64,000 bases of DNA from Vagococcus zengguangii (GTDB taxonomy: Bacteria; Bacillota; Bacilli; Lactobacillales; Vagococcaceae), in the NCBI RefSeq assembly GCF_005145005.1, contig NZ_CP039712.1, forward strand, positions 2,017,001-2,081,000, written 5' to 3'. Both the position numbers and the translations under genes were made by a program. The notes under the pieces were generated by a model. The model worked only from the letters and a program-made list of their open reading frames with translations. It ran no database searches and was not told where the DNA came from. Below, piece by piece: positions 1-64,000 of this stretch. Each line of letters opens with the position of its first letter. The first letter of the stretch is position 1.

Positions 1-780
1 TAATCCTTCATGGTCAACTTGTAAAATTGCCAAGGCACGGTCAGCTGTTTTTGAATCAACAATTCCGTCATTTTCAACTTGTGCCACGTCACGCACGCGT
101 CGTAACAAACGATTGGCAATTCGTGGGGTTCCACGCGAACGGCGCGCAATTTCTAACGCACCATCTTCTAAAATATCTGTTCTAAAAATATCAGCCGAAC
201 GCAATACAATTTCTTGTAGATCTTGCACTTCATAATATTCCATATGCAAAACAATACCGAATCGATCACGAAGTGGCGCAGATAACATCCCGGCACGAGT
301 CGTCGCGCCGATTAAGGTAAATGGTGGTAACTCAAAATGAACGGGATGCGCAGTCGGACCTTGACCAACCATGATATCGACGTAAAAATCTTCCATCGCT
401 GAATATAGCATCTCTTCTACAACGCGTGGTAAGCGGTGAATTTCATCAATAAATAATACATCGCCTGGTTCTAGCTCATTCAACAATGCTACTAGATCAC
501 CTGGCCGTTCAATTGCCGGTCCACTCGTTGTTCTAATCTGAACCCCCATCTCATTTGCAATCACCATCGCCATTGTTGTTTTCCCTAATCCCGGTGGTCC
601 AAATAACAAGACATGATCAAGAGCTTCTTGACGATTCAACGCTGCTTTAATATAAATCGACAATTCTTCTTTGACTTTATGTTGCCCGATATATTGAGCT
701 AATCGTGTTGGGCGCAGTTGCTTCTCTTCTGATTCAAAAGGCAGATTTTCAGGAGAAAGCATGCGGTCGTTTTCTACCAT
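1..780 (-). CDS. ruvB: Holliday junction branch migration helicase RuvB (C-terminal part cut off by window edge)
   Basis: AAA+ motor that drives branch migration of Holliday junctions together with RuvA. Translating the minus strand from ATG at 778-780 gives 260 codons that stay open to the window edge. Walker [10 protein letters not shown] is at residues 61-69, Walker [10 protein letters not shown] near 109-117, and the sensor/arginine region GATTRAG and [13 protein letters not shown] follow. The family is about 335-345 residues, so roughly 80 residues (the winged-helix end) lie outside. The start is fixed by an AAGGAGG site in the 12-base gap after ruvA, so the two genes are one operon. Identity is certain; only the missing end is unseen. 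Confidence 0.97.
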
Positions 781-792
781 AAGAAAACCTCC

Positions 793-1410
793 TTATTTTT
801 TCATTAATAGGCTTAAACCTTGGCGTAAGTATGCATCAGTTGAATCTAAATTCAAACTCTTCAACTCTTTTTCAATGCGCGCCAATTCTTTTTGTGAGTA
901 ACCTAATGCTAACAACGCTTCGATAGCTTCCTCTAAATAACGATTGTTTGAACCATCTAAATCGATATCTAATAGCGAAATTTGCTCGTCTCCTTTTAGT
1001 TCTGAAATAACTAAATCATCTAGTTTTCCTTTCAAATCAAGAATCATTTGTTGTGCTGTTTTTTTACCTACACCAGGAAACTTCGTTAAATACTTAAAGT
1101 CATCTGACTCAATCGCTTTAACTAACCCAACATGGTCTTCTCCCGCCATAATGGCTAAGGCGCTTTTCGGACCAATTCCTGAGACACTAATTAATTTCAT
1201 AAATAATTGTTTTTCTTCATATTGATTAAAACCAAACAAGTTAATAGCATCTTCACGCACCGCTTGATAAATATAAATCAACGTTTCTTTGGTTTCTGTA
1301 TTGTAACGAAACGGATTCGCCACAGCTAATTGATATCCAATCCCGCCAACTTCTAACACAATGTAATATGGGCTAACAAATGTTACTTGCCCTTTCATAT
1401 ATTCGTACAT
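793..1410 (-). CDS. ruvA: Holliday junction DNA-binding protein RuvA
   Basis: Tetrameric junction-binding subunit of RuvAB. The 205-residue product starts MYEYMKGQVTF, the usual RuvA N-terminus with its OB fold, followed by helix-hairpin-helix motifs VSGIGPKSALAIM and FPGVGKKTAQQM and the C-terminal domain III (EEAIEALLALGY) that contacts RuvB. The frame is open 51 codons further upstream, but that extension has no homology to the family and ATG 1408-1410 has a good AAGGAG site seven bases ahead. It is directly upstream of ruvB and probably cotranscribed. Length is normal for the family (about 200). Confidence 0.97.
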   Translation of the reverse strand: MYEYMKGQVTFVSPYYIVLEVGGIGYQLAVANPFRYNTETKETLIYIYQAVREDAINLFGFNQYEEKQLFMKLISVSGIGPKSALAIMAGEDHVGLVKAIESDDFKYLTKFPGVGKKTAQQMILDLKGKLDDLVISELKGDEQISLLDIDLDGSNNRYLEEAIEALLALGYSQKELARIEKELKSLNLDSTDAYLRQGLSLLMKK

Positions 1411-1579
1411 ACTAATTCTCCTTATCCAAAACATGCGTTCGCCTCTAAATTGTACCATATTTCTTGGTGAATTCGAAAGATTTCTCATTCTTTCATGACT
1501 CACTGACATAACTATCACGTCTATGTCTGGCTCACACAAAAAAGAGCCACGACTAATCGTCATGGCTCTTAATAAATCG

Positions 1580-2932
1580 TTATTTTTTCAGTAATTTAAC
1601 AAATAATGCTATTAATGCTAAAACATACAACAATGGCATCCACCAAGGAGTTAGACCCATTAAGACGAATAAAACACCTAAAATAATTGCAGTTATCCCT
1701 ATTAATTTAGCAAAGGCTTTTTTATTTAACTTCTTACCTTTTAAACTATTAGGTAAATATTTTTGCCAGTAACCTAGGAGCAACGGAATACCCAAGCTTA
1801 GTAACAATAGCCCTAGTAAGACGCTTAATACATCTAACCAGTTAATTTTTTTAACGACAATACTTGGTGTCACTTCTTCAGCTAGTGAATTGGCACGATT
1901 TAATGATACCTTTTCTTTTTCAACCGTATCATATAACACTTTCATCAAGTTAGTCGAACTTGATTTTTCAGTGTCCATCGTAGGAGCCCAAATCATGATG
2001 CCTCCTGATTCGGTTTCTATTGAAGCCAGTGTCTTATCACGAATGGTTTGCTTATTATTAATAAAATACGTCACACCGTTAATCATTACTTCATCATCCA
2101 ACGGTACTTCTGGGGCTTCGTTAATAATATTACGGTAAGTCATCACTGACCCATCAGCTGCTTTCCCATAAAAAGGAATACCCGACACTAACTTATTCAT
2201 GTGATTACCACCTAATATTTTATTCCAGTAATCTAAATTAGCTTGGTGTAATTCAGTCGTCGAATGATTAGGATAGCCTTCAATTTGCGCATCATATGAC
2301 ATGATGTTAATCCAATCAGCCGTTTTTAATGCAGTCGGTGTGAAATGAACCTCCCAATGTCCACTTGGCTGACCATTTGCGGCCACCCCGGACGGAACCG
2401 TAATCGAAACATAGGTCTGTGGGTCTAAAGATTTCTTCAACGTTTGGATAAACGTTTCAAATCGTTGTGCTTCATTGGCTTCTGGATATTCCCAATCAAT
2501 ATCAACAGTATCTAGTTTATACTCGTCGACAAAAGCTTTAATACTATTAATAAATGTTCTTAATGTGTCTTGATGTGTCGCTGCTGAAAAGTTATCGCTT
2601 AAATTCCAACCACCTATACTAACACCCACACGAACATTATGAATGTGCGCTTTCTCAACCAAGGCTTTTAGCTGATCCGGACTACCACTATCGGTAAATT
2701 TCAATTTCCCATCACCTGTTGGTACAACTGAGAAATAATTAACATCGGTAAACTGCGCTAAATCTACCGTACTATCTAAATGTTGTGTGTCATAATCTGG
2801 TAAATAACCAATTATTTTAAAATTTTCATTTGCTGCTTCAACTTGTTGTGTCCCAACCCCTAAAAGAGAAAACATCATCATCCAGATGATATTTAACAAA
2901 ATCGTCTTCTTTTTATTCCTCAAAACATTCAT
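1580..2932 (-). CDS. GH18 family glycosidase with C-terminal membrane segments
   Basis: Probable extracytoplasmic glycoside hydrolase family 18 enzyme (chitinase/endo-N-acetylglucosaminidase type). The 450-residue product has a signal peptide or anchor (IILLNIIW... LGVGTQQVEAA), then a GH18 barrel: GYLPDYD near the start, SIGGWN, and the catalytic DxxDxDxE motif seen as DTVDIDWEYP. The last about 80 residues hold two or three hydrophobic segments ending in KLLKK, so the enzyme is likely held in the membrane with the barrel outside. ATG 2930-2932 follows AAAGGGG; a TATAAT box at 2973-2978 lies upstream, which argues against the longer start. Substrate is not deducible; peptidoglycan or chitin-like glycans are plausible. 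Confidence 0.85.
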   Translation of the reverse strand: MNVLRNKKKTILLNIIWMMMFSLLGVGTQQVEAANENFKIIGYLPDYDTQHLDSTVDLAQFTDVNYFSVVPTGDGKLKFTDSGSPDQLKALVEKAHIHNVRVGVSIGGWNLSDNFSAATHQDTLRTFINSIKAFVDEYKLDTVDIDWEYPEANEAQRFETFIQTLKKSLDPQTYVSITVPSGVAANGQPSGHWEVHFTPTALKTADWINIMSYDAQIEGYPNHSTTELHQANLDYWNKILGGNHMNKLVSGIPFYGKAADGSVMTYRNIINEAPEVPLDDEVMINGVTYFINNKQTIRDKTLASIETESGGIMIWAPTMDTEKSSSTNLMKVLYDTVEKEKVSLNRANSLAEEVTPSIVVKKINWLDVLSVLLGLLLLSLGIPLLLGYWQKYLPNSLKGKKLNKKAFAKLIGITAIILGVLFVLMGLTPWWMPLLYVLALIALFVKLLKK

Positions 2933-2972
2933 TTTAGTCTTTACCCCTTTTTTCGCTCTCGCATCTCTCAAT

Positions 2973-2978
2973 ATTATA
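2973..2978 (-). promoter_or_regulatory. Probable -10 box of the GH18 gene
   Basis: TATAAT on the minus strand about 40 bases upstream of the chosen start. The -35 is weak (TACAAT at 16 bases), so only the -10 is convincing. It would put the transcription start near 2966, inside the alternative longer frame. Confidence 0.45.
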
Positions 2979-3125
2979 GCAAACATCAACCACTATTGTA
3001 TATTTTTAGAAATTAATAGTTTTAGCCAGATATTAAGAAATCCCTAAATTATAATCTTTTGTTTTCAAATTCTACTATTTTAGGTATGATAAAAACATAA
3101 TAATTTTTTTAGGAGATATTTTTAT

Positions 3126-3950
3126 ATGACAAATAATATGAAAGACTGGCTTTTACGTTTTGTAAAAGGTATGTTCATTGGTTCGGGCTTTATTCTTCCT
3201 GGTGTGAGCGGTGGCGCTTTAGCAGCAATTTTTGGTATTTATGAACGAATTATTTCATTTCTAGCTCACATCACTAAAAACTTCAAAGAGAATGTGTTGT
3301 ACTTCATCCCTATTGGTTTAGGTGGGATTTTCGGAGTATTTTTACTTTCGTTTGGTGTAAGTTTCTTACTAGGAAATTACGAAACGATTATTTTGTGGTT
3401 CTTTGTAGGATGTATCATCGGAACAGTTCCTGCTTTATGGAGAGAAGCCGGTAAAGAAGGACGCAACAATGTTGATCTAACTCTTTTAGTCATTACCTTT
3501 ATTTTAGGTGGTTTGTTCCTATTCTTTGGCCAAGGCTTATTCGGAACAGTGGAGCAAAACTTCTTCACTTGGATGATTGCGGGAGCGTTAATTGGTTTAG
3601 GGATGATCGTACCCGGTCTTAGCCCTTCAAACTTTTTAGTCTACATGGGCATGTATAAAGCGATGTCTGACGGCATCAAAAACATGGACTTAGCCGTATT
3701 AATTCCAATTGCTATCGGTGGTCTTGTCTGTGTTTTAGGTTTATCAAAAATCATGGATGCGATTTTCCGAAGACATTTTTCAAAACTATTTCACTTTATT
3801 TTAGGGATTGTCTTTGCTTCCACAATTATGATTATTCCTACTAACTACGCGAATTTCGGTTTCTTACAATATTTACTATGCTTCATCATGTGTCTTTTAG
3901 GCGCTTGGTTAGGGAAGTGGATGAGTGATCTAGAAGAAAAATATAAATAA
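3126..3950 (+). CDS. DUF368 family membrane protein (PopT-like undecaprenyl phosphate translocase)
   Basis: Integral membrane protein of 274 residues with eight or so hydrophobic segments. The family signature is clear: FIGSGFILPGVSGGALAAI near the start and a second inverted-repeat-like copy GLGMIVPGLSPSNFLVYMG in the middle. DUF368 proteins (PopT group) have been shown in other bacteria to return undecaprenyl phosphate across the membrane for reuse in wall synthesis; that role here is by family only. The ATG follows TTAGGAGAT. It is a single-gene unit ending in a hairpin terminator, divergent from the GH18 gene. Confidence 0.88.
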   Translation: MTNNMKDWLLRFVKGMFIGSGFILPGVSGGALAAIFGIYERIISFLAHITKNFKENVLYFIPIGLGGIFGVFLLSFGVSFLLGNYETIILWFFVGCIIGTVPALWREAGKEGRNNVDLTLLVITFILGGLFLFFGQGLFGTVEQNFFTWMIAGALIGLGMIVPGLSPSNFLVYMGMYKAMSDGIKNMDLAVLIPIAIGGLVCVLGLSKIMDAIFRRHFSKLFHFILGIVFASTIMIIPTNYANFGFLQYLLCFIMCLLGAWLGKWMSDLEEKYK

Positions 3951-3962
3951 ATAAGCACACAA

Positions 3963-3993
3963 ACACACAATCTTGAACAGTTGTGTGTTTTTT
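3963..3993 (+). terminator. Terminator after DUF368 gene
   Basis: Stem ACACACAA (3963-3970) pairs with TTGTGTGT (3981-3988), ten-base loop, followed by a run of T. Confidence 0.8.
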
Positions 3994-4090
3994 CGCGCTT
4001 ATAACCGCTTATTTTCAAACATTTTAGTAACCTGTGTTATGATTATAGTAATTTTATTGAGCTTTTTTATCAATACCTGGAGGTTTATCT

Positions 4091-5263
4091 ATGAAAAAAA
4101 TACTATTCAAGGGATTATTAGTTGTCAGCTCATTAGTTGGGATGACGTTAACGACGAATGCTGAAGAGACAACTGATACAGCAACTAGTACGACGAAGCC
4201 CTCAATTCAATTGGCCAATCGTCCTGGTATTAACCTATTTCCTAGTTTAAATAATACATTACCGGCAACAACAAGTACTACGAGCGAGGCGACTGATGAT
4301 AACTCTTCAATCGAGCAGACAACTAATACACAACAATATATGCCGAAGCAACCCGCAACTAATACGACAACTGGCACTAAAACGGGTGCTGCCGTTCATG
4401 TCACTTTAAACCATGAAAGCCTAGGTGAATTCGGGTATACGATGAGTTTCTATGGAGAACCTTATTCAACCTTAATCATCCCGATTGATGCTTCGATGGG
4501 GAAAATAACAAGCGTCTCAGGTGGGAATTTCATCATCAACCAAGATGGCGGCTTAACAGGAACTTATCCAAGCCCAGATGAAGCAAAAAATGTTTCTATT
4601 GATATAACGCCAGTCGGTAAGACACCAGTCCAAGTCACCTTGAACTTTTTAGACGAAGATTATGAACCTATTCCTGATGTCCCTTACATCACTTATTACG
4701 GAAAAGCAGATGAGCAAACCAATATTGCATTATTAGACATCGATGGCTATACGTTCAAAGAAGCAGAAAGTTTTAGCTTTGCACGAAACAATTCATCTGC
4801 CATCTTGCTCTATACCTTTGGAGAGACTAATGAAATCCTTAATTTGATTTATGTCTCTAATCAAGTAGACGATATTGATGAAGAAGAATACGAAGGTAGC
4901 TCAACTGACAACTTACAGCAAACTGACACTAGCGAACATGCGACTGATTCGACAATTACCTCAATCGATGAAACATTTTCTAATCAAGCAAGTTCAGATA
5001 ATGCGACCAATGAATCCTTTACGAAAGATTTCGCTAAAGCAGCCTTGGCGAGCACTTCATCAAATAGCCCAACAACACGTACATCTCAAGCTACAGAAAG
5101 CAAGATAACACTTACTAGCTCAAACGAAGCAACAACCACTCAAGCAAATGAATTACCTAAAACCTCTTCCGTAAATCCTGTATTCCTTGGTTTATTGGGT
5201 CTACTGCTAGTGACTATTAGCGGAATTCCCTTAAAAAACGTAGTTAAAAAGCGCACTTCATAA
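4091..5263 (+). CDS. LPKTS-anchored cell-surface protein
   Basis: Secreted wall-anchored protein of 390 residues. It has a signal peptide (MKKILFKGLLVV... TTNA), a long Thr/Ser-rich low-complexity stretch, a folded middle part around residues 95-265 whose second half (VTLNFLDEDYEPIPD ... YTFKEAESF) resembles MucBP/MubB-type repeats, another Thr/Ser-rich stalk, and a sorting signal ELPKTS, hydrophobic span and basic tail VKKRTS. The sorting motif ends in Ser rather than the usual Gly. The start has CTGGAGG ten bases ahead. Likely an adhesin or surface binding protein; the ligand is unknown. Its stop codon lies in the loop of the downstream terminator. Confidence 0.85.
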   Translation: MKKILFKGLLVVSSLVGMTLTTNAEETTDTATSTTKPSIQLANRPGINLFPSLNNTLPATTSTTSEATDDNSSIEQTTNTQQYMPKQPATNTTTGTKTGAAVHVTLNHESLGEFGYTMSFYGEPYSTLIIPIDASMGKITSVSGGNFIINQDGGLTGTYPSPDEAKNVSIDITPVGKTPVQVTLNFLDEDYEPIPDVPYITYYGKADEQTNIALLDIDGYTFKEAESFSFARNNSSAILLYTFGETNEILNLIYVSNQVDDIDEEEYEGSSTDNLQQTDTSEHATDSTITSIDETFSNQASSDNATNESFTKDFAKAALASTSSNSPTTRTSQATESKITLTSSNEATTTQANELPKTSSVNPVFLGLLGLLLVTISGIPLKNVVKKRTS

Positions 5264-5277
5264 GAAGTGCGCTTTTT
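5248..5277 (+). terminator. Strong terminator with the stop codon in its loop
   Basis: AAAGCGCACTTC (5248-5259), loop ATAA, GAAGTGCGCTTT (5264-5275), then T. The TAA stop of the surface protein is 5261-5263. The A-rich left flank allows it to serve pcp on the other strand too. Confidence 0.9.
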
Positions 5278-5283
5278 TCATCA

Positions 5284-5928
5284 TTAGTGAGTCGTGCCAG
5301 AATTCAATTGAATATCTTCTTTGTTCGTCACAATCGCAGCTAAAGCATATTCAAGCGATAATGCAATATCTTGTAAGCTCATTGCCGCAGTATCAACCGG
5401 ACGTTCAATCGTTTGTGCTGGAATAAATGGCACATGAACGAAACCACCTTTAATTTCTTTAAACTCTGTCGCAATCATGTACATCAATTCATACATGATG
5501 TAGTTACAAACATAGGTCCCAGCAGTGTATGAAATATAAGCTGGCAAACCATTATCATGGATATTTTTAACCATCGCTTTAATCGGTAAGTTGGTGAAAT
5601 AAGCAGTGTCACCTGTAGCTTGAACCGGCGTATCGAATGGTTGATTGCCTTTATTATCCGGAATACGTGCTTCAATTTTATTAATTGCTACTTGTTCGAT
5701 TGAAACCGACGCACGACCACCTGCTTGACCAACACATAGCACCACATCTGGCTTAACTTCCGCAATTTTAGCTTTCATCACATCAGCTGAATCATAAAAA
5801 ACCGTTGGGATTTCTAACTTAATAATCTCTGCCCCTTCGATAACATCCGGTAATAGTTTTACCGCCTCATACGCTGGATTAATTTTGTCGCCACCAAATG
5901 GATCAAAACCTGTTACTAATATTTTCAT
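5284..5928 (-). CDS. pcp: Pyrrolidone-carboxylate peptidase (pyroglutamyl peptidase I)
   Basis: Cytosolic C15 cysteine peptidase that removes N-terminal pyroglutamate from peptides. The 214-residue product starts [13 protein letters not shown]. The catalytic triad is visible as Glu78 ([10 protein letters not shown]), Cys141 ([10 protein letters not shown]) and His165 (GFVHVPFIP). ATG 5926-5928 sits ten bases after AAGGAG; a GTG three codons earlier is too close to that site. Last gene of a DUF969-DUF979-pcp operon; only 14 bases separate it from the DUF979 gene, suggesting the two membrane proteins import the peptides or handle the 5-oxoproline it acts on. Confidence 0.95.
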
Positions 5929-5942
5929 ACTAAACACGCTCC

Positions 5943-6887
5943 TTATCTAAATAAAATCATATACACAATTTGAAAGACTAACATAAATAATGCGATAAAA
6001 ACTTGGTTCTTGATAACACCGTATTTATTTTTCATCTCTAGCATTGCAACTGGAACGATATTAAAGTTAGCTGCCATTGGTGTTAACAGTGTACCACAAT
6101 AACCGCATGTTAAAGCTAACATCCCGACTAATGCCGGATTCGCACCATAAGCTAAGACGAATGGCCCACCAATTCCGACCGTCATCACGGTAATCGCCGC
6201 AAAAGCATTCCCCATAATCATCGTAAACAAGACCATCCCGATTGCATAGACAATAATTCCTAAGACCACATTACCTTCAGGAATCACTTGTTTCACGCCA
6301 GACGAAATTACTTCGCCCACGCCGGCGCTTGTAAAGACAGCCCCTAATGAAGCTAATAACATCGGTAACATACTTAACGGGCCGACTGTTCCTAACATAT
6401 CAGCCGCATCGTTTAAGAAGGTTACAGGTTTATTGTCACTTGATAGCACCATCAAGCTTATAATCGCAACCAACACTCCCATACCAACACCAACTAAAGC
6501 ACCTAAGTTAGTAAATAAAGCAAACACAATCGCAAAAATTCCGATAGCAAAAGCTGGAATAAAGACTTTTAATCCTAATTTTTCAGACATATTTTGCATG
6601 TATTCTTTTGAAGGTAAACGACTTTCACCTTTACCAACACGTTTAGCGATAGCAGGAATCGTCATTAATAAGACTAGTAAACCATTAACTTGCGCTGGAA
6701 TCCAACGGCCAAAGGCTAAAATAACTCCTAGAATAATCCAAAAGACTGCTGTTCCAATACGTTTTTGATTCGTTTGATCGGTTAAATTTTTAACACCCGT
6801 ATACATCACAATTAACCCCATCACAATATATAAAACTTCTAATAATTTATCTGCTAATAAAATAGTTGAATCTGTAAAGAAAGCCAT
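5943..6887 (-). CDS. DUF979 family membrane protein, putative transport subunit
   Basis: Integral membrane protein, 314 residues with about nine or ten hydrophobic helices, including [34 protein letters not shown] and a conserved [18 protein letters not shown] stretch. It matches DUF979, which is nearly always encoded with DUF969 and often with pcp. Its ATG follows immediately on the DUF969 stop, and the GGAGG site lies inside the end of that gene, so translation is coupled. The pairing suggests a two-component secondary transporter; substrate (pyroglutamyl peptides or 5-oxoproline) is inferred from context, not shown. Confidence 0.82.
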
Positions 6888-7583
6888 CTATTTCGCCTCC
6901 TTCTTTGTGTTACCATAAATTTTTTTCATCAATTGTTTATCTTTCCAGAAGAAGTAAACACACGCTACAATTAAGGCCGTAATGGCAACGGGAATTTCAT
7001 ACATCGCTAAGGTTGCTAAACTAACATCATAGCCTAAACCTTTTAAGGTCGATTGCACTAACAAACCACCTGGCCCACCGATAAATAAGACTTGTCCAAA
7101 GAACCAACAAATATTTTCCATTGCTGAAGACATCCCTTTTAATTCTTCTTCATATTCTGGCGTTGGTTCTAGTCCTTTAGATTCTAACGTTCCTAATGTC
7201 ATCGGATAAATAATTGGACGAACAAAACCGGCCACCCCACCAAAACTGACATTAAATGCCGCCATAATCATACGGAACACTCCATAAATTGCGACAATCA
7301 CACTAGCTGAAACATTTTTGAAGCGTTGAATAAACGTGGCTGCTGATTCCTTTAGACCATTACGCTCTAATGTGCCTGTTGCTAACATAATTAAAATAAA
7401 AATCGTCATTCCACGATTGTTAACAAAACTTGTCCCTAACACTTCTAACATCCCATCAATTCCTAACCCACCTACTAAGGCGGTCACGATTAAGGAAATT
7501 GTAATAATTAGAATAGCATCTAATTTAAGGGCGAACCCTACGATAACGATAACCACACCTAACAGTGTCAACAAATCATTCAC
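6888..7583 (-). CDS. DUF969 family membrane protein, putative transport subunit
   Basis: Partner of DUF979, 231 residues, about six hydrophobic helices, with family stretches NNRGMTIFILIMLATGTLERNG (partly), AFNVSFGGVAGFVRP and CWFFGQVLFIGGPGG. The best start is GTG 7581-7583, eight bases after AGAAGG; the frame is open 12 codons further but the upstream ATG lacks a binding site and would run through a 16-bp palindrome. First gene of the three-gene operon ending in pcp. Role inferred from co-occurrence only. Confidence 0.8.
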   Translation of the reverse strand: MNDLLTLLGVVIVIVGFALKLDAILIITISLIVTALVGGLGIDGMLEVLGTSFVNNRGMTIFILIMLATGTLERNGLKESAATFIQRFKNVSASVIVAIYGVFRMIMAAFNVSFGGVAGFVRPIIYPMTLGTLESKGLEPTPEYEEELKGMSSAMENICWFFGQVLFIGGPGGLLVQSTLKGLGYDVSLATLAMYEIPVAITALIVACVYFFWKDKQLMKKIYGNTKKEAK

Positions 7584-7600
7584 TACACATACCTTCTTTC

Positions 7601-7616
7601 TGTTATTTAAATAACA
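7601..7616. promoter_or_regulatory. 16-bp perfect palindrome upstream of DUF969
   Basis: TGTTATTTAAATAACA lies 18 bases ahead of the GTG start, where a repressor would block transcription or initiation. No adjacent regulator gene is present. Candidate operator only. Confidence 0.4.
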
Positions 7617-7808
7617 CATTTATCTTATAAGAATAACATAATCACGTATTTTATCTATATTTTTTAATTTATCACTAGTGTTTTTTATTAAAAAATTTAA
7701 ACACAATAATGATTGTTGATGAAAAACTTACCCGTTCTACTATACTTTTCCCTTACTTCCAATTTACCATAAGGCCTATAAAAAAGAAGCTGTGACATAA
7801 GTCTTTAA

Positions 7809-7856
7809 AAAATCCCTGATAAATTTGGCAATAAAGTCAAATTTATCAGGGATTTT
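7809..7856 (+). terminator. Hairpin inside left IS end
   Basis: AAAATCCCTGATAAATTTG (7809-7827) pairs perfectly with CAAATTTATCAGGGATTTT (7838-7856), loop of ten bases. Placed between the terminal repeat and the transposase start, it would block read-through transcription into the element. Confidence 0.6.
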
Positions 7857-7924
7857 GGTATAATAAAATAAAAAAGAAGCACGGTTGCCCCCATGCTTCA
7901 AAGAATCCTATAAAGGACCCAAAA

Positions 7925-8937
7925 ATGTATTCTAATTATAACATGAATCAGTTAAGTTTGGATATCACAACTTCATATCCCCCAGAAAAAAATAATACGG
8001 CTTGGTTTATTAACGAGCTAGTTGAACACTAGAAATCAAAGAATCTTATTTATTCGGAAGACCACGTCAATATGACTTATCAGCTATGTTGAAATTGGTC
8101 TTATTTGCGTACACTCGAAGTGTTTTTAGTAGTCATAAAATTGCTCAATTGGCTGAAGAGAGCCTACCGGCTCGTTGGTTAACACAAGAAATGATGCCTT
8201 CCTATCGAACGATTGCACGCTTTAGAATCTCTAATGAATTAGAAGGTCTTATTAATCAAGGCTTGGAGCAGCTAACCGCTTATTTACGTCAACAAAACAT
8301 GATTGATGATGCCATTTTTATTGATGGAACTAAAATTTTAGCTGATGCCAATAAATTTAGTTTTGTTTGGAAGAAAAATACGATTCGTTTCGATGCGATG
8401 AATCGAGAAGCAACCGTCTCTTTAATGAATGAATTAAAAGAGGCTTATTCGTCGTCTCATATACCAGATGGTTCTAATCTGTCTTTAGATATGGTTGATG
8501 AAGTTCTAACTAGTTTAGAATTCAGATTAGAAGAATTAGAAAAACAAATTAAAACAACACCTAAGCTTTCTCCCAACCCTGCTAAACAAGAACGACGTTC
8601 TTTAAAATCAACTAAAAGAAAATTAGCTGCACGTCGAGCTAAAATGATAGAACATCAAAAGCAATTTAAGACTTTTGGGAAACGAAACAGCTATTAAAAA
8701 ACTGATCACGATGCCACTTTCATGAGAGTAAAAGAAGAAGATCACATGAAAAATGGTCAGCTTAAGCCAGCTTATAATCTGAAAATTGCTACGAGCAAGT
8801 AATTTATCGTAGGCTATGATGTTTACCAAAATCCAACAGATACTAAAACGTTAATCCCTTTCTTAGAAAAAATCCGAAACAAACGAAAAATAACACTTTT
8901 CGTCCGTTTCGGATTTATTATTTTAGACTAATAACAC
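7925..8937 (+). pseudogene. Broken IS1182-family transposase
   Basis: Translation from ATG 7925 gives the family N-terminus (MNQLSLDITTSYPPEKNNTA) and WFINELVEH, then a stop. The protein continues in another frame from about 8028 as LEIKESYLFGRPRQYDLSAM, which indicates a one-base deletion. The catalytic core IFIDGTKILADANKFSFVWKK follows. A nonsense codon ends the frame at 8695-8697 (after KTFGKRNSY), yet homology resumes with [14 protein letters not shown] and, after another stop, FIVGYDVYQNPTDTKTLIPF. The rest of the DDE domain is missing. Not functional. Confidence 0.85.
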
Positions 8938-8996
8938 GAACTTTTTTTAATCAGAATACACGTTTTATAGCAAGAATGATTAGCTAAATCAAGCAG

Positions 8997-9974
8997 CTAT
9001 TCTGCTACACATTTTTCTAGCGTTTCTTTAATAGAGGCAATGACGTCATGGTCTTTAATTCCCAATTCTTCCCATGTATCAGCCGGGTCTACAAATAAAT
9101 CTTCTTCTTGAACTTGACCGGACAAGGAATAGAGAATCCCATGTTCGACTCCATTTTCTTCAGCGTGACGATCAATTGCCTCGTAAGAACCTTTCAGCTG
9201 TTCAAATGGCAACACTGGAACTGTAGTTGTTTCTGTTTGACCAAGCGCATCTACCATCATTTGGTAAAATTCTTGGAATTTCATATTAACTGCGGAAATA
9301 GCATATGTTTTGCGATGCTTTCCATTCTCCATTGCACCAACTGCTGCTTCTGCCACCTGTTCGACAGTTACCATTGCCGTTCCACCTTTAAGGGCAGGAA
9401 AGACAGGGCGATCTTTAATCCGGTCCGTAAACATTTTCCATAGTGGTAAACGCTCTGGCATCGTTCCGAAAATGTAAGGAAGACGCAAACTTGTTACCGT
9501 CATAGAGCCTTCACCTTCAGCAAACGCAACTTGTTCTTGCAGTAAACGCGTATTGGGATAAGGTTGGCTTTTTAGGTCGTATTTGTCTACTAATCGTTCA
9601 GCAAACTCTGCGAAATAAGAGCCAAAAATAACAAATTTCTTTATACCAGCTTGTTTAGCCAAGCGTGCGAAACGTTGCGTCGGTAATACATTTGCTTCGT
9701 AAAAGAATTTCAAGGCTGGTTTTGCCGGAACGACGCGCTCATCGGCTCCCGCTGCATACATAAATCCCTCACAGTCGCTTAAAAGTTCAATAATTTCTTG
9801 GTCGGTCAATGCGTTCATATCGCCTAATGTAATCTCAACTTCTGATGGCAACAAATTTTCTTCTGGCATCGGAGGTAATGCGATTGTCTTAACTTGGTAG
9901 CCACGAGCTAACAGTTCCATCGTTGTGTAATACCCTAGAAAACCTGTTCCACCTAAAACAAATATTTTTGACAT
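8997..9974 (-). CDS. NAD(P)-dependent epimerase/dehydratase-like protein (atypical SDR)
   Basis: Cytosolic Rossmann-fold protein of 325 residues. The nucleotide motif GGTGFLG is at residues 8-14; FVIFGSYFAEF holds the strand before the active-site area, and a YxxxK-like element is not obvious (YDLKSQPYPNTRLLQEQ in its place), typical of atypical SDRs that bind NAD(P) without classical catalysis. ATG follows AAAGGAGAAT. It is divergently transcribed from an AraC-type regulator 111 bases away, the likely controller. Both lie between two IS1182 fragments, so the pair was probably acquired by transfer. Substrate unknown. Confidence 0.75.
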   Translation of the reverse strand: MSKIFVLGGTGFLGYYTTMELLARGYQVKTIALPPMPEENLLPSEVEITLGDMNALTDQEIIELLSDCEGFMYAAGADERVVPAKPALKFFYEANVLPTQRFARLAKQAGIKKFVIFGSYFAEFAERLVDKYDLKSQPYPNTRLLQEQVAFAEGEGSMTVTSLRLPYIFGTMPERLPLWKMFTDRIKDRPVFPALKGGTAMVTVEQVAEAAVGAMENGKHRKTYAISAVNMKFQEFYQMMVDALGQTETTTVPVLPFEQLKGSYEAIDRHAEENGVEHGILYSLSGQVQEEDLFVDPADTWEELGIKDHDVIASIKETLEKCVAE

Positions 9975-9995
9975 AGTCTATTCTCCTTTGATAGC

Positions 9996-10025
9996 TTGTT
10001 ATTTTGTTCACATATAAAGTATAAT
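9996..10025 (+). promoter_or_regulatory. Promoter of the AraC-type regulator
   Basis: TTGTTA (9996-10001), 18-base spacer, TATAAT (10020-10025). It lies in the divergent intergenic region shared with the epimerase-like gene and supports the ATG at 10086 rather than a longer frame. Confidence 0.6.
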
Positions 10026-10085
10026 GGATACGAAACCAAAAAAATCATCGTTTTTCCGTTAACTTTTCACTTTAAGGAGAATATT

Positions 10086-11270
10086 ATGGTAAAAAATTAC
10101 CCGTTTGTCGGCAGTCACTATTTTTCAGAAAACTTCAAACCACAAGATTTGTCACTCACCTATCAGCATATTCAAGCTACACAAACGCCGCATTTTTATA
10201 ATGAGGTAGAATTTATTTTTATCGTTGGTGGCAAAGGTGAAATTGCCATCAACGGGCAGTTATTTGCGATTAAGGAGGGCGATTTAATTCACTTATTACC
10301 GTATCATGTTCATCAGTTGATACTCGCAGATAATCAGTCTGTGGAGTGTTTTCGCATCCGTTTTTCGATTGGTCTCTTATTGTTGTCTTCGGTAAATGAA
10401 GATAATTATCTATCAGCTTTGACACATATGGATTATACGGTTCCGATTATTTCATTGAATGCTCGTAAACAAAGAAAGTTGCGTTTCTTTTGCGATGAAG
10501 TCATTTATGAAAAAAATCAAAATAATAAGCATTTTGAAACATTGCATATTTCGTTAACGTCTTACATTTCTTACTTATTTCAAACGATTAAAATGAATCC
10601 ATATCACAAAACTGAACCGGCAAACGGTTGGCGGAGTCTGGAATATTTACAGCTTTATCATCAAGATGAACTGACAGTGGAGCGGGTCGCACATGCTCTG
10701 GCACTGACTACAGAGGAAGTTCGTACTTCATTAAATCAACTAACCGGAATGAATTTCATTCAATTGTTGAATCAAGTGAGAATTCGAAATGCGACTGCCT
10801 TGTTACAGTTCCCCGATCTTACTGTTCAAAAAATCGCCTCTATCTGTGGCTATTCTTCCAATGCCAATTTCTATAAACAGTTTAAAAAAGTTCACGGATT
10901 GACACCAACCCAGTATCGGCAAAGCTTGAAAGTAAACAAGCAGATGATCGGATTTAATGATAGTTGGGACGTTATTATCTACATTTTAGAGAATTGTTGT
11001 ACCCAATTGGACCTTGAAAGCGTAATGAGGCACACGAATTTTTCAAGTGATAAAATCAATAAGCTCTTACAAGATAAGTTGAATATGGGGTTTAAAGAAC
11101 TACTGAATCGTTTCCGCGTGCAGGTAGCGCGAATGTTGGTTCAGAATGATGATTTTAATCTGAGCGAACTAGCCCTCAAAGTAGGTTTCTCTGATGTTAA
11201 TACCCTAATCCGTAACTACAAAAAGTATTTAGATACTACACCGCATCAAGACAAAAAAAAGAGCAAATGA
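10086..11270 (+). CDS. AraC-family regulator with N-terminal cupin and two HTH domains
   Basis: Transcription regulator of 394 residues. Residues 20-100 form a cupin-like sensing domain (EVEFIFIVGGKGEIAINGQ, EGDLIHLLPYHVHQL). Residues 184-280 are a complete AraC HTH domain (LTVERVAHALALTTEEVRTS; IASICGYSSNANFYKQFKK; LTPTQYRQ). Residues about 296-388 look like a second, diverged copy (LDLESVMRHTNFSSDKINKL; LSELALKVGFSDVNTLIRNYKKY; TTP). Typical relatives are about 280-300 residues with one domain. Start ATG 10086 follows TAAGGAG; the longer frame would run through the promoter. It probably controls the divergent epimerase-like gene; the ligand may be a sugar. Confidence 0.82.
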   Translation: MVKNYPFVGSHYFSENFKPQDLSLTYQHIQATQTPHFYNEVEFIFIVGGKGEIAINGQLFAIKEGDLIHLLPYHVHQLILADNQSVECFRIRFSIGLLLLSSVNEDNYLSALTHMDYTVPIISLNARKQRKLRFFCDEVIYEKNQNNKHFETLHISLTSYISYLFQTIKMNPYHKTEPANGWRSLEYLQLYHQDELTVERVAHALALTTEEVRTSLNQLTGMNFIQLLNQVRIRNATALLQFPDLTVQKIASICGYSSNANFYKQFKKVHGLTPTQYRQSLKVNKQMIGFNDSWDVIIYILENCCTQLDLESVMRHTNFSSDKINKLLQDKLNMGFKELLNRFRVQVARMLVQNDDFNLSELALKVGFSDVNTLIRNYKKYLDTTPHQDKKKSK

Positions 11271-11302
11271 CAACTATCATAGGCCCCACCTAGAATAGAC
11301 AC

Positions 11303-11386
11303 TTGAAAAAGTACAGTAAAGAATTAAAATTAAAAGTTGTGCAAGAAGACCTGGCTGCCCCGTTGGATATAAAATCTTTCAAATAA
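11303..11386 (+). pseudogene. IS3-family OrfA fragment
   Basis: From TTG 11303 the frame reads KKYSKELKLKVVQEDL, the typical start of IS3-family (IS150-like) OrfA helix-turn-helix proteins, then meets a stop at 11384. Only about 27 codons survive. A scrap of an older insertion. Confidence 0.6.
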
Positions 11387-11458
11387 TTCGGTTTGGAAGG
11401 CCTAAAGATTAAACGAAAGAGTCTATTTACCCTTCTCAACTCAAGGACGATGTCAATA

Positions 11459-11815
11459 TGACAAAATAATTTACGGAGAAAGTCACGTCGTTTCAGAGGT
11501 GGACACTTCATGACCGTTATGCCGCTATATTTATATGGACGCAACCTATATCCCTTTAAAACGGAAAACCGTCGCCAAGGAAGCCATTCATATCGCAGCT
11601 GGCATTCGAGTTGAACTAGCTATACGTTTGTACCGACTGAATCCATCACGATTTGGGAGGAGATTTTGATGAATCTCCAGGAATATAGTATAAAAACCAT
11701 CCGCCTTTTCATCACGGATGGTTTAAAGAGGATGGCAGAGGCCGTTCAGCGGTTATATACCAAAGTCCGATTTCAACATTGCTCTGTTCATTTTTTTCGT
11801 GGCTTGGGAACTTTT
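11459..11815 (+). pseudogene. IS256-family (Mutator-type) transposase fragment
   Basis: Readable in pieces: TEKVTSFQRWTLHDRYAAI, then after a shift YIYMDATYIPLKRKTVAKEA (the DDE first-Asp block), IHIAAGIRVE, then another shift, VPTESITIWEEILMNLQEY, IRLFITDGLKRMAEAVQRLY and VRFQHCSVHFFRG. These blocks are in the order of IS256 transposases, but there are at least two frameshifts and both ends are missing. The 100 bases after it (11815-11913) encode nothing I recognise. Confidence 0.8.
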
Positions 11816-11913
11816 TAAAATTGCAGAGGACAAACTACGAACCAAGCTAAAGGGACAGGTCCAGCGAAGCCGATTCAGAAAATTCGTTTGGGAAAGTGGA
11901 GTAACGCACACAG

Positions 11914-12582
11914 TACGTCAACAAAACATGATTGATGATGCCATTTTTATTGATGAAACTAAAATTTTAGCTGATGCTAATAAATTTAGTTTTGTTTGGA
12001 AGAAAAATACGATTCGTTTCGATGCGATGAATCGAGAAGCAACTGTCTCTTTAATGAATGAATTAAAAGAGGCTTATTCGTCGTCTCATATACCAGATGG
12101 CTCTAATCTATCTTTAGATATGGTTGATGAAGTTCTGACTCGTTTAGAATTAAGATTAGAAGAATTAGAAAAACAAATCGAAGCAGAACCAAAACTTTCA
12201 CCTAACCCTGCAAAACAAGAACGTCGTTCTTTAAAAGCAACTAAAAGAAAATTAGCTGCACGTCGAGCTAAAAGGCTAGAACATCAAAAGCAATTTAAGA
12301 CTTTCGGGAAACGAAACAGCTATTAAAAAACCGATCACGATGCCACTTTCATGAGAGTAAAAGAAGATCAGATGAAAAATGGTCAGCTTAAGCCAGCTTA
12401 TAATTTGCAAATTGCTACGAGCAAGTAATTTATCGTAGGCTATGATGTTTACCAAAATCCAACAGATACTAAAACGTTAATCCCTTTCTTAGAAAAAATC
12501 CGAAACAAACGAAAAATAACACTTTTCGTCCGTTTCGGATTTATTATTTTAGACTAATAACACTAACTTTTGTCACAGCCTC
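11914..12582 (+). mobile_element. IS1182-family remnant, copy 2 (right end kept, left end lost)
   Basis: Starts abruptly at TACGTCAACAAAACATG, in the middle of the transposase, and matches copy 1 (8285-8937) almost base for base through 12563, including the same nonsense codon after KRNSY (12324-12326) and the same C-terminal truncation. It then continues into the right terminal inverted repeat ACTTTTGTCACAGCCTC (ends 12582), the complement of the left end at 7786. A nested hairpin at about 12500-12542 (ATCCGAAAC with GTTTCGGAT) is shared with copy 1. Not functional. Confidence 0.8.
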
Positions 12583-12601
12583 TTACTATTATTTACTATT
12601 T

Positions 12602-13270
12602 TTAGTATCCTGATTGCTCGCTTTGAACACCTGAAACAATTGCAATACCAGCACTTGCACCGATACGTGTTGCGCCTGCTTCAACCATAGCTTCAACATC
12701 AGCTAATGAGTGGATGCCACCTGAAGCTTTGACTTGAGCGTTATCACCGACAGTGTCTTTCATTAATTTAACATCAGCAGCTGTTGCCCCACCAGTTGAA
12801 AAACCAGTTGATGTTTTAACAAAATCAGCACCTGCTTCAACCGCTAATTCAGAAACTTTGACTTTTTCTTCGTCTGTTAATAATGCTGTTTCGATGATAA
12901 CTTTAACTAGCGCTTTTCCAGCCGCCGCATCAACTACCGCTTTAATGTCATTTAATACAACATCGTATTGACCTGATTTTAAAGCACCCACATTGATAAC
13001 CATGTCAACTTCATCAGCACCATCAGCAATGGCCTGTGTTGTTTCGAATGCTTTAACAGCTGAAGCATTTGCCCCTAATGGGAAACCAATTACCGTACAA
13101 ACTTTAACGTCGCTATCTTTTAATTCTTCTGCTGCTAACTTGATCCAAGTTGGATTAATACATACTGAAAAGAAACCATATTCTTTAGCTTCAGCGATTA
13201 ATTTTTTAATATCCGCCTCAGTAGTATTCGCTTTTAATGCTGTGTGATCAATTAATTTTGCTACGTTCAT
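12602..13270 (-). CDS. deoC: Deoxyribose-phosphate aldolase
   Basis: Cytosolic class I aldolase that splits 2-deoxyribose 5-phosphate into acetaldehyde and glyceraldehyde 3-phosphate, used in deoxynucleoside breakdown. The 222-residue product begins [14 protein letters not shown]. Schiff-base Lys152 is in [15 protein letters not shown], the second active-site Lys181 in [10 protein letters not shown], and Asp89 in [13 protein letters not shown] 13268-13270 has AGGGGA ahead; a GTG six codons earlier is embedded in that site. It stands alone, without other deo genes. The IS1182 remnant ends 20 bases past its stop. Confidence 0.96.
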
Positions 13271-13351
13271 TTTTCTATCCCCTATCACTTTAATTTACTA
13301 TCTAAGTATAAGGGAATTCCAACTAAATGTAAAACGCTACACTTGTTTAGA

Positions 13352-13672
13352 TTACGCCAATTTAACCGCTGTTCCACTACATGTTACCATCAACATACCA
13401 TTATCCGTTCCCAATACTTCATAATCCATCTTCATCCCGATAATCGCATCTGCTCCACGGCTGCTTGCGCGTTGACTCATTTCAGCTAAGGCTTCTTCAC
13501 GCGCACTCATCAACTCATCTTCATATCCTTGTGAACGACCACCAAACACATTTCGTAAGCTCGCCCCAAAATCTTTAAAAATGTTAATCCCGGTAATTAC
13601 TTCACCGAATACAATCCCTTCATAGCTTGCAATTTCTTTTCCTGAGACTTCATTAGTTGTTGTAATAATCAT
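13352..13672 (-). CDS. YbjQ/UPF0145 family protein
   Basis: Small cytosolic protein, 106 residues, matching UPF0145 (heavy-metal-binding-domain-like YbjQ): begins [14 protein letters not shown], has [16 protein letters not shown], a middle [20 protein letters not shown] and the end [16 protein letters not shown]. The family forms a pentameric ring; its biological role is not settled. ATG follows AAGGAGTGACGTGAC. Length is normal. Unlinked in function to deoC, which follows 81 bases downstream on the same strand. Confidence 0.85.
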
Positions 13673-13833
13673 GTCACGTCACTCCTTATATAATTTATTA
13701 ACAATATTGTACGATTATCTGGCAATAAAACCATCATGCTAAGGTCTGAGTTTTTCAAAAAAATCACTATAAGCATAAACATTGTGTTTTATTTTTATAC
13801 CGATTACATTTAATATATAGCGTTAAAATAACG

Positions 13834-13867
13834 GGTGTAAAAGGAGAGTTTTTTCTCATTTTACTTA
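13834..13867 (+). promoter_or_regulatory. Hairpin in the leader of the antiporter gene
   Basis: GTAAAAgGAGA (13837-13847) pairs with TCTCaTTTTAC (13854-13864), a compact stem-loop 45 bases before the start codon. No poly-T follows, so it is not a plain terminator. The rest of 13673-13908 shows no clear gene. Function unknown. Confidence 0.35.
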
Positions 13868-13908
13868 CCGCTTATTTTAAGCTGAAAAATAGATTAAGGA
13901 AGTGAATT

Positions 13909-15090
13909 ATGAATATTTTATTAACCCTCGCACTGATTATTTTGCTGACGAAAGTAGCGGATACCTTTGCCATAAAGCTCGGTTTACCCTCGGTTGTCGG
14001 CAGCTTATTAGTCGGAATACTGGTTGGACCCTCTGTTTTAAATGTCATTCAAAATGATCACTCGATTGAGTTGTTCTCGCATATCGGGGTCGTGTTATTG
14101 ATGTTTTTAGCAGGAGTGGAAAGTGATTTAAAAATCTTAAGAAAACACTTCAAGCCGTCGCTTGTTACTGGATTACTTGGTGTTGTCGTACCTTTTTTAA
14201 GTTTCTTTCTGGTTTCGAGAATTTTTAACTTCTCAGATGAAACCTCATTATTTATCGGCTTAATTTTTGGTGCCACCTCATTAAGTATCACCATCCAAGT
14301 GTTAAAAGAACTTCATTTTATCAAAACCAAAGAAGGCTCAATTATTATCGGAGCCGCTGTCTTGGACGATGTGATTGTCGTCATTTTCCTAAACTTCATC
14401 TTGAATATGGTCAATCCCGATACGACATTGATTGATATCGTTCCGTTATTATTGAAGAATATTCTATTCTTCGCGATTGTCCTGGCAATTGATCGCTTTA
14501 TTATGCCAATCTGTTTGAAATTATTGAAACAAACAAAAGTACCTGAAAAAAATGTGGCCTTTTCACTAATGTTGGCGTTCTTATTGAGTTTCTTAGCTGA
14601 ATACATCGGCATGTCAGACATTATCGGCGCCTTCTTTGCTGGTATCTTGATTTCACGCACTAAATTTGCTCATCTTGTCGAAATGAAAATCACCAGTACC
14701 ACCTTGTCACTGTTCGCTCCAATTTTCTTTGTCAGTATTGGTCTGAATTTATCGCTAACGAACATTTCCAAAAATCTGTGGTTGATTATCGTGTTCAGCA
14801 TCCTAGCTGTTATCACGAAATTCGTTGGGGGATATCTGGGAGGAAAATACGAGAAATTCGATCATTTAAGCAGTTCGATTGTAGGGGCTAGCCTTGTATC
14901 CCGTGGCGAAATGGCCTTAATTTTAATTAGTTTAGGACTTGAAAAAGCCTTTATTAATGATGAAATTTATGCAAGTTTGGTTCTAGTTATCATCATTACC
15001 ACGATCTTAGCACCAATTATTTTAAAATATTTCATTACGAAGTTCCGTGAAAACGAAGCGACGAATGAACAAGCAACTATCACTGACTAA
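13909..15090 (+). CDS. NapA/KefB-type cation:proton antiporter (CPA2)
   Basis: Polytopic membrane protein, 393 residues and about 12 hydrophobic helices, of the monovalent cation:proton antiporter-2 family. VVGSLLVGILVGPSVLN is the typical first conserved block, and AAVLDDVIVVIFLN carries the paired acidic residues expected for ion binding. GASLVSRGEMALILIS near the end is also conserved. There is no C-terminal TrkA-N domain, so it is closer to NapA-type Na+/H+ antiporters than to KefB. It likely extrudes Na+ from the cell. ATG follows TAAGGAAGTGAAT; transcription ends at a hairpin terminator. Confidence 0.85.
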   Translation: MNILLTLALIILLTKVADTFAIKLGLPSVVGSLLVGILVGPSVLNVIQNDHSIELFSHIGVVLLMFLAGVESDLKILRKHFKPSLVTGLLGVVVPFLSFFLVSRIFNFSDETSLFIGLIFGATSLSITIQVLKELHFIKTKEGSIIIGAAVLDDVIVVIFLNFILNMVNPDTTLIDIVPLLLKNILFFAIVLAIDRFIMPICLKLLKQTKVPEKNVAFSLMLAFLLSFLAEYIGMSDIIGAFFAGILISRTKFAHLVEMKITSTTLSLFAPIFFVSIGLNLSLTNISKNLWLIIVFSILAVITKFVGGYLGGKYEKFDHLSSSIVGASLVSRGEMALILISLGLEKAFINDEIYASLVLVIIITTILAPIILKYFITKFRENEATNEQATITD

Positions 15091-15102
15091 ACAACTCATA
15101 GT

Positions 15103-15137
15103 CGCATCCTTTTTCTGATAAGGATGCGTCTTTTTTG
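15103..15137 (+). terminator. Terminator of the antiporter gene
   Basis: CGCATCCTT (15103-15111) pairs with AAGGATGCG (15121-15129), followed by CTTTTTT. Confidence 0.85.
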
Positions 15138-15142
15138 TATAC

Positions 15143-15175
15143 AAAAACACTCTGCTGATTGAACAGCAGAGTGTC
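15143..15175 (-). terminator. Terminator of ackA
   Basis: ACACTCTGCTG (15148-15158) and CAGCAGAGTGT (15165-15175) form an 11-bp stem with a six-base loop; on the minus strand it is followed by TTTTTG. Confidence 0.85.
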
Positions 15176-15185
15176 AAAATGTTAA

Positions 15186-16373
15186 TTATTTATTTTTTAA
15201 TGCTTCAACGTCGCGCGCGATCATTACTTCTTCATCTGTTGGGATTAAGAATACTTTCACTGTTGAATCGTCTGTAGAAATTTCACGTTCAACACCGCGG
15301 ATGTTGTTTTTCTCTTCGTCTAATGTGCAACCAAACCAAGTTAAACCTGACATGATGTCACGACGACGAGTGATTGAGTTCTCACCGATACCAGCAGTGA
15401 AGACAATCGCATCAACACCGTTCATTAACGCAATGTAGCTACCAATGTATTTTTGGATACGAGTATTAAACACACGAATCGCCATTTCTGAATCTTCAGT
15501 ACGTGCTTCTTCCACTTCACGCATATCGCTTGATACGCCTGAAAGACCTAATAAACCAGATTTTTTGTTTAAGATGTCAACCATTTCTTTGATATCAGTG
15601 ATGCCTTCTTTTTCCATAATATATGGTAAAACAGATGCATCGATGTCACCTGAACGAGTTCCCATTGTAATACCAGCAAGTGGTGTGAAGCCCATTGACG
15701 TATCGATTGATTTACCACCTTCAACGGCTGTAATTGAACCACCATTACCTAAGTGACATGTGATGATTTTAGTTTCTTCGATTGGTTTACCTAATAAAGC
15801 AGCAGCGCGTTCTGAAACGTAACGGTGGCTAGTTCCGTGAGCACCATATTTACGAGCTTTATGTTTGTTGTAGTACTCCATTGGAATGCTGTATAAGTAA
15901 TTTTCTTTAGGCATTGTTGTATGGAATGATGTATCGAATACCGCAACGTTTACAGCGTTTGGTAAAATATTTTGGAATACGCGGATAACTTTTGCTTCTG
16001 CCGGATTATGTAATGGCGCAAATTCTGCTAAGTCTTCGATTAATTTTAATGCTTCATCATCGATTAATGCTGATTCTTTGAAGTGTTCTCCACCAGCAAC
16101 GACACGGTGACCAGCACCTTCGATTTCATCAAATGATGCGATGATGTTTAATTCAATCATTTTTTCTAATAATAAGTTAACGGCTTCGTCATGGTTAGCT
16201 AAATCTAAAATTTGTTCAAATTTTTGATCTTCTCCGTATGAAATAGCGAAGATTGAATCATTTAAACCGATTCTTTCTACTAAACCTTTAGCGATAACTG
16301 TTTCTTCTGGCATTTCGAATAATTGCCATTTTAAACTTGAACTTCCAGCATTGATTGCAATTGTTTTTGACAT
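15186..16373 (-). CDS. ackA: Acetate kinase
   Basis: Cytosolic enzyme interconverting acetyl phosphate + ADP and acetate + ATP, the ATP-yielding end step of mixed-acid fermentation. The 395-residue product begins [20 protein letters not shown] (acetokinase signature 1), has [10 protein letters not shown], the phosphate-binding [11 protein letters not shown], and the C-terminal ATPase-fold motif [12 protein letters not shown] follows GGGAGAGTTACC. It lies 22 bases downstream of ytxK, an arrangement conserved in many Firmicutes, and is closed by its own terminator. Confidence 0.97.
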
Positions 16374-16395
16374 GGTAACTCTCCCTTATAGTTGG

Positions 16396-17412
16396 TTATA
16401 AATTATTTTTTTGCCACTTAGCAAATTCTGTAAAGAACCCTTGGATAGCTTGCGGATCTTTCAACGATGGAATTCTCGCAATTAATACTTCCTTAGGTGG
16501 TGTAACTTGCTCTCCTCGGTTTTGGACGATAATAATCGACTTACGTGAGCTTGCTGATTGGAACAAGGTTTCTGGCAAGCCAACAACGGCTGACAGATGG
16601 ACTTTTTCTTGCAACCATTTTTTTAGCTCAGGCGCTTGATCAGCGACTAAGAAATCTTCTGGAACTAAGAAAATACCAAAACCGTCTGGTGTCGCGTAAT
16701 TCATGCTTTGTTCCATTAATAAGTGATGAGCGTAGGTATGACCTTCCGCAGCTTTCACTGTGAACCCTTCTACTCGTTCGTCATGCGGATAATAACCGAT
16801 TGGCAAATCACTAATAACTAAATCTGCAGGTGATACTAGTAAATTTTGGATACTATCTTGATGGAAAAACGTCACATCTTCTTTTAACAATGCACTATTT
16901 AATGAGGCAATCGTTAAGAGTGTATCATCAACATCAATTCCCGTTGCACTCACTTGATAACCTGCTTCCTTTAAATAAAGCAAAACCGTATACAACAAAT
17001 TGCCCGTTCCGACTGTTAAATCCAATAATTGGACAGGTTGCGACTTTTTAGTCTGTAAAAGTTGCTCCCCTAAATAACTAAATAAAAATCCTAACGCATC
17101 CGGCGTTAATTGGTGGTTAGGTTGGACAGGTTCATGTTGTAAGCCATTAAGTAGCACAAGTTGTAAAGCATTTCTCTGTTCTGATTGCGTTAATTCTAAT
17201 GAACTGAACTGTTGATACAGTTCTTCTAGTTCTTTAACAACTTCCGCAGTAGGTGCACCATCAACCACTCTTACTCGCTGATTATCTAAGATATTCTCAA
17301 CCGTTTCGATATAACTTTCAAAAAAAGATGTCTCTAACGCTTGTTGCATCTTACTAATGCTCGCATTCAATAGTTGAAAGGCTTGCTCCATTGTTTCTGA
17401 AGACACATTCAT
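16396..17412 (-). CDS. Class I SAM-dependent methyltransferase, YtxK type
   Basis: Protein of 338 residues related to N6-adenine DNA methylases. The SAM-binding motif I is DLTVGTGNLLY (about residues 127-137) and the catalytic NPPY position reads DLPIGYYP. The N-terminal helical part (EQAFQLLNASISKMQQALE) is typical of the YtxK group, encoded next to ackA and often behind the comG operon. No comG genes are adjacent here; folT is upstream. AAAGGGA precedes the ATG. The target is unknown, and the DLPI motif suggests the classical DNA-methylase specificity is altered. Confidence 0.82.
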   Translation of the reverse strand: MNVSSETMEQAFQLLNASISKMQQALETSFFESYIETVENILDNQRVRVVDGAPTAEVVKELEELYQQFSSLELTQSEQRNALQLVLLNGLQHEPVQPNHQLTPDALGFLFSYLGEQLLQTKKSQPVQLLDLTVGTGNLLYTVLLYLKEAGYQVSATGIDVDDTLLTIASLNSALLKEDVTFFHQDSIQNLLVSPADLVISDLPIGYYPHDERVEGFTVKAAEGHTYAHHLLMEQSMNYATPDGFGIFLVPEDFLVADQAPELKKWLQEKVHLSAVVGLPETLFQSASSRKSIIIVQNRGEQVTPPKEVLIARIPSLKDPQAIQGFFTEFAKWQKNNL

Positions 17413-17461
17413 CAGTCCCTTTCAATTTGAAAATTTGACTTTCACTTCCTAATCTTAACGA

Positions 17462-17487
17462 AAAAGGCTTGAATTATCAAGCCTTTT
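17462..17487 (-). terminator. Terminator of folT
   Basis: AAAAGGCTTGA and TCAAGCCTTTT with an ATTA loop; on the minus strand it is followed by TTC and sits 38 bases after the folT stop. Symmetric enough to work in both directions. Confidence 0.75.
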
Positions 17488-17525
17488 GATCACATTATCA
17501 CGATGATAAACGCGTCTTTAGTCCA

Positions 17526-18035
17526 TTATTTTGTGACTAAACGCGTTAGCATTTTTCTTTTGGCGATTAGTTCTACGACCAAGATTTTAACGACTAACAA
17601 AACTAACGCAGTCAAAAGTCGACCTGGTAAGTAAGCAATCGTTGACTCTTTGCCCATTGTCATCCATAACCACACCGTATTCAAACTTGTTGAGGCGATT
17701 GAACCGACCAAATTACCGATGATATTGCGCGTTAGCGTCATCTTTTTGTTGTAGAAAAACAAGCCATAAATTAAACCTTCCACAACTGCTGTTAACGTAT
17801 AGCCTGGGAAAAACATGCCGACTGGTCGTAACACAAAGCCGAATAAATCAGCTAGACCATTCCCCACTGCAGCAAATAGCGGGCCGAATAACCACCCCAT
17901 TAAAATAACTGCGATAAAACTAAAGCTAATACGAAAGAACTCAGTTTGGACCACAAATTGACGAGTTAAAATAATTTGCATAGCAATTAATAACCCCATC
18001 AAAGCGATTTCTTTGGCACCAATTTTTCTTTTCAT
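17526..18035 (-). CDS. folT: Folate ECF transporter S component
   Basis: Membrane substrate-binding subunit for folate uptake, which partners with the shared EcfAA'T module encoded elsewhere. The 169-residue product has five or six helices: ALMGLLIAMQIILTRQFVV, FFRISFSFIAVILMG, LFGPLFAAVGNGLADL, and a conserved region with FVLRPVGMFFPGYTLTAVVEG (quoted in part). ATG 18033-18035 follows AAAGGAGTGGCAAGAT; the longer frame would translate the riboswitch upstream. Folate specificity is supported by the tetrahydrofolate-riboswitch-like leader immediately ahead. Confidence 0.9.
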   Translation of the reverse strand: MKRKIGAKEIALMGLLIAMQIILTRQFVVQTEFFRISFSFIAVILMGWLFGPLFAAVGNGLADLFGFVLRPVGMFFPGYTLTAVVEGLIYGLFFYNKKMTLTRNIIGNLVGSIASTSLNTVWLWMTMGKESTIAYLPGRLLTALVLLVVKILVVELIAKRKMLTRLVTK

Positions 18036-18080
18036 ATCTTGCCACTCCTTTCTAGAGCAGCCGCATAAATATACAACTAT

Positions 18081-18174
18081 GCAGCGAATGCGAAAACAAA
18101 ATCGCGGGTCTCCCCTTCGTCCCGGAGGCAACATCCCATCCTCCAAGCACTTAACGCTCTGTCTTCTACTCTGT
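18081..18174 (-). promoter_or_regulatory. Tetrahydrofolate (THF) riboswitch
   Basis: On the minus strand the leader reads CAGAGTAGA, GCGTTAAGTG, then a GGAGG ... CCTCC stem enclosing ATGGGATGTTG, followed by GGGACGAAGGGGAGACCC and a closing strand GCGATTTTGTTTTCGC. The GCGTTAAGTG and GGGATGT blocks and the order of stems match the THF riboswitch consensus, a class often found before folT. The start codon is about 46 bases after it. Gene control probably acts on translation or early termination; no clear T-tract terminator is seen. Confidence 0.78.
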
Positions 18175-18263
18175 TTTAATACGCGTTTATTTTAACACAA
18201 ATCGTATAAAGTAAACAGAATTATTTCTTAATGACAATAGCATAATTATTTGATAATCGTATG

Positions 18264-18305
18264 AAGCGGTTTCCACATCATTTTCTAATGAAACCGACTT
18301 TTTTA
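18264..18305 (+). terminator. Terminator-like hairpin in the dtpT leader
   Basis: GCGGTTTC (18266-18273) and GAAACCG (18290-18296) form a stem followed by CTTTTTT, 78 bases before the dtpT start and in the same direction. No plus-strand gene ends upstream, so it would act as a leader attenuator. A possible -10 is GATAAT near 18252. Confidence 0.5.
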
Positions 18306-18382
18306 TTTTCATTTTTTCATTTATGGAGTATTATATCTTTTGTATTTATAAATTTTTTGATTGAAAGTAGGTTTTTTATTCA

Positions 18383-19846
18383 ATGGCTTCAAAAGAAAAA
18401 ACATTTTTAGGTCAACCACTTGGTTTGGCTACGTTGTTCTTTACCGAAATGTGGGAAAGATTTAGTTACTATGGTATGCGTGCAATTTTACTTTATTATA
18501 TGTACGATACAGTCGCTAACGGCGGTTTAGGATTAGAAAAATCAACTGCTTTAGCAATTATGTCAATTTATGGTTCTTTAGTTTTCATGTCAAGTATTGT
18601 CGGTGGTTGGATATCTGACCGTTTACTAGGATCGAAAAAAGCCGTGTTCTTAGGTGGCGTTGCGATTATGATTGGTCATATCGTGTTATCATTGCCATTT
18701 GGTGTCAGCACATTGTTCTTATCAATGTTATTCATCGTTATCGGTACTGGAATGTTAAAAGCCAATGTATCAAACATGGTTGGGCTTCTATATTCTAAAG
18801 AAGATGTCCGTCGTGACGCTGGTTTCTCAATTTTCTATATGGGAATTAACATCGGTGCTTTATTAGCGCCAATTATCGTCGGAACATTAGGTCAAGAGTA
18901 TAATTATCATTTAGGTTTCTCAATCGCGGCCATTGGGATGTTCTTCGGATTATTAATGTATCACTTCCAAGGTAAGAAAACATTAGGTACGTCAGGAGAT
19001 AAAGCAACCAACCCTATTACTGCTGAAGAAAAATCTAAATTAATTAAAACATTTGGTTTAGTTGGTTTAGCTGTCATCGCTATTTTTGTAGTTGCTTTCT
19101 TCGCAAATGCTTTAACGATTGATTTCTTCGTTAACTTTATTAGTATTTTAGGTATTTGTTTACCAATTATTTACTTCACACGTATGTTACGTTCAAAAGA
19201 TGTAACAAGTGAAGAACGCAAACGTTTATTAGCTTATATTCCATTATTTATTTCAGGTATTATTTTCTGGTCATTACAAGAACAAGGGTCATCTATTTTA
19301 GCTTTATTCGCAGATGAGCGTACGAAATCAACGCTAGGTGGCTTTAATGTCCCAGCTAGTTGGTATCAAACCTTAAACCCAATTTTCGTTGTAGGTTTAA
19401 CTCCTGTTTTCGTTGGTCTATGGACTAAATTAGGAAAACGTCAACCATCAACAGTGGTTAAATTCTCATTTGGTTTGCTATTTGCCGGTTTATCATTTAT
19501 TTTATTAATGTTCCCAGGTATGTTATTTGGAACAGATACACGCGTTAGTCCAATGTGGTTACTATTAAGTTTCTTCATTATGGTACTAGGTGAATTATGT
19601 CTATCACCCGTTGGATTATCTGTTACTACTAAATTAGCGCCAAAAGCGTTCGAAGCACAAACATTAGCGATTTGGTTATTAGCAGATGCGTCATCTCAAG
19701 CAATCAACGCACAAATCGCTCGTTTCTACACACCAGCAACTGAGTCAGCTTACTTCGGTATTATTGGGGCAGTGGCAGTTGTTGCTGCGATCATTCTTTA
19801 CTCAGTACGTAAACCTATCAAACAAATGATGGGGAACATTCATTAA
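18383..19846 (+). CDS. dtpT: Proton-dependent di/tripeptide transporter (POT family)
   Basis: Inner-membrane importer that couples proton entry to uptake of di- and tripeptides. 487 residues, about 14 helices. The POT signature motif TEMWERFSYYGMRAILLYYM includes the ExxER proton/peptide site near residue 22-26; FYMGINIGALLAPI is the second family signature; SLQEQGSS on helix 7 and FIMVLGELCLSPVGLS on helix 10 (Glu that contacts the peptide amino end) are present. A weak AAAGTAGG precedes the ATG. Single-gene unit with a leader hairpin and a terminator. Confidence 0.95.
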   Translation: MASKEKTFLGQPLGLATLFFTEMWERFSYYGMRAILLYYMYDTVANGGLGLEKSTALAIMSIYGSLVFMSSIVGGWISDRLLGSKKAVFLGGVAIMIGHIVLSLPFGVSTLFLSMLFIVIGTGMLKANVSNMVGLLYSKEDVRRDAGFSIFYMGINIGALLAPIIVGTLGQEYNYHLGFSIAAIGMFFGLLMYHFQGKKTLGTSGDKATNPITAEEKSKLIKTFGLVGLAVIAIFVVAFFANALTIDFFVNFISILGICLPIIYFTRMLRSKDVTSEERKRLLAYIPLFISGIIFWSLQEQGSSILALFADERTKSTLGGFNVPASWYQTLNPIFVVGLTPVFVGLWTKLGKRQPSTVVKFSFGLLFAGLSFILLMFPGMLFGTDTRVSPMWLLLSFFIMVLGELCLSPVGLSVTTKLAPKAFEAQTLAIWLLADASSQAINAQIARFYTPATESAYFGIIGAVAVVAAIILYSVRKPIKQMMGNIH

Positions 19847-19862
19847 TCACTTATAAAATGCA

Positions 19863-19897
19863 AAAAAGCTAGGACAAACGGTCCTAGCTTTTTTTAT
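19863..19897 (+). terminator. Terminator of dtpT
   Basis: AAAAAGCTAGGAC (19863-19875) pairs with GTCCTAGCTTTTT (19881-19893), ending in T. Confidence 0.9.
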
Positions 19898-19911
19898 CTA
19901 ATACTATTTTT

Positions 19912-21396
19912 TTACCATCCGCCAGAGAATCCGCCTCCGCCTGATGCACCACCACCAAATGAGCCACCTCCGCCAAAGCCACCACTGGATGACGATGAAC
20001 TTGCATAGTTAGACCAAATGAGTGATTGTAAATAATAATCCCCTAACGTCATATGCGATAAATCATCTAACGCCGTGCGACGTTTATCTTTAGCAATTTT
20101 TTTACGCTTTTGTTCAGCATAACGGCTAGCACCTGCTAGACTTTGTTCACTTAAATCAAGTTGGGCAACTAGTTGCTCGTCCGCTAAATTATGACCTTCT
20201 AATAAACGATAAACCATTAACGCAATTAATAAGTCATTATCTAATGCACTTCCGTTCAGCAAGCCCGTATGTGCAGCATAACGTTCACTAACCGTTTCAA
20301 CGGTCTGCTTATTCAAATCAGAAATGGCCATTAAACGCGCATGCTCAACTGTCCGCTGTTCGACATAATCCGCGACATATTGCCCATACTCACCGAACAC
20401 ATACGGATTAGCCGTTAACGGACGTGCAAAGCGTGAAAACTCTTCGACTAACGTCGCTTTTAAATTGATAAACGACTCACCTTCTAAATAAATAGCCACC
20501 TCGTAATGATTATTATCACGATGTGTTTGTTGGTACTGAATGACCGCATCTTCAACTAAATCCTCCGCTAAAACTGGCGCTAAACTATCTAACGAACGAT
20601 GCTCACGCAGACTTTTTTTAGCGTATTGCTCTGCAAAGTTAACGGATTGTTGGCTATTAGACACTGTCAGACTAGCAAATTGTCTAACCGGCTTAAATTG
20701 ATAACCGCGAACCTTTTGATCAATTAATTGTTGGCTAATTTTTTTGGTTAACCGCCATAACTTCAATTTATATAATACTCCGCCCAGAGTTGTTAATGAA
20801 AGGAGTCCAGCTGCGAACCAACCTAAACCTCGATACATCGCAGCTTGCTGTTCTTTTTCAGCAATTACTGCCTGTTTTGACGCTTCATAATTGCCGTAAC
20901 GCTCCACGACCACCTTCTCAACGTTTTTTGAAATCCGCATGACAGCCTCGCCGTATTGTTCATCTTGTAGTAGTTCTGTTGCCTGACCATCCACAATTTC
21001 ATCCTTCATACTATCGGTTATGACATCTTCCACTCCATACCCAACTTCTAAACGATACTCATGGTCCTCAATTGCAATCACGAATAAAAAACCATTATCT
21101 AAATCACGCTGTCCAACACCTAACTGCTCAAACTTATGAACAGCATAGTCTTCAATAGAATCTGCATCATCTAAGTTAGGTAACGTCACAACCGCGTATT
21201 GTGGTGTCCCTTCCAGTTGCTTAAACGTCACCTCGTTCATTTCTTTAATACTAGCTTTTTGTTCAGCATTCAAAATACTAGCATTATCTTCGACGAAAAT
21301 ATTGTCACTATCAGCTAACGTTGTCAATGGCATCAGCCATAACAACCATCCGAGAGCTAACCACAATAAACGAGATTTTTTCATCTTCGTTAGCAC
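19912..21396 (-). CDS. TPM-domain membrane protein with Gly-rich tail (YgcG type)
   Basis: Secreted or membrane-anchored protein of 494 residues. After a signal peptide (LLWLALGWLLWLMPLTTLA) comes a TPM domain, residues about 30-170, with VEDNASILNAEQ, DNGFLFVIAIEDHEYRLEVG and GYGVEDVITDSM. A transmembrane helix near 190-205 is followed by a cytosolic helical part and a tail SGGFGGGGSFGGGASGGGGF. The best start is GTG 21394-21396, eight bases after GGGGGAGG. Downstream partner of lemA (31 bases apart); the LemA-TPM pair is common in Firmicutes. Role is unsettled: photosystem-II-repair-like phosphatase activity is known only for plant TPM proteins. Confidence 0.82.
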   Translation of the reverse strand: MLTKMKKSRLLWLALGWLLWLMPLTTLADSDNIFVEDNASILNAEQKASIKEMNEVTFKQLEGTPQYAVVTLPNLDDADSIEDYAVHKFEQLGVGQRDLDNGFLFVIAIEDHEYRLEVGYGVEDVITDSMKDEIVDGQATELLQDEQYGEAVMRISKNVEKVVVERYGNYEASKQAVIAEKEQQAAMYRGLGWFAAGLLSLTTLGGVLYKLKLWRLTKKISQQLIDQKVRGYQFKPVRQFASLTVSNSQQSVNFAEQYAKKSLREHRSLDSLAPVLAEDLVEDAVIQYQQTHRDNNHYEVAIYLEGESFINLKATLVEEFSRFARPLTANPYVFGEYGQYVADYVEQRTVEHARLMAISDLNKQTVETVSERYAAHTGLLNGSALDNDLLIALMVYRLLEGHNLADEQLVAQLDLSEQSLAGASRYAEQKRKKIAKDKRRTALDDLSHMTLGDYYLQSLIWSNYASSSSSSGGFGGGGSFGGGASGGGGFSGGW

Positions 21397-21427
21397 ATGA
21401 CTCACCTCCCCCTATAAACCATAGGCA

Positions 21428-21997
21428 TTACTCATCAAAATTAACGGACGGTACTTCAGCAGCTGCTTTATCTGCTTCAAAGTAAGCTTCCTGTTCAAGA
21501 CCCATCATTTTAGCAATCATTGATTTAGGAAATTGTTTCAATGCCACATTGTAGCCTTTTACTGCTTCGTTGTAGCGATCACGTTCTACCGAAATTCGGT
21601 TTTCTGTCCCTTCTAATTGGGTCATCAAGTTTTTAACATTGTCACTTGATTTTAGTTCAGGGTAATTTTCCATCACAACTAACAAACGAGACAATGCACC
21701 TTCTAACTCAGCACTTGCTTCAGAAACTTCTGCTGCACCATTAGCACCTGCCATATTTTCACGCGCTTCGGTAATACTATTAAATACTTCTTTTTCTTGA
21801 GTCATACTAGCTTTTACAGAATTTACTAGATTAGGAATTAAATCATAGCGACGTTGTAATTTTGATTCAACATTAGCCCACTGATTGTCAACTTTAGCTT
21901 CTCTTGAAATGAAACCATTGTATGTTACAACACCATACACTGCAATTAATGCCATAACAATTAACGCAATCAACCCTGATTTTTTCGAATTATTCAT
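21428..21997 (-). CDS. lemA: LemA family protein
   Basis: Membrane-anchored coiled-coil protein of 189 residues. An N-terminal helix (GLIALIVMALIAVYGVVTY) is followed by the family block VDNQWANVESKLQRRYDLIP and NLVNSVKASMTQEKEVFNSI, then long amphipathic helices with LSRLLVVMENYPELKSS and a NAVKGYN-like stretch (YNEAVKGYNVALKQFP). ATG follows GGAGGTAATTTCAA. It is cotranscribed with the TPM protein. The molecular role of LemA is not established. Confidence 0.92.
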   Translation of the reverse strand: MNNSKKSGLIALIVMALIAVYGVVTYNGFISREAKVDNQWANVESKLQRRYDLIPNLVNSVKASMTQEKEVFNSITEARENMAGANGAAEVSEASAELEGALSRLLVVMENYPELKSSDNVKNLMTQLEGTENRISVERDRYNEAVKGYNVALKQFPKSMIAKMMGLEQEAYFEADKAAAEVPSVNFDE

Positions 21998-22086
21998 TTG
22001 AAATTACCTCCATTATTTAATAATTAAATTATACGTTATCCCCAATAAAAACACATCAGCCTAAAGATGTATCCCTTTATTACTTT

Positions 22087-22119
22087 AAAAAGGTGTGGCA
22101 CTTGCGTCCACACCTTTTT
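22087..22119 (-). terminator. Terminator of the natAB-like operon
   Basis: AAAAAGGTGTGG (22087-22098) and CCACACCTTTTT (22108-22119), nine-base loop, followed on the minus strand by T. Confidence 0.88.
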
Positions 22120-22127
22120 AATCCTCA

Positions 22128-23381
22128 TTATTCTTCACTTTTCATTAAAGAAATTGATTTTTTAAGCGACTGCCACATACCAGTATCACTATATACAAGA
22201 GCTGTTGAACGGTAAATTTTGGCTGCAACTCTCAATAAAATGATCGTTGTCACCAATAAAACTACTAGTGAAATAAAAATTTCAGGTGTACTGACCGTTT
22301 GGCTAGCAATACGTGATGGCATCGTAAACGATGATAAAAATGGAATAAATGACGTTATTTTCATCAAGATATGTTGTGGGTCATTCATGCCTAAGAACAT
22401 CGTTAAGAAAAAGCCAATCATCGTTAAGTACGTAACGGGCGCAACAGCTTTCCCAGCATCTTCAGATTTTGAAACAAGCGAACCACATAGTGCCGCTAAT
22501 ACCGTATAAATGACGACGCCTAGTAATAAATAAAGCAAATTGTAGCCAATTAAGCCACCTAACATTTCTTTAATTGACACTTCAGCTAACATGTCTTGTA
22601 CAAAATCAGTCTTTTTAGCAAATAAATAGCCTCCAACACCTAAGCCAAAATAAATCACCACTTGCGTTAAAATCACTAAGAAAATCCCCAAAATCTTGCC
22701 GTAAAAATGTTTAGCAGCGGATGTACTCGATAGAATTATTTCCATAATACGTGTCCCTTTTTCCGAAGCAACTTCTGTCGCAACCACCTGTGCATACATT
22801 AAAATAATAATATACATCGCTAAAGCAATGAACATTGATCCGAAAATTTGAGCAACTTTATTGTCTTGTTTATCTGTCATATTACCATCATCAAACTCAA
22901 CAGTCTTCACAGCTAGTGTCGCTAGTTGATTTAATTTTTGGACATCTGCTGTTGATAAACCAAGTGATTGTGAAACTCTTCCTAGCTGCATCATACTCAA
23001 GACTTGCTGCACCTCTTGTTGATCCGATTGACTTAAAGAAGATTCACCGAAGTATTCCCCCGAAAGTTCAGGCTCCTGTTCGCTGCTACGAATCACCAAA
23101 AAGCCGTCGATTTCTTCATTTTCTAAGGCTTTTTTTGCTTTTTCTTCCGTATCAACTGAATCATCCACCTCTAACGAAATTTGATCAGAGAAACCGGCAC
23201 GTAGTGTAGTATCTTCTGCAATAACTGCAATTTTCGATGTTTCCTCGAATTTACTGCCAATCACACCACCTAATAAGCTAATCCCTATCATCAGAAACGG
23301 TGCCAAAATCATCACGAAAAAAGTCGGAGTTTTAATATTACGTTTATAGGTTTCAAGCGCAATAATCCATAATTTATTCAT
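22128..23381 (-). CDS. ABC-2 type permease, NatB-like
   Basis: Membrane subunit of an ABC exporter, 417 residues. One helix at the N-terminus (NKLWIIALETYKRNIKTPTFF then FLMIGISLLGGVIG), a large extracellular region of about 130 residues, and five C-terminal helices with VASEKGTRIMEIILSSTSA, the typical ABC-2 coupling segment. The pattern matches NatB, which with NatA extrudes Na+ in Bacillus; substrate here is only inferred. ATG 23379-23381 overlaps the end of the ATPase gene by eight bases and has AGGTGAG ahead, so the two are coupled. Confidence 0.85.
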   Translation of the reverse strand: MNKLWIIALETYKRNIKTPTFFVMILAPFLMIGISLLGGVIGSKFEETSKIAVIAEDTTLRAGFSDQISLEVDDSVDTEEKAKKALENEEIDGFLVIRSSEQEPELSGEYFGESSLSQSDQQEVQQVLSMMQLGRVSQSLGLSTADVQKLNQLATLAVKTVEFDDGNMTDKQDNKVAQIFGSMFIALAMYIIILMYAQVVATEVASEKGTRIMEIILSSTSAAKHFYGKILGIFLVILTQVVIYFGLGVGGYLFAKKTDFVQDMLAEVSIKEMLGGLIGYNLLYLLLGVVIYTVLAALCGSLVSKSEDAGKAVAPVTYLTMIGFFLTMFLGMNDPQHILMKITSFIPFLSSFTMPSRIASQTVSTPEIFISLVVLLVTTIILLRVAAKIYRSTALVYSDTGMWQSLKKSISLMKSEE

Positions 23382-24273
23382 GCGTCTCACCTACTTTCAT
23401 TTTAAAAATATCCTCTAAGGTTGGTGGGTATTGGTTAAACACTGGCATATAGCCATACGCCGCTGCTTGTTTAAAAATCTCTTGACCAACTTCTTCATCG
23501 CGCAACGCAGCTTCAATTGTCCCATCTACTTGCTGATGCGTCGATAACACACCGTCAATCGCTTGTAATTGTTCAAGTGGTAATGGTGAGTTAATTAATA
23601 ATTTAGTCCGACCAAAACTTTGACGAATCTCGTGCACTTCGCCATTAAGTACGGTTTGACCATTACGAAGCATAATCAAATGGTCACAAATTTTTTCGAC
23701 GTTCTCCATATTATGACTTGAGAAAATCACACACGCCCCTTTATCTTTTAATTCGATAATCCCATTTTTCAACAGTTCAGCATTTACTGGATCTAACCCA
23801 CTGAATGGTTCATCTAAAATAATTAATTTAGGTTCATGAATTAAGGTCGCAATTAATTGGACTTTTTGCTGATTACCTTTCGATAGCGTCTTCACTTTAT
23901 CCGTACGCTTACCTTTAACTTGAAACTTTTCCATCCATTCATCAATCTTAGGTTCAATTTCTTTTTTAGTTTTGCCACGTAAACGAGCAAAATAAATCAA
24001 TTGTTCCTCGATGCTAATTTTGGGATATAATCCTCGTTCTTCAGGCAAATAACCGATAATATTATAATCATTCTCAGTTAATGGCTGACCATCCCATAAA
24101 ACTTGTCCTTCATTGGCTTTTAAAAAATTCAAAATTAAACGAAAGGTCGTTGTTTTCCCTGCACCATTTTGACCAATCAATCCTAAAATTTTACCTTTCG
24201 GGATTGTAAAACTTAAATGGTCTACCGCCGTCATCGCGCCAAATGTTTTAACGAGTTGTTTCACCTCTAACAT
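23374..24273 (-). CDS. ABC transporter ATPase, NatA-like
   Basis: Cytosolic ATP-binding subunit, 299 residues. Walker A GQNGAGKTT, signature LSKGNQQKVQLIATL, Walker B LIILDEPFSGLDP and switch His in IFSSHNMENVEKI are all present. The LSKGN form of the signature and the about 75-residue C-terminal extension ending in LEDIFKMKVGE match the NatA/YhaQ group. Start ATG 24271-24273 follows AAAGGGGGATACAT; the frame is open 17 codons further without family similarity. Upstream gene of the pair. Confidence 0.9.
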   Translation of the reverse strand: MLEVKQLVKTFGAMTAVDHLSFTIPKGKILGLIGQNGAGKTTTFRLILNFLKANEGQVLWDGQPLTENDYNIIGYLPEERGLYPKISIEEQLIYFARLRGKTKKEIEPKIDEWMEKFQVKGKRTDKVKTLSKGNQQKVQLIATLIHEPKLIILDEPFSGLDPVNAELLKNGIIELKDKGACVIFSSHNMENVEKICDHLIMLRNGQTVLNGEVHEIRQSFGRTKLLINSPLPLEQLQAIDGVLSTHQQVDGTIEAALRDEEVGQEIFKQAAAYGYMPVFNQYPPTLEDIFKMKVGETHE

Positions 24274-24385
24274 ATGTATCCCCCTTTGATTGTTACTTTT
24301 TTCATTATCCCCTATTCTAATCAAAAATGTTCATAAAAGATAGTGAAAACCTTTACTATCTTTTAAAAAAACAATTTAAAGAATT

Positions 24386-24420
24386 AAAAAACCATGTCTT
24401 CATATAAGACATGGTTTTAA
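24386..24420 (-). terminator. Terminator after bglA
   Basis: AAAACCATGTCTT and AAGACATGGTTTT with loop CATAT; flanked by A/T runs on both sides, so it can work in either direction, but the bgl operon is the nearer client. Confidence 0.9.
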
Positions 24421-24465
24421 AAAATCCGTTTATCTGTATTTTTTTATAAAATAAACATCATACTT

Positions 24466-25935
<1,470 letters not shown>

Positions 25936-25966
25936 CTAACCTCCGCTATTATTTATGTGTTTTCGA

Positions 25967-27850
<1,884 letters not shown>

Positions 27851-27879
27851 TTAATTAATTATTGTTGTTAATTACTAGC

Positions 27880-27936
27880 GGTGTGGCCAACTTAATGTCA
27901 CCATCCTATTGTGTTGCTGGGTGAACCTTACCATCC
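27880..27936 (-). promoter_or_regulatory. RAT-like elements between bglG and bglP
   Basis: On the minus strand GGATGGTGACATTAAG followed by TTGGCCACACC (27880-27906) resembles a BglG-type ribonucleic antiterminator target, and GGATGGTAAGGTTCACCC (27919-27936) starts with the same bases. No obvious terminator follows, so this is a weak call; it may instead be leader structure controlling bglP translation. Confidence 0.3.
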
Positions 27937-27965
27937 TCCTTGTTGCTATTTTTATATGAAACAAA

Positions 27966-28805
27966 TTACTTTGTTTTATAAATCAATCGGTCTAAATGAA
28001 TCGTTAAATAACTTAACTCTTCTTCAGATAAATTTAGGTGGTATTTTTTATTTAAAAAGTCATTCACCTTCATCGAACAATCGAAAGATGCAGGATAAGC
28101 TGTTTTAATCGTTTGAAACAACGGATCCTCCCCACCATCTTGATGCGTACTACCATTTAATAACCGTTGTGCTAAAAATTTTAAATGTGTTACAAAGCGG
28201 TAATAATAAACCGAGTCTTCATCTAGAGTGACATTAAAATGATACTTCACAATATTTAGCACTTCTGTCATGACTTTGGTAATCTGGTAAGTATTCTCAA
28301 CCTCTTCATCTAATTCGGCATTAACAATATGAAACGCAATAAAGCCCGCCTCATCTTCAGGCAGTCGAATCGCTAGTTCGTCCACTATTAATGCTAATGA
28401 TTCTTGACCTAGTTTGAATTCAGTCGGATAGAAACGTTTAATATCCCATAACATCGTATTAGTCAACGACACCCCTTCTTGATAACGTTGAACTGCCGCG
28501 AAAATATGATCTGTAAGTGAAATATATAAGTTATCGTTTAAACGCTTGCCTAATTTCACTTTGATATTATCAATAATTTTATCTGCTAACGTCACATAGT
28601 CATCAGGTATCGCTGAAATGATTTGTTGGTACTTCCCAACAAAATCAGCATTATCAGGTAAAAATTTCTTATCAATCAATGCTTCTTCAATCGTTTCACC
28701 AACTTTACGTTGGAACGCAATGCCTTTACCAAAACAAATAATCTCTTGATGATCTTCTGTTTGACAGACTGCCGCATTGTTATTTAAAATCTTGATAATT
28801 TTCAC
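27966..28805 (-). CDS. BglG/LicT family transcription antiterminator
   Basis: RNA-binding antiterminator, 279 residues: CAT RNA-binding domain 1-60 starting MKIIKILNNNAAVC, then PRD1 (about 70-170) and PRD2 (about 175-279) with conserved histidines in SLTDHIFAAVQR, AFHIVNAEL, THLKFLAQRL and LTIHLDRL. The PTS phosphorylates these to report sugar availability. GTG 28803-28805 is chosen: it matches the family start exactly and lies seven bases after GGAGG, whereas the ATG two codons earlier is one base from that site. First gene of the bgl operon, it acts on the leader just upstream. Confidence 0.93.
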   Translation of the reverse strand: MKIIKILNNNAAVCQTEDHQEIICFGKGIAFQRKVGETIEEALIDKKFLPDNADFVGKYQQIISAIPDDYVTLADKIIDNIKVKLGKRLNDNLYISLTDHIFAAVQRYQEGVSLTNTMLWDIKRFYPTEFKLGQESLALIVDELAIRLPEDEAGFIAFHIVNAELDEEVENTYQITKVMTEVLNIVKYHFNVTLDEDSVYYYRFVTHLKFLAQRLLNGSTHQDGGEDPLFQTIKTAYPASFDCSMKVNDFLNKKYHLNLSEEELSYLTIHLDRLIYKTK

Positions 28806-28825
28806 GTTCATTCCTCCATTTGAAT

Positions 28826-28925
28826 TAAAAAAAGACCTAATCATAAATTCATAAAACCGCACACTAAACAATATTAGTGGGTTTTACTAATTTATCATTA
28901 GGTCTAGCTCCTAAGATTACTATCC
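28826..28925 (-). promoter_or_regulatory. Antiterminator target (RAT) and overlapping terminator of the bgl leader
   Basis: Reading the minus strand: GGATAGTAATCTTAGGAGC (RAT-like, 28907-28925) runs into AGACCTAAT, the left arm of a very long hairpin whose arms are 28889-28905 and 28833-28849 with further inner pairing (GGTTTT/AAAACC, CACTAA/TTAGTG), followed by seven T. Overlap of a RAT with the terminator's first arm is the standard LicT/BglG switch: bound antiterminator protein prevents the terminator from folding. Confidence 0.75.
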
Positions 28926-28955
28926 ATCTATGACAATTTATTTTATTGTACCATT

Positions 28956-28984
28956 ATAATAGCAAAACGCTTACAATAAGTCAA
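28956..28984 (-). promoter_or_regulatory. bgl operon promoter with cre-like site
   Basis: TTGACT (28979-28984), 17-base spacer, TATTAT (28956-28961). The spacer itself is TGTAAGCGTTTTGC (28962-28975), 12 of 14 positions of the CcpA cre consensus, so glucose repression is likely. A second copy of the core, GTAAGCGTTT, lies at 29004-29013 and forms a 10-bp inverted repeat with the complement of the first. Confidence 0.75.
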
Positions 28985-29032
28985 CTACTTTATTAAGCAC
29001 ACCGTAAGCGTTTATTTGTTGATTAATTATCG

Positions 29033-29305
29033 TTACGATTTCTCCTCTGCTAAATAGCTCGTGCTCTGTTCCATGATAACGTGATAAGGAATATGAAGAT
29101 CATTTAACCTAATCGAACCGTCCTCTAATATTTCGATTTCGTTACCAATCCACGTATAAGCCAACGGTTGAATGAACAACTCGACAGTCGAAAATTTTGA
29201 CAAATAGCGCACCTCGCCGTTATTAAATGTTATCCGTAATCTTAAATTAGGTAACATCTCGGCTGCAATCGGTTTTACGTGTTCATTTGATTCTCTCTCG
29301 CTCAT
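29033..29305 (-). CDS. Small protein of unknown function (90 residues)
   Basis: I do not recognise a family. ATG 29303-29305 with AAAGGG eight bases ahead gives 90 residues, soluble, mostly beta-strand in appearance: LRLRITFNNGEVRYLSKF, then YTWIGNEIEILEDGSIRLND and IPYHVIMEQS. The pattern of a short sheet with a DGSIRLN turn recalls small DUF2442-like folds but is not convincing. It is upstream of the bgl promoter on the same strand; a 10-bp inverted repeat at 28965-29013 may serve as its weak terminator. Likely real, given the binding site and codon use like its neighbours. Confidence 0.6.
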   Translation of the reverse strand: MSERESNEHVKPIAAEMLPNLRLRITFNNGEVRYLSKFSTVELFIQPLAYTWIGNEIEILEDGSIRLNDLHIPYHVIMEQSTSYLAEEKS

Positions 29306-29486
29306 AACACTCACCCTTTCTTACACTAATGATAGTTACTCTCTATTAAATTGTAACATAATTCATCGTTCGTTTCATTTATAACCCTTTTAAAAAAACA
29401 ACTTCCAACAAATTACCCACCAATTATCAAAACTATGATACACTGTAGTGGATATTGACTTTTAGAAAGTGAGTGACACAAATTTT

Positions 29487-30263
29487 ATGACACGTAAATT
29501 AATTGCCTTCGATATTGACGGCACCATTTTAGACAGCAACAAACGCCCATTGGACAGCACATTAGCGGCTCTAAAAGAATTGCGCGCAAAAGGACATATG
29601 TTAACGATTGCGACTGGACGTAGTTATTTATTCGCCAAAGAAGTCATCGACGAATTAGGCTTTGACCACTATATTTTATGTAACGGTGCGGGTGCCTTTG
29701 TTGAGAACCAACAAGTCTACAAAAACATCTTAAATCCGTCCGAATTAAAGCGTTTTATCGATTTGACTAAAGATATGAACATTGACACGGCGGCCTTAAA
29801 TTTAAATAAAATCAAACGCAACACTAACTTTAAACCTGATATTATGGATGAGGCAATGCAGTCGTTTGGGCAACAGATTCCTGAATACGATGAAGATTTC
29901 TATCATAAAAACGACATTTATCAAGTCTTAGCCTATTTTGATCACTCACTAGATGGTCATTTTGAAGCGGACTTCCCAGAATTCCGTTTTGTACGCTGGC
30001 ACCCAAATAGTGTCGATGTAATTCCTCATAACGGTTCAAAAGCTGCGACCATTATGCACGTTGCTGAACAATTTGGTTTCAAAAAGGAAGACACGATTGC
30101 CTTTGGTGACGGCTTAAACGATCTCGAAATGCTACAAACTGTCGGTACAGGTGTCGCAATGGGTAATGCTGAGGACAGCATCAAAGAAATTGCTGCTCTG
30201 GTAACAGATACCAATGATAACGATGGTATCGCCAAAGCATTGAAACAATTAGGATTAATTTAA
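29487..30263 (+). CDS. HAD-superfamily Cof-type sugar phosphatase
   Basis: Cytosolic HAD IIB phosphatase, 258 residues. Motif I FDIDGTILDSN (nucleophile and acid Asp near residues 8 and 10), motif II LTIATGRSY, Lys in NGSKAATIMHV, and motif III FGDGLNDLEMLQTVGTGVAMGN (in parts) are present. The cap is inserted between motifs II and III as in Cof/YidA proteins, which hydrolyse sugar phosphates, FMN or other small phosphates. ATG 29487 matches the family start; a GTG six codons upstream is possible but has a poorer site. Exact substrate is not deducible. Confidence 0.9.
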   Translation: MTRKLIAFDIDGTILDSNKRPLDSTLAALKELRAKGHMLTIATGRSYLFAKEVIDELGFDHYILCNGAGAFVENQQVYKNILNPSELKRFIDLTKDMNIDTAALNLNKIKRNTNFKPDIMDEAMQSFGQQIPEYDEDFYHKNDIYQVLAYFDHSLDGHFEADFPEFRFVRWHPNSVDVIPHNGSKAATIMHVAEQFGFKKEDTIAFGDGLNDLEMLQTVGTGVAMGNAEDSIKEIAALVTDTNDNDGIAKALKQLGLI

Positions 30264-30270
30264 AGAATAT

Positions 30271-30308
30271 AAGCGTTAAACACCTTCAAGGGCGTTTAAC
30301 GCTTTTTT
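30271..30308 (+). terminator. Terminator of the HAD phosphatase gene
   Basis: AAGCGTTAAAC (30271-30281) pairs with GTTTAACGCTT (30294-30304), then T. Confidence 0.8.
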
Positions 30309-31047
30309 AGTAACTAAAAAACGATGACAACCATGGTAAACGGTCCAATTCATAATAATCGCCCCACGAACTGACGATAAAACGTTGTGTTTCTTCATTA
30401 AATCCGACCAACATCACCGTATGGAAATTAATTTTCTTATCTTGATAAACAGCATCTCGCGGTGAAATCAACCGCATATGCGTCAAATAACTCGTCATGG
30501 TCACAATCTTCCCTTGATTTAGCGCCTGGCGGATTTGATAAGAACTTGACCACCATAACCATTTACCTTTAATCGGTTCACCATGCTCCTTAGTATAACG
30601 GTAGACATTCATCCGTATGTCCCCTGCTTTAATTCCTGGATGACGTAACTTAAAACGCAGAGACGTATGTGGCAAATGATGCCAATTATTTTGTGTAAAG
30701 TAAAAATCCAATAATAACGATATAAAATCAACGCGTTGCCCGTTTTTGAAGTAAGGAAAACCATAAGCAACTTCATAAAGAGCCGGATTTTGTTCATATT
30801 TTTGCATAATAATTGTCGTTGCAGCGGCAAAACCACATCCTTCTTGATGAACTTCGGTTAAGAAACGCTGAATATCTTCTGATGTTAGTTCTTGTCGAAA
30901 TAAGGCTTCCAACTGCTGCTCGATACAAGCTTTCAACTGACCGTTCTGACCTTTCCAGATTGCCAACGGACGGCCTTGATCAGCTCCAAACTGTCCACGA
31001 CGGTCACTAAACACCACTTGAAAATCTTCTGGCATTTGTTTACGCAT
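30307..31047 (-). CDS. Putative papain-like (C39-type) cysteine peptidase
   Basis: Soluble protein of 246 residues without a signal peptide. HQEGCGFAAATTIIM places a Cys after a Gly in a helix start as in C39/papain-like peptidases, and FHTVMLVGFNEETQRFIVSSWGDYYEL gives the matching His and a strand ending in SSWG, where the third residue (Asn/Asp) would be Ser here. Thus the fold is likely but activity is uncertain. ATG 31045-31047 follows AGGAGG. It is divergent from the M19 dipeptidase gene and separated from the HAD gene by a shared terminator. Possible role in peptide or peptidoglycan turnover. Confidence 0.6.
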   Translation of the reverse strand: MRKQMPEDFQVVFSDRRGQFGADQGRPLAIWKGQNGQLKACIEQQLEALFRQELTSEDIQRFLTEVHQEGCGFAAATTIIMQKYEQNPALYEVAYGFPYFKNGQRVDFISLLLDFYFTQNNWHHLPHTSLRFKLRHPGIKAGDIRMNVYRYTKEHGEPIKGKWLWWSSSYQIRQALNQGKIVTMTSYLTHMRLISPRDAVYQDKKINFHTVMLVGFNEETQRFIVSSWGDYYELDRLPWLSSFFSY

Positions 31048-31217
31048 CACGCCACCTCCTATCTCATTCTATTCTTAAAATAATCATAACATAACCTACC
31101 CAAAAGCTAATATTCAAACATTTCCAAATAACTATTTCTATTAGGTGAACAGTTATCTTTAGACAACCACTATCAAAAAGCGTATTATAAAAGGAAAACT
31201 TAAAAGGAATGATGTTC

Positions 31218-32183
31218 ATGAAGGCGATTGATTTACATTGTGATACAATAACACGCATTGATGGCTCCGATGGTAATAACCTACGTCACAATACCTTACA
31301 AATTGATTTAGAAAAAATGCAAGCAAGTGGGACCACTCTCCAAAACTTTGCCATTTACTTAGATAAAGCAGATACACCCAATCCTTATCAAGCCTGTCAT
31401 CACTTTATTGATTTGTACGAAAGCGAACTAGCTAAAAATAACGATTTAATAAGACCGGTTCTCACTTATAAAGATTATTTAGACAATCAATCAGCTGGCA
31501 AGATGAGCAGTCTGTTGACAATGGAAGAAGGTGCGCCACTACAGGGACGTCTTGACTATTTAGAAGAATTTTACCAACGCGGCGTACGGATGTTGACCTT
31601 AACGTGGAACTACCAAAATGAATTAGGTTATCCAAACAGCGACTTCGTAGATGCTAAAACTGGACTCATCTCACCAAGACAACAAGGTTTAACCTCGACC
31701 GGGATTGACATTGTACAACGTATGAATGAACTCGGTATGATAATTGATGTGTCACACGGTTCCGACCAGTTAGTCCAAGATATTTTGACCCATACGAACT
31801 TACCGTTTGTTGCGAGCCACTCGAATGCACGCGCGATTACCTACCATTCACGCAACTTACCTAATGATTTAATTAAAGCCATCAGTGAACGTGGAGGCGT
31901 GATTGGCATTAATTATTATGAAAATTTCTTGCGTAACCCTGGTGAAACCCACTCGCTTTGCGAAGCAATTGCGCGTCATGCGACACATTTAAAACAAGTC
32001 GGGGGTATTGACTGTATTGCGCTTGGTTCTGACTTTGACGGGATTACCATAAACGAAGAACTAGCAGACATTCGTTCCATTCATAAAATTGCTGATAGTC
32101 TATCACAAGCTGATTTTACGACCGCTGAAATCGAGAAAATTTTCTATCAAAATGTCGAACGAGTGTATCAAGAAATATTATAA
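31218..32183 (+). CDS. Membrane dipeptidase family (peptidase M19)
   Basis: Zinc dipeptidase, 321 residues. Metal ligands are visible: HCDT near the N-terminus (His, Asp), bridging Glu in LLTMEEGAPL, His in IIDVSHGSDQL, His in FVASHSNARA, and GSDFDGI near the end. The family cleaves dipeptides including those with D-amino acids. There is no signal peptide, so it acts in the cytosol in this organism. ATG 31218 is chosen: AAAAGGA lies nine bases ahead, whereas the in-frame ATG at 31209 is directly on it. Confidence 0.93.
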   Translation: MKAIDLHCDTITRIDGSDGNNLRHNTLQIDLEKMQASGTTLQNFAIYLDKADTPNPYQACHHFIDLYESELAKNNDLIRPVLTYKDYLDNQSAGKMSSLLTMEEGAPLQGRLDYLEEFYQRGVRMLTLTWNYQNELGYPNSDFVDAKTGLISPRQQGLTSTGIDIVQRMNELGMIIDVSHGSDQLVQDILTHTNLPFVASHSNARAITYHSRNLPNDLIKAISERGGVIGINYYENFLRNPGETHSLCEAIARHATHLKQVGGIDCIALGSDFDGITINEELADIRSIHKIADSLSQADFTTAEIEKIFYQNVERVYQEIL

Positions 32184-32214
32184 AAAAGCGTGCGAAAATT
32201 CCGCACGCTTTTTT
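32182..32214 (+). terminator. Terminator after the dipeptidase gene
   Basis: AAAAAAGCGTGCG (32182-32194) pairs with CGCACGCTTTTTT (32202-32214). Being symmetric it can also end the convergent MFS gene. Confidence 0.9.
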
Positions 32215-32223
32215 ATAATATTT

Positions 32224-33615
32224 TTAACGACTCTCTTTTTTAATACTCAAACCGATAACTAATAATAATACTGAAATACCGCTCATAATTAAGAATGTCA
32301 TGTTCAATCCGTGCATCTCATTAGCAAGTGTTGAACCCACTTGCGAATGGCTAGCAATATTATGCATTAAACTAACAAATATTGCGGTACCAATCGCTCC
32401 TGCAATCGTTCTTAATGACGTCAATAACGCTGTCCCATGAGCCATTAAATGTTGCGGTACTTTACTTGAGCCCCATGTTACGAACGGCATCATCAAGCAA
32501 CCAATCGCCGCACAACGTAACGCGTTAAGTAATCCTGCTACTATCACGCTAGTTTGTTCATTAATAAAGAACATCCCTAAATTGCTGAACGTTAAAAATA
32601 GTGCACCCACAATGGTTAATAATTTCATCCCCAATTTATCATACATCTTACCAGCAATCGGACTAATAAATGCCATCACTAATGAACCAGGTAAAGCGAC
32701 TAAACCAGAAAGGGTGGCTGACTTACCTAATATGGTCTGAATATATAAAGGTAAAATCATCGTTGAGCCCATCATCACAAGATAAAGTAACATGCTCCCC
32801 ACGACACTCATGGTGTATTCCTTATTTTTAAATACTCGTAAATCTAAAAACGGTTGACTTAATTTAAATTGACGCAACGCAAATATAATTAATGCAACTA
32901 ATCCAATACATAACATACCGCCTGAATTGAAACTCATGAATGAATAGGTTCCTATATTGCCGATACCTAACGTCAAACCACTAAAACCAATAGCACTTAA
33001 AACGAAAGACACCACATCAAATTTCTTAACTGAAACATCTAACACATTATCAAACACTTTCAATGCCCATATTAATGAAATAACTACGATCACCATGACC
33101 ACATAAAAAATCATACGCCAATTCGACAAATCAACAATAATTCCGGCGATTGTCGGTGCGACAACTGGCGCCGCACTCAATGATAAACCGTACCATCCCA
33201 TAATGCTCCCACGTTTTTCTGGCGGATAAATCGTCAATAGAATAACCTGTGCCATCGACGTTAGTATCCCATTACCTGTTGCTTGCAACACTCGAGCAAA
33301 CATCATCATTGGAAAATTAGTAGCTGTTGCACATAGCACCAATCCTACTAGTGCTAGTAATAACCCACTCACATATAATTTTTTTGTAGGAAAGCGCGTA
33401 ATTAAGAATGCCGTTAATGGCATCACAATCCCCATCGCTAAAGAATAACCACTTGTCAACCATTGCCCTGTCGTCATATCAATAGATAAGTCTGAAGCAA
33501 TCGCCGGCAAAGCCGTAGATAGCGCTGTCGCCAACATCGTCAACGCGATACACGTTATCACGATATTGATAAAAATCATCGTCCTTCTTTTGTCACTCAA
33601 TGTTATACTACTCAA
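32224..33615 (-). CDS. MFS drug exporter, DHA2 (14-helix) type
   Basis: Multidrug efflux permease of 463 residues with about 14 helices. Motif C-like LSAAPVVAPTIAGIIVD, motif A-like AGKMYDKLGMKLL and motif D1-like ATALPAIASDLS variant (LSTALPAIASDLSIDM) match EmrB/QacA proteins. It overlaps the end of the MarR gene. The start is uncertain: TTG 33613-33615 lies nine bases after GGAGG; the first ATG (33579) would begin right at helix 1 with a poorly spaced site. Cotranscribed with, and likely repressed by, the MarR protein; an induced drug-efflux unit. Confidence 0.85.
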   Translation of the reverse strand: MSSITLSDKRRTMIFINIVITCIALTMLATALSTALPAIASDLSIDMTTGQWLTSGYSLAMGIVMPLTAFLITRFPTKKLYVSGLLLALVGLVLCATATNFPMMMFARVLQATGNGILTSMAQVILLTIYPPEKRGSIMGWYGLSLSAAPVVAPTIAGIIVDLSNWRMIFYVVMVIVVISLIWALKVFDNVLDVSVKKFDVVSFVLSAIGFSGLTLGIGNIGTYSFMSFNSGGMLCIGLVALIIFALRQFKLSQPFLDLRVFKNKEYTMSVVGSMLLYLVMMGSTMILPLYIQTILGKSATLSGLVALPGSLVMAFISPIAGKMYDKLGMKLLTIVGALFLTFSNLGMFFINEQTSVIVAGLLNALRCAAIGCLMMPFVTWGSSKVPQHLMAHGTALLTSLRTIAGAIGTAIFVSLMHNIASHSQVGSTLANEMHGLNMTFLIMSGISVLLLVIGLSIKKESR

Positions 33616-34048
33616 TATTTTCTTCCTCCATCTCAAGATAGTACTGTTCTATTTTAGATAAAATATGATAGAACTGTTTTTTTTCTTTTATATCAAGAAT
33701 ATCAACCATTTCTTTATGTGCCTCTACTCTTTTTTGTAAAACTAGTTTTGCTTCGTGACGTCCTTGCTCTGTTAATTCAATCACACTGACACGCTTATCT
33801 TGTGGTGAAGTGGTTTTTGAAACATAGCCTTTTTGTTCTAACTTTGCAATCAGCTCTCCTGCTGACGTTGAACGAATTTGTAATACTTCTGCTAGTTCTT
33901 TTTGACTCATGCTTCCACGATTATCTAGTGCTAACAAGCAGCGATATTGCCCTCTCATCGGTGTTAAATTACCGTATTTTCTTTCAGCAAAACGACGATT
34001 CAAACGATTAACCTCAAAAAACAACTCTACAACTTTTTCATTCTCCAT
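33608..34048 (-). CDS. MarR-family repressor
   Basis: Dimeric winged-helix regulator, 146 residues. The HTH is SMSQKELAEVLQIRSTSAGEL (residues about 46-66) and the wing includes SPQDKRVSVIELTEQG, the typical DxRxxxxxLT motif. GGAAGGAG precedes the ATG. It heads a two-gene operon with an MFS exporter; the promoter spacer contains a palindrome that is the obvious autoregulatory operator. The ligand is probably a toxic aromatic or drug exported by the partner. Confidence 0.92.
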   Translation of the reverse strand: MENEKVVELFFEVNRLNRRFAERKYGNLTPMRGQYRCLLALDNRGSMSQKELAEVLQIRSTSAGELIAKLEQKGYVSKTTSPQDKRVSVIELTEQGRHEAKLVLQKRVEAHKEMVDILDIKEKKQFYHILSKIEQYYLEMEEENIE

Positions 34049-34083
34049 CTTTCAATCGCTCCTTCCTCAAGTTTACTCTCAGT

Positions 34084-34112
34084 AGTATACATAGGTACCT
34101 AACAATTGTCAA
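34084..34112 (-). promoter_or_regulatory. marR-MFS promoter with palindromic operator
   Basis: TTGACA (34107-34112), 17-base spacer, TATACT (34084-34089). The spacer contains the palindrome TAGGTACCTA (34092-34101), placed so that a bound repressor would cover both promoter boxes. Confidence 0.8.
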
Positions 34113-34236
34113 CGCAAAAAAAAGAACACCGCTCATGCGCAGTATTATTAATCATTTTCCCATTTATTTCAACAATCTATTGTTATTTTCTATTTTAATT
34201 ATTTCGTAAAATCAATTCTTTTCGATAGCCAGTGAA

Positions 34237-34670
34237 TTAACACGCCACGACGCTCATCAAAAACAGCTCGCCTAAACCAATCGCTAACCAGTTAATGAAA
34301 AACGGTGCTTGGTACATAATCTTTAGTTGTCCTGCGACCGTAAACATTGAAATCGCAAAAACAACTGCTGTTACCACTAATTTCACTTTCATCGATTTCA
34401 TAAGGTACAAACACTCCCAACCACTACATCAATCACCCCAAGTGGCGAAAACATATTGGCGATTGCCACACCTAGCGTGACCGCCAACACATATTTTTTG
34501 TTGTATAACGATAAAAAATTAAACATTTCAGAGAGCCTTAATTGGAGCACTCCGAAACTAATCACCGATAGAAAGAGGGTCAGTACAATGTATAACCCTG
34601 TCACTAGTCCGATTTTTGCAATTGATTTGGTGTCGAATTGACGACGTACCTGTTCTCTTTGATAAGCCAT
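34237..34670 (-). pseudogene. Broken QueT-type queuosine precursor transporter
   Basis: The first 90 codons from ATG 34670 give a QueT N-terminal half (LVTGLYIVLTLFLSVISFG, VLQLRLSEMFNFLSLYNKK, LGVAIANMFSPLGVIDVVVG) and stop at 34398. Translation continues in another frame from 34401 as MKSMKVKLVVTAVVFAISMF and PFFINWLAIGLGELFLMSV, the C-terminal half, ending at 34237. Compared with the family (about 155-165 residues) some residues around the junction also seem missing, so a small deletion with a frameshift is likely. The QueT S component for a queuosine precursor (ECF uptake) is therefore probably lost here. Confidence 0.75.
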
Positions 34671-34682
34671 ATTAAATTTGTT

Positions 34683-34756
34683 CTCCTTTACAAGTTAAAC
34701 TTGGTAATAACTACAACCAAAGGATGGGAAAATTTCCGACTGAAGTGTTGTAGTGT
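34683..34756 (-). promoter_or_regulatory. Structured leader of the queT pseudogene, possible preQ1 riboswitch
   Basis: On the minus strand ACTACAAC (34747-34754) pairs with GTTGTAGT (34710-34717), enclosing GGAAATTTTCC; this is followed by ACCAAG and AACTTGTAAAGGAG that overlaps the ribosome binding site. queT genes often carry preQ1 riboswitches, but the sequence does not match class I well, and only the CAAAGGAG-like 3' part recalls class II. Structure is seen; ligand is a guess. Confidence 0.35.
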
Positions 34757-34832
34757 GAATCTTATTCGCTAATTAATAGCATACACCTTTTTATTAAATA
34801 AACAATCTTATTTAAAACATTTTTTGCTATTT

Positions 34833-35540
34833 TTATTTTAATAACCAGCCACCATCAATCGGCACAATCGCGCCTTGTAAGTAGCTCGCTTGCGGTGTTA
34901 TCAAGAATAAAGTTAATTCAGTGACTTCTTCTGGGTTCGCCCAACGTTTGACAGGCGTTTCATCTGCCACCCACTCCGCCATTTGGCCATCACCTTCGAA
35001 ATCAGCTTGCGTCATCGCTGTCTTAATGGCACCTGGCGCAATCCCTTTAAAACTCACGCCTTGCGCTGCATAATCAAGTGCCAACTGCTTCGTGAAACCC
35101 GCAACCGCATGTTTAGACATTGTATAAGCCACGCCTCCACCACCAGCAATCATTCCGGCAATTGAGGGCATATTAATCACTGTGCCACGCTTATTTTTCA
35201 ACATTGACGGTAACACTAATTTGGTCAAACGATACGTGCTTTTAACATTTGTTTCATAAATGTTATCCCACAGTGTTTCATCGGTCTTATGTAGCGGCAA
35301 ATAATCATCTAAGATCCCGGCTGTATTGAGTAAAATCGTAATCGTTCCGAAACGATTCTTGCACGCCACAACAGCTTGTTCTAAGATCTCATGCTGATGA
35401 ATATCACCTAGCTGACAATCCACAGTAAACACAAACGCCTCTTGTTCCAAAAACACGCGTGCCTGTGCTAGACCAATTCCTGAAGCGCCACCCGTTACCA
35501 ACACCACTTGATTAGCTAAATCGTAGTAGCTATTTCTCAT
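34833..35540 (-). CDS. Short-chain dehydrogenase/reductase (FabG-like)
   Basis: NAD(P)-dependent oxidoreductase, 235 residues. Cofactor motif VTGGASGIGLA (residues 14-24), NTAGILDD, active-site Ser in INMPSIAGMIAG (serine present in PSIAG) and YTMSK with catalytic Tyr/Lys, then PGAIKTAM. It is about ten residues short between strands 2 and 4 compared with typical FabG, but catalytic residues are in place. Its ATG overlaps the TGA of the upstream DUF2829 gene (ATGA-like junction) and it lacks a strong binding site of its own, so translation is probably coupled. Substrate unknown. Confidence 0.85.
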   Translation of the reverse strand: MRNSYYDLANQVVLVTGGASGIGLAQARVFLEQEAFVFTVDCQLGDIHQHEILEQAVVACKNRFGTITILLNTAGILDDYLPLHKTDETLWDNIYETNVKSTYRLTKLVLPSMLKNKRGTVINMPSIAGMIAGGGGVAYTMSKHAVAGFTKQLALDYAAQGVSFKGIAPGAIKTAMTQADFEGDGQMAEWVADETPVKRWANPEEVTELTLFLITPQASYLQGAIVPIDGGWLLK

Positions 35541-35750
35541 TCAACAATCATCCGCTGAAATATCACAGACTGTTGGCTCGAAACTTGAGAAACCTTCGTC
35601 ACTTGTTTTAATTAAAAAATACGGTGTTACGGGTGAACCATCAAACACTTCACCTTCAACTAGTGTGACATACAGCTCGAAACCACTCCAACCTTTACGA
35701 ATAATCTTGGCACCCTTCTTTAATTGCGGTAATACTTCTTCAAATGTCAT
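35541..35750 (-). CDS. DUF2829 (Tad2-like) small protein
   Basis: 69 residues. MTFEEVLPQLKKGAKIIRKG followed by WSGFELYV matches the DUF2829 start; PYFLIKTSDEGFSSFEPTVCDISADD matches its end, where most relatives continue W..P..DILA.DW. Here the last residue is Cys followed by a stop, so the C-terminus may be slightly cut. DUF2829 includes Tad2, a phage protein that binds the signalling nucleotide of Thoeris defence; chromosomal copies may have other roles. No Thoeris gene is visible in the window. It overlaps and precedes the SDR gene. The start has no strong site beyond a purine-poor AACGATG context. Confidence 0.72.
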   Translation of the reverse strand: MTFEEVLPQLKKGAKIIRKGWSGFELYVTLVEGEVFDGSPVTPYFLIKTSDEGFSSFEPTVCDISADDC

Positions 35751-35853
35751 CGTTAATCCTCATTTCTATTAATTTTTTCTCTTTTAATTATACACGTTAA
35801 CGCGCACAAAAAAGTCGCTCACAGTCATCGTGAACGACTTTTTAATGATTTAA

Positions 35854-36543
35854 TTATGAATTAACAGTTTTGTTTGATCCTTGTAGACGGTTAACCAATA
35901 ATTTACCTAACACTAAAATCGCACCGAAAATTAATGGTACGGCTGGTGTATGGCTAATATTTGGTACTAAACCATCAACAAATTTTGCAATCGCATGATC
36001 TTCAACAAACATTTTTCCTGCTGTATAAGCAATCATCGCTGCCCCAATCCAAATTAAAATCGGATACTTATCCATCAACTTAATGATAACTTGACTACCA
36101 AAAATAATAATTGGGATACTCACAGCTAAACCAATGACTGCTAAACCAAAGTGCCCGTCAGCTGTCCCAGCAATTGCTAGTACGTTATCTAAACTCATAA
36201 CTAAGTCAGCCATTAAGATCGTACGAATCGCTGAAAAATAAGAGCCACCTGATTCTTTAATATGGGCATCTTCATCCGTGTCCGTTTTTAGTAAATCGTA
36301 AGCAATATATAATAGTAATAAACTACCAACAATTTTCACATACGGTAACATTAATAATTGAACAGCAATTAACATTAGGATAACTCGTAAAATAATTGCG
36401 CCTGCTGTTCCGATCATAATCGCATTTTTACGTTTACTTTCTTCCAAACCACGTGTTGCTAAAGCAATAACGACAGCATTGTCTCCACTTAAGACAATAT
36501 CAAACAAAATAATTGACGCTAGTTTCGTTGCAAATTCTAACAC
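35854..36543 (-). CDS. TerC family membrane protein (YkoY/YceF type)
   Basis: Integral membrane protein of 229 residues, seven helices. The family signature is clear: FDIVLSGDNAVVIALATRGL with charged residues inside helix 1, and the second repeat LMADLVMSLDNVLAIAGTAD. TerC proteins are linked to manganese export or metallation of exported enzymes and to tellurite resistance. The start is GTG 36541-36543, nine bases after AAGGA; the frame runs 16 codons further with no similarity. Its promoter at about 36630-36660 is flanked by inverted repeats. No yybP-ykoY riboswitch is recognisable upstream. Confidence 0.87.
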   Translation of the reverse strand: MLEFATKLASIILFDIVLSGDNAVVIALATRGLEESKRKNAIMIGTAGAIILRVILMLIAVQLLMLPYVKIVGSLLLLYIAYDLLKTDTDEDAHIKESGGSYFSAIRTILMADLVMSLDNVLAIAGTADGHFGLAVIGLAVSIPIIIFGSQVIIKLMDKYPILIWIGAAMIAYTAGKMFVEDHAIAKFVDGLVPNISHTPAVPLIFGAILVLGKLLVNRLQGSNKTVNS

Positions 36544-36613
36544 ATTAAAACATCCTTCTTTATCTAGTTTAAAAATACCACAACTAAACACGAAACTTAT
36601 CGGCTCATGAACA

Positions 36614-36687
36614 CTTGTGAAATTTCCCTTACAAATTATAACGGAGGAGCAAGAAAAATCAAAGTGTTATACATCAAATTTCACAAG
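36614..36687 (-). promoter_or_regulatory. TerC promoter flanked by 12-bp inverted repeats
   Basis: CTTGTGAAATTT (36614-36625) and its exact complement AAATTTCACAAG (36676-36687) bracket a minus-strand promoter TTGATT, 16-base spacer, TATAAT (-10 near 36635-36640). The arms are about 50 bases apart. This looks like two operator half-regions for a looping or cooperatively bound repressor. The remaining part of 36544-36862 holds the DUF2798 promoter and leader. Confidence 0.55.
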
Positions 36688-36784
36688 AAATTAGAAATTT
36701 TTCATGAAAACAATGCAAATCATTAGTTTTGATTTTTTATTTATGTTAATCTACAAAAGGTTAAAAATATAATAGCGTATAATG

Positions 36785-36842
36785 GTTCAGCAAAAAACAG
36801 CTACACGTTTCGACGTGTAGGTATTCTTTGCTGAACTTTTTT
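36785..36842 (+). terminator. Leader terminator before DUF2798 gene
   Basis: GTTCAGCAAA (36785-36794) pairs with TTTGCTGAAC (36827-36836), followed by TTTTTT. Inside, CTACACG and CGTGTAG form a second stem (36801-36820). Candidate -10 boxes TATAAT lie just upstream (near 36768 and 36778), so transcription would meet this terminator within about 60 bases and before the GGAGG of the next gene. It suggests attenuation. Confidence 0.7.
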
Positions 36843-36862
36843 ATGCTTACAGGAGGACAAAC

Positions 36863-37354
36863 ATGGATTTTCATATGAAGTTACCACGTAATGCTAAAGA
36901 AGGGATTTTATTCACACTGATTATTGCCTTTTTATCAGTTAATTTGATTGCGCCTATCATCTCAATGTTAGAAGCCGGCTTTACAATGGACACTTATACT
37001 ACTATCTTGAAAAAAATACCCTTTATCTTCATAACGGTTTTAGTTGTCGTGTCATTGTTACACCCGTTAGGCTCAAAATTAGCACAAAAAATCGTGGGGG
37101 AAAACGATAGTTTCAATTCAAAAATCATTATTGACACACTATGCACTGTTTTCTTCATGTCAATGGTGATGACCGTTATTGGTAGTTGGTTCGGAATGGG
37201 GGAAATATCACTAGCACCATTCAAAACATATTTCCAAAAATGGCCACGTAATTTTGGTGTGGCCTTTGCCATTGAATTGTTAGTGGCACAACCTATCGCA
37301 CGTGCCGTGATGAATGCCATGCATAAAAAACAAGACGCTAAATTAGCAAAGTAA
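36863..37354 (+). CDS. DUF2798 family membrane protein
   Basis: 163 residues with four helices arranged as two similar halves (KLPRNAKEGILFTLI... and WPRNFGVAFAIELLVAQP), the DUF2798 pattern. The segment ELLVAQPIARAVM is its most conserved part. Function is unknown; some relatives sit in efflux or stress loci. ATG follows ACAGGAGGACAAAC. Single gene, preceded by a leader terminator and followed by a terminator shared with the HAAS gene. Confidence 0.8.
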   Translation: MDFHMKLPRNAKEGILFTLIIAFLSVNLIAPIISMLEAGFTMDTYTTILKKIPFIFITVLVVVSLLHPLGSKLAQKIVGENDSFNSKIIIDTLCTVFFMSMVMTVIGSWFGMGEISLAPFKTYFQKWPRNFGVAFAIELLVAQPIARAVMNAMHKKQDAKLAK

Positions 37355-37356
37355 CG

Positions 37357-37390
37357 AAAAAAAAGAAGCCTTAACGGGCTTCTTTTTTTT
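37357..37390. terminator. Bidirectional terminator
   Basis: AAAAAAAAGAAGCC (37357-37370) pairs with GGCTTCTTTTTTTT (37377-37390), loop TTAACG. It ends the DUF2798 gene on plus and the HAAS gene on minus, whose stop codon (37371-37373) lies in the loop. Confidence 0.9.
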
Positions 37391-38186
37391 CCAAATATTT
37401 TACAACACCTACAACGATTACACCCATTAAAACCAGTCCAATGAATGTAATTTTTTCTTCAGACCAAGTTGTGAAATAATATAAAGCTTGTTGTACCAAT
37501 CCGCAGCACCCAACTAGCGCTCCTATTCGATACAACCAACGCCATCCCTCACCAAATCGAGAGCTGATATCACAAATCAACATAATCACGATAAACAAGC
37601 CAATTATCAACACATTATATGGAAAACTAATCGTGAAATTCCAAGTATTTGGTAAAAAAGTTGCTATATAACCACTAATCCCCAAAAATATCATTGGAAG
37701 CATTCCATACTTGAACATATCGAGATATTTATTTTTCACCTTTTGGTACACCGATTTTTTAGTCATCTGTATAAATAGTCCCACATATATCGGGACAATA
37801 ATAATGGACATAGCGTAAAACAATGGATTAATGGTCGCAACTTTCGATCCACCAAAATCCGTTATCATAAAGGCTAACCAAAAAATCGCTACAATAAATG
37901 TTACTAACTTAAAACGAGATTTCCAACTAGAAGGCGGGGTATTTTTTAATAATTCATCAGCGATTGCCTGAGAATCTTGACCAAAGAATTCTTCTGCTCT
38001 TTCACCATGCGACTGTGCTTCTACTAAGTCAACGGCAATTTGATAGATCTGTTCATTCAATTTCTCCTCATCCAAAAAAATACTGGATAAACCTAAGTAC
38101 TGTTGAATTTTACCGAAAAACACTTTATTTTTGGGCGTTAACTGTTCTGCCAATTGATTGGCTTGTTCACGATAGTTTTTAGACAT
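37371..38186 (-). CDS. HAAS/DUF1129-type membrane protein paired with PadR
   Basis: 271 residues: N-terminal about 90 residues soluble and helical with EKLNEQIYQIAVDLVEAQSHG and GERAEEFFGQDSQAIADELL, the HAAS signature, followed by six to seven membrane helices. Such proteins are nearly always the partner of a PadR-type repressor, as here, where the genes overlap by eight bases. They may sense or modulate envelope stress, but the activity is unknown. Its start overlaps the PadR stop region and GGAGCG lies ahead. Confidence 0.78.
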   Translation of the reverse strand: MSKNYREQANQLAEQLTPKNKVFFGKIQQYLGLSSIFLDEEKLNEQIYQIAVDLVEAQSHGERAEEFFGQDSQAIADELLKNTPPSSWKSRFKLVTFIVAIFWLAFMITDFGGSKVATINPLFYAMSIIIVPIYVGLFIQMTKKSVYQKVKNKYLDMFKYGMLPMIFLGISGYIATFLPNTWNFTISFPYNVLIIGLFIVIMLICDISSRFGEGWRWLYRIGALVGCCGLVQQALYYFTTWSEEKITFIGLVLMGVIVVGVVKYLEKKEAR

Positions 38187-38511
38187 GTTTGTCCGCTCCT
38201 TCCATTAACCGATCCACTTTTCCGACTAATTCTTGCCATTGATTTTTAAAACCAGACAAATACGCTTGCCCTTCTGCCGTAATCGTAAAATACTTACGGT
38301 CAGGTCCTTCCGGTGATTTTTTCATTTCGCCATCAATGAAGCCATTTTTTTCTAATTTCTGTAGTAACGGATAAATCGTACCACCGATAATCGTTTGAAA
38401 TCCCGCAGCCTTTAAGCGTTGCACTAATTCATAACCGTATATCTCCTCTTCAGCAATAATCGCTAATACACAACCATCGAGTACGCCTTTTAATAATTGT
38501 GTTTCTTTCAT
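38179..38511 (-). CDS. PadR-family transcription repressor
   Basis: Winged-helix regulator of 110 residues. The family signature is seen in YGYELVQRLKAAGF, GTIYPLLQKLEKNGF and the wing GPDRKYFTITAEGQAYL. C-terminal helix EELVGKVDRLM-like for dimerisation (LVGKVDRLMEG). ATG follows GGAGAGGCCA. It heads an operon with the HAAS membrane protein. Upstream palindromic arms overlap its promoter, so it is probably autoregulated. Confidence 0.92.
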   Translation of the reverse strand: MKETQLLKGVLDGCVLAIIAEEEIYGYELVQRLKAAGFQTIIGGTIYPLLQKLEKNGFIDGEMKKSPEGPDRKYFTITAEGQAYLSGFKNQWQELVGKVDRLMEGADKHV

Positions 38512-38540
38512 TGGCCTCTCCTACTCCCTAGCTATTATGT

Positions 38541-38591
38541 TTTACATACTAGTTACAACTATAGAATAGCACACCCTCACTAGTATGTAAA
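38541..38591 (-). promoter_or_regulatory. PadR promoter and 13-bp inverted-repeat operator
   Basis: TTTACATACTAGT (38541-38553) and its perfect complement ACTAGTATGTAAA (38579-38591). On the minus strand the right arm provides the -35 TTTACA, with TATTCT 17 bases later; the left arm covers the start of transcription. ACTAGT-centred arms are typical of PadR operators. Confidence 0.7.
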
Positions 38592-38613
38592 GCAAACTAG
38601 TAGGAAACAAAAA

Positions 38614-38638
38614 AACGCTACTCAATTTGAGTAACGTT
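38614..38638 (-). terminator. Terminator after the 125-residue membrane protein gene
   Basis: AACG.TACTCAA pairs with TTGAGTA.CGTT with one internal mismatch; seven T follow on the minus strand. Confidence 0.65.
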
Positions 38639-38649
38639 ACTTGTTCTTA

Positions 38650-39027
38650 TTAAGCCTCTTGTTTTTTTGATTTCATCGTCCAAACAGTTAAGCTGACAAC
38701 GCCCATCACCATCATCGCAATGCTACGTGGCATAATTTTTGGATCCATCGCGAACATGACATTCGTACGGAACCAGCTTTGGAATGGTAGCCCTATCCCT
38801 AGTAATACCGCAAAGAATAAAATCTTTGTCATTAAAGATTTACCCTTCATTTTTTTAATATTATGGTTAACAAATAAGCGTAATAAACCTAATCCTAAAC
38901 CAACCGTAAAGAAAATTGGTAAAAATAGACGAGCAGCTGAACCAGCGTATAATGCTTGGATTAATAAGGTAAGGCTACCTGTAAGTGCGACACCTAAAAC
39001 AATATTTTTAATCATTTCTTTATTCAT
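38650..39027 (-). CDS. Small membrane protein of unknown function
   Basis: 125 residues, four hydrophobic helices with short basic loops (HNIKKMKGKSLM) and a basic end MKSKKQEA. I do not recognise a family with confidence; the four-helix, two-half arrangement (GSLTLLIQALYAGSAARLF and LPFQSWFRTNVMFAM) faintly resembles DUF2798-type proteins found 1.5 kb away. ATG follows AAAGGAGTCATGAG and a strong promoter, so the gene is very likely real. Its own promoter and terminator make it a single-gene unit. Confidence 0.7.
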   Translation of the reverse strand: MNKEMIKNIVLGVALTGSLTLLIQALYAGSAARLFLPIFFTVGLGLGLLRLFVNHNIKKMKGKSLMTKILFFAVLLGIGLPFQSWFRTNVMFAMDPKIMPRSIAMMVMGVVSLTVWTMKSKKQEA

Positions 39028-39079
39028 CTCATGACTCCTTTAAGTTTCAATTCAATTCATTTCATCTTCAACGAAGATT

Positions 39080-39109
39080 ATCGTATCATAGGGAATATTT
39101 TTTTGTCAA
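39080..39109 (-). promoter_or_regulatory. Promoter of the 125-residue membrane protein gene
   Basis: TTGACA (39104-39109), 18-base spacer, TACGAT (39080-39085), about 45 bases ahead of the start codon. Confidence 0.65.
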
Positions 39110-39144
39110 CGAAATTGACATATTTCGACATTTATTTAACAAAA

Positions 39145-39174
39145 AAGCCTAGTGATTTTTCAATCACTAGACTT
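39145..39174 (-). terminator. Terminator of the purine permease gene
   Basis: AAGcCTAGTGATT pairs with AATCACTAGaCTT; followed by TTTTTTG on the minus strand. Confidence 0.75.
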
Positions 39175-39191
39175 CATATCATCTTTATGTA

Positions 39192-40508
39192 TTACTTATG
39201 TGCATTTAATATCCACATAAACCCAACAAATACAAAGAATAAAGCGTACATAATTGGTGAGACTTCTTTACCACGTTTGGCTGCGATCATTGTAATTGGA
39301 TAGAAAATAAAGCCTAACGCAATCCCATCAGAAATGCTGTAAGTTAACGGCATACCGATTAAAATTAAAAAGGCTGGTATCGCAATTTCAAGTGCGCCCC
39401 AATCAATATCGCGTAATTCTTGCGCCATTAACACTCCAACAATAATTAAAGCTGGTGCCGTTACTTGTGACGTTACCACTGATAAAAGTGGTGAGAAGAA
39501 TAACCCAAAAATAAAGAAAATACCAGTTGAAATAGCTGTTAAACCTGAACGTCCACCAACTGCAATTCCTGAAGAAGACTCAACATACGCCCCTACTGGA
39601 GATGTTCCTAATAATGAACCTGCCATCATCGCTGCTGAATCAGCTGCTAACGCTTTACCCACACGTGGCATTTTGTTGTCTTTCATAAAACCAGCTTGGT
39701 TCGCTAAACCAACTAACGTACCAGCCGTATCAAAGAACGTCACTAATAAAAACGTTAAAACAACTACAACTAATTGAATCGAATTAATATCTTTCACATG
39801 ACTCAACGCTACCATGAAGGTTGGTTTCAAACTTGGTGCAGCTGAAACGATTTTTTCCGGAGCCGCAATTAAACCCGTTCCTAATCCTAATAACGTTGTC
39901 GCTGCCATCCCGATAAAAATCGCACCGGGCACTTTGCGAATCATTAAAATAGCTGTCGCTACCAAGCCAAAGATTGTTAACCAAGTCGCCCCGTTAGTCA
40001 ACGGTCCTAAACCAACTAAAGTTGATTCATTCGCGACAATAATACCCCCTTCATTCAATCCTAAGAAGGCAATAAATAACCCGATACCGCCACCGATTGC
40101 ATGTTTCAAATCAGATGGAATCGCGTCAATAATCATTTCACGCAATTTAAAAACGGTAATTAGAATAAAAATTAATGAAGCGACAAAAACGCCTGCTAAC
40201 GCTGTTTCCCAAGGTACTCCCATCCCAATACAAACTGTATAAGAGAAGAAGGCATTAATTCCTAGCGCTGGAGCAGTCGCAATTGGATAACGAGCTAATA
40301 ACCCCATTAAAATACAGCCAAAAGCACTCGCCAATGCCGTCGCGGTGAAAACAGCCCCTTCATCCATTCCTGAAGCTCCTAAAACAGATGGATTCACGAA
40401 TAGAATATACGCCATCGAAATAAACGTTGTAAAACCAGCTAAAATTTCACGACGGACTGTCGTATTTAGCTTCTCAATCTCGAAATAAGAAAGAATTTTG
40501 TCTTTCAT
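39192..40508 (-). CDS. Purine permease, AzgA/PbuG group (NCS2 superfamily)
   Basis: Hypoxanthine/guanine/adenine:proton symporter, 438 residues, 12-14 helices. Family features: EILAGFTTFISMAYILFVNP at the N-terminus, ATALASAFGCILMGL, PALGINAFFSYTV with the QGF/ALGxNAFF substrate-site helix, and TSPVGAYVESSSGIAVGGRSG (in two parts) near helix 10. ATG follows TAGGAGGAAATAGT. Which purine is moved cannot be told from sequence. No purine riboswitch is recognisable in the about 230 bases upstream. Confidence 0.92.
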   Translation of the reverse strand: MKDKILSYFEIEKLNTTVRREILAGFTTFISMAYILFVNPSVLGASGMDEGAVFTATALASAFGCILMGLLARYPIATAPALGINAFFSYTVCIGMGVPWETALAGVFVASLIFILITVFKLREMIIDAIPSDLKHAIGGGIGLFIAFLGLNEGGIIVANESTLVGLGPLTNGATWLTIFGLVATAILMIRKVPGAIFIGMAATTLLGLGTGLIAAPEKIVSAAPSLKPTFMVALSHVKDINSIQLVVVVLTFLLVTFFDTAGTLVGLANQAGFMKDNKMPRVGKALAADSAAMMAGSLLGTSPVGAYVESSSGIAVGGRSGLTAISTGIFFIFGLFFSPLLSVVTSQVTAPALIIVGVLMAQELRDIDWGALEIAIPAFLILIGMPLTYSISDGIALGFIFYPITMIAAKRGKEVSPIMYALFFVFVGFMWILNAHK

Positions 40509-40738
40509 ACTATTTCCTCCTAAAACCGAACATTAAAATCAAATATTCTTATTTTTTTATTTTTTTAACACAACGCTATTTATCTTATACTAAAAAAGTT
40601 AGGAAGTAAACTAAAAAGCTAAAAGTAACCCTTTACATTTGATAATGATTAAAATCACCTAACTTCTTATCCAAAAAGCATTTATTATACAAAAAAAGCC
40701 ACTATTACTCTTTAAATGAATAATAGCGACCTATAAGC

Positions 40739-41294
40739 TTAAATGTCAAACTTTTTAACATTCTTTGAAAAATTGCGCTTAATAATATCTAATAATTCCT
40801 CTTGTTCAGCCTGTGTTAAGACACGTTTGGGAAGCGTGCTAATTTGATGTTCCGTAAATTCAAATAAGAAAAATTTCTTAGTCTCGTAAACATTGCCCAC
40901 TGATTGCCAACTAATTCGCGAAAATTCATGTCGCGCATTATTCACAATAAATCCTTGATCATCAATCGTCACTGTCACCTTTTCAAACGCCACTTGATTA
41001 TTAGGCTTTTTAACCCAACGCTTAGCCGTTAACACACCTGAATAGTAGCCGGCTAACATGATTAAAACACCGATTAATATTTCTCCTACAAAAAAACAAA
41101 CTATACAAAACATTAGACATAGATGTCAAAAATTCCCAAACACTGATGATATTATAAAAACCATGCAGAACTACTAAAAAACCAACTAGAAAATAAAACC
41201 AGACTAACCCTTTACTAATTTTATTGATTTTCCGAGCGTAAAGAGCATTCATACGAATAAATTCATCTTTTGTTTCAATCGTTATTTTCTTATC
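40739..41294 (-). pseudogene. YcxB-like membrane protein, frameshifted and missing its start
   Basis: Two frames together make one YcxB-like protein: KITIETKDEFIRMNALYARK, two helices (GLVWFYFLVGFLVVLHGF; then VGEILIGVLIMLAGYY) and the C-terminal domain VTVTIDDQGFIVNNARHEFS, ISWQSVGNVYETKKFFLF. The shift occurs at a run of seven T (41090-41096), where one base more or less would restore the frame. No start codon is found before KITIE because the upstream sequence is the outermost CRISPR repeat. Either inactive, or a sequencing error plus a downstream ATG at 41252. Confidence 0.6.
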
Positions 41295-42518
41295 CGATTG
41301 GAAACATTCAAAACAACACAGCTCTAAAACCAATATCCAATCTTAATCTTTTTGACAATCGTTTTGGAAACATTCAAAACAACACAGCTCTAAAACTAGC
41401 TTGCAATACACCATCATATTCTTTCAGTTTTGGAAACATTCAAAACAACACAGCTCTAAAACTATATGCCTATCATGAAGAGCACCCACGCCGTTTTGGA
41501 AACATTCAAAACAACACAGCTCTAAAACACGTTCTTCTTCGCTAGGCTCTGGTCCTTGGTTTTGGAAACATTCAAAACAACACAGCTCTAAAACAACAAC
41601 GAGCGAACAGCGAGGCGTAGTTCAGTTTTGGAAACATTCAAAACAACACAGCTCTAAAACTCGAATTGGGAGCTGGGTGGATGAAAGGAAGTTTTGGAAA
41701 CATTCAAAACAACACAGCTCTAAAACGCTCGTAAGCTTCAGCGAATTCTAGTAACGGTTTTGGAAACATTCAAAACAACACAGCTCTAAAACAGAATTGC
41801 TTTAGTAACTTCATCTATTTGAGTTTTGGAAACATTCAAAACAACACAGCTCTAAAACTTTCAGATAAAAGCATATCAGAATCTTTAGGTTTTGGAAACA
41901 TTCAAAACAACACAGCTCTAAAACACTTATCAGAATTGGTGGAGTTAGCAGAGTGTTTTGGAAACATTCAAAACAACACAGCTCTAAAACTTGGGCAAGC
42001 TAAACTTTCGATAATTTGTAGTTTTGGAAACATTCAAAACAACACAGCTCTAAAACAGGTTAAACAGTAAGCTTTTTGGAGCTGAAGTTTTGGAAACATT
42101 CAAAACAACACAGCTCTAAAACGTGATTACGTGACATTTATCCATGAAGAATGTTTTGGAAACATTCAAAACAACACAGCTCTAAAACAACCAATCAATT
42201 TATCAATCGAAACTGCCAGTTTTGGAAACATTCAAAACAACACAGCTCTAAAACAAGGTATCAGTCGTGTAATGACTTCTGAAAGTTTTGGAAACATTCA
42301 AAACAACACAGCTCTAAAACTTCCGAAAGCTACGTTTGCATCTGTTGAGTGTTTTGGAAACATTCAAAACAACACAGCTCTAAAACTCGAAGATTAAATA
42401 TAAGGTAAAGGCTAAAGTTTTGGAAACATTCAAAACAACACAGCTCTAAAACATTGGAATTACTTTTTCGTTGACCCAGCGTGTTTTGGAAACATTCAAA
42501 ACAACACAGCTCTAAAAC
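41295..42518 (-). CRISPR. Type II-A CRISPR array, 19 repeats and 18 spacers
   Basis: 36-base repeats every 66 bases with 30-base spacers throughout. In transcript orientation (minus) the repeat begins GTTTTAGAGCTGTGTTG and ends TTGAATGTTTCCAAAAC. All repeats read the same except the outermost one at 41295-41330, whose first three bases in plus orientation differ; it is the leader-distal, oldest end. Spacers are all different from one another. The leader lies at 42519-42603 next to csn2, so the newest spacer is 42453-42482. Confidence 0.99.
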
Positions 42519-42603
42519 CTCGCAGAAAAATCTTTCTACGGAATTTCGTAATCGCACTGCTCATCCTAGCAAGATTTTAGTCTTGAACATTTCCATCTCT
42601 TTA
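42519..42603 (-). promoter_or_regulatory. CRISPR leader with CTGCGAG anchor
   Basis: The 85 bases between csn2 and the first repeat. On the minus strand the leader ends CTGCGAG (42519-42525) directly against the repeat. This fits the CTRCGAG leader-anchor class described for II-A systems of enterococci and relatives, recognised by Cas1-Cas2 during spacer insertion. Confidence 0.75.
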
Positions 42604-43257
42604 CTAATTCGTTAAATAAAAATCATTATCTAAAACAATTTGTTCTACACCTTCTATTCTACGTGGTTCAATCATTAAGACTGGACTATTTTGCAAAGAA
42701 ATGTAAGATATTAATTCCTGTAATTCTTCTTGACTATAGTAGGAACAACTATTAATTAAAACTAACAGTTTTTTCTTTTTCAACTTCTTATACAAATCTA
42801 TTATTTCTAGTGTAGTTTCAAAAATTGAGGATTGCATCGAATTGACTTTCAATTTAAAAAACTTGTAAACATCTTGTATTTCTGGTTCCTCCATAATCAA
42901 ATCTAAATCATATTCTATTGAATCATTTATTAGGCAATCGTGTATATGATTCAAATAATATTCTATATTGGATTTTTTCTCAGGATCATCATTCAAATGT
43001 TCGGCTAACTCTTGATAAATCAACTTTAATATACTTGAACTATTCATATCAAAAGATAAGATATCCGTTATGACCATCAATTCTGAAACTAATAATGATC
43101 GCTGTGTTTTTTCGAAAATTTTCAACTGATTACTTGTTTCACCATACTGATAAAAATCTTTTATCAAATTAGAAAACACCTTAGTATCTTCTACAACAAA
43201 TATGGTAGGTCTTTCAATTTCAATTGCCGTTTCTAATAAAGGAAAATTAATCTTCAT
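42604..43257 (-). CDS. csn2: Csn2, type II-A adaptation protein
   Basis: 217-residue Csn2, which forms a tetrameric ring on DNA ends and works with Cas1-Cas2 and Cas9 in spacer acquisition. It starts [20 protein letters not shown] and ends DNDFYLTN; the short Csn2a form (about 220 residues) is indicated by length. ATG 43255-43257 overlaps the cas2 end and has GGAGAAT nine bases ahead. Presence of csn2 assigns the locus to subtype II-A. Confidence 0.95.
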
Positions 43258-43588
43258 CTTCAAATTCTCCTAAGATAATCAATCGACTATCCGTATTTCT
43301 TATTGACGTGTCTCGTTCTCCATTCAAGTACACCATTCTAGAAAATTGTTTTTCTGTAACCGTCAACAAAGTAATCATGCCACTTTTAGGGTTATTTTGT
43401 TTCAATCTTGTAATCATCGCTTGATTTGCACTACCATTTAACAATATTTTACTATAAACAGAGTATTGATGCATTATAAAACCTTCATTTATTAAAAATT
43501 TACGAAACTTTCGATATGCTTTTCGTTCATCTGAAGTGTCTACTGGCATATCAAACATTAGTATCATTCTCATATATCGATAACTCAT
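43247..43588 (-). CDS. cas2: Cas2
   Basis: 113-residue small subunit of the adaptation complex. Ferredoxin-like fold starting [14 protein letters not shown] with the conserved Asp at residue 13, followed by [20 protein letters not shown]. Overlaps cas1 by four bases (ATGA) and csn2 by 11, indicating one transcript. Normal length for II-A Cas2. Confidence 0.97.
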
Positions 43589-44451
43589 CTTTCAAATTTG
43601 GGTACTCCTTCACTTTCGGAATTTAGTACTTTAACAGTTTTCTTGACGTAATCTTTCACTATATTTGATAGATACATTTCTTTTTCACGATAAATATAAG
43701 TATTCTGAAACAGTTGAAACAAGGCACGTTTAATAGTTGGAAACTTAGACTGTCGGTGTTCATAGACAATCTCATCAACTAGCGGGCGAAAAGGCTCCAT
43801 TAAATCGCTAGCTAAATTAAAATCATTGAACTGATTAGCATGTTTCAAACCAAATTGTGTCATACATCCAGCAACTACTATTTCTCGAGCAAATAAACTC
43901 ATCAACAGTGTGTAGCCATAATCTAGTCCCGCATTAATGTCATTATTTTGTGCCCTAGAAAACTTTGTTCCAAATAATGTATTAAAATAGGTTCTCGCTG
44001 CGTGTCCCTCTCGATTAGTTGGATCATAAACTTCTAATGTTTCGTACAACATCATAATGGCTTCAGCCTTTTCTTGGAATTCTACTTTCCTTAAAAATCG
44101 TGATTGATTAATGATTTTTTGAGAAATAATCTCCGTCCAAACTAACGCTTTAAGATTTTCATCCCATTCAATTTGCTTGCCTAATTGCAAGCTACTATCA
44201 TGTCGTGCATAATACGGCATGATAGTGGCTTTGGGTAATCGTTTATCGTCACAAAATATTACTAGAACGTTCTCATCAACAAGTCGTTTCATTAACATTG
44301 TCGTGATTAAAATATCTGTTGTTTCTAGTAACAAAATATCTATTTCTGATAGATGAATCATTTCTTGTAGCGTGGCTGATTTAAAAATCAAATGGTTATT
44401 CTTATAAGATAGCTTTGAGTGAGTATTAACTACTACCGTACGCCATCCCAT
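43585..44451 (-). CDS. cas1: Cas1 integrase
   Basis: 288-residue integrase that inserts new spacers. Metal-binding residues are in place: Glu148 in [11 protein letters not shown], His204 in GLKHANQFN and Glu219 in [12 protein letters not shown]-terminal beta domain begins [20 protein letters not shown]. It starts two bases after the cas9 stop, so cas9-cas1-cas2-csn2 form a tight operon. Length is as expected for II-A. Confidence 0.97.
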
Positions 44452-44453
44452 AA

Positions 44454-47400
44454 CTATTCACCTAATTTATAACGTGTTTCATACAATCCTGTGATTGATT
44501 GGAAAATCATAACCGAATTAATAACATTATTTAACTGTCTTCTGTATCTTTTTTGTGGTATTTTCACACCTAAAAATTCGATATTTGCAGATGTCCCCAT
44601 CCTAGTTATAGTTAGTAAATTTATGACATCTTTGGATAATTGTTCTAAACTATTTTTTTGATTTTTGTATGCTTCTCTTAGCAAAACACCTACTGATTTA
44701 TCCCCGGGCTTAACATATGTTTCATAAAATTCAATTACTCTTTCTATCAGTTCATGTACTATATCTAGTGATTCTATGAATACCTCTCTTTCTTCTTTAC
44801 TCAAATTTTCATATCGCTTAGCTAGATATAAAAATTTAAGTATTGAATTAGATACTATAAATTGATTTCCTTTTTGTAATTCATCTGCTCCGGTAATTAA
44901 ACGTCTAACCCCATTAGATTCTTCAAACAAAGTATTAATCGGCAATATCTTTATTAACTTAGGATTTACATAGCCTTTATTTTCTAAAAACTTTGTACTA
45001 TTCAGTTCAAATAACCCCTTATCCATTCGATTAATACTTATAACTTCTGTTTTTCTCTTTATATTTTTCCCATGTGTAATAACTGCAAAGTACAACGATT
45101 GAGATTTTTTATATCCGCCATATTTCTTAGTATTTAATCCTCGTTTAACAGGGATTAACTTATCTGATTCATCTTTTTTATAAATTGTACTATCATAAAA
45201 TTCTCCTGAGCCTATTTCCACTTTTTTCACAATATTCATTTGTCGAGAATTCATCACTTTTTTTACACGAGTAATATCTTCTTGATTCCATTTATCGCCA
45301 TACTGATAATCTTCTTTGTTTACTTCACCAAAGAATTTCATTAAATTACTGTAACGTATTTTCTCTTGTGTCGCTTTATTATCACCTTTAAGTTTAACTT
45401 TACGGTATTGGCCATATACTAGATCACTGGTCAAATTAGGGTACACTTTTAAAAGCGTATTCGCTACAACGCACGCTAAATAGGCATCGTGAGCGTGGTG
45501 ATAATCATTGACTTCACGTACTTTATAAAACTCATACGTCTTTCTGAACTGACTGGTTAACGCAGATTTAATTGTGACCACCTCAACATCTGACTGCTCG
45601 GCATGGTTATATCGATGGTGTAATAATTGCGCCACATTTTTTGTAATTTGACGAGTTTCAACTAGCTGACGATTAATAAAGCGAGCTTTGTCACCTTCGT
45701 TTAGACCGCCACGTTCAGCTTTGGTTAAGTTATCAAATTTTCGTTCCCCAAGTAACCCAACTTTTAAAAGACGTTGCCAATTCGCTTTTTGACTAGTAAC
45801 AACTTCTCTACTAGGTACATCATCTGATTTCCCACGGTTTCCTTTTTGTGTTACTAATACACGATTCTCAATCGAATTATCCGTCACATAACTTTGAGGA
45901 ATAATATGATCAATATCGTATTCATTTAGGCGACCAATATCTAAAGATTCACCAGTATACATGTCCTTACCATTTTGAAGATAGTACAAGAACAATTTAT
46001 CCTTATTTAAAGCTTCATTACTAACAGGATACTCACTTAGTAATTGACTTCCCAATTCTTTTAATCCTGTTTCAATTTTTTTCTTACGACGCGCAGATTT
46101 CTTTTTCCCTTCACTTGTGATTTGATTCTCACGGGCCATTTCAATAATGATTCTCTGTGGTGGATATCCCATAATACTAATTAATTCATCTACCACTTTA
46201 ATACTTTGCGTAATCCCTCTTTTAATCGCTGGGCTTCCTGCTAAATCTTGTACTAAATCCTCAATGACCTTATCATCTGCAATTTCTTGACAACTTTCAA
46301 TTTCTTCTTTAAATGATAATCTACTATCATTGATTAGTTGCATCAAATTGCGATTAGGATGACGCGGAGAACCATCATCTTCCATTAAAAAATCCATTAT
46401 AGTTTTATGTGTATTTCTATCACGAATGCCTGTAAGCAATTTTTGAGAAAATCTCGCCCAGCCCGTATAGTGACGGCGAGCTAATTTCTTCATCGTTTCT
46501 TTTGAAAAAGGTAAGTTTAACTTGTCTAACTGTTCTTTAGCCATTTCACGATTTTTAAATAATGTTAAAACTTTAATGATATCTTCTAAAACTTCTTCGT
46601 TCTCTTCATCATCTAAAAAAGTAGCAGTTATTCCCGTCTTTATCAAATCATGATACGTGCCGAAACTAGCATTGAATTGTTTATCTATACCACTCTTAAT
46701 TTGAGCCGTTTCAACTTGCAGTTCTTGTTGTAAATAGGCTTCTAACTTATTTTTAGTAACTCGACGTTCCTTTTTAAATAACTCTTCAAATATTCTCTCT
46801 TTATCTTCCCCAGAAAAATTCAATTCGCGCCCGCGATCATCAATATACGTTACTTTCGTTAATTCATTTAGCACCATATATTTCTCATAGATTAAACTAT
46901 GCTTAGGCAGCACTTTTTCTTTTGGTAAATACGTATCAAAATTAGTCATTTTTTCGATAAAGTTAACGGCTGACTCGCTTTTATTTACCTTATCGTAAAA
47001 ATTATATGGAGTAATACTGCCTGATTCTTTTCTTACTAACCATGAGAAATCACTACCACCATTAGCTAATGGCCCTACAAAGTATGGGATTCTAAATGTT
47101 AACAGTGTTTCTAATTTTTCTTGATTGTCCAATAAAAACGCATAATATTGTCCTTGATTGGCAATAATTGCTCTCAATTCTGATAAATGAATTTGATGTG
47201 GAATAATCCCGTTGTGAAACGAACGTTGTTTAAGTAAAAATACTTCTCGCTCAATCTTATCTAGAAATTCTTCAGAACCTTCAATTTTCGCGATTTTCCC
47301 TTTAATATATTTGTAAAATGCCTCTTGATTTACTTTTGATGAATTATTAATATAACCTGCATAGCCTGCTTGTGTCTCATCTGAAAAAATCGCATAATAT

Positions 47401-48455
47401 TCTTTCTCAAGCTTTTGTTTACAAAACTGTTTAAATCTCGCTAAGTCTTCTTGATGATTTTCATATTTTTCAATCATACTACTAGATAGTTTGGCACCTG
47501 TTTTTGTGTCTGATGTACTAATTATTCTGCTTAGTTCAATCGCTTTGTAAACATTCCTTGCCTTATCAAATAGCTCGGCGTATTCATCTCCAACAAGACT
47601 TAAAAGTTCTTCTAAATCTTCATCGAAGTCTTCTTTAGAAAACTGTAACTTATAACTTTCTTCTAAATCCTCAAAAATATTTTTTGCATCACCTTGTAAG
47701 CCTACTATTAATTTTAAAAATTGCATTAATTTTCCATTTCTTTTTTCAGATGGGTATAAGGTAAGCGACTGCTCTGTTTTTTTAGTTTTCGATAATGTTG
47801 AAGTTAAAATATCCTCAATATGATTAGAAAACTTCAAGTAGTTAACATACGTTTTATCCGCTTGTTGTTGGAACAAATCATTGTACTCTTCTAAGAACAA
47901 CTTAAATGTTTCTAATACCGAGCTATTTTCAGCTTCTAAATCACCTTCTATAAGAAAATGACCACGATATTTAAGAATATGGGCAATTGCTAAATAAACT
48001 AGTCGTAAATCATACTTTGTATTATCATCAGCCAACGCTTTTCTTAAATGATAAATAGTAGGGAATTTCTTATGGTAATCGACTTCCTCCTCAAGAGTAG
48101 CAAATATGGGATACTTACTATATTCTTTTTCCTCTATCACTTTAAAACTTTCATCTAATCGATAAAAGAAATTTTGGTCAATACCTTGCATCTCTTCTTG
48201 AAAAATAGCTTGTAAATAACGTAAACGATTATTCCTTCTAGTGTAACGTCTTCTAGTCGTTCTTTTTAAACGCGTATCTTGTGCAGTCTTTCCTTCCTCG
48301 AATAACCTAACACCCCAAAAATTCTTCTTAACAGATGAATGATGTGTGTTCCCTTGTACGTTCATTCTTCTTTTGATTACTCGATGATTATCATCTACAA
48401 CCGCCCACCCTACTGAATTCGTACCGATATCTAAACCAATTGAATATTTTTTCAT
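44454..48455 (-). CDS. cas9: Cas9, type II-A RNA-guided endonuclease
   Basis: Effector of the locus, 1333 residues, near the size of Listeria and streptococcal II-A Cas9. RuvC-I Asp9 in [15 protein letters not shown]; arginine-rich bridge helix [20 protein letters not shown]; RuvC-II Glu772 in [13 protein letters not shown] His850 in [11 protein letters not shown]; Ruv[13 protein letters not shown] with Asp990. The PAM-interacting end holds [11 protein letters not shown]-like residues and the protein ends YETRYKLGE, close to Sp/Lm Cas9. All catalytic residues are intact. AAGGAGGAAGT precedes the ATG. The probable promoter is about 150 bases upstream, beyond the tracrRNA gene. Confidence 0.99.
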
Positions 48456-48472
48456 ACTTCCTCCTTTTTACG

Positions 48473-48501
48473 TTGATTATTTGAACCGAAGATGCTATAC
48501 T
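48473..48501 (+). promoter_or_regulatory. tracrRNA promoter
   Basis: TTGATT (48473-48478), 17-base spacer, TATACT (48496-48501), pointing away from cas9. Transcription should start near 48508 at the anti-repeat. Confidence 0.8.
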
Positions 48502-48507
48502 ATCTTT

Positions 48508-48591
48508 GGAAACATTCAAAACAACATAGCGAGTTAAAATAAGGCTTTGTCCGTTCCCAACTTTTGTGACGCTGTTCTCGGCGTTTTTTTA
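48508..48591 (+). ncRNA. tracrRNA
   Basis: Starts GGAAACATTCAAAACAACAT, identical to the repeat's plus-strand sequence over the lower part, then AGCGAGTTAAAATAAGG, the bulged anti-repeat and nexus entry (compare AGCAAGTTAAAATAAGG of S. pyogenes). TTTGTCCGTTCCCAAC forms the nexus, and GACGCTGTTCTCGGCGT plus seven T is the terminator hairpin. About 84 nt, matching the processed II-A form. It lies antisense between cas9 and its likely promoter. Confidence 0.93.
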
Positions 48592-48630
48592 TTACACAAA
48601 AAGAATACCATATAAAACGCTTACACAAAA
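48590..48630 (-). promoter_or_regulatory. Probable cas9 operon promoter with cre-like site
   Basis: On the minus strand TGTAAGCGTTTTAT (48612-48625) matches 12 of 14 cre consensus positions and shares its 12-base core with the bgl promoter. It is followed by TATTCT (48602-48607) as -10, with a TTGTG-type -35. If used, the cas9 mRNA would begin with the full antisense of tracrRNA. No better promoter is seen between tracrRNA and cas9. Confidence 0.5.
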
Positions 48631-48650
48631 TATAAATTAACAAAATTATT

Positions 48651-48693
48651 AAAAAAGTAGTAGCCCAATTCCAACATTAGGCTACTACTTTTT
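48651..48693 (-). terminator. Terminator of rnjB
   Basis: AAAAGTAGTAGCC pairs with GGCTACTACTTTT, 14-base loop; A/T flanks on both sides. It insulates the cas9 promoter from rnjB transcription. Confidence 0.85.
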
Positions 48694-48702
48694 CTATATC
48701 CA

Positions 48703-50376
48703 TTATTTCCGTCTTTGACTTGATTCCATAATCACCGGTAATATCACTGGGCGACGTTTGGTTTGGTCAAATAGGTAGCGACTTAATTGGTCGCGAATTT
48801 CTTGTTTTAGTTTGCTCCACTCAAAATCGTTATCGACTAACTGTTCTTCAACAATTTTTTCAACGATTTTAGCACTTTCTTCCACTAACTCACGGTTATC
48901 CTTCACATAGACAAAGCCACGTGTTGAGATTTGTGGTTTCGCCACAATTTTACGTGTTTTACGGTTAATCGTCGTAACAGCGATGAAGACGCCATCTTCT
49001 GATAAAATACGACGATCGCGTAAGACGATGTTCCCAATATCACCAACACCGATACCATCAACCATAATATTTTGAGCTTCGACACTGCCTGCCATATGCA
49101 TACGTTTACCATCATACTCAATAACATCACCACGACCTGTAATGAAGATGTTGCGGTAATCAATCCCAACATCATGTGCTAAATCAGCATGCGCCGCTAA
49201 GACACGGTACTCACCTTGAATTGGCACAAAGTAACGTGGTTTCATCAAGTTAATCATCAACTGTAAATCAGCTGGGCTACCGTGGCCTGATACTTTAATA
49301 TTATCAGAAATCGTACGCACAGTTGCGCCTGAACGATAGACCATATTTTCAGTTTTCGCCATTTCAGTTTCCATGGCCGTTGAAGGGGTCGTTGTAATAT
49401 AAACTAAATCGCCCTCACCTAATTGAATACCGCGACCACGTTGATTCGCCATACGTTGTAATGATTTAATCGGTTCGCCGTGACGACCTGTTTCTAAAAT
49501 CAACAACTCTTCTGGTTGATAATTCTTCATATCTTGATATTTAATAATCAAATCGTCACTAGGTAACGTTAATTTATTTAAACGAATCGCTACTTCAATG
49601 ACTTCATTCACATTGCGACCTGTCAATACGACTTTACGCATTGCGCGATGTGCTGCGTTAAAGATTTGTTGTAGACGTTGAATGTTATTAGCAACAGCCG
49701 CTACAATAATACGGCCATTCCAGTACTTCACCGTATCTTCCACTTCTTCAGCAATTTGTTTTTCAGAGACTAATTGTGCAGGATTTTCAGCGTTAGATGA
49801 ATCACTTAATAACGCAAAAACGCCTTTTTGTCCGATTTCAGCTAAACGTCCAAAATCTGTCTTATACATATCAATCGCACTGTGATCAAACTTAAAGTCA
49901 CCAGTATAAACAATGCTGCCTTCTGTTGAACCTAGTACAATCCCTAATGAATCAGGAATGGTATGCGTGGTTTTGAAGAAACTTACCGTACTTGTCGGGA
50001 AGTCGATTTCTGTCAGCTCATTTACCACATGGAAATCTTTGAATTTTTTTGAACCAGGATAACCGGTTGTCGCTAGCTTCGCTAATTCAATCGTTAATTC
50101 TGAACCAAAAACTGGCATTTCAACCGCCGCTAATAAATAAGGTAGCGCACCAATTGCATCCGCATGACCATGTGTTAAGAACACACCGACGATACGGTCT
50201 TTATTTTCTACTAAATAAGAAAAATCAGGAATAACAGAATCAATTCCTAATAAATCATTTTCTGGATATTGTAATCCACAATCTAAAATATAGATATCCT
50301 CTTCTATTTCAGCTACGTACATGTTTTTACCATTCTCACGTACGCCACCAAAAGGGATGATTTTTATTGAACTCAC
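48703..50376 (-). CDS. rnjB: Ribonuclease J2
   Basis: Metallo-beta-lactamase/beta-CASP RNase of 557 residues involved in mRNA decay, partner of RNase J1. The beta-lactamase motif 2 reads LTHGHADAIGALPYL, where the canonical HxHxDH loses its last His to Ala; this is the mark of J2 paralogues, which have little activity alone. Other blocks: PFGGVRENGKNMYV, YTGDFKFDHSA, VKVSGHGSPADL-like (NIKVSGHGSPADLQ) and the C-terminal RRRPVILPVIME-like end. Start GTG 50374-50376 lies six bases after AGAGGTG. A long structured leader precedes it. Confidence 0.93.
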   Translation of the reverse strand: MSSIKIIPFGGVRENGKNMYVAEIEEDIYILDCGLQYPENDLLGIDSVIPDFSYLVENKDRIVGVFLTHGHADAIGALPYLLAAVEMPVFGSELTIELAKLATTGYPGSKKFKDFHVVNELTEIDFPTSTVSFFKTTHTIPDSLGIVLGSTEGSIVYTGDFKFDHSAIDMYKTDFGRLAEIGQKGVFALLSDSSNAENPAQLVSEKQIAEEVEDTVKYWNGRIIVAAVANNIQRLQQIFNAAHRAMRKVVLTGRNVNEVIEVAIRLNKLTLPSDDLIIKYQDMKNYQPEELLILETGRHGEPIKSLQRMANQRGRGIQLGEGDLVYITTTPSTAMETEMAKTENMVYRSGATVRTISDNIKVSGHGSPADLQLMINLMKPRYFVPIQGEYRVLAAHADLAHDVGIDYRNIFITGRGDVIEYDGKRMHMAGSVEAQNIMVDGIGVGDIGNIVLRDRRILSEDGVFIAVTTINRKTRKIVAKPQISTRGFVYVKDNRELVEESAKIVEKIVEEQLVDNDFEWSKLKQEIRDQLSRYLFDQTKRRPVILPVIMESSQRRK

Positions 50377-50430
50377 AAACTTCACCTCTTTATTTTATTA
50401 ATAAACCTTTCATTAAGGACTGTTGAGGCT

Positions 50431-50517
50431 GAACGAAAGAAAAGCTATTTGCCTCATCCTTTTTTCAAATGTTGAAAGTTGAAAAAGGTTACACAAACAG
50501 CTTTTTTCTTTTTCGTC
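50431..50517 (-). promoter_or_regulatory. Large nested hairpin upstream of rnjB
   Basis: CAAACAGCTTTTTTCTTT... arm (50494-50517) pairs with GAACGAAAGAAAAGCTATTTG (arm 50431-50451), and inside it TTGAAAAAGG (50479-50488) pairs with CCTTTTTTCAA (50458-50468). It is 55 bases ahead of the start codon and in the likely 5' leader; no T-tract favours it as a minus-strand terminator. Possible autoregulation of the RNase. Confidence 0.5.
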
Positions 50518-50634
50518 GGCCTTCTCAAGTCTTAATTGTCTATTTTCTATGTCAGTTCTATTACTTCTTGACTATATTCTATCATATTCTCATTAAAATA
50601 GCTTGCGTTAATGCTATCCTACTTTTGAGATTTA

Positions 50635-50699
50635 ATAAAAAAAGAACCTCTTTCATTTACTCATAGTTTTATAACTTGAATAAATAAAAGATGTTCTTT
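50635..50699 (-). terminator. Probable terminator of the glycosyltransferase gene
   Basis: AAAGAACcTCTTT (50641-50653) pairs with AAAGAtGTTCTTT (50687-50699) around a long loop; TTTTTTT follows on the minus strand. It lies about 240 bases past the stop, with the micro-ORF between. Confidence 0.5.
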
Positions 50700-50841
50700 A
50701 TAATTAATAATCATAAACAAAATAACGGTTTGATATGCATAAAAAACGCACATATGTATAATTATCACGTTTTCCGTTGTATATCCTTTATATTCTTACC
50801 AACAGATTCTCGTGTATTCGGCACTAAAAGGAGAGATTACT

Positions 50842-50955
50842 ATGTTATACGCGATCGTATTAATCATTTTACTATTAAAAATCTCTATCATTGTAAGATG
50901 CATAAATATTGAATGCTCTCAAAAAAAAAACAACGAAATGACTAATCATTATTAG
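50842..50955 (+). CDS. Micro-ORF: 37-residue single-span membrane peptide
   Basis: ATG 50842 is preceded by AAAGGAGAG seven bases ahead, as good as any site in the window. The peptide begins MLYAIVLIILLLKISIIV, one hydrophobic helix, then a polar tail rich in Lys and Asn with two Cys (RCINIECSQKKNN). Its last 14 bases overlap the convergent glycosyltransferase gene. Size and layout fit a small membrane regulator or a type I toxin; no known family is recognised. The remaining intergenic sequence between rnjB and here holds the rnjB leader and a terminator. Confidence 0.45.
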   Translation: MLYAIVLIILLLKISIIVRCINIECSQKKNNEMTNHY

Positions 50956-52234
50956 TAGAAATCATTTGAACGCGTTCTGGACTTTTCCAAGTACCTGAAC
51001 CAAATCCTAAAATGGTTTTAACCGCTGGAATAAACGTAGTCGTAATCGTAATAGCATTCATTTGCCAATATAAAATCATATAAAAAGGTGCAAAAATCAA
51101 ATATTTAAACTTACGACCTTTGTTATCTAAAATTAACGACGCGATCAGTTGGATAATTCCAGAGAACATCTCCATCGTAATAAAGATAAACGCCATCGCA
51201 AACATATGCTGGATTCTTTCCGTATTACCCGTTGCTAAATAGTACATTAACGTGAAAGAAAAAATAAACATCGACACCACATAAAACAAACTCCACACAA
51301 TACTCAATGTTTGATCTATAAACAAGACAACTTTTGGTAAATTTTTAATTGGATTACTGAAAACGCGCTTAAAGTTCGTCAACCACACTTCTGTTCCACC
51401 TTTTGCCCAGCGTTTACGTTGTAAATACAACATTTCTAATGAGCTTGGCACATTCATGAAGAACATAATTTCTGGTGCAAACACTGCACGCCATCCAAAG
51501 AACTGATGATCCCAACAAATACTAATATCTTCTGTTGCACGGTCTTGTCTAAACAAGCCGACATCGATTAAGGCAGCTTTACGATACATCGTATTAGCGC
51601 CACTGTATGAATACATCGAACCTAACATGCCCATTTGTGCTCGTTTAATCGTTCCAACAATACTTGAAAACTCTACAGTTTGAGACTTTTCAATTAAACG
51701 GTCACGATTTTGGACGTCCATATTCGCTGTGACAGCGGCAATGTTACGACCTTCTTCAGAAAGAAAATAGTTCATGTATTTATTTAAAGCGTCAACTTCT
51801 GGCACCGTATCAGCATCATTACTTAAAATGTACTCTCCTTTAGCAAACGATAACCCTAAATTAAAGGCATGAGCTTTCCCTTTATTCGCTTCAACACGTA
51901 CAACACGTAATTTTTCATACTGTGCAGATAAACGTGCCAAAATAGCTGGTGTTTGGTCAGTTGAACCATCATCCATCACTAAAATTTCATAGTTTTGATA
52001 TAGTAATTCATTCATTAAATAATGAATCGTTTGTTCAATCATGACTTCTTCATTATGTGCTGGAATCATAATCGTTACCATTGGCTGTTCTTCAGGCGCG
52101 ATACGTTGAAACTCTTGAATTTCGTGTTGATACAAAAATTTATAACATAAAACCCCTACTACTAAAAACATCGCACCCAAAATAGGGTATAGCGACAAAA
52201 CTGTAAATAAAAATTCTCCTACCTCTTTAAACAT
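50942..52234 (-). CDS. Membrane family 2 glycosyltransferase (PgaC/IcaA or hyaluronan-synthase-like)
   Basis: Processive-type polysaccharide synthase of 430 residues. N-terminal helix, then GT-A domain: TIMIPAHNEE, DDGSTDQTP, SNDADTV (DxD), TEDISICWDHQF (catalytic Asp of ED) and QRKRWAKGG (QxxRW). Three or four C-terminal helices form the export channel. It uses a UDP-sugar, probably UDP-GlcNAc, to make an exported polymer. GGAGG lies in the end of the upstream gene, five bases apart, so the two are coupled. The nearby UDP-GlcNAc 2-epimerase could supply a modified sugar, but the link is loose. Confidence 0.88.
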   Translation of the reverse strand: MFKEVGEFLFTVLSLYPILGAMFLVVGVLCYKFLYQHEIQEFQRIAPEEQPMVTIMIPAHNEEVMIEQTIHYLMNELLYQNYEILVMDDGSTDQTPAILARLSAQYEKLRVVRVEANKGKAHAFNLGLSFAKGEYILSNDADTVPEVDALNKYMNYFLSEEGRNIAAVTANMDVQNRDRLIEKSQTVEFSSIVGTIKRAQMGMLGSMYSYSGANTMYRKAALIDVGLFRQDRATEDISICWDHQFFGWRAVFAPEIMFFMNVPSSLEMLYLQRKRWAKGGTEVWLTNFKRVFSNPIKNLPKVVLFIDQTLSIVWSLFYVVSMFIFSFTLMYYLATGNTERIQHMFAMAFIFITMEMFSGIIQLIASLILDNKGRKFKYLIFAPFYMILYWQMNAITITTTFIPAVKTILGFGSGTWKSPERVQMISTNND

Positions 52235-52239
52235 GTCTC

Positions 52240-52827
52240 TTAAAATCCTCCATCTTGGTACAAATCACTGACAAAACTAGCGTCGAAATTCTTCTCTTCA
52301 CTAATCGAATAATACTTAACGGCTTGTCTTTCTTGCACTGAACCAAAACGCTCGGTATAAACTTCTTCCAATAATGCAGCTTTCCCTGCTACTCTTTTTT
52401 CATCGTATGTTACTTGTTTCTTATAATAATTTTTAATCATGTAGTTGTTTCTAAGCGTTAATAATAACCCCACTACTAAAAATACAACCAACGCGACTAA
52501 TAAAAAGTCAACGACTGTATGGTACATTTTAAACCCTTCACGATACTTCCATTGAATGAACGTTAAAGGTTTTACTTTAAAGTAAATCGAGTTCAACGTA
52601 ATGACGACTGGCGCGACCACTAAAAACCACATACTTAACGACAACAAACTTTGATAAATTTTTAATTTATAATGCTTTTTACCAAAAAAACGATCCGTAA
52701 CAAAATCTGACATTACTAATTCCCCCAAATAGTTAATAATACAAACCGCTAAATATGCTACCTTAACAACTTTAATCCCTTGTTTAATTAGTTCATTAAT
52801 GGCGTATAACTTTACCGATTTTTCCAT
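52240..52827 (-). CDS. Membrane protein coupled to the glycosyltransferase, function unknown
   Basis: 195 residues, not recognised. Three or four hydrophobic segments (VAYLAVCIINYLGELVM; LSLSMWFLVVAPVVITL; VVDFLLVALVVFLVVGLLL) and a soluble charged tail ending DASFVSDLYQDGGF. It ends five bases before the glycosyltransferase start, suggesting it is an accessory subunit of the synthase, comparable in position to IcaD/PgaD-like helpers, though no sequence similarity is claimed. Start ATG 52825-52827; a TTG 27 codons upstream lies in a terminator and is unlikely. Confidence 0.65.
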   Translation of the reverse strand: MEKSVKLYAINELIKQGIKVVKVAYLAVCIINYLGELVMSDFVTDRFFGKKHYKLKIYQSLLSLSMWFLVVAPVVITLNSIYFKVKPLTFIQWKYREGFKMYHTVVDFLLVALVVFLVVGLLLTLRNNYMIKNYYKKQVTYDEKRVAGKAALLEEVYTERFGSVQERQAVKYYSISEEKNFDASFVSDLYQDGGF

Positions 52828-52891
52828 TATATCACTACCGTTATTGATAAGTATATTAATATATTCATTATATTTTTTCCGATTGATACGC

Positions 52892-52937
52892 AAAAAAAGA
52901 ACAGACAACTAACTTATTTTACGTTAGCTATCTGTTC
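52892..52937 (-). terminator. Terminator between the 121- and 195-residue membrane protein genes
   Basis: GAACAGAcAacTAAC pairs with GTTAgcTaTCTGTTC, then seven T on the minus strand. It makes the upstream gene a separate unit. Confidence 0.75.
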
Positions 52938-52947
52938 CTTCTATATA

Positions 52948-53313
52948 TTATTTATTTTTTGTCTTTTTTTGAATCATAATATGAAACTGATCTTTCTTCT
53001 GCCAATATTTATAGGCTAAATGAAACAGTCCCCAACCAAATAAAAAGACTGCATAAATGGGTTTTTCACGCCAAAAAGTCATCGCTAACAAGATAGAAAA
53101 AACTAACATAATAAATAAATAATTAGCCATTGACCTTAAAAACACTTTACGTTGTGTTAAATTTTCAAAATAAGCTTCTAGCTTCTCCGGCTGGTTGCTT
53201 AATTTGGTGCTGACTTGCTTCATCTGAATCACCCACAATCCTAATGATAAAAAAATGGCACTATAAGTGGTGATTAAAAAGATTAACACAATTTCCACTA
53301 CTTCAATTAACAT
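52948..53313 (-). CDS. Small membrane protein of unknown function
   Basis: 121 residues with four predicted helices in two pairs: VVEIVLIFLITTYSAIFLSL plus a continuing stretch, then FLRSMANYLFIMLVFSILLA and PIYAVFLFGWGLFHLAY, separated by a basic loop. Ends in MIQKKTKNK. No family recognised. ATG 53311-53313 follows GAGGAGAGTTTA. Both sides carry terminators, so it is transcribed alone; its nearness to the glycosyltransferase may be accidental. Confidence 0.6.
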   Translation of the reverse strand: MLIEVVEIVLIFLITTYSAIFLSLGLWVIQMKQVSTKLSNQPEKLEAYFENLTQRKVFLRSMANYLFIMLVFSILLAMTFWREKPIYAVFLFGWGLFHLAYKYWQKKDQFHIMIQKKTKNK

Positions 53314-53353
53314 TAAACTCTCCTCTATCGCTACCACGCTTTTTTAATCTTAA

Positions 53354-53420
53354 AAAAGTTTAGCAGTCTTTTGGCATCAAGTCAAATAGCGACTGATTGC
53401 TTAATGACTGCTAAACTTTT
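53354..53420 (-). terminator. Terminator of the ABC exporter gene
   Basis: AAAAGTTTAGCAGTC (53354-53368) pairs perfectly with GACTGCTAAACTTTT (53406-53420) around a 37-base loop that itself can fold (AGTC/GACT). T-rich on both sides. Confidence 0.75.
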
Positions 53421-53439
53421 TATACGTGGTTAAGATATA

Positions 53440-55152
53440 TTATGCAAATTGAGCGTCATATAATTTTTTATAGGCACCATTTAATGCTAATAATTCATCA
53501 TGCGTCCCACTTTCGACAATCCCTTGCTCATTAATGACAACAATACGCGTAGCGTACTTAATGGTCGCTAAACGATGTGCAATAATTAACGTTGTACGTC
53601 CTTCTGCTAACGAAAACAGCGATTCTTGAATGACTTGTTCGGTTTCGGTATCAAGCGCTGATGTGGCTTCATCTAAAATTAGAATGGGCGGATTTTTCAA
53701 GAACATGCGAGCGATTGCCACACGTTGTTTTTGACCACCTGACAATTTCACGCCACGCTCACCAATGACCGTTTCTAACCCCTCTGGCATTTGGTCAATC
53801 ACTTTTTCTAAATGAGCTAACTTAACAGCTTGCAGGATTTCAGCATCCGTTGCGTCCAACTTACCGTAGGCGATATTTTCACGAATCGTTCCTGGGAATA
53901 AGAAGACCTCCTGTTGCACAATCCCGATTTGACTACGTAGTGATGACAGCGTCACGTCACGAACATCATAACCATCAATTTGTAACGAACCCCCACTAAT
54001 CTCATAAAAACGTGGCACCAAATTGGTCAACGTGGTTTTCCCCGCACCACTTGGCCCCACAAAAGCAATCGTTTCGCCAGGCTTAATCGTTAAATTAATA
54101 TCATTCAAGACTTCCGTACCATCACTATACGCAAACGAAACATGTTGATACTGAATATTCCCTTGTACTTTCGGCAAAGTCACTGCCTCAGCATGATCTT
54201 TAATTAGCGGTTCTTTATCAATTTCTTCCGTAAAACGCTTGAAGCCTGCAATCCCTTTCGGATAACTTTCAATCATCGTATTCACTTTTTCAATTGGCTT
54301 CACAAAAATATTCGATAATAAAATAAAGCCAACAAACTGACCGGTCGTAATTTCACCTTTAATGACATAGTATGAACCAAAAATCAGCGCGAATAAATTG
54401 ATTAAACGAATCATAAAATAGTTATAGGAAGAACTGGTCCCCATTAAACGATAAAACGCTAATTTAGCTCTGCGATACCCTTGGTTAAAACTAGCGAAAC
54501 GTTCTTCTTCAAATCGTTCATTAGCAAAAGCTTGCACGACACGAATCCCACTCACACTTGCCTCAATTCCAGCATTAAACTCACCTAAACTGTTGTAAAT
54601 CTCCGTGTTCACCTTGGTCATCTTCTTATTAAAGAAGACTAAGGCAATCGTTAAAAATGGAATCAAAATAAAGGTCGCAATCGCTAATCCCGCATGAATT
54701 CTAAACATTAAAATAAACGAACCAATCAAGGTCATAATCGTAATAAACACATCTTCAGGACCGTGATGGGCGACTTCTGATATTTCAAATAAGTCAGTCG
54801 TTAAACGACTCATCAATTTACCCGTTTTACTATTATCAAAGTATTCAAACGGTTGTTTTTGCAGGTGAGCGAATAATTGCTTACGCATATCAGTTTCGAT
54901 ATTAACCCCGAGCATATGTCCGAAATAGACAACAATATATTGTAAAACAGTATTAATGATATAGAAGACTAATAACGCCAAACAGACTAACATGATCAAA
55001 CGCCAATTACCTTTTGGCAAAACATTATCAATCACATTGTTAACGACTACGGGGAACGCCAACTCCAATGCGGCCGCAATCACCGCACAAGTAAAATCTA
55101 GTATAAATAATTTCTTATAAGGTTTGTAATAACCAAAAAATCTTTTCAACAC
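53440..55152 (-). CDS. ABC exporter, fused permease-ATPase (type IV, MsbA/BmrA-like)
   Basis: Half-transporter of 570 residues that dimerises. Six-helix membrane domain (residues 1-320: LDFTCAVIAAALELAFPVVV first), then the ATPase with Walker A VGPSGAGKTTLTN, Q-loop GIVQQEVFLFPG, signature KLSGGQKQRVAIARM, Walker B PILILDEATSALD and switch His in IIAHRLATI. Exports lipids, drugs or peptides; no partner gene identifies the substrate. GTG 55150-55152 is nine bases after AAAGGAA; another GTG three codons earlier abuts the site. Single-gene unit. Confidence 0.9.
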   Translation of the reverse strand: MLKRFFGYYKPYKKLFILDFTCAVIAAALELAFPVVVNNVIDNVLPKGNWRLIMLVCLALLVFYIINTVLQYIVVYFGHMLGVNIETDMRKQLFAHLQKQPFEYFDNSKTGKLMSRLTTDLFEISEVAHHGPEDVFITIMTLIGSFILMFRIHAGLAIATFILIPFLTIALVFFNKKMTKVNTEIYNSLGEFNAGIEASVSGIRVVQAFANERFEEERFASFNQGYRRAKLAFYRLMGTSSSYNYFMIRLINLFALIFGSYYVIKGEITTGQFVGFILLSNIFVKPIEKVNTMIESYPKGIAGFKRFTEEIDKEPLIKDHAEAVTLPKVQGNIQYQHVSFAYSDGTEVLNDINLTIKPGETIAFVGPSGAGKTTLTNLVPRFYEISGGSLQIDGYDVRDVTLSSLRSQIGIVQQEVFLFPGTIRENIAYGKLDATDAEILQAVKLAHLEKVIDQMPEGLETVIGERGVKLSGGQKQRVAIARMFLKNPPILILDEATSALDTETEQVIQESLFSLAEGRTTLIIAHRLATIKYATRIVVINEQGIVESGTHDELLALNGAYKKLYDAQFA

Positions 55153-55236
55153 AGCTTTCACTTCCTTTCATTCCTTTAATTTAAGCAAAATAAACGAGGG
55201 TTGTAAAGCAAAGCCCTTTGTTCAACTTTCCAAAAT

Positions 55237-55274
55237 AAAAAGTAGCAACGACTCCTCTCATCGTTACTACTTTT
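55237..55274 (-). terminator. Terminator of the UDP-GlcNAc 2-epimerase gene
   Basis: AAAAGTAGcAACG pairs with CGTTaCTACTTTT; six bases before the stop codon on the genome map and followed by TTTTATTTTG on the minus strand. Confidence 0.8.
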
Positions 55275-55280
55275 GATAAA

Positions 55281-56381
55281 TTAACTTAACTTTTCTAACA
55301 AAATATCAACAATTTGGCGGCTGGCAGTACCATCACCATACGGGTTAGCTGCTACAGACATTGTTTGATACGTCGCGTCATCATCTAACAATAACTTGAA
55401 GTTTTCATAAATCGTTGTTTCTTCTGTTCCAACTAATTTCAAGGTACCTGCTGCTATCCCTTCTGGTCGTTCGGTCGTGTCGCGCATCACCAACACTGGT
55501 TTACCTAACGATGGGGCTTCTTCTTGAATGCCACCGCTATCAGTTAGGATTAAGTAACTATTTGCCAATAAATTATGAAACTCTACCACTTCAAGCGGTG
55601 GGATAATTTTCATCTGATCAGAATCACCAAAAAATTCATCTGCTAGTTCACGAATTTTGGGGTTCATGTGGATAGGATAGACCACTTTAATATCCGGGTA
55701 TTCATCGACCACACGACGAATTGCTTTAAACATATGGCGCATTGGTTCACCTAAGTTTTCACGACGGTGCGCGGTAATCGTAATTAAACGCGCATCATCT
55801 ACCCAATCCAGCACTTCATGACGATAATCACCGTTGACTGTTGTCGCCAGGGCATCAATCGCGGTATTTCCCGTAACAAAGATGCTCGCTTCGTCTTTGC
55901 CTTCCTTCAACAAATTCGCTTTTGCTTGCTCGGTTGGAGCGAAATTAAAGGCTGACACTAGCCCAACTGCTTGACGATTGAATTCTTCTGGATAAGGAGA
56001 ATATATATTATGGGTTCTAAGTCCCGCTTCAACATGTCCGACTGGAATTCTTAGATAAAAACACGCTAAGGCCGTCGCAAATGTCGTTGATGTATCACCA
56101 TGTACTAACACGACATCAGGCTGTTCTGCGACTAATATCGGTTTAATACGATCTAAAATAGCCATCGTCACATCGAATAAATCTTGATTATGCTTCATAA
56201 TTTCTAAATCGTAGTCTGGTGCAATGTCAAACACACTCAATACTTGATGCAACATTTCTTTATGCTGACCCGTGACACACACGATCGTTTCAATGTTATC
56301 ACGGCTTTCTAGTTCCTTCACTAAGGGGCTCATTTTTATTGCTTCCGGGCGCGTCCCGAAAACCGTCATTATTTTTTTCAC
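55281..56381 (-). CDS. wecB: UDP-N-acetylglucosamine 2-epimerase (non-hydrolysing)
   Basis: Cytosolic enzyme converting UDP-GlcNAc to UDP-ManNAc, the precursor for teichoic acid linkage units and capsule sugars. 366 residues; begins KKIMTVFGTRPEAIKMSPLV, the family start, with VHGDTSTTFA, HVEAGLRT, the UDP-binding VTGNTAIDAL, TAHRRENLG and LTDSGGIQEEAPSLGKPVLV. The start is GTG 56379-56381, nine bases after AGGAGG. Also called mnaA. No teichoic acid genes are adjacent. Confidence 0.95.
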   Translation of the reverse strand: MKKIMTVFGTRPEAIKMSPLVKELESRDNIETIVCVTGQHKEMLHQVLSVFDIAPDYDLEIMKHNQDLFDVTMAILDRIKPILVAEQPDVVLVHGDTSTTFATALACFYLRIPVGHVEAGLRTHNIYSPYPEEFNRQAVGLVSAFNFAPTEQAKANLLKEGKDEASIFVTGNTAIDALATTVNGDYRHEVLDWVDDARLITITAHRRENLGEPMRHMFKAIRRVVDEYPDIKVVYPIHMNPKIRELADEFFGDSDQMKIIPPLEVVEFHNLLANSYLILTDSGGIQEEAPSLGKPVLVMRDTTERPEGIAAGTLKLVGTEETTIYENFKLLLDDDATYQTMSVAANPYGDGTASRQIVDILLEKLS

Positions 56382-56483
56382 GTTGATCTGCCTCCTTCAC
56401 TCATTAGTTTCATCATATCAAAAAATCGGACGTTCGGGTACTAGTATCGTTTCAAAGAAACATTCCAGTAGCTGCCAGCATCA

Positions 56484-59400
56484 TTATTCCAATAACAACT
56501 GTCTTATATCTTCTTCTGTCAATTGCGTCGCACTTGAACCTAAAATATCTGTGAAGAGACTTTTCTTTTGTGCTTGCAAACTAACAATTTTTTCTTCAAT
56601 TGTGCCCTCTGCCACTAAACGCCAAACTTCGACTTCTTTTTCTTGTCCCATACGATGCGCGCGTCCGGTCGCTTGCTCTTCGACAGCCGGATTCCACCAT
56701 AGATCATATAAAATAACCGTATCAGCTCCCGTTAAATTCAGACCGGTGCCGCCTGCTTTTAGCGAAATCAGGAAAATCGAATGCTGACCATCATTAAAGG
56801 CATCGACCATTTCCTGACGCTTAGCACTTGAAGTACTGCCTCGTAAATAAAAGACTTCTTGTCCCATTTTCGCTAAACGCGCCTCAATAATCGACAACAT
56901 ACTTGTAAACTGGGAGAAGATTAACATGCGACGACCACTTGCTAAAGCCGATTCAACTAAAGCCTCAAGTTGTTTTAACTTACCTGATTCACCGTGATAA
57001 TCCGGCATAAATAACGCTGGACTACAACAAATTTGGCGTAAACGGGTAATCCCTGATAAAATACTAAAACGATTCTCACGAAATTGTTCAGTATTCATAC
57101 CACTCATCTGTTCTTGAATTTCTTTTAATTGCGCTAAGTAAACGACTTTTTGTTCTGGTGTTAACTCGCTATAAATCGTTGTTTCAACTTTATCGGGCAA
57201 TTCCGTCAAAACTTCTTGCTTCGTTCTACGTAAAATAAACGGACGAATCAAATGACGAATTTCTTCGGTCGACAGTGATTGAAATTGTTTGAATGATGGT
57301 AATAACCCCGGCATCAATAAGTAGAATAATGCCCAAATCTCATCCACACGATTTTCAATCGGAGTGCCACTAAGGGCAAAACGTTGCTGAGCTTTCACAC
57401 GTTTGATTGCTTGGAACGTTTTAGTGTTGGTATTTTTGACCATTTGTGCCTCGTCTAAAAACAATGTATGACACTGATGCCTTCGGTACTTATCCTCATC
57501 TTGACGATAAGTGCCATAAGAAGTCAAAAGCACATCAAAATCAGACCACTGTTCTAACAGTGCCTGACGACTAGCGACATCCCCGTTAATAACCGCCACC
57601 TTCATGCTAGGAGCAAAACGTTCAAATTCTTTTTTCCAATTATAAACAAGACTTGCTGGTGCGATAATTAAAATCGGTTCTGACGGTGTTTCTTTGATAT
57701 GTAGGCAATAACTAATCGTTTGTATGGTTTTCCCTAATCCCATATCGTCGGCTAAAATTCCACCAAAACCATAATCTTGTAACATCGCCATCCAACGATA
57801 ACCTGTTAATTGATACGGTCGTAATTCCCCGTTAAACTGAGACGGCACAGCTAACTCGCTTGTTTCAAATTCACGTAAATCATGAATCATCTGCTCAAAT
57901 GCTGGCTGTAACGTCACATTATTGGTATCAGCTAGTTGTTGAGCCAATACAATACTTTGATACTTAGGCAGTTGTAGATGACCTAGCTTAAAGTCAGGAC
58001 GACTCGCCAATTTTTTCAGATGATCGGCTAAACGTTGATATGGCTCATTTTCTAAAGTAATCATTTGGCCGTTAGCTAAGGTATGGAAATTTTTCCCTTT
58101 TAATAAGCTCGTCAAAATGCCATCCACTTCTTGTTCGGAAATACCCGAAATATCAAATTTAATATCTAACCACGAACTCTCCACATCAATCGTAATATCC
58201 GGTTGGTACTTCATTCCTTCTAAGAACAGTTCTTGTAAATCATCCGCCACTAGTACCTCGTCGAAGTGGTCACGATATACTGGCAATTCACTCGTAAAAA
58301 ATTCATACAAGGCTTCCTTTTTCGGGAAAACGCGTTGTAAAGAGTCCCTTTTAACTTTGAAACCATAGTTTTCTAACTGTTGAACTAAACGTTTTTCTTG
58401 CAAGCTATCACGTTGCACGATCACTTGATAATCGCCCGTCCCGTTCTCAGGATAGTTAAATACATAGTCAGCATAATTAAAACGAACATCTGCCACCAAT
58501 TGCTTCCCACTAATCTGCAAAGTAAGCACAGATTTCAATGGTTCATCGACCCATTCCAACGCCAATTGATCATCAAAGTGGGTATCACTAATCTGTTTCA
58601 ATTGCGGATAAATCACATCAAAAAAAGCTTGGCGTTGTTCGTTGGTAAACACTAGTTTAAATGCTGGAACTTTTTTCAATGTATGCTGGAACTCAGTAAA
58701 AATCCTTAGTTGTTGCGGATTCAGTTCGCTAAATAGTCCCCCACGACAAAAGTAACCTTCTTCTGGAAAAAAAGCATCAAATGTCGGTAACATCTCGACG
58801 GTCAACGTCTCGTTTTCATCTTCTGAAATCACGGTAGCATAAGGATTGATTTGCCCCCACTGACTTGAAATTCCTAATGCACCTGCCACGCGACACTCAA
58901 TTAAATCACGGACATCATCCTCCGCTCTTAGCCACTGTTTCAACATAAACTTTGGCAACAATAAACTTTTTGCTGGTACCGAATACCCTCGATGATTATC
59001 GAGTAATTTTTCTTGATGTCTCACTAAGCTACATAAATCAGCTAATACTTTCTGACTAGCACGATCAAACGCATGCTCACCCAGATAGTACGTTGCTTGC
59101 TTTGTTTCATAAAAGTCAGCTTGATAATACTTAAGTAGAAATAACGAGATATTACGTACCATGTACATTTTTCCATCACGATAACCCGCACGTAAGCTGA
59201 CCATTAACGTCTGATTGTCGGGACTATCAAACATACCACCATTACTTTCCAATAACACTTCAATCTGCATAGGTGGAACATCTTGCGATACTTTGGTCAA
59301 CTGGTCGTTTAGCTCACTAATCAATTTTTCGGACACATTTGGTGATTTTTCTAATGCTTGCAAGGAATGATTTTGACTCATCACACGATTGTATCCTTGA

Positions 59401-59642
59401 TCACGCAAATACAATTCAACCGCCACCGTGTGTTTACAGTAACCGCGCGACTCCCACGCTGGACAGTTACAACAGTCCTGTTCCTTCACCGTGCCATCCA
59501 AAATGACTTGATAGCGCTTAGTACCGATAACCTCCGCATACCATTCTTCTAATTGACGATCATAACTTAATTTGGTGACACGCCCCTCATCAACATAAGC
59601 GCGCCCTCTTTGGATAAAACGTTCTGGTATTGACCATCTCAT
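56484..59642 (-). CDS. SNF2-family DEAD/DEAH helicase with SWIM zinc finger
   Basis: 1052-residue nucleic-acid translocase. SWIM finger at residues 58-71 (CNCPAWESRGYCKH), a long middle region of the bacterial SNF2-associated type (about 90-580), then the helicase core: motif I LADDMGLGKTIQT with Lys638, motif II LFLDEAQMVKN (DEAQ), motif III LSGTPIENRVDEIW, and the second lobe ending in QATGRAHRMGQEKEV (motif VI) about residue 1000. Family members are chromosomal proteins of unclear role, possibly in transcription-coupled or recombination work. Ends in a DILGSSATQLTEEDIRQLL helix. Followed upstream by sbcC, nine bases away, so likely one operon. Confidence 0.88.
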   Translation of the reverse strand: MRWSIPERFIQRGRAYVDEGRVTKLSYDRQLEEWYAEVIGTKRYQVILDGTVKEQDCCNCPAWESRGYCKHTVAVELYLRDQGYNRVMSQNHSLQALEKSPNVSEKLISELNDQLTKVSQDVPPMQIEVLLESNGGMFDSPDNQTLMVSLRAGYRDGKMYMVRNISLFLLKYYQADFYETKQATYYLGEHAFDRASQKVLADLCSLVRHQEKLLDNHRGYSVPAKSLLLPKFMLKQWLRAEDDVRDLIECRVAGALGISSQWGQINPYATVISEDENETLTVEMLPTFDAFFPEEGYFCRGGLFSELNPQQLRIFTEFQHTLKKVPAFKLVFTNEQRQAFFDVIYPQLKQISDTHFDDQLALEWVDEPLKSVLTLQISGKQLVADVRFNYADYVFNYPENGTGDYQVIVQRDSLQEKRLVQQLENYGFKVKRDSLQRVFPKKEALYEFFTSELPVYRDHFDEVLVADDLQELFLEGMKYQPDITIDVESSWLDIKFDISGISEQEVDGILTSLLKGKNFHTLANGQMITLENEPYQRLADHLKKLASRPDFKLGHLQLPKYQSIVLAQQLADTNNVTLQPAFEQMIHDLREFETSELAVPSQFNGELRPYQLTGYRWMAMLQDYGFGGILADDMGLGKTIQTISYCLHIKETPSEPILIIAPASLVYNWKKEFERFAPSMKVAVINGDVASRQALLEQWSDFDVLLTSYGTYRQDEDKYRRHQCHTLFLDEAQMVKNTNTKTFQAIKRVKAQQRFALSGTPIENRVDEIWALFYLLMPGLLPSFKQFQSLSTEEIRHLIRPFILRRTKQEVLTELPDKVETTIYSELTPEQKVVYLAQLKEIQEQMSGMNTEQFRENRFSILSGITRLRQICCSPALFMPDYHGESGKLKQLEALVESALASGRRMLIFSQFTSMLSIIEARLAKMGQEVFYLRGSTSSAKRQEMVDAFNDGQHSIFLISLKAGGTGLNLTGADTVILYDLWWNPAVEEQATGRAHRMGQEKEVEVWRLVAEGTIEEKIVSLQAQKKSLFTDILGSSATQLTEEDIRQLLLE

Positions 59643-59651
59643 GAATTATCG

Positions 59652-62600
59652 CTATCCTTCCTGTATTTGATAATGAACGCGACTTTCACCGGCCGCTCCG
59701 GCTTCCACTTGCAATTGCTGCGGAATGCGTTCTTTAAGTTCCTTCACGTGACTAATAATACCAATCATACGTCCTTTGCTTTCGACTAGCTCCAACGCTT
59801 CAATCGCCATCTCTAATGACTCTTCATCAAGCGAGCCAAAACCTTCATCAATAAATAAGGCATCCACGCGAATACCACCTGCCTGTGCTTGCATCACTTC
59901 ACCCAATGCTAATGACAACGATAACGCCGCCACAAAACTTTCGCCTCCTGATAATGTATTGACGCTACGAGTTGCTCCGACATTATCATCATAGACGTTT
60001 AGCTCCAGGCCAGTGTTTTTCCCGTAAGTTCCAAACTTGTCTTCTAATTCAAAGCTATAACGATTATTCGTTAATTTTTGCAGTTTTTGGTTGGCGATTT
60101 TTAACGTTTCTAAGAAATAAATCTGCAACACGTAACGCTCAAAACTTAATTTATACTTCCCATCACCGTTAGCGACATCAGCTAACATCGTCAATTCGGC
60201 CAATTGCTCCCATTCGGTTTGTAGCTGTTGATGTTGGGCCGCAATTTGGCGATAAATCGTTTGATTATGTTGAATCGCTTGTTGGGCAACACTGACTAGA
60301 TTTTGTTTAAGCGCTAAGGCTTCTTGATTCGCTTGCTGCTGTGCTTTAATAAGCGACATATCTGGATAGGTTTGGTCTGCTAATTGACGCGTGACTTGTT
60401 CCAGTAAAACTTCTTGTTTTTGTTTTGTTTGTTCATGCTGATTAATTAGCGCTTGCGTTGATGCTAGTTGGGCAATCAACGGCTCATCTGCACGCATCTC
60501 GGCAATAGTTTTATCAAACGGGCTAGCTACTAGCGCTGTCTCTAATTCTTGACTTAATTCCGCTAATCGCTGCGTTGCTTTCAGTAGCTGCTCGGTCTGA
60601 TGTACTAATTTTTCTTCTGCTAATAAGTGCTGTTCTTTCAAGGTTTGTTGCGCCTGTTTAGCTGCTTGTTCAGCTTGTTGCCACGCCTCATATTCAGCTT
60701 GTAACTGGGCTTGTCGCGCCTGGTAGTCGACTGTTTGCCAATCACTAGGGACTTCTTTAGCTAATTGGACCATCTGACCTTGCAGGGTGGTCACTTGTTG
60801 GGAAAGTGGCTGTTGTCGACTTATTATCTCATCTTGTTGTTCGGCCACGGTTGCCAACTCATCTTGTAACTTAGTTTGCATCATTTTGACTTGCGCCAAT
60901 CCGGCTAAGGTCTGCTCAAGCTGTTCCGCTTGTGTTTGAGACGCTATTTGTTGTTCTGATAAGTCCGCTAACGCTTGCGCCGTCACTTGTGACAACTCAG
61001 CTAATGTCCGCTCTATTTGTCCATCAGGTTGTAATGTTTGCCATTTCGTTATTAATTCAGCTTGCTTAATTTCCGCTTGACTGGCTAATTGTTGTGCTAG
61101 TTCTGTACCACTCGCTAATTGTTTTTCTTGCGCTAAATAAGTTGCTTCAGCTTGTTCAACTGCTAATTCAGCTGCCGTGATTGCTTCAACTGACCATTCC
61201 GTCGCTTGATGAGGATTTGGGTGATCTAGGCTTCCGCAAACTGGACAAGCTTCACCCGGCATTAAATCTAAGCTCAAACGAGCAATCTGTAAACTCGCTG
61301 CGTGTGATTTTTTTTGTTGATAAAAAGCTTTCGCTTCGTTTGCTTGTTGAGCATCACTCGCTAGTTTGTCTGCTTGCTTAGTGATATCAGCTTGTAAGAC
61401 TTGATACTGTTGATAATCATCCGCAAGTTGTTGCCACATTTGGACTTGTTGTGTTAATGCTGTTAAACTCGCTTGAACGGATGCTAACTCTTTTACTAAG
61501 TCCGTTTCTTGCGCTAGTTGGGCTTGATGTTCTTCGATTTTCGTCGTGATAGTTTGTTGTTGCTCACTCAAGTCTTGCGCCGTTTGTTCAATGGTTAATA
61601 GTTCTTGCTCGGCTTGTTTGACAGTCGTTTGCAATGTTGCCAATTCATCAATTTTAGGTAATAAACGGGCTAGCTCATCCGCTTGTCTTTGGCGCTTTGC
61701 CATCTCATCGGCTTGGCTTGTTAGTTCTTCTAAACGTACTTGAGCTGTCTTTAAATCCACCGCTAAAGTAGCTACATCCTCTTCTGCCATTTGTTTAGCT
61801 GTTTGACTTTGCACTACAAATTGTTCTTCTTTCGTTAGTTGTCGCAAACTAGCTTGATGTTTTTCTAACCATTCCCAATATTGGACTTGTTGTTGTAAAC
61901 CTAAAATTTCAGGCTCTTCTTCTGCTAAACGTGTTAGTGATGCCTGCAAATCGCCTTGTTGTTCAAACATCGCTACAAGTTGTTCGGCTTGATTCAAGCT
62001 TTGTTCAATTTTTTTGCGCTCACTTTCTAACACACTGACTTGCACCGACAGATTATCAGCTTGCTGTTGGAACAACTGGTTTTGCTGATCGACCAGTGCT
62101 AAGCGCTCGTTGACCACTTCTGTTTCATCAAAGCGTGCTTGAAATGCTTCATCAAAATTAATTTGCCCAAATAACCAGTCAATTTTTTGTTCATCTTCAG
62201 CCAGTCGTTTCGTTTCATTTTTCTTTGTTTGCTTGAGTTTTTCAGCCACTTGATTATAAAAATTCGTGCTAAATAAACGACGCAGCACGCGTTCTTTCTC
62301 ATCACTGCTCGCATTTAAGAAACGACGAAACTCCCCTTGTGGTAGCAAGATGATTTGCGTAAACTGACTCGCAGTCAAATGAAGTAACTCATCGATTGCT
62401 TGATTGACCTCGTTAGCTTTTGTCAGTTGATTTAACGGCTCACCCGCCTGACTTAATTGTGAAAACGTGACTTTAGCTGGTTTTTCGGTCGTGCCTTCAC
62501 CTTTTTTCTTCGCCAAAATCTGCTTGGGTTCGCGTGTCACTTCATAATACGTTCCTTGATGTTCAAACACAAATTCGACACGCGTTGGAGCGGTTGGATC

Positions 62601-62810
62601 TGCAAAATTCGAGCGCATATCTTGCGCCGCACGCACACCACCTGTTGTTTCACCGTATAAGGCATAACACATACCATCAAAAATCGTCGTTTTTCCCGAA
62701 CCCGTCTTACCACTAATTAAAAATAACGGCGCTTCAGCAAACTGTTCAAAATCAATCATCTGCTCACGATACGGGCCAAAATTTTGCATGACTAAACGAA
62801 CTGGTTTCAT
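59652..62810 (-). CDS. sbcC: Exonuclease subunit SbcC (Rad50-like)
   Basis: SMC-like ATPase of 1052 residues. Walker A GKTGSGKTTIFDGMCY near residue 35; two long coiled coils very rich in Gln and Ala; zinc hook CPVCG with Cys522 and Cys525; signature LSGGESFVAALSLSLAL and Walker B ALFIDEGFGSLDEES at the C-terminal end. With SbcD it opens hairpins and cleaves protein-blocked or cruciform DNA ends. Its ATG immediately follows the sbcD stop, indicating coupled translation. Confidence 0.97.
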   Translation of the reverse strand: MKPVRLVMQNFGPYREQMIDFEQFAEAPLFLISGKTGSGKTTIFDGMCYALYGETTGGVRAAQDMRSNFADPTAPTRVEFVFEHQGTYYEVTREPKQILAKKKGEGTTEKPAKVTFSQLSQAGEPLNQLTKANEVNQAIDELLHLTASQFTQIILLPQGEFRRFLNASSDEKERVLRRLFSTNFYNQVAEKLKQTKKNETKRLAEDEQKIDWLFGQINFDEAFQARFDETEVVNERLALVDQQNQLFQQQADNLSVQVSVLESERKKIEQSLNQAEQLVAMFEQQGDLQASLTRLAEEEPEILGLQQQVQYWEWLEKHQASLRQLTKEEQFVVQSQTAKQMAEEDVATLAVDLKTAQVRLEELTSQADEMAKRQRQADELARLLPKIDELATLQTTVKQAEQELLTIEQTAQDLSEQQQTITTKIEEHQAQLAQETDLVKELASVQASLTALTQQVQMWQQLADDYQQYQVLQADITKQADKLASDAQQANEAKAFYQQKKSHAASLQIARLSLDLMPGEACPVCGSLDHPNPHQATEWSVEAITAAELAVEQAEATYLAQEKQLASGTELAQQLASQAEIKQAELITKWQTLQPDGQIERTLAELSQVTAQALADLSEQQIASQTQAEQLEQTLAGLAQVKMMQTKLQDELATVAEQQDEIISRQQPLSQQVTTLQGQMVQLAKEVPSDWQTVDYQARQAQLQAEYEAWQQAEQAAKQAQQTLKEQHLLAEEKLVHQTEQLLKATQRLAELSQELETALVASPFDKTIAEMRADEPLIAQLASTQALINQHEQTKQKQEVLLEQVTRQLADQTYPDMSLIKAQQQANQEALALKQNLVSVAQQAIQHNQTIYRQIAAQHQQLQTEWEQLAELTMLADVANGDGKYKLSFERYVLQIYFLETLKIANQKLQKLTNNRYSFELEDKFGTYGKNTGLELNVYDDNVGATRSVNTLSGGESFVAALSLSLALGEVMQAQAGGIRVDALFIDEGFGSLDEESLEMAIEALELVESKGRMIGIISHVKELKERIPQQLQVEAGAAGESRVHYQIQEG

Positions 62811-63947
62811 CTACTCGCCCTCCTTATTAGTCAACTGGATTGTTTCAGTTAAAACGGTTTGTTGAAACTCACTTAAAGGACTCTCGGTCATTTCTTTAAA
62901 AAAATCTCCAAACAACGTCAACGGATCTTGTTTTTGCAAATCTGACTGGCTCATACTACTGATACTTTGACGATCGCGCCCATTAACGCGGTCAAGTTGG
63001 ATAATTTTAGGATAAACTTTCGTTAACTGATTCATCACATTCGGAATCACTTCACGGTCAGTCAGACGCACTCCCAAGTAATTATCACGATTTACTTTTT
63101 CATAAAACTCTGGTGACAATAACTCACTAAAGGAGCCTTCAATGACCTCAACATCACGTAATGGCTTAATCGGTTCAAACTCTAACGTCACTTTCCCATC
63201 TTCCAACGTCACAATCCAAACCCCTTTTTTTTGGTTGACTTCTGACAGTGAATATTTTAATAACGTGCCGCTGTATTTAACTGTTTCGTTATGTAAAGCA
63301 TGGCGATTATGCAAGTGACCCAGAGCGACATAATCAAAATGCTCTTCTAACAGACTAACCGACACATTATCCAAACCACCCACTGTCACAGCTGTTTCTG
63401 AATCAGATCGTTCACTACCTGCCGCAAAAAAGTGCGCTACTAACACGTGCTGATAATTAGGATCAAATTGTGCTGTCATCTCCTCAACAACGCGTTCCAT
63501 TGCTGTTTGAATTGTTTTTAGTGACTCATCTTCAAAATATTGACGCGCCTCAAATGGCTCAAAATAGGGTAATAAGAAAAATTGCGTATTACCTAAAACA
63601 ATCGGTTTGAACGCTTGCGCCAAGCGCGTATTTAGATGGAATTGTGTCGCTTCATACCACGGACCACCTGCTTCTAAACGAATCGCACTGTCGTGATTTC
63701 CTGAAATAGCTAGTAGCGGCCATCTTTTTTCCAAATTAATTGTTTGTACCATCTGATTAAACAATTCAATCGCTTCAACCGATGGCACACTGCGGTCATA
63801 TAAGTCCCCGGCGATTACTACCGCCTCAACTTGATGCTTGTCAGCAATATGCAACACTTGCTCGTATGCCTCTAATTGTTCTTCTAATAATGAATAGCCT
63901 TTTATTTTTTTACCAATATGCCAATCCGCTGTATGTAAAAACTTCAT
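62811..63947 (-). CDS. sbcD: Exonuclease subunit SbcD (Mre11-like)
   Basis: Metallophosphoesterase nuclease of 378 residues. Metal-binding motifs: LHTADWHIGKKIKG (motif I), VIAGDLYDRSVPS (II), LAISGNHDSAIR (III), VLVAHFFAAGS (IV) and YVALGHLHNRHAL (V). Forms the nuclease head with SbcC. ATG follows AAAAGGAGGTTTTCAC. First gene of an sbcD-sbcC-SNF2 row; a TATAAT box (63983-63988) lies 36 bases upstream. Confidence 0.97.
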   Translation of the reverse strand: MKFLHTADWHIGKKIKGYSLLEEQLEAYEQVLHIADKHQVEAVVIAGDLYDRSVPSVEAIELFNQMVQTINLEKRWPLLAISGNHDSAIRLEAGGPWYEATQFHLNTRLAQAFKPIVLGNTQFFLLPYFEPFEARQYFEDESLKTIQTAMERVVEEMTAQFDPNYQHVLVAHFFAAGSERSDSETAVTVGGLDNVSVSLLEEHFDYVALGHLHNRHALHNETVKYSGTLLKYSLSEVNQKKGVWIVTLEDGKVTLEFEPIKPLRDVEVIEGSFSELLSPEFYEKVNRDNYLGVRLTDREVIPNVMNQLTKVYPKIIQLDRVNGRDRQSISSMSQSDLQKQDPLTLFGDFFKEMTESPLSEFQQTVLTETIQLTNKEGE

Positions 63948-63982
63948 GTGAAAACCTCCTTTTGACCGAATATCATCCTTTC

Positions 63983-63988
63983 ATTATA
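63983..63988 (-). promoter_or_regulatory. Probable -10 box of the sbcDC operon
   Basis: TATAAT on the minus strand, preceded by GG; the -35 would lie beyond the window end. Confidence 0.5.
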
Positions 63989-64000
63989 CCAAATGATTCA

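Follow-up and report, generated by a model that had tools for sequence, protein, structure and literature searches.

The leader of a DUF2798-like gene in Vagococcus zengguangii carries what looks, judging from its letters and those of its relatives, like a conserved and so far unlisted attenuator of riboswitch-like build. The gene (36863..37354, + strand) lies in a 64,000-nucleotide stretch of DNA, referred to here as the window, and its open reading frame encodes a membrane protein of 163 aa with four long predicted helices, as judged by Pfam and a predicted structure of pLDDT 75. Ahead of the gene, positions 36784-36842 fold as an intrinsic terminator, in agreement with the initial annotation; this consists of a hairpin recognized by folding and stem geometry (P2; 36784..36837, + strand) and a T6 run evident in the sequence (36837..36842, + strand). 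The stem of 10 bp with a nested 7-bp CTACACG/CGTGTAG described in that annotation exists, with the sizes corrected to 11 pairs in the outer stem (36784-36794 with 36827-36837, the outermost pair being G-U) and 8 pairs in the apical stem (36801-36808 with 36813-36820). The energy of P2 is -27.1 kcal/mol, compared with -14.6 +/- 2.8 kcal/mol in shuffled sequences (z-score of -4.5; 0 of 200 shuffles equal), and the leader folded from its putative start at 36764 has a z-score of -6.7. The T6 run ends at 36842, with the ribosome binding site AGGAGG (36851..36856, + strand) following after 8 nt and the ATG at 36863 after 20 nt. Because the upstream neighbor, a TerC gene recognized by its domain (35854-36546), sits on the - strand, the terminator does not belong to the end of a + strand gene, a point already made in the initial annotation. 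In the minimum-energy fold, an outer helix, P1, surrounds the terminator by pairing 36774-36779 with 36842-36847 (span 36774..36847, + strand), and it was found in just part of the relatives.

We collected 29 leaders, defined as retrieved loci with a T-run 3' of a match to the core expression. The terminator hairpin recurs in these relatives though its own sequence varies, and the layout is that of an attenuator, with a terminator kept in the leader. The loop TTTCGA, for which conservation had been anticipated, differs among relatives; the conserved part is instead a 17-nt core, GCGTATAATGGTTCAGC (36775..36791, + strand; defined by invariant columns and by the covariance model R1), which begins 5' of the interval originally annotated. 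This core and close forms of it sit at the foot of the terminator hairpin in the relatives' leaders, with 10 columns invariant and 3 more nearly invariant in all 29; an alignment of 19 leaders contains 13 invariant columns, namely 10 of the core and 3 of the T-run. Core-led DUF2798 orthologs occur in the window's order and in Clostridia.

The core lies inside the transcript, as indicated by the position of sigma70-type promoters in the 29 leaders, the window's included. These promoters lie 5' of the core with a mean score of 9.6 versus 7.4 in control windows and a median promoter-to-core gap of 18 nt (interquartile range 16-21 nt), and one leader (L023) has a perfect TTGACA-17-TATAAT upstream of the core. 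The corresponding candidate in the window, TTGATT-17-TACAAA (36729..36757, + strand), is weak and matches the relatives' promoters in position; its score of 8 compares with 8, 8, and 7 for its controls, and it is therefore not established. The TATAAT at 36778-36783, the position at which the promoter had previously been supposed, belongs to the conserved transcribed motif. As a -10 element it would be accompanied by a best -35 averaging 2.7 of 6 letters, and since better, sigma70-like promoters lie upstream of the core, we rejected it as a promoter for the family and regard it as part of the RNA element.

The flanks of the core pair with one another. Together with the invariant GC/GC, they form a hairpin, P0, in 26 of the 29 leaders, its stem of 4 or more pairs closing a 13-nt loop with the consensus GUAkAAn(4)UCA. 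The 3' strand of this hairpin doubles as the terminator's 5' arm, and P0 and P2 are therefore mutually exclusive. The stems exchanged between leaders include GUGC/GCAC, GCGC/GCGC, ACGC/GCGU, UUGC/GCAA, UUUACnGC/GCGUAAA, and UCAACUGC/GCGUUGA. P0 was first spotted by eye in 22 leaders, tested there, and then tested on all 29; it is present in all seven leaders that were added later (L076, L084, L087, L089, L090, L091, and L101), and two found later still (L127 and L133) have, by eye, the stem ACGC/GCGU. An alternate antiterminator of the kind previously suggested is thus found in 26 of 29 leaders, each combining a terminator with an exclusive, conserved antiterminator, and not in the window copy, where P0 does not go beyond 2 pairs (L003 has 2 and L037 has 3).

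Several comparisons support the pairing. When foreign right flanks were offered as P0 partners, 0 of 50,000 permutations were as good as the true partners, with the same outcome for the 27 distinct flank pairs, and shuffling of each leader's own left flank matched the true pairing in 0 of 400 trials. The foreign-partner test gave 2 of 20,000 for 18 leaders (17 of the window's order plus L016) and a weak 911 of 20,000 for the other 11, for which shuffles gave 0 of 300. In an alignment of 28 distinct rows, 73.8% of P0 cells were paired versus 64.1% in shuffles, covariation was 0.286 versus 0.127, and double changes numbered 21 versus 8.0 (0 of 500 shuffles in each case); these shuffles ignore ancestry. 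Pairs showing a double change (4 versus 3.6; 335 of 500) and further pair types (10 versus 9.6; 261 of 500) were no more numerous than in the shuffles. Paired cells and covariation were each lower in slid registers than in the true one, and for the bulged register a slide of +1 was equally high (0.207 versus 0.190). P1 was considered as the main switch and set aside: although true P1 partners outdid foreign ones on average (1 of 20,000 permutations), the helix is poor or missing in many leaders.

Five leaders (L018, L020, L025, L034, and L116) contain the core in circularly permuted order, stem-CAGC-5 to 7 nt-GCGUAkAAU-stem', with the stems GUUG/CAAC, UUGG/CCAA, UUGG/CCAG, AUCAAA/UUUGAU, and UGGA/UCCA. 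The true partners were the best of 120 arrangements, a figure that rests on five sequences with flanks picked by eye. Here the core itself falls within the 5' arm of the terminator, so that the two folds are again incompatible. The existence of both orders suggests that the recognized unit is an internal loop, GUAkAAU opposite CA, closed by GC/GC and enterable from either side.

The element is closely tied to one gene family. Matches to the protein were found in 2 of 4 genomes of the genus (own included), 13 of 29 of the family, and 143 of 395 of the order. Among the best 20 matches of the order (E ≤ 1e-38), 14 have the core and one (L034) has the permuted form; neither form was found in the other 5 of these 20 orthologs (L004, L036, L039, L041, and L042). 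The leader of L039 resembles a decayed copy and was excluded from the count, and L036 and L041 have in common a downstream oxidoreductase-like frame. A search of GTDB contigs returned 10 loci, identified by title as Aerococcus agrisoli, seven Oscillospiraceae or other Clostridia, and two spirochaete MAGs; five have the core, three the permuted form, and two neither. Of 395 genomes of the order, 19 contain the DNA pattern GCGTADAANKGWTCAGC, at one place each; 15 of these places lie ahead of a DUF2798 gene or remnants of one, and the other 4 fall in other sequence that lacks the hairpin and T-run. The backward control pattern matched 1 genome. In the order to which the L019 genome belongs, a looser pattern matched 31 places, spread over 30 of 394 genomes. 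Of the 30 places examined, 7 carry the hairpin: 6 precede a DUF2798 ortholog (truncated in L084), and the seventh is L076. The gene at L076 encodes a 232-aa membrane protein, nameless in Pfam and NCBIfam, with a weak alignment to the family (hhalign probability 8%, P = 0.004). In the sample of the window's class the pattern was found in 10 of 131 genomes, with the hairpin only at the window's own place, and in that of the class of G397 it was found at 12 places in 9 of 126 genomes, comprising 3 DUF2798 leaders (one being G397 again) and 5 two-hairpin leaders. Of the distinct places found by pattern that have the hairpin, 23 of 24 precede a DUF2798 ortholog or remains of one. The DUF2798 genes of L050, L058, L064, and L084 are broken or truncated, with the leader element intact.

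Other leaders encountered in these searches have a different anatomy. Five loci in three Clostridia-class genomes (L129, L130, L131, L135, and L136) reach at most 9.7 bits with the model and adopt another fold, and were not counted as members. Near their pattern match at ~1500 they have a CGGC-AGAGCGUAAAAACGGUCA-GCCG hairpin and a separate terminator, located before the same kind of gene in 3 of 5 (MatE in L130), and this two-hairpin anatomy resembles that of guanidine-IV/Gd4v leaders. In a more distant DUF2798 branch (L108-L113), the leaders have, ~92-105 nt before the match start, a terminator of another type and a short frame near the start site beginning MVV or MIV, and no leader has an Rfam match at the gathering score. 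The leaders of L005-L011, L036, L041, and L042 have other attenuator-like hairpins (by eye none in L042) and short GTG frames (VNIT/VKIT; VC..) within ~10 bases of the presumed start.

By sequence, the window copy is a member of this family. With R1 built from the 27 other leaders, the only match in the 64 kb up to E 10 was at 36766-36800, with 37.6 bits and E = 5.1e-8. Two leaders outside the model, L127 and L133, scored 42.0 and 39.5 bits, and the best other match in 53 loci was 20.3 bits (L102-L104 repeat model sequences). The window copy may nevertheless be degenerate, since in it, as in the sister species, only the two invariant pairs of P0 are left; the genus may have lost the switch, or the core may be bound in another context, e.g., beside P1. 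That the copy has decayed outright, leaving a constant terminator that would damp expression, seems to us rather unlikely. It would fit a P0 of just 2 pairs in both gene-bearing species of the genus and a window promoter that is not established, but the two species have the same 17-nt core to the letter, and the copy in the window still scores 37.6 bits.

We think it somewhat probable, on comparative grounds, that the element is a compact transcription attenuator in which P0 is the antiterminator and P2 the terminator of an ON switch. By default, the nascent RNA would form P2 and its U6 run, and RNA polymerase would stop ahead of the gene; the structure is evident here and its function is inferred. 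In the relatives, the segment 5' of P2 would first fold as P0, for which the covariation argues, and serve as antiterminator. The energy of P0 ranges from -2.2 to -7.4 kcal/mol across the 26 leaders that form it, and that of P2 from -10.4 to -25.5 kcal/mol in 28 of 29 (the value for L101 came from a wrongly chosen T-run). As P2 is so much the stronger, the terminator should win unaided, hence an ON switch; and as P0 is so much the weaker, something would have to stabilize it, with the conserved loop as the natural binding site. Once P0 is bound, P2 would not form and the gene would be read. In the window's species, where P0 is nearly lost, the copy may be deregulated or may work by the core alone.

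As for the trigger, our first choice would be direct binding of a small molecule or ion to the RNA, with a binding protein a close second. This preference rests on the retention of the core across distant groups, its occurrence in permuted form as well, and the lack of a linked regulator gene. We put forward, tentatively and at rather less than an even chance, an undescribed riboswitch class with a sensor of ~30 nt, built on an internal-loop core (GCGUAkAAU facing CAGC) in two circular permutations that share strands with the terminator, and used almost wholly for one family of small membrane proteins in distant Firmicutes. A competing reading, which we consider unlikely though deserving of attention, is antitermination by an unlinked RNA-binding protein that stabilizes P0, as in LicT or ANTAR systems. 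The RAT of LicT/BglG is a hairpin that overlaps a terminator and prevents its formation when bound, and P0, short and with one strand in common with the terminator, would suit such a target in size and position. Against this, the core is not a pair of hexaloops, and the neighborhoods of the 28 loci read share no regulator gene, as judged from the starts of reading frames; among the core-bearing loci read, no neighboring gene at all is shared apart from the sister species.

Two further readings are much less probable. Attenuation by a leader peptide, with a ribosome on a short upstream frame setting the fold, could be suspected from an ATG within the core in 14 of 29 leaders and from the short frames close to the start site in other DUF2798 branches. 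The ATG is, however, missing in the other 15, and no conserved frame, length, or stop is common to the 29 leaders; we therefore rejected an upstream reading frame as the regulator and hold this mechanism to be very unlikely. Least probable of all is that the core is a DNA operator bound by a repressor or activator, with the hairpin acting only as a terminator: the strict 17-nt sequence and its steady distance 3' of the promoter would suit an operator, but covarying P0 stems and a permuted form would not be expected of one.

The leader reaches the gathering score of no Rfam family, in line with the initial annotation, which saw no known class in it. None of the 4227 families of Rfam 15 matched the window leader at the gathering cut-off, and no leader of a relative reached a gathering score in scans of three sets of loci (14 at E ≤ 5, 9 at E ≤ 5, and 9 at E ≤ 2). 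The sub-threshold matches, VrrA on L133 (37.2 of 50 bits, E = 0.0055), SNORA77 on L021 (25.6 of 42), SNORD26 on L007, and NrrF against L010, look like chance. In the accessible portions of the sources, three described systems come close in architecture. The HMP-PP riboswitch (thiS motif) is a very small, terminator-embedded aptamer with two exclusive folds that acts as an ON switch (PMC6478431). It resembles the present element as a small sensor sharing strands with an intrinsic terminator; it differs, as far as that text describes it, in its conserved terminator loop and thiamin-precursor genes, whereas here the loop varies and the gene is DUF2798. Guanidine-IV and its variant Gd4v are terminator-controlled ON switches ahead of transporter-like genes (PMC7736828, PMC9788692), built, according to the portions available, from a first hairpin linked through a pseudoknot to a second, which is the terminator; here P0 overlaps the terminator and no terminator loop is conserved, a comparison of architecture and not of consensus letters. 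ANTAR targets, like P0, include a hairpin that overlaps the terminator stem (with its second hexaloop in EutV systems) and that blocks the terminator when bound, as P0 would (PMC8934654). According to the same portion of that source, they comprise two hexaloops with A1 and G4, unlike the single hairpin, 13-nt loop, and lack of a visible linked regulator here (PMC8934654). In the literature searched, one paper names DUF2798, in a predicted interaction network, and none mentions the domain alongside a riboswitch; a search with core strings returned, among the matches listed, papers on unrelated subjects that contain only the two short RNA strings.

The protein itself matches Pfam DUF2798 with 21.6 bits, below the gathering score of 23.5. 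A Pfam scan of four proteins up to E 10 gave DUF2798 in 3 of 4, at or below cut-off, and no transporter family above cut-off. Neither a PDB sequence search (E ≤ 0.1) nor a fold search with the pLDDT 75 model (E ≤ 0.001) found a match, and assignment to a known fold or exporter family was set aside on these Pfam, PDB, and fold searches. A search for viral copies matched 3 stretches, of which 0 were relatives. Downstream, the gene is followed by a terminator usable from both strands (37356..37391, from the sequence). Between terC and the DUF2798 leader there is an inverted repeat, CTTGTGAAATTT/AAATTTCACAAG, at 36614-36625 and 36676-36687 with its halves 50 bases apart. Elsewhere in the window we observed a gene of 69 aa with a Thoeris anti-defense 2-like (Tad2-like) domain (35541-35750, - strand; E = 2.3e-18) adjoining a short-chain dehydrogenase gene, a CRISPR array (41361-42518) of 18 repeats matching CRISPR-DR22, and a tetrahydrofolate riboswitch (18080-18175, - strand).

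A sensor core that exists in two circular permutations would be a useful case for the minimal size of a natural sensor RNA. What triggers the leader's switch is probably what the DUF2798-like protein handles, which offers a first handle on this membrane-protein family; should the riboswitch class prove true, its ligand would point to the substrate of the DUF2798 family.
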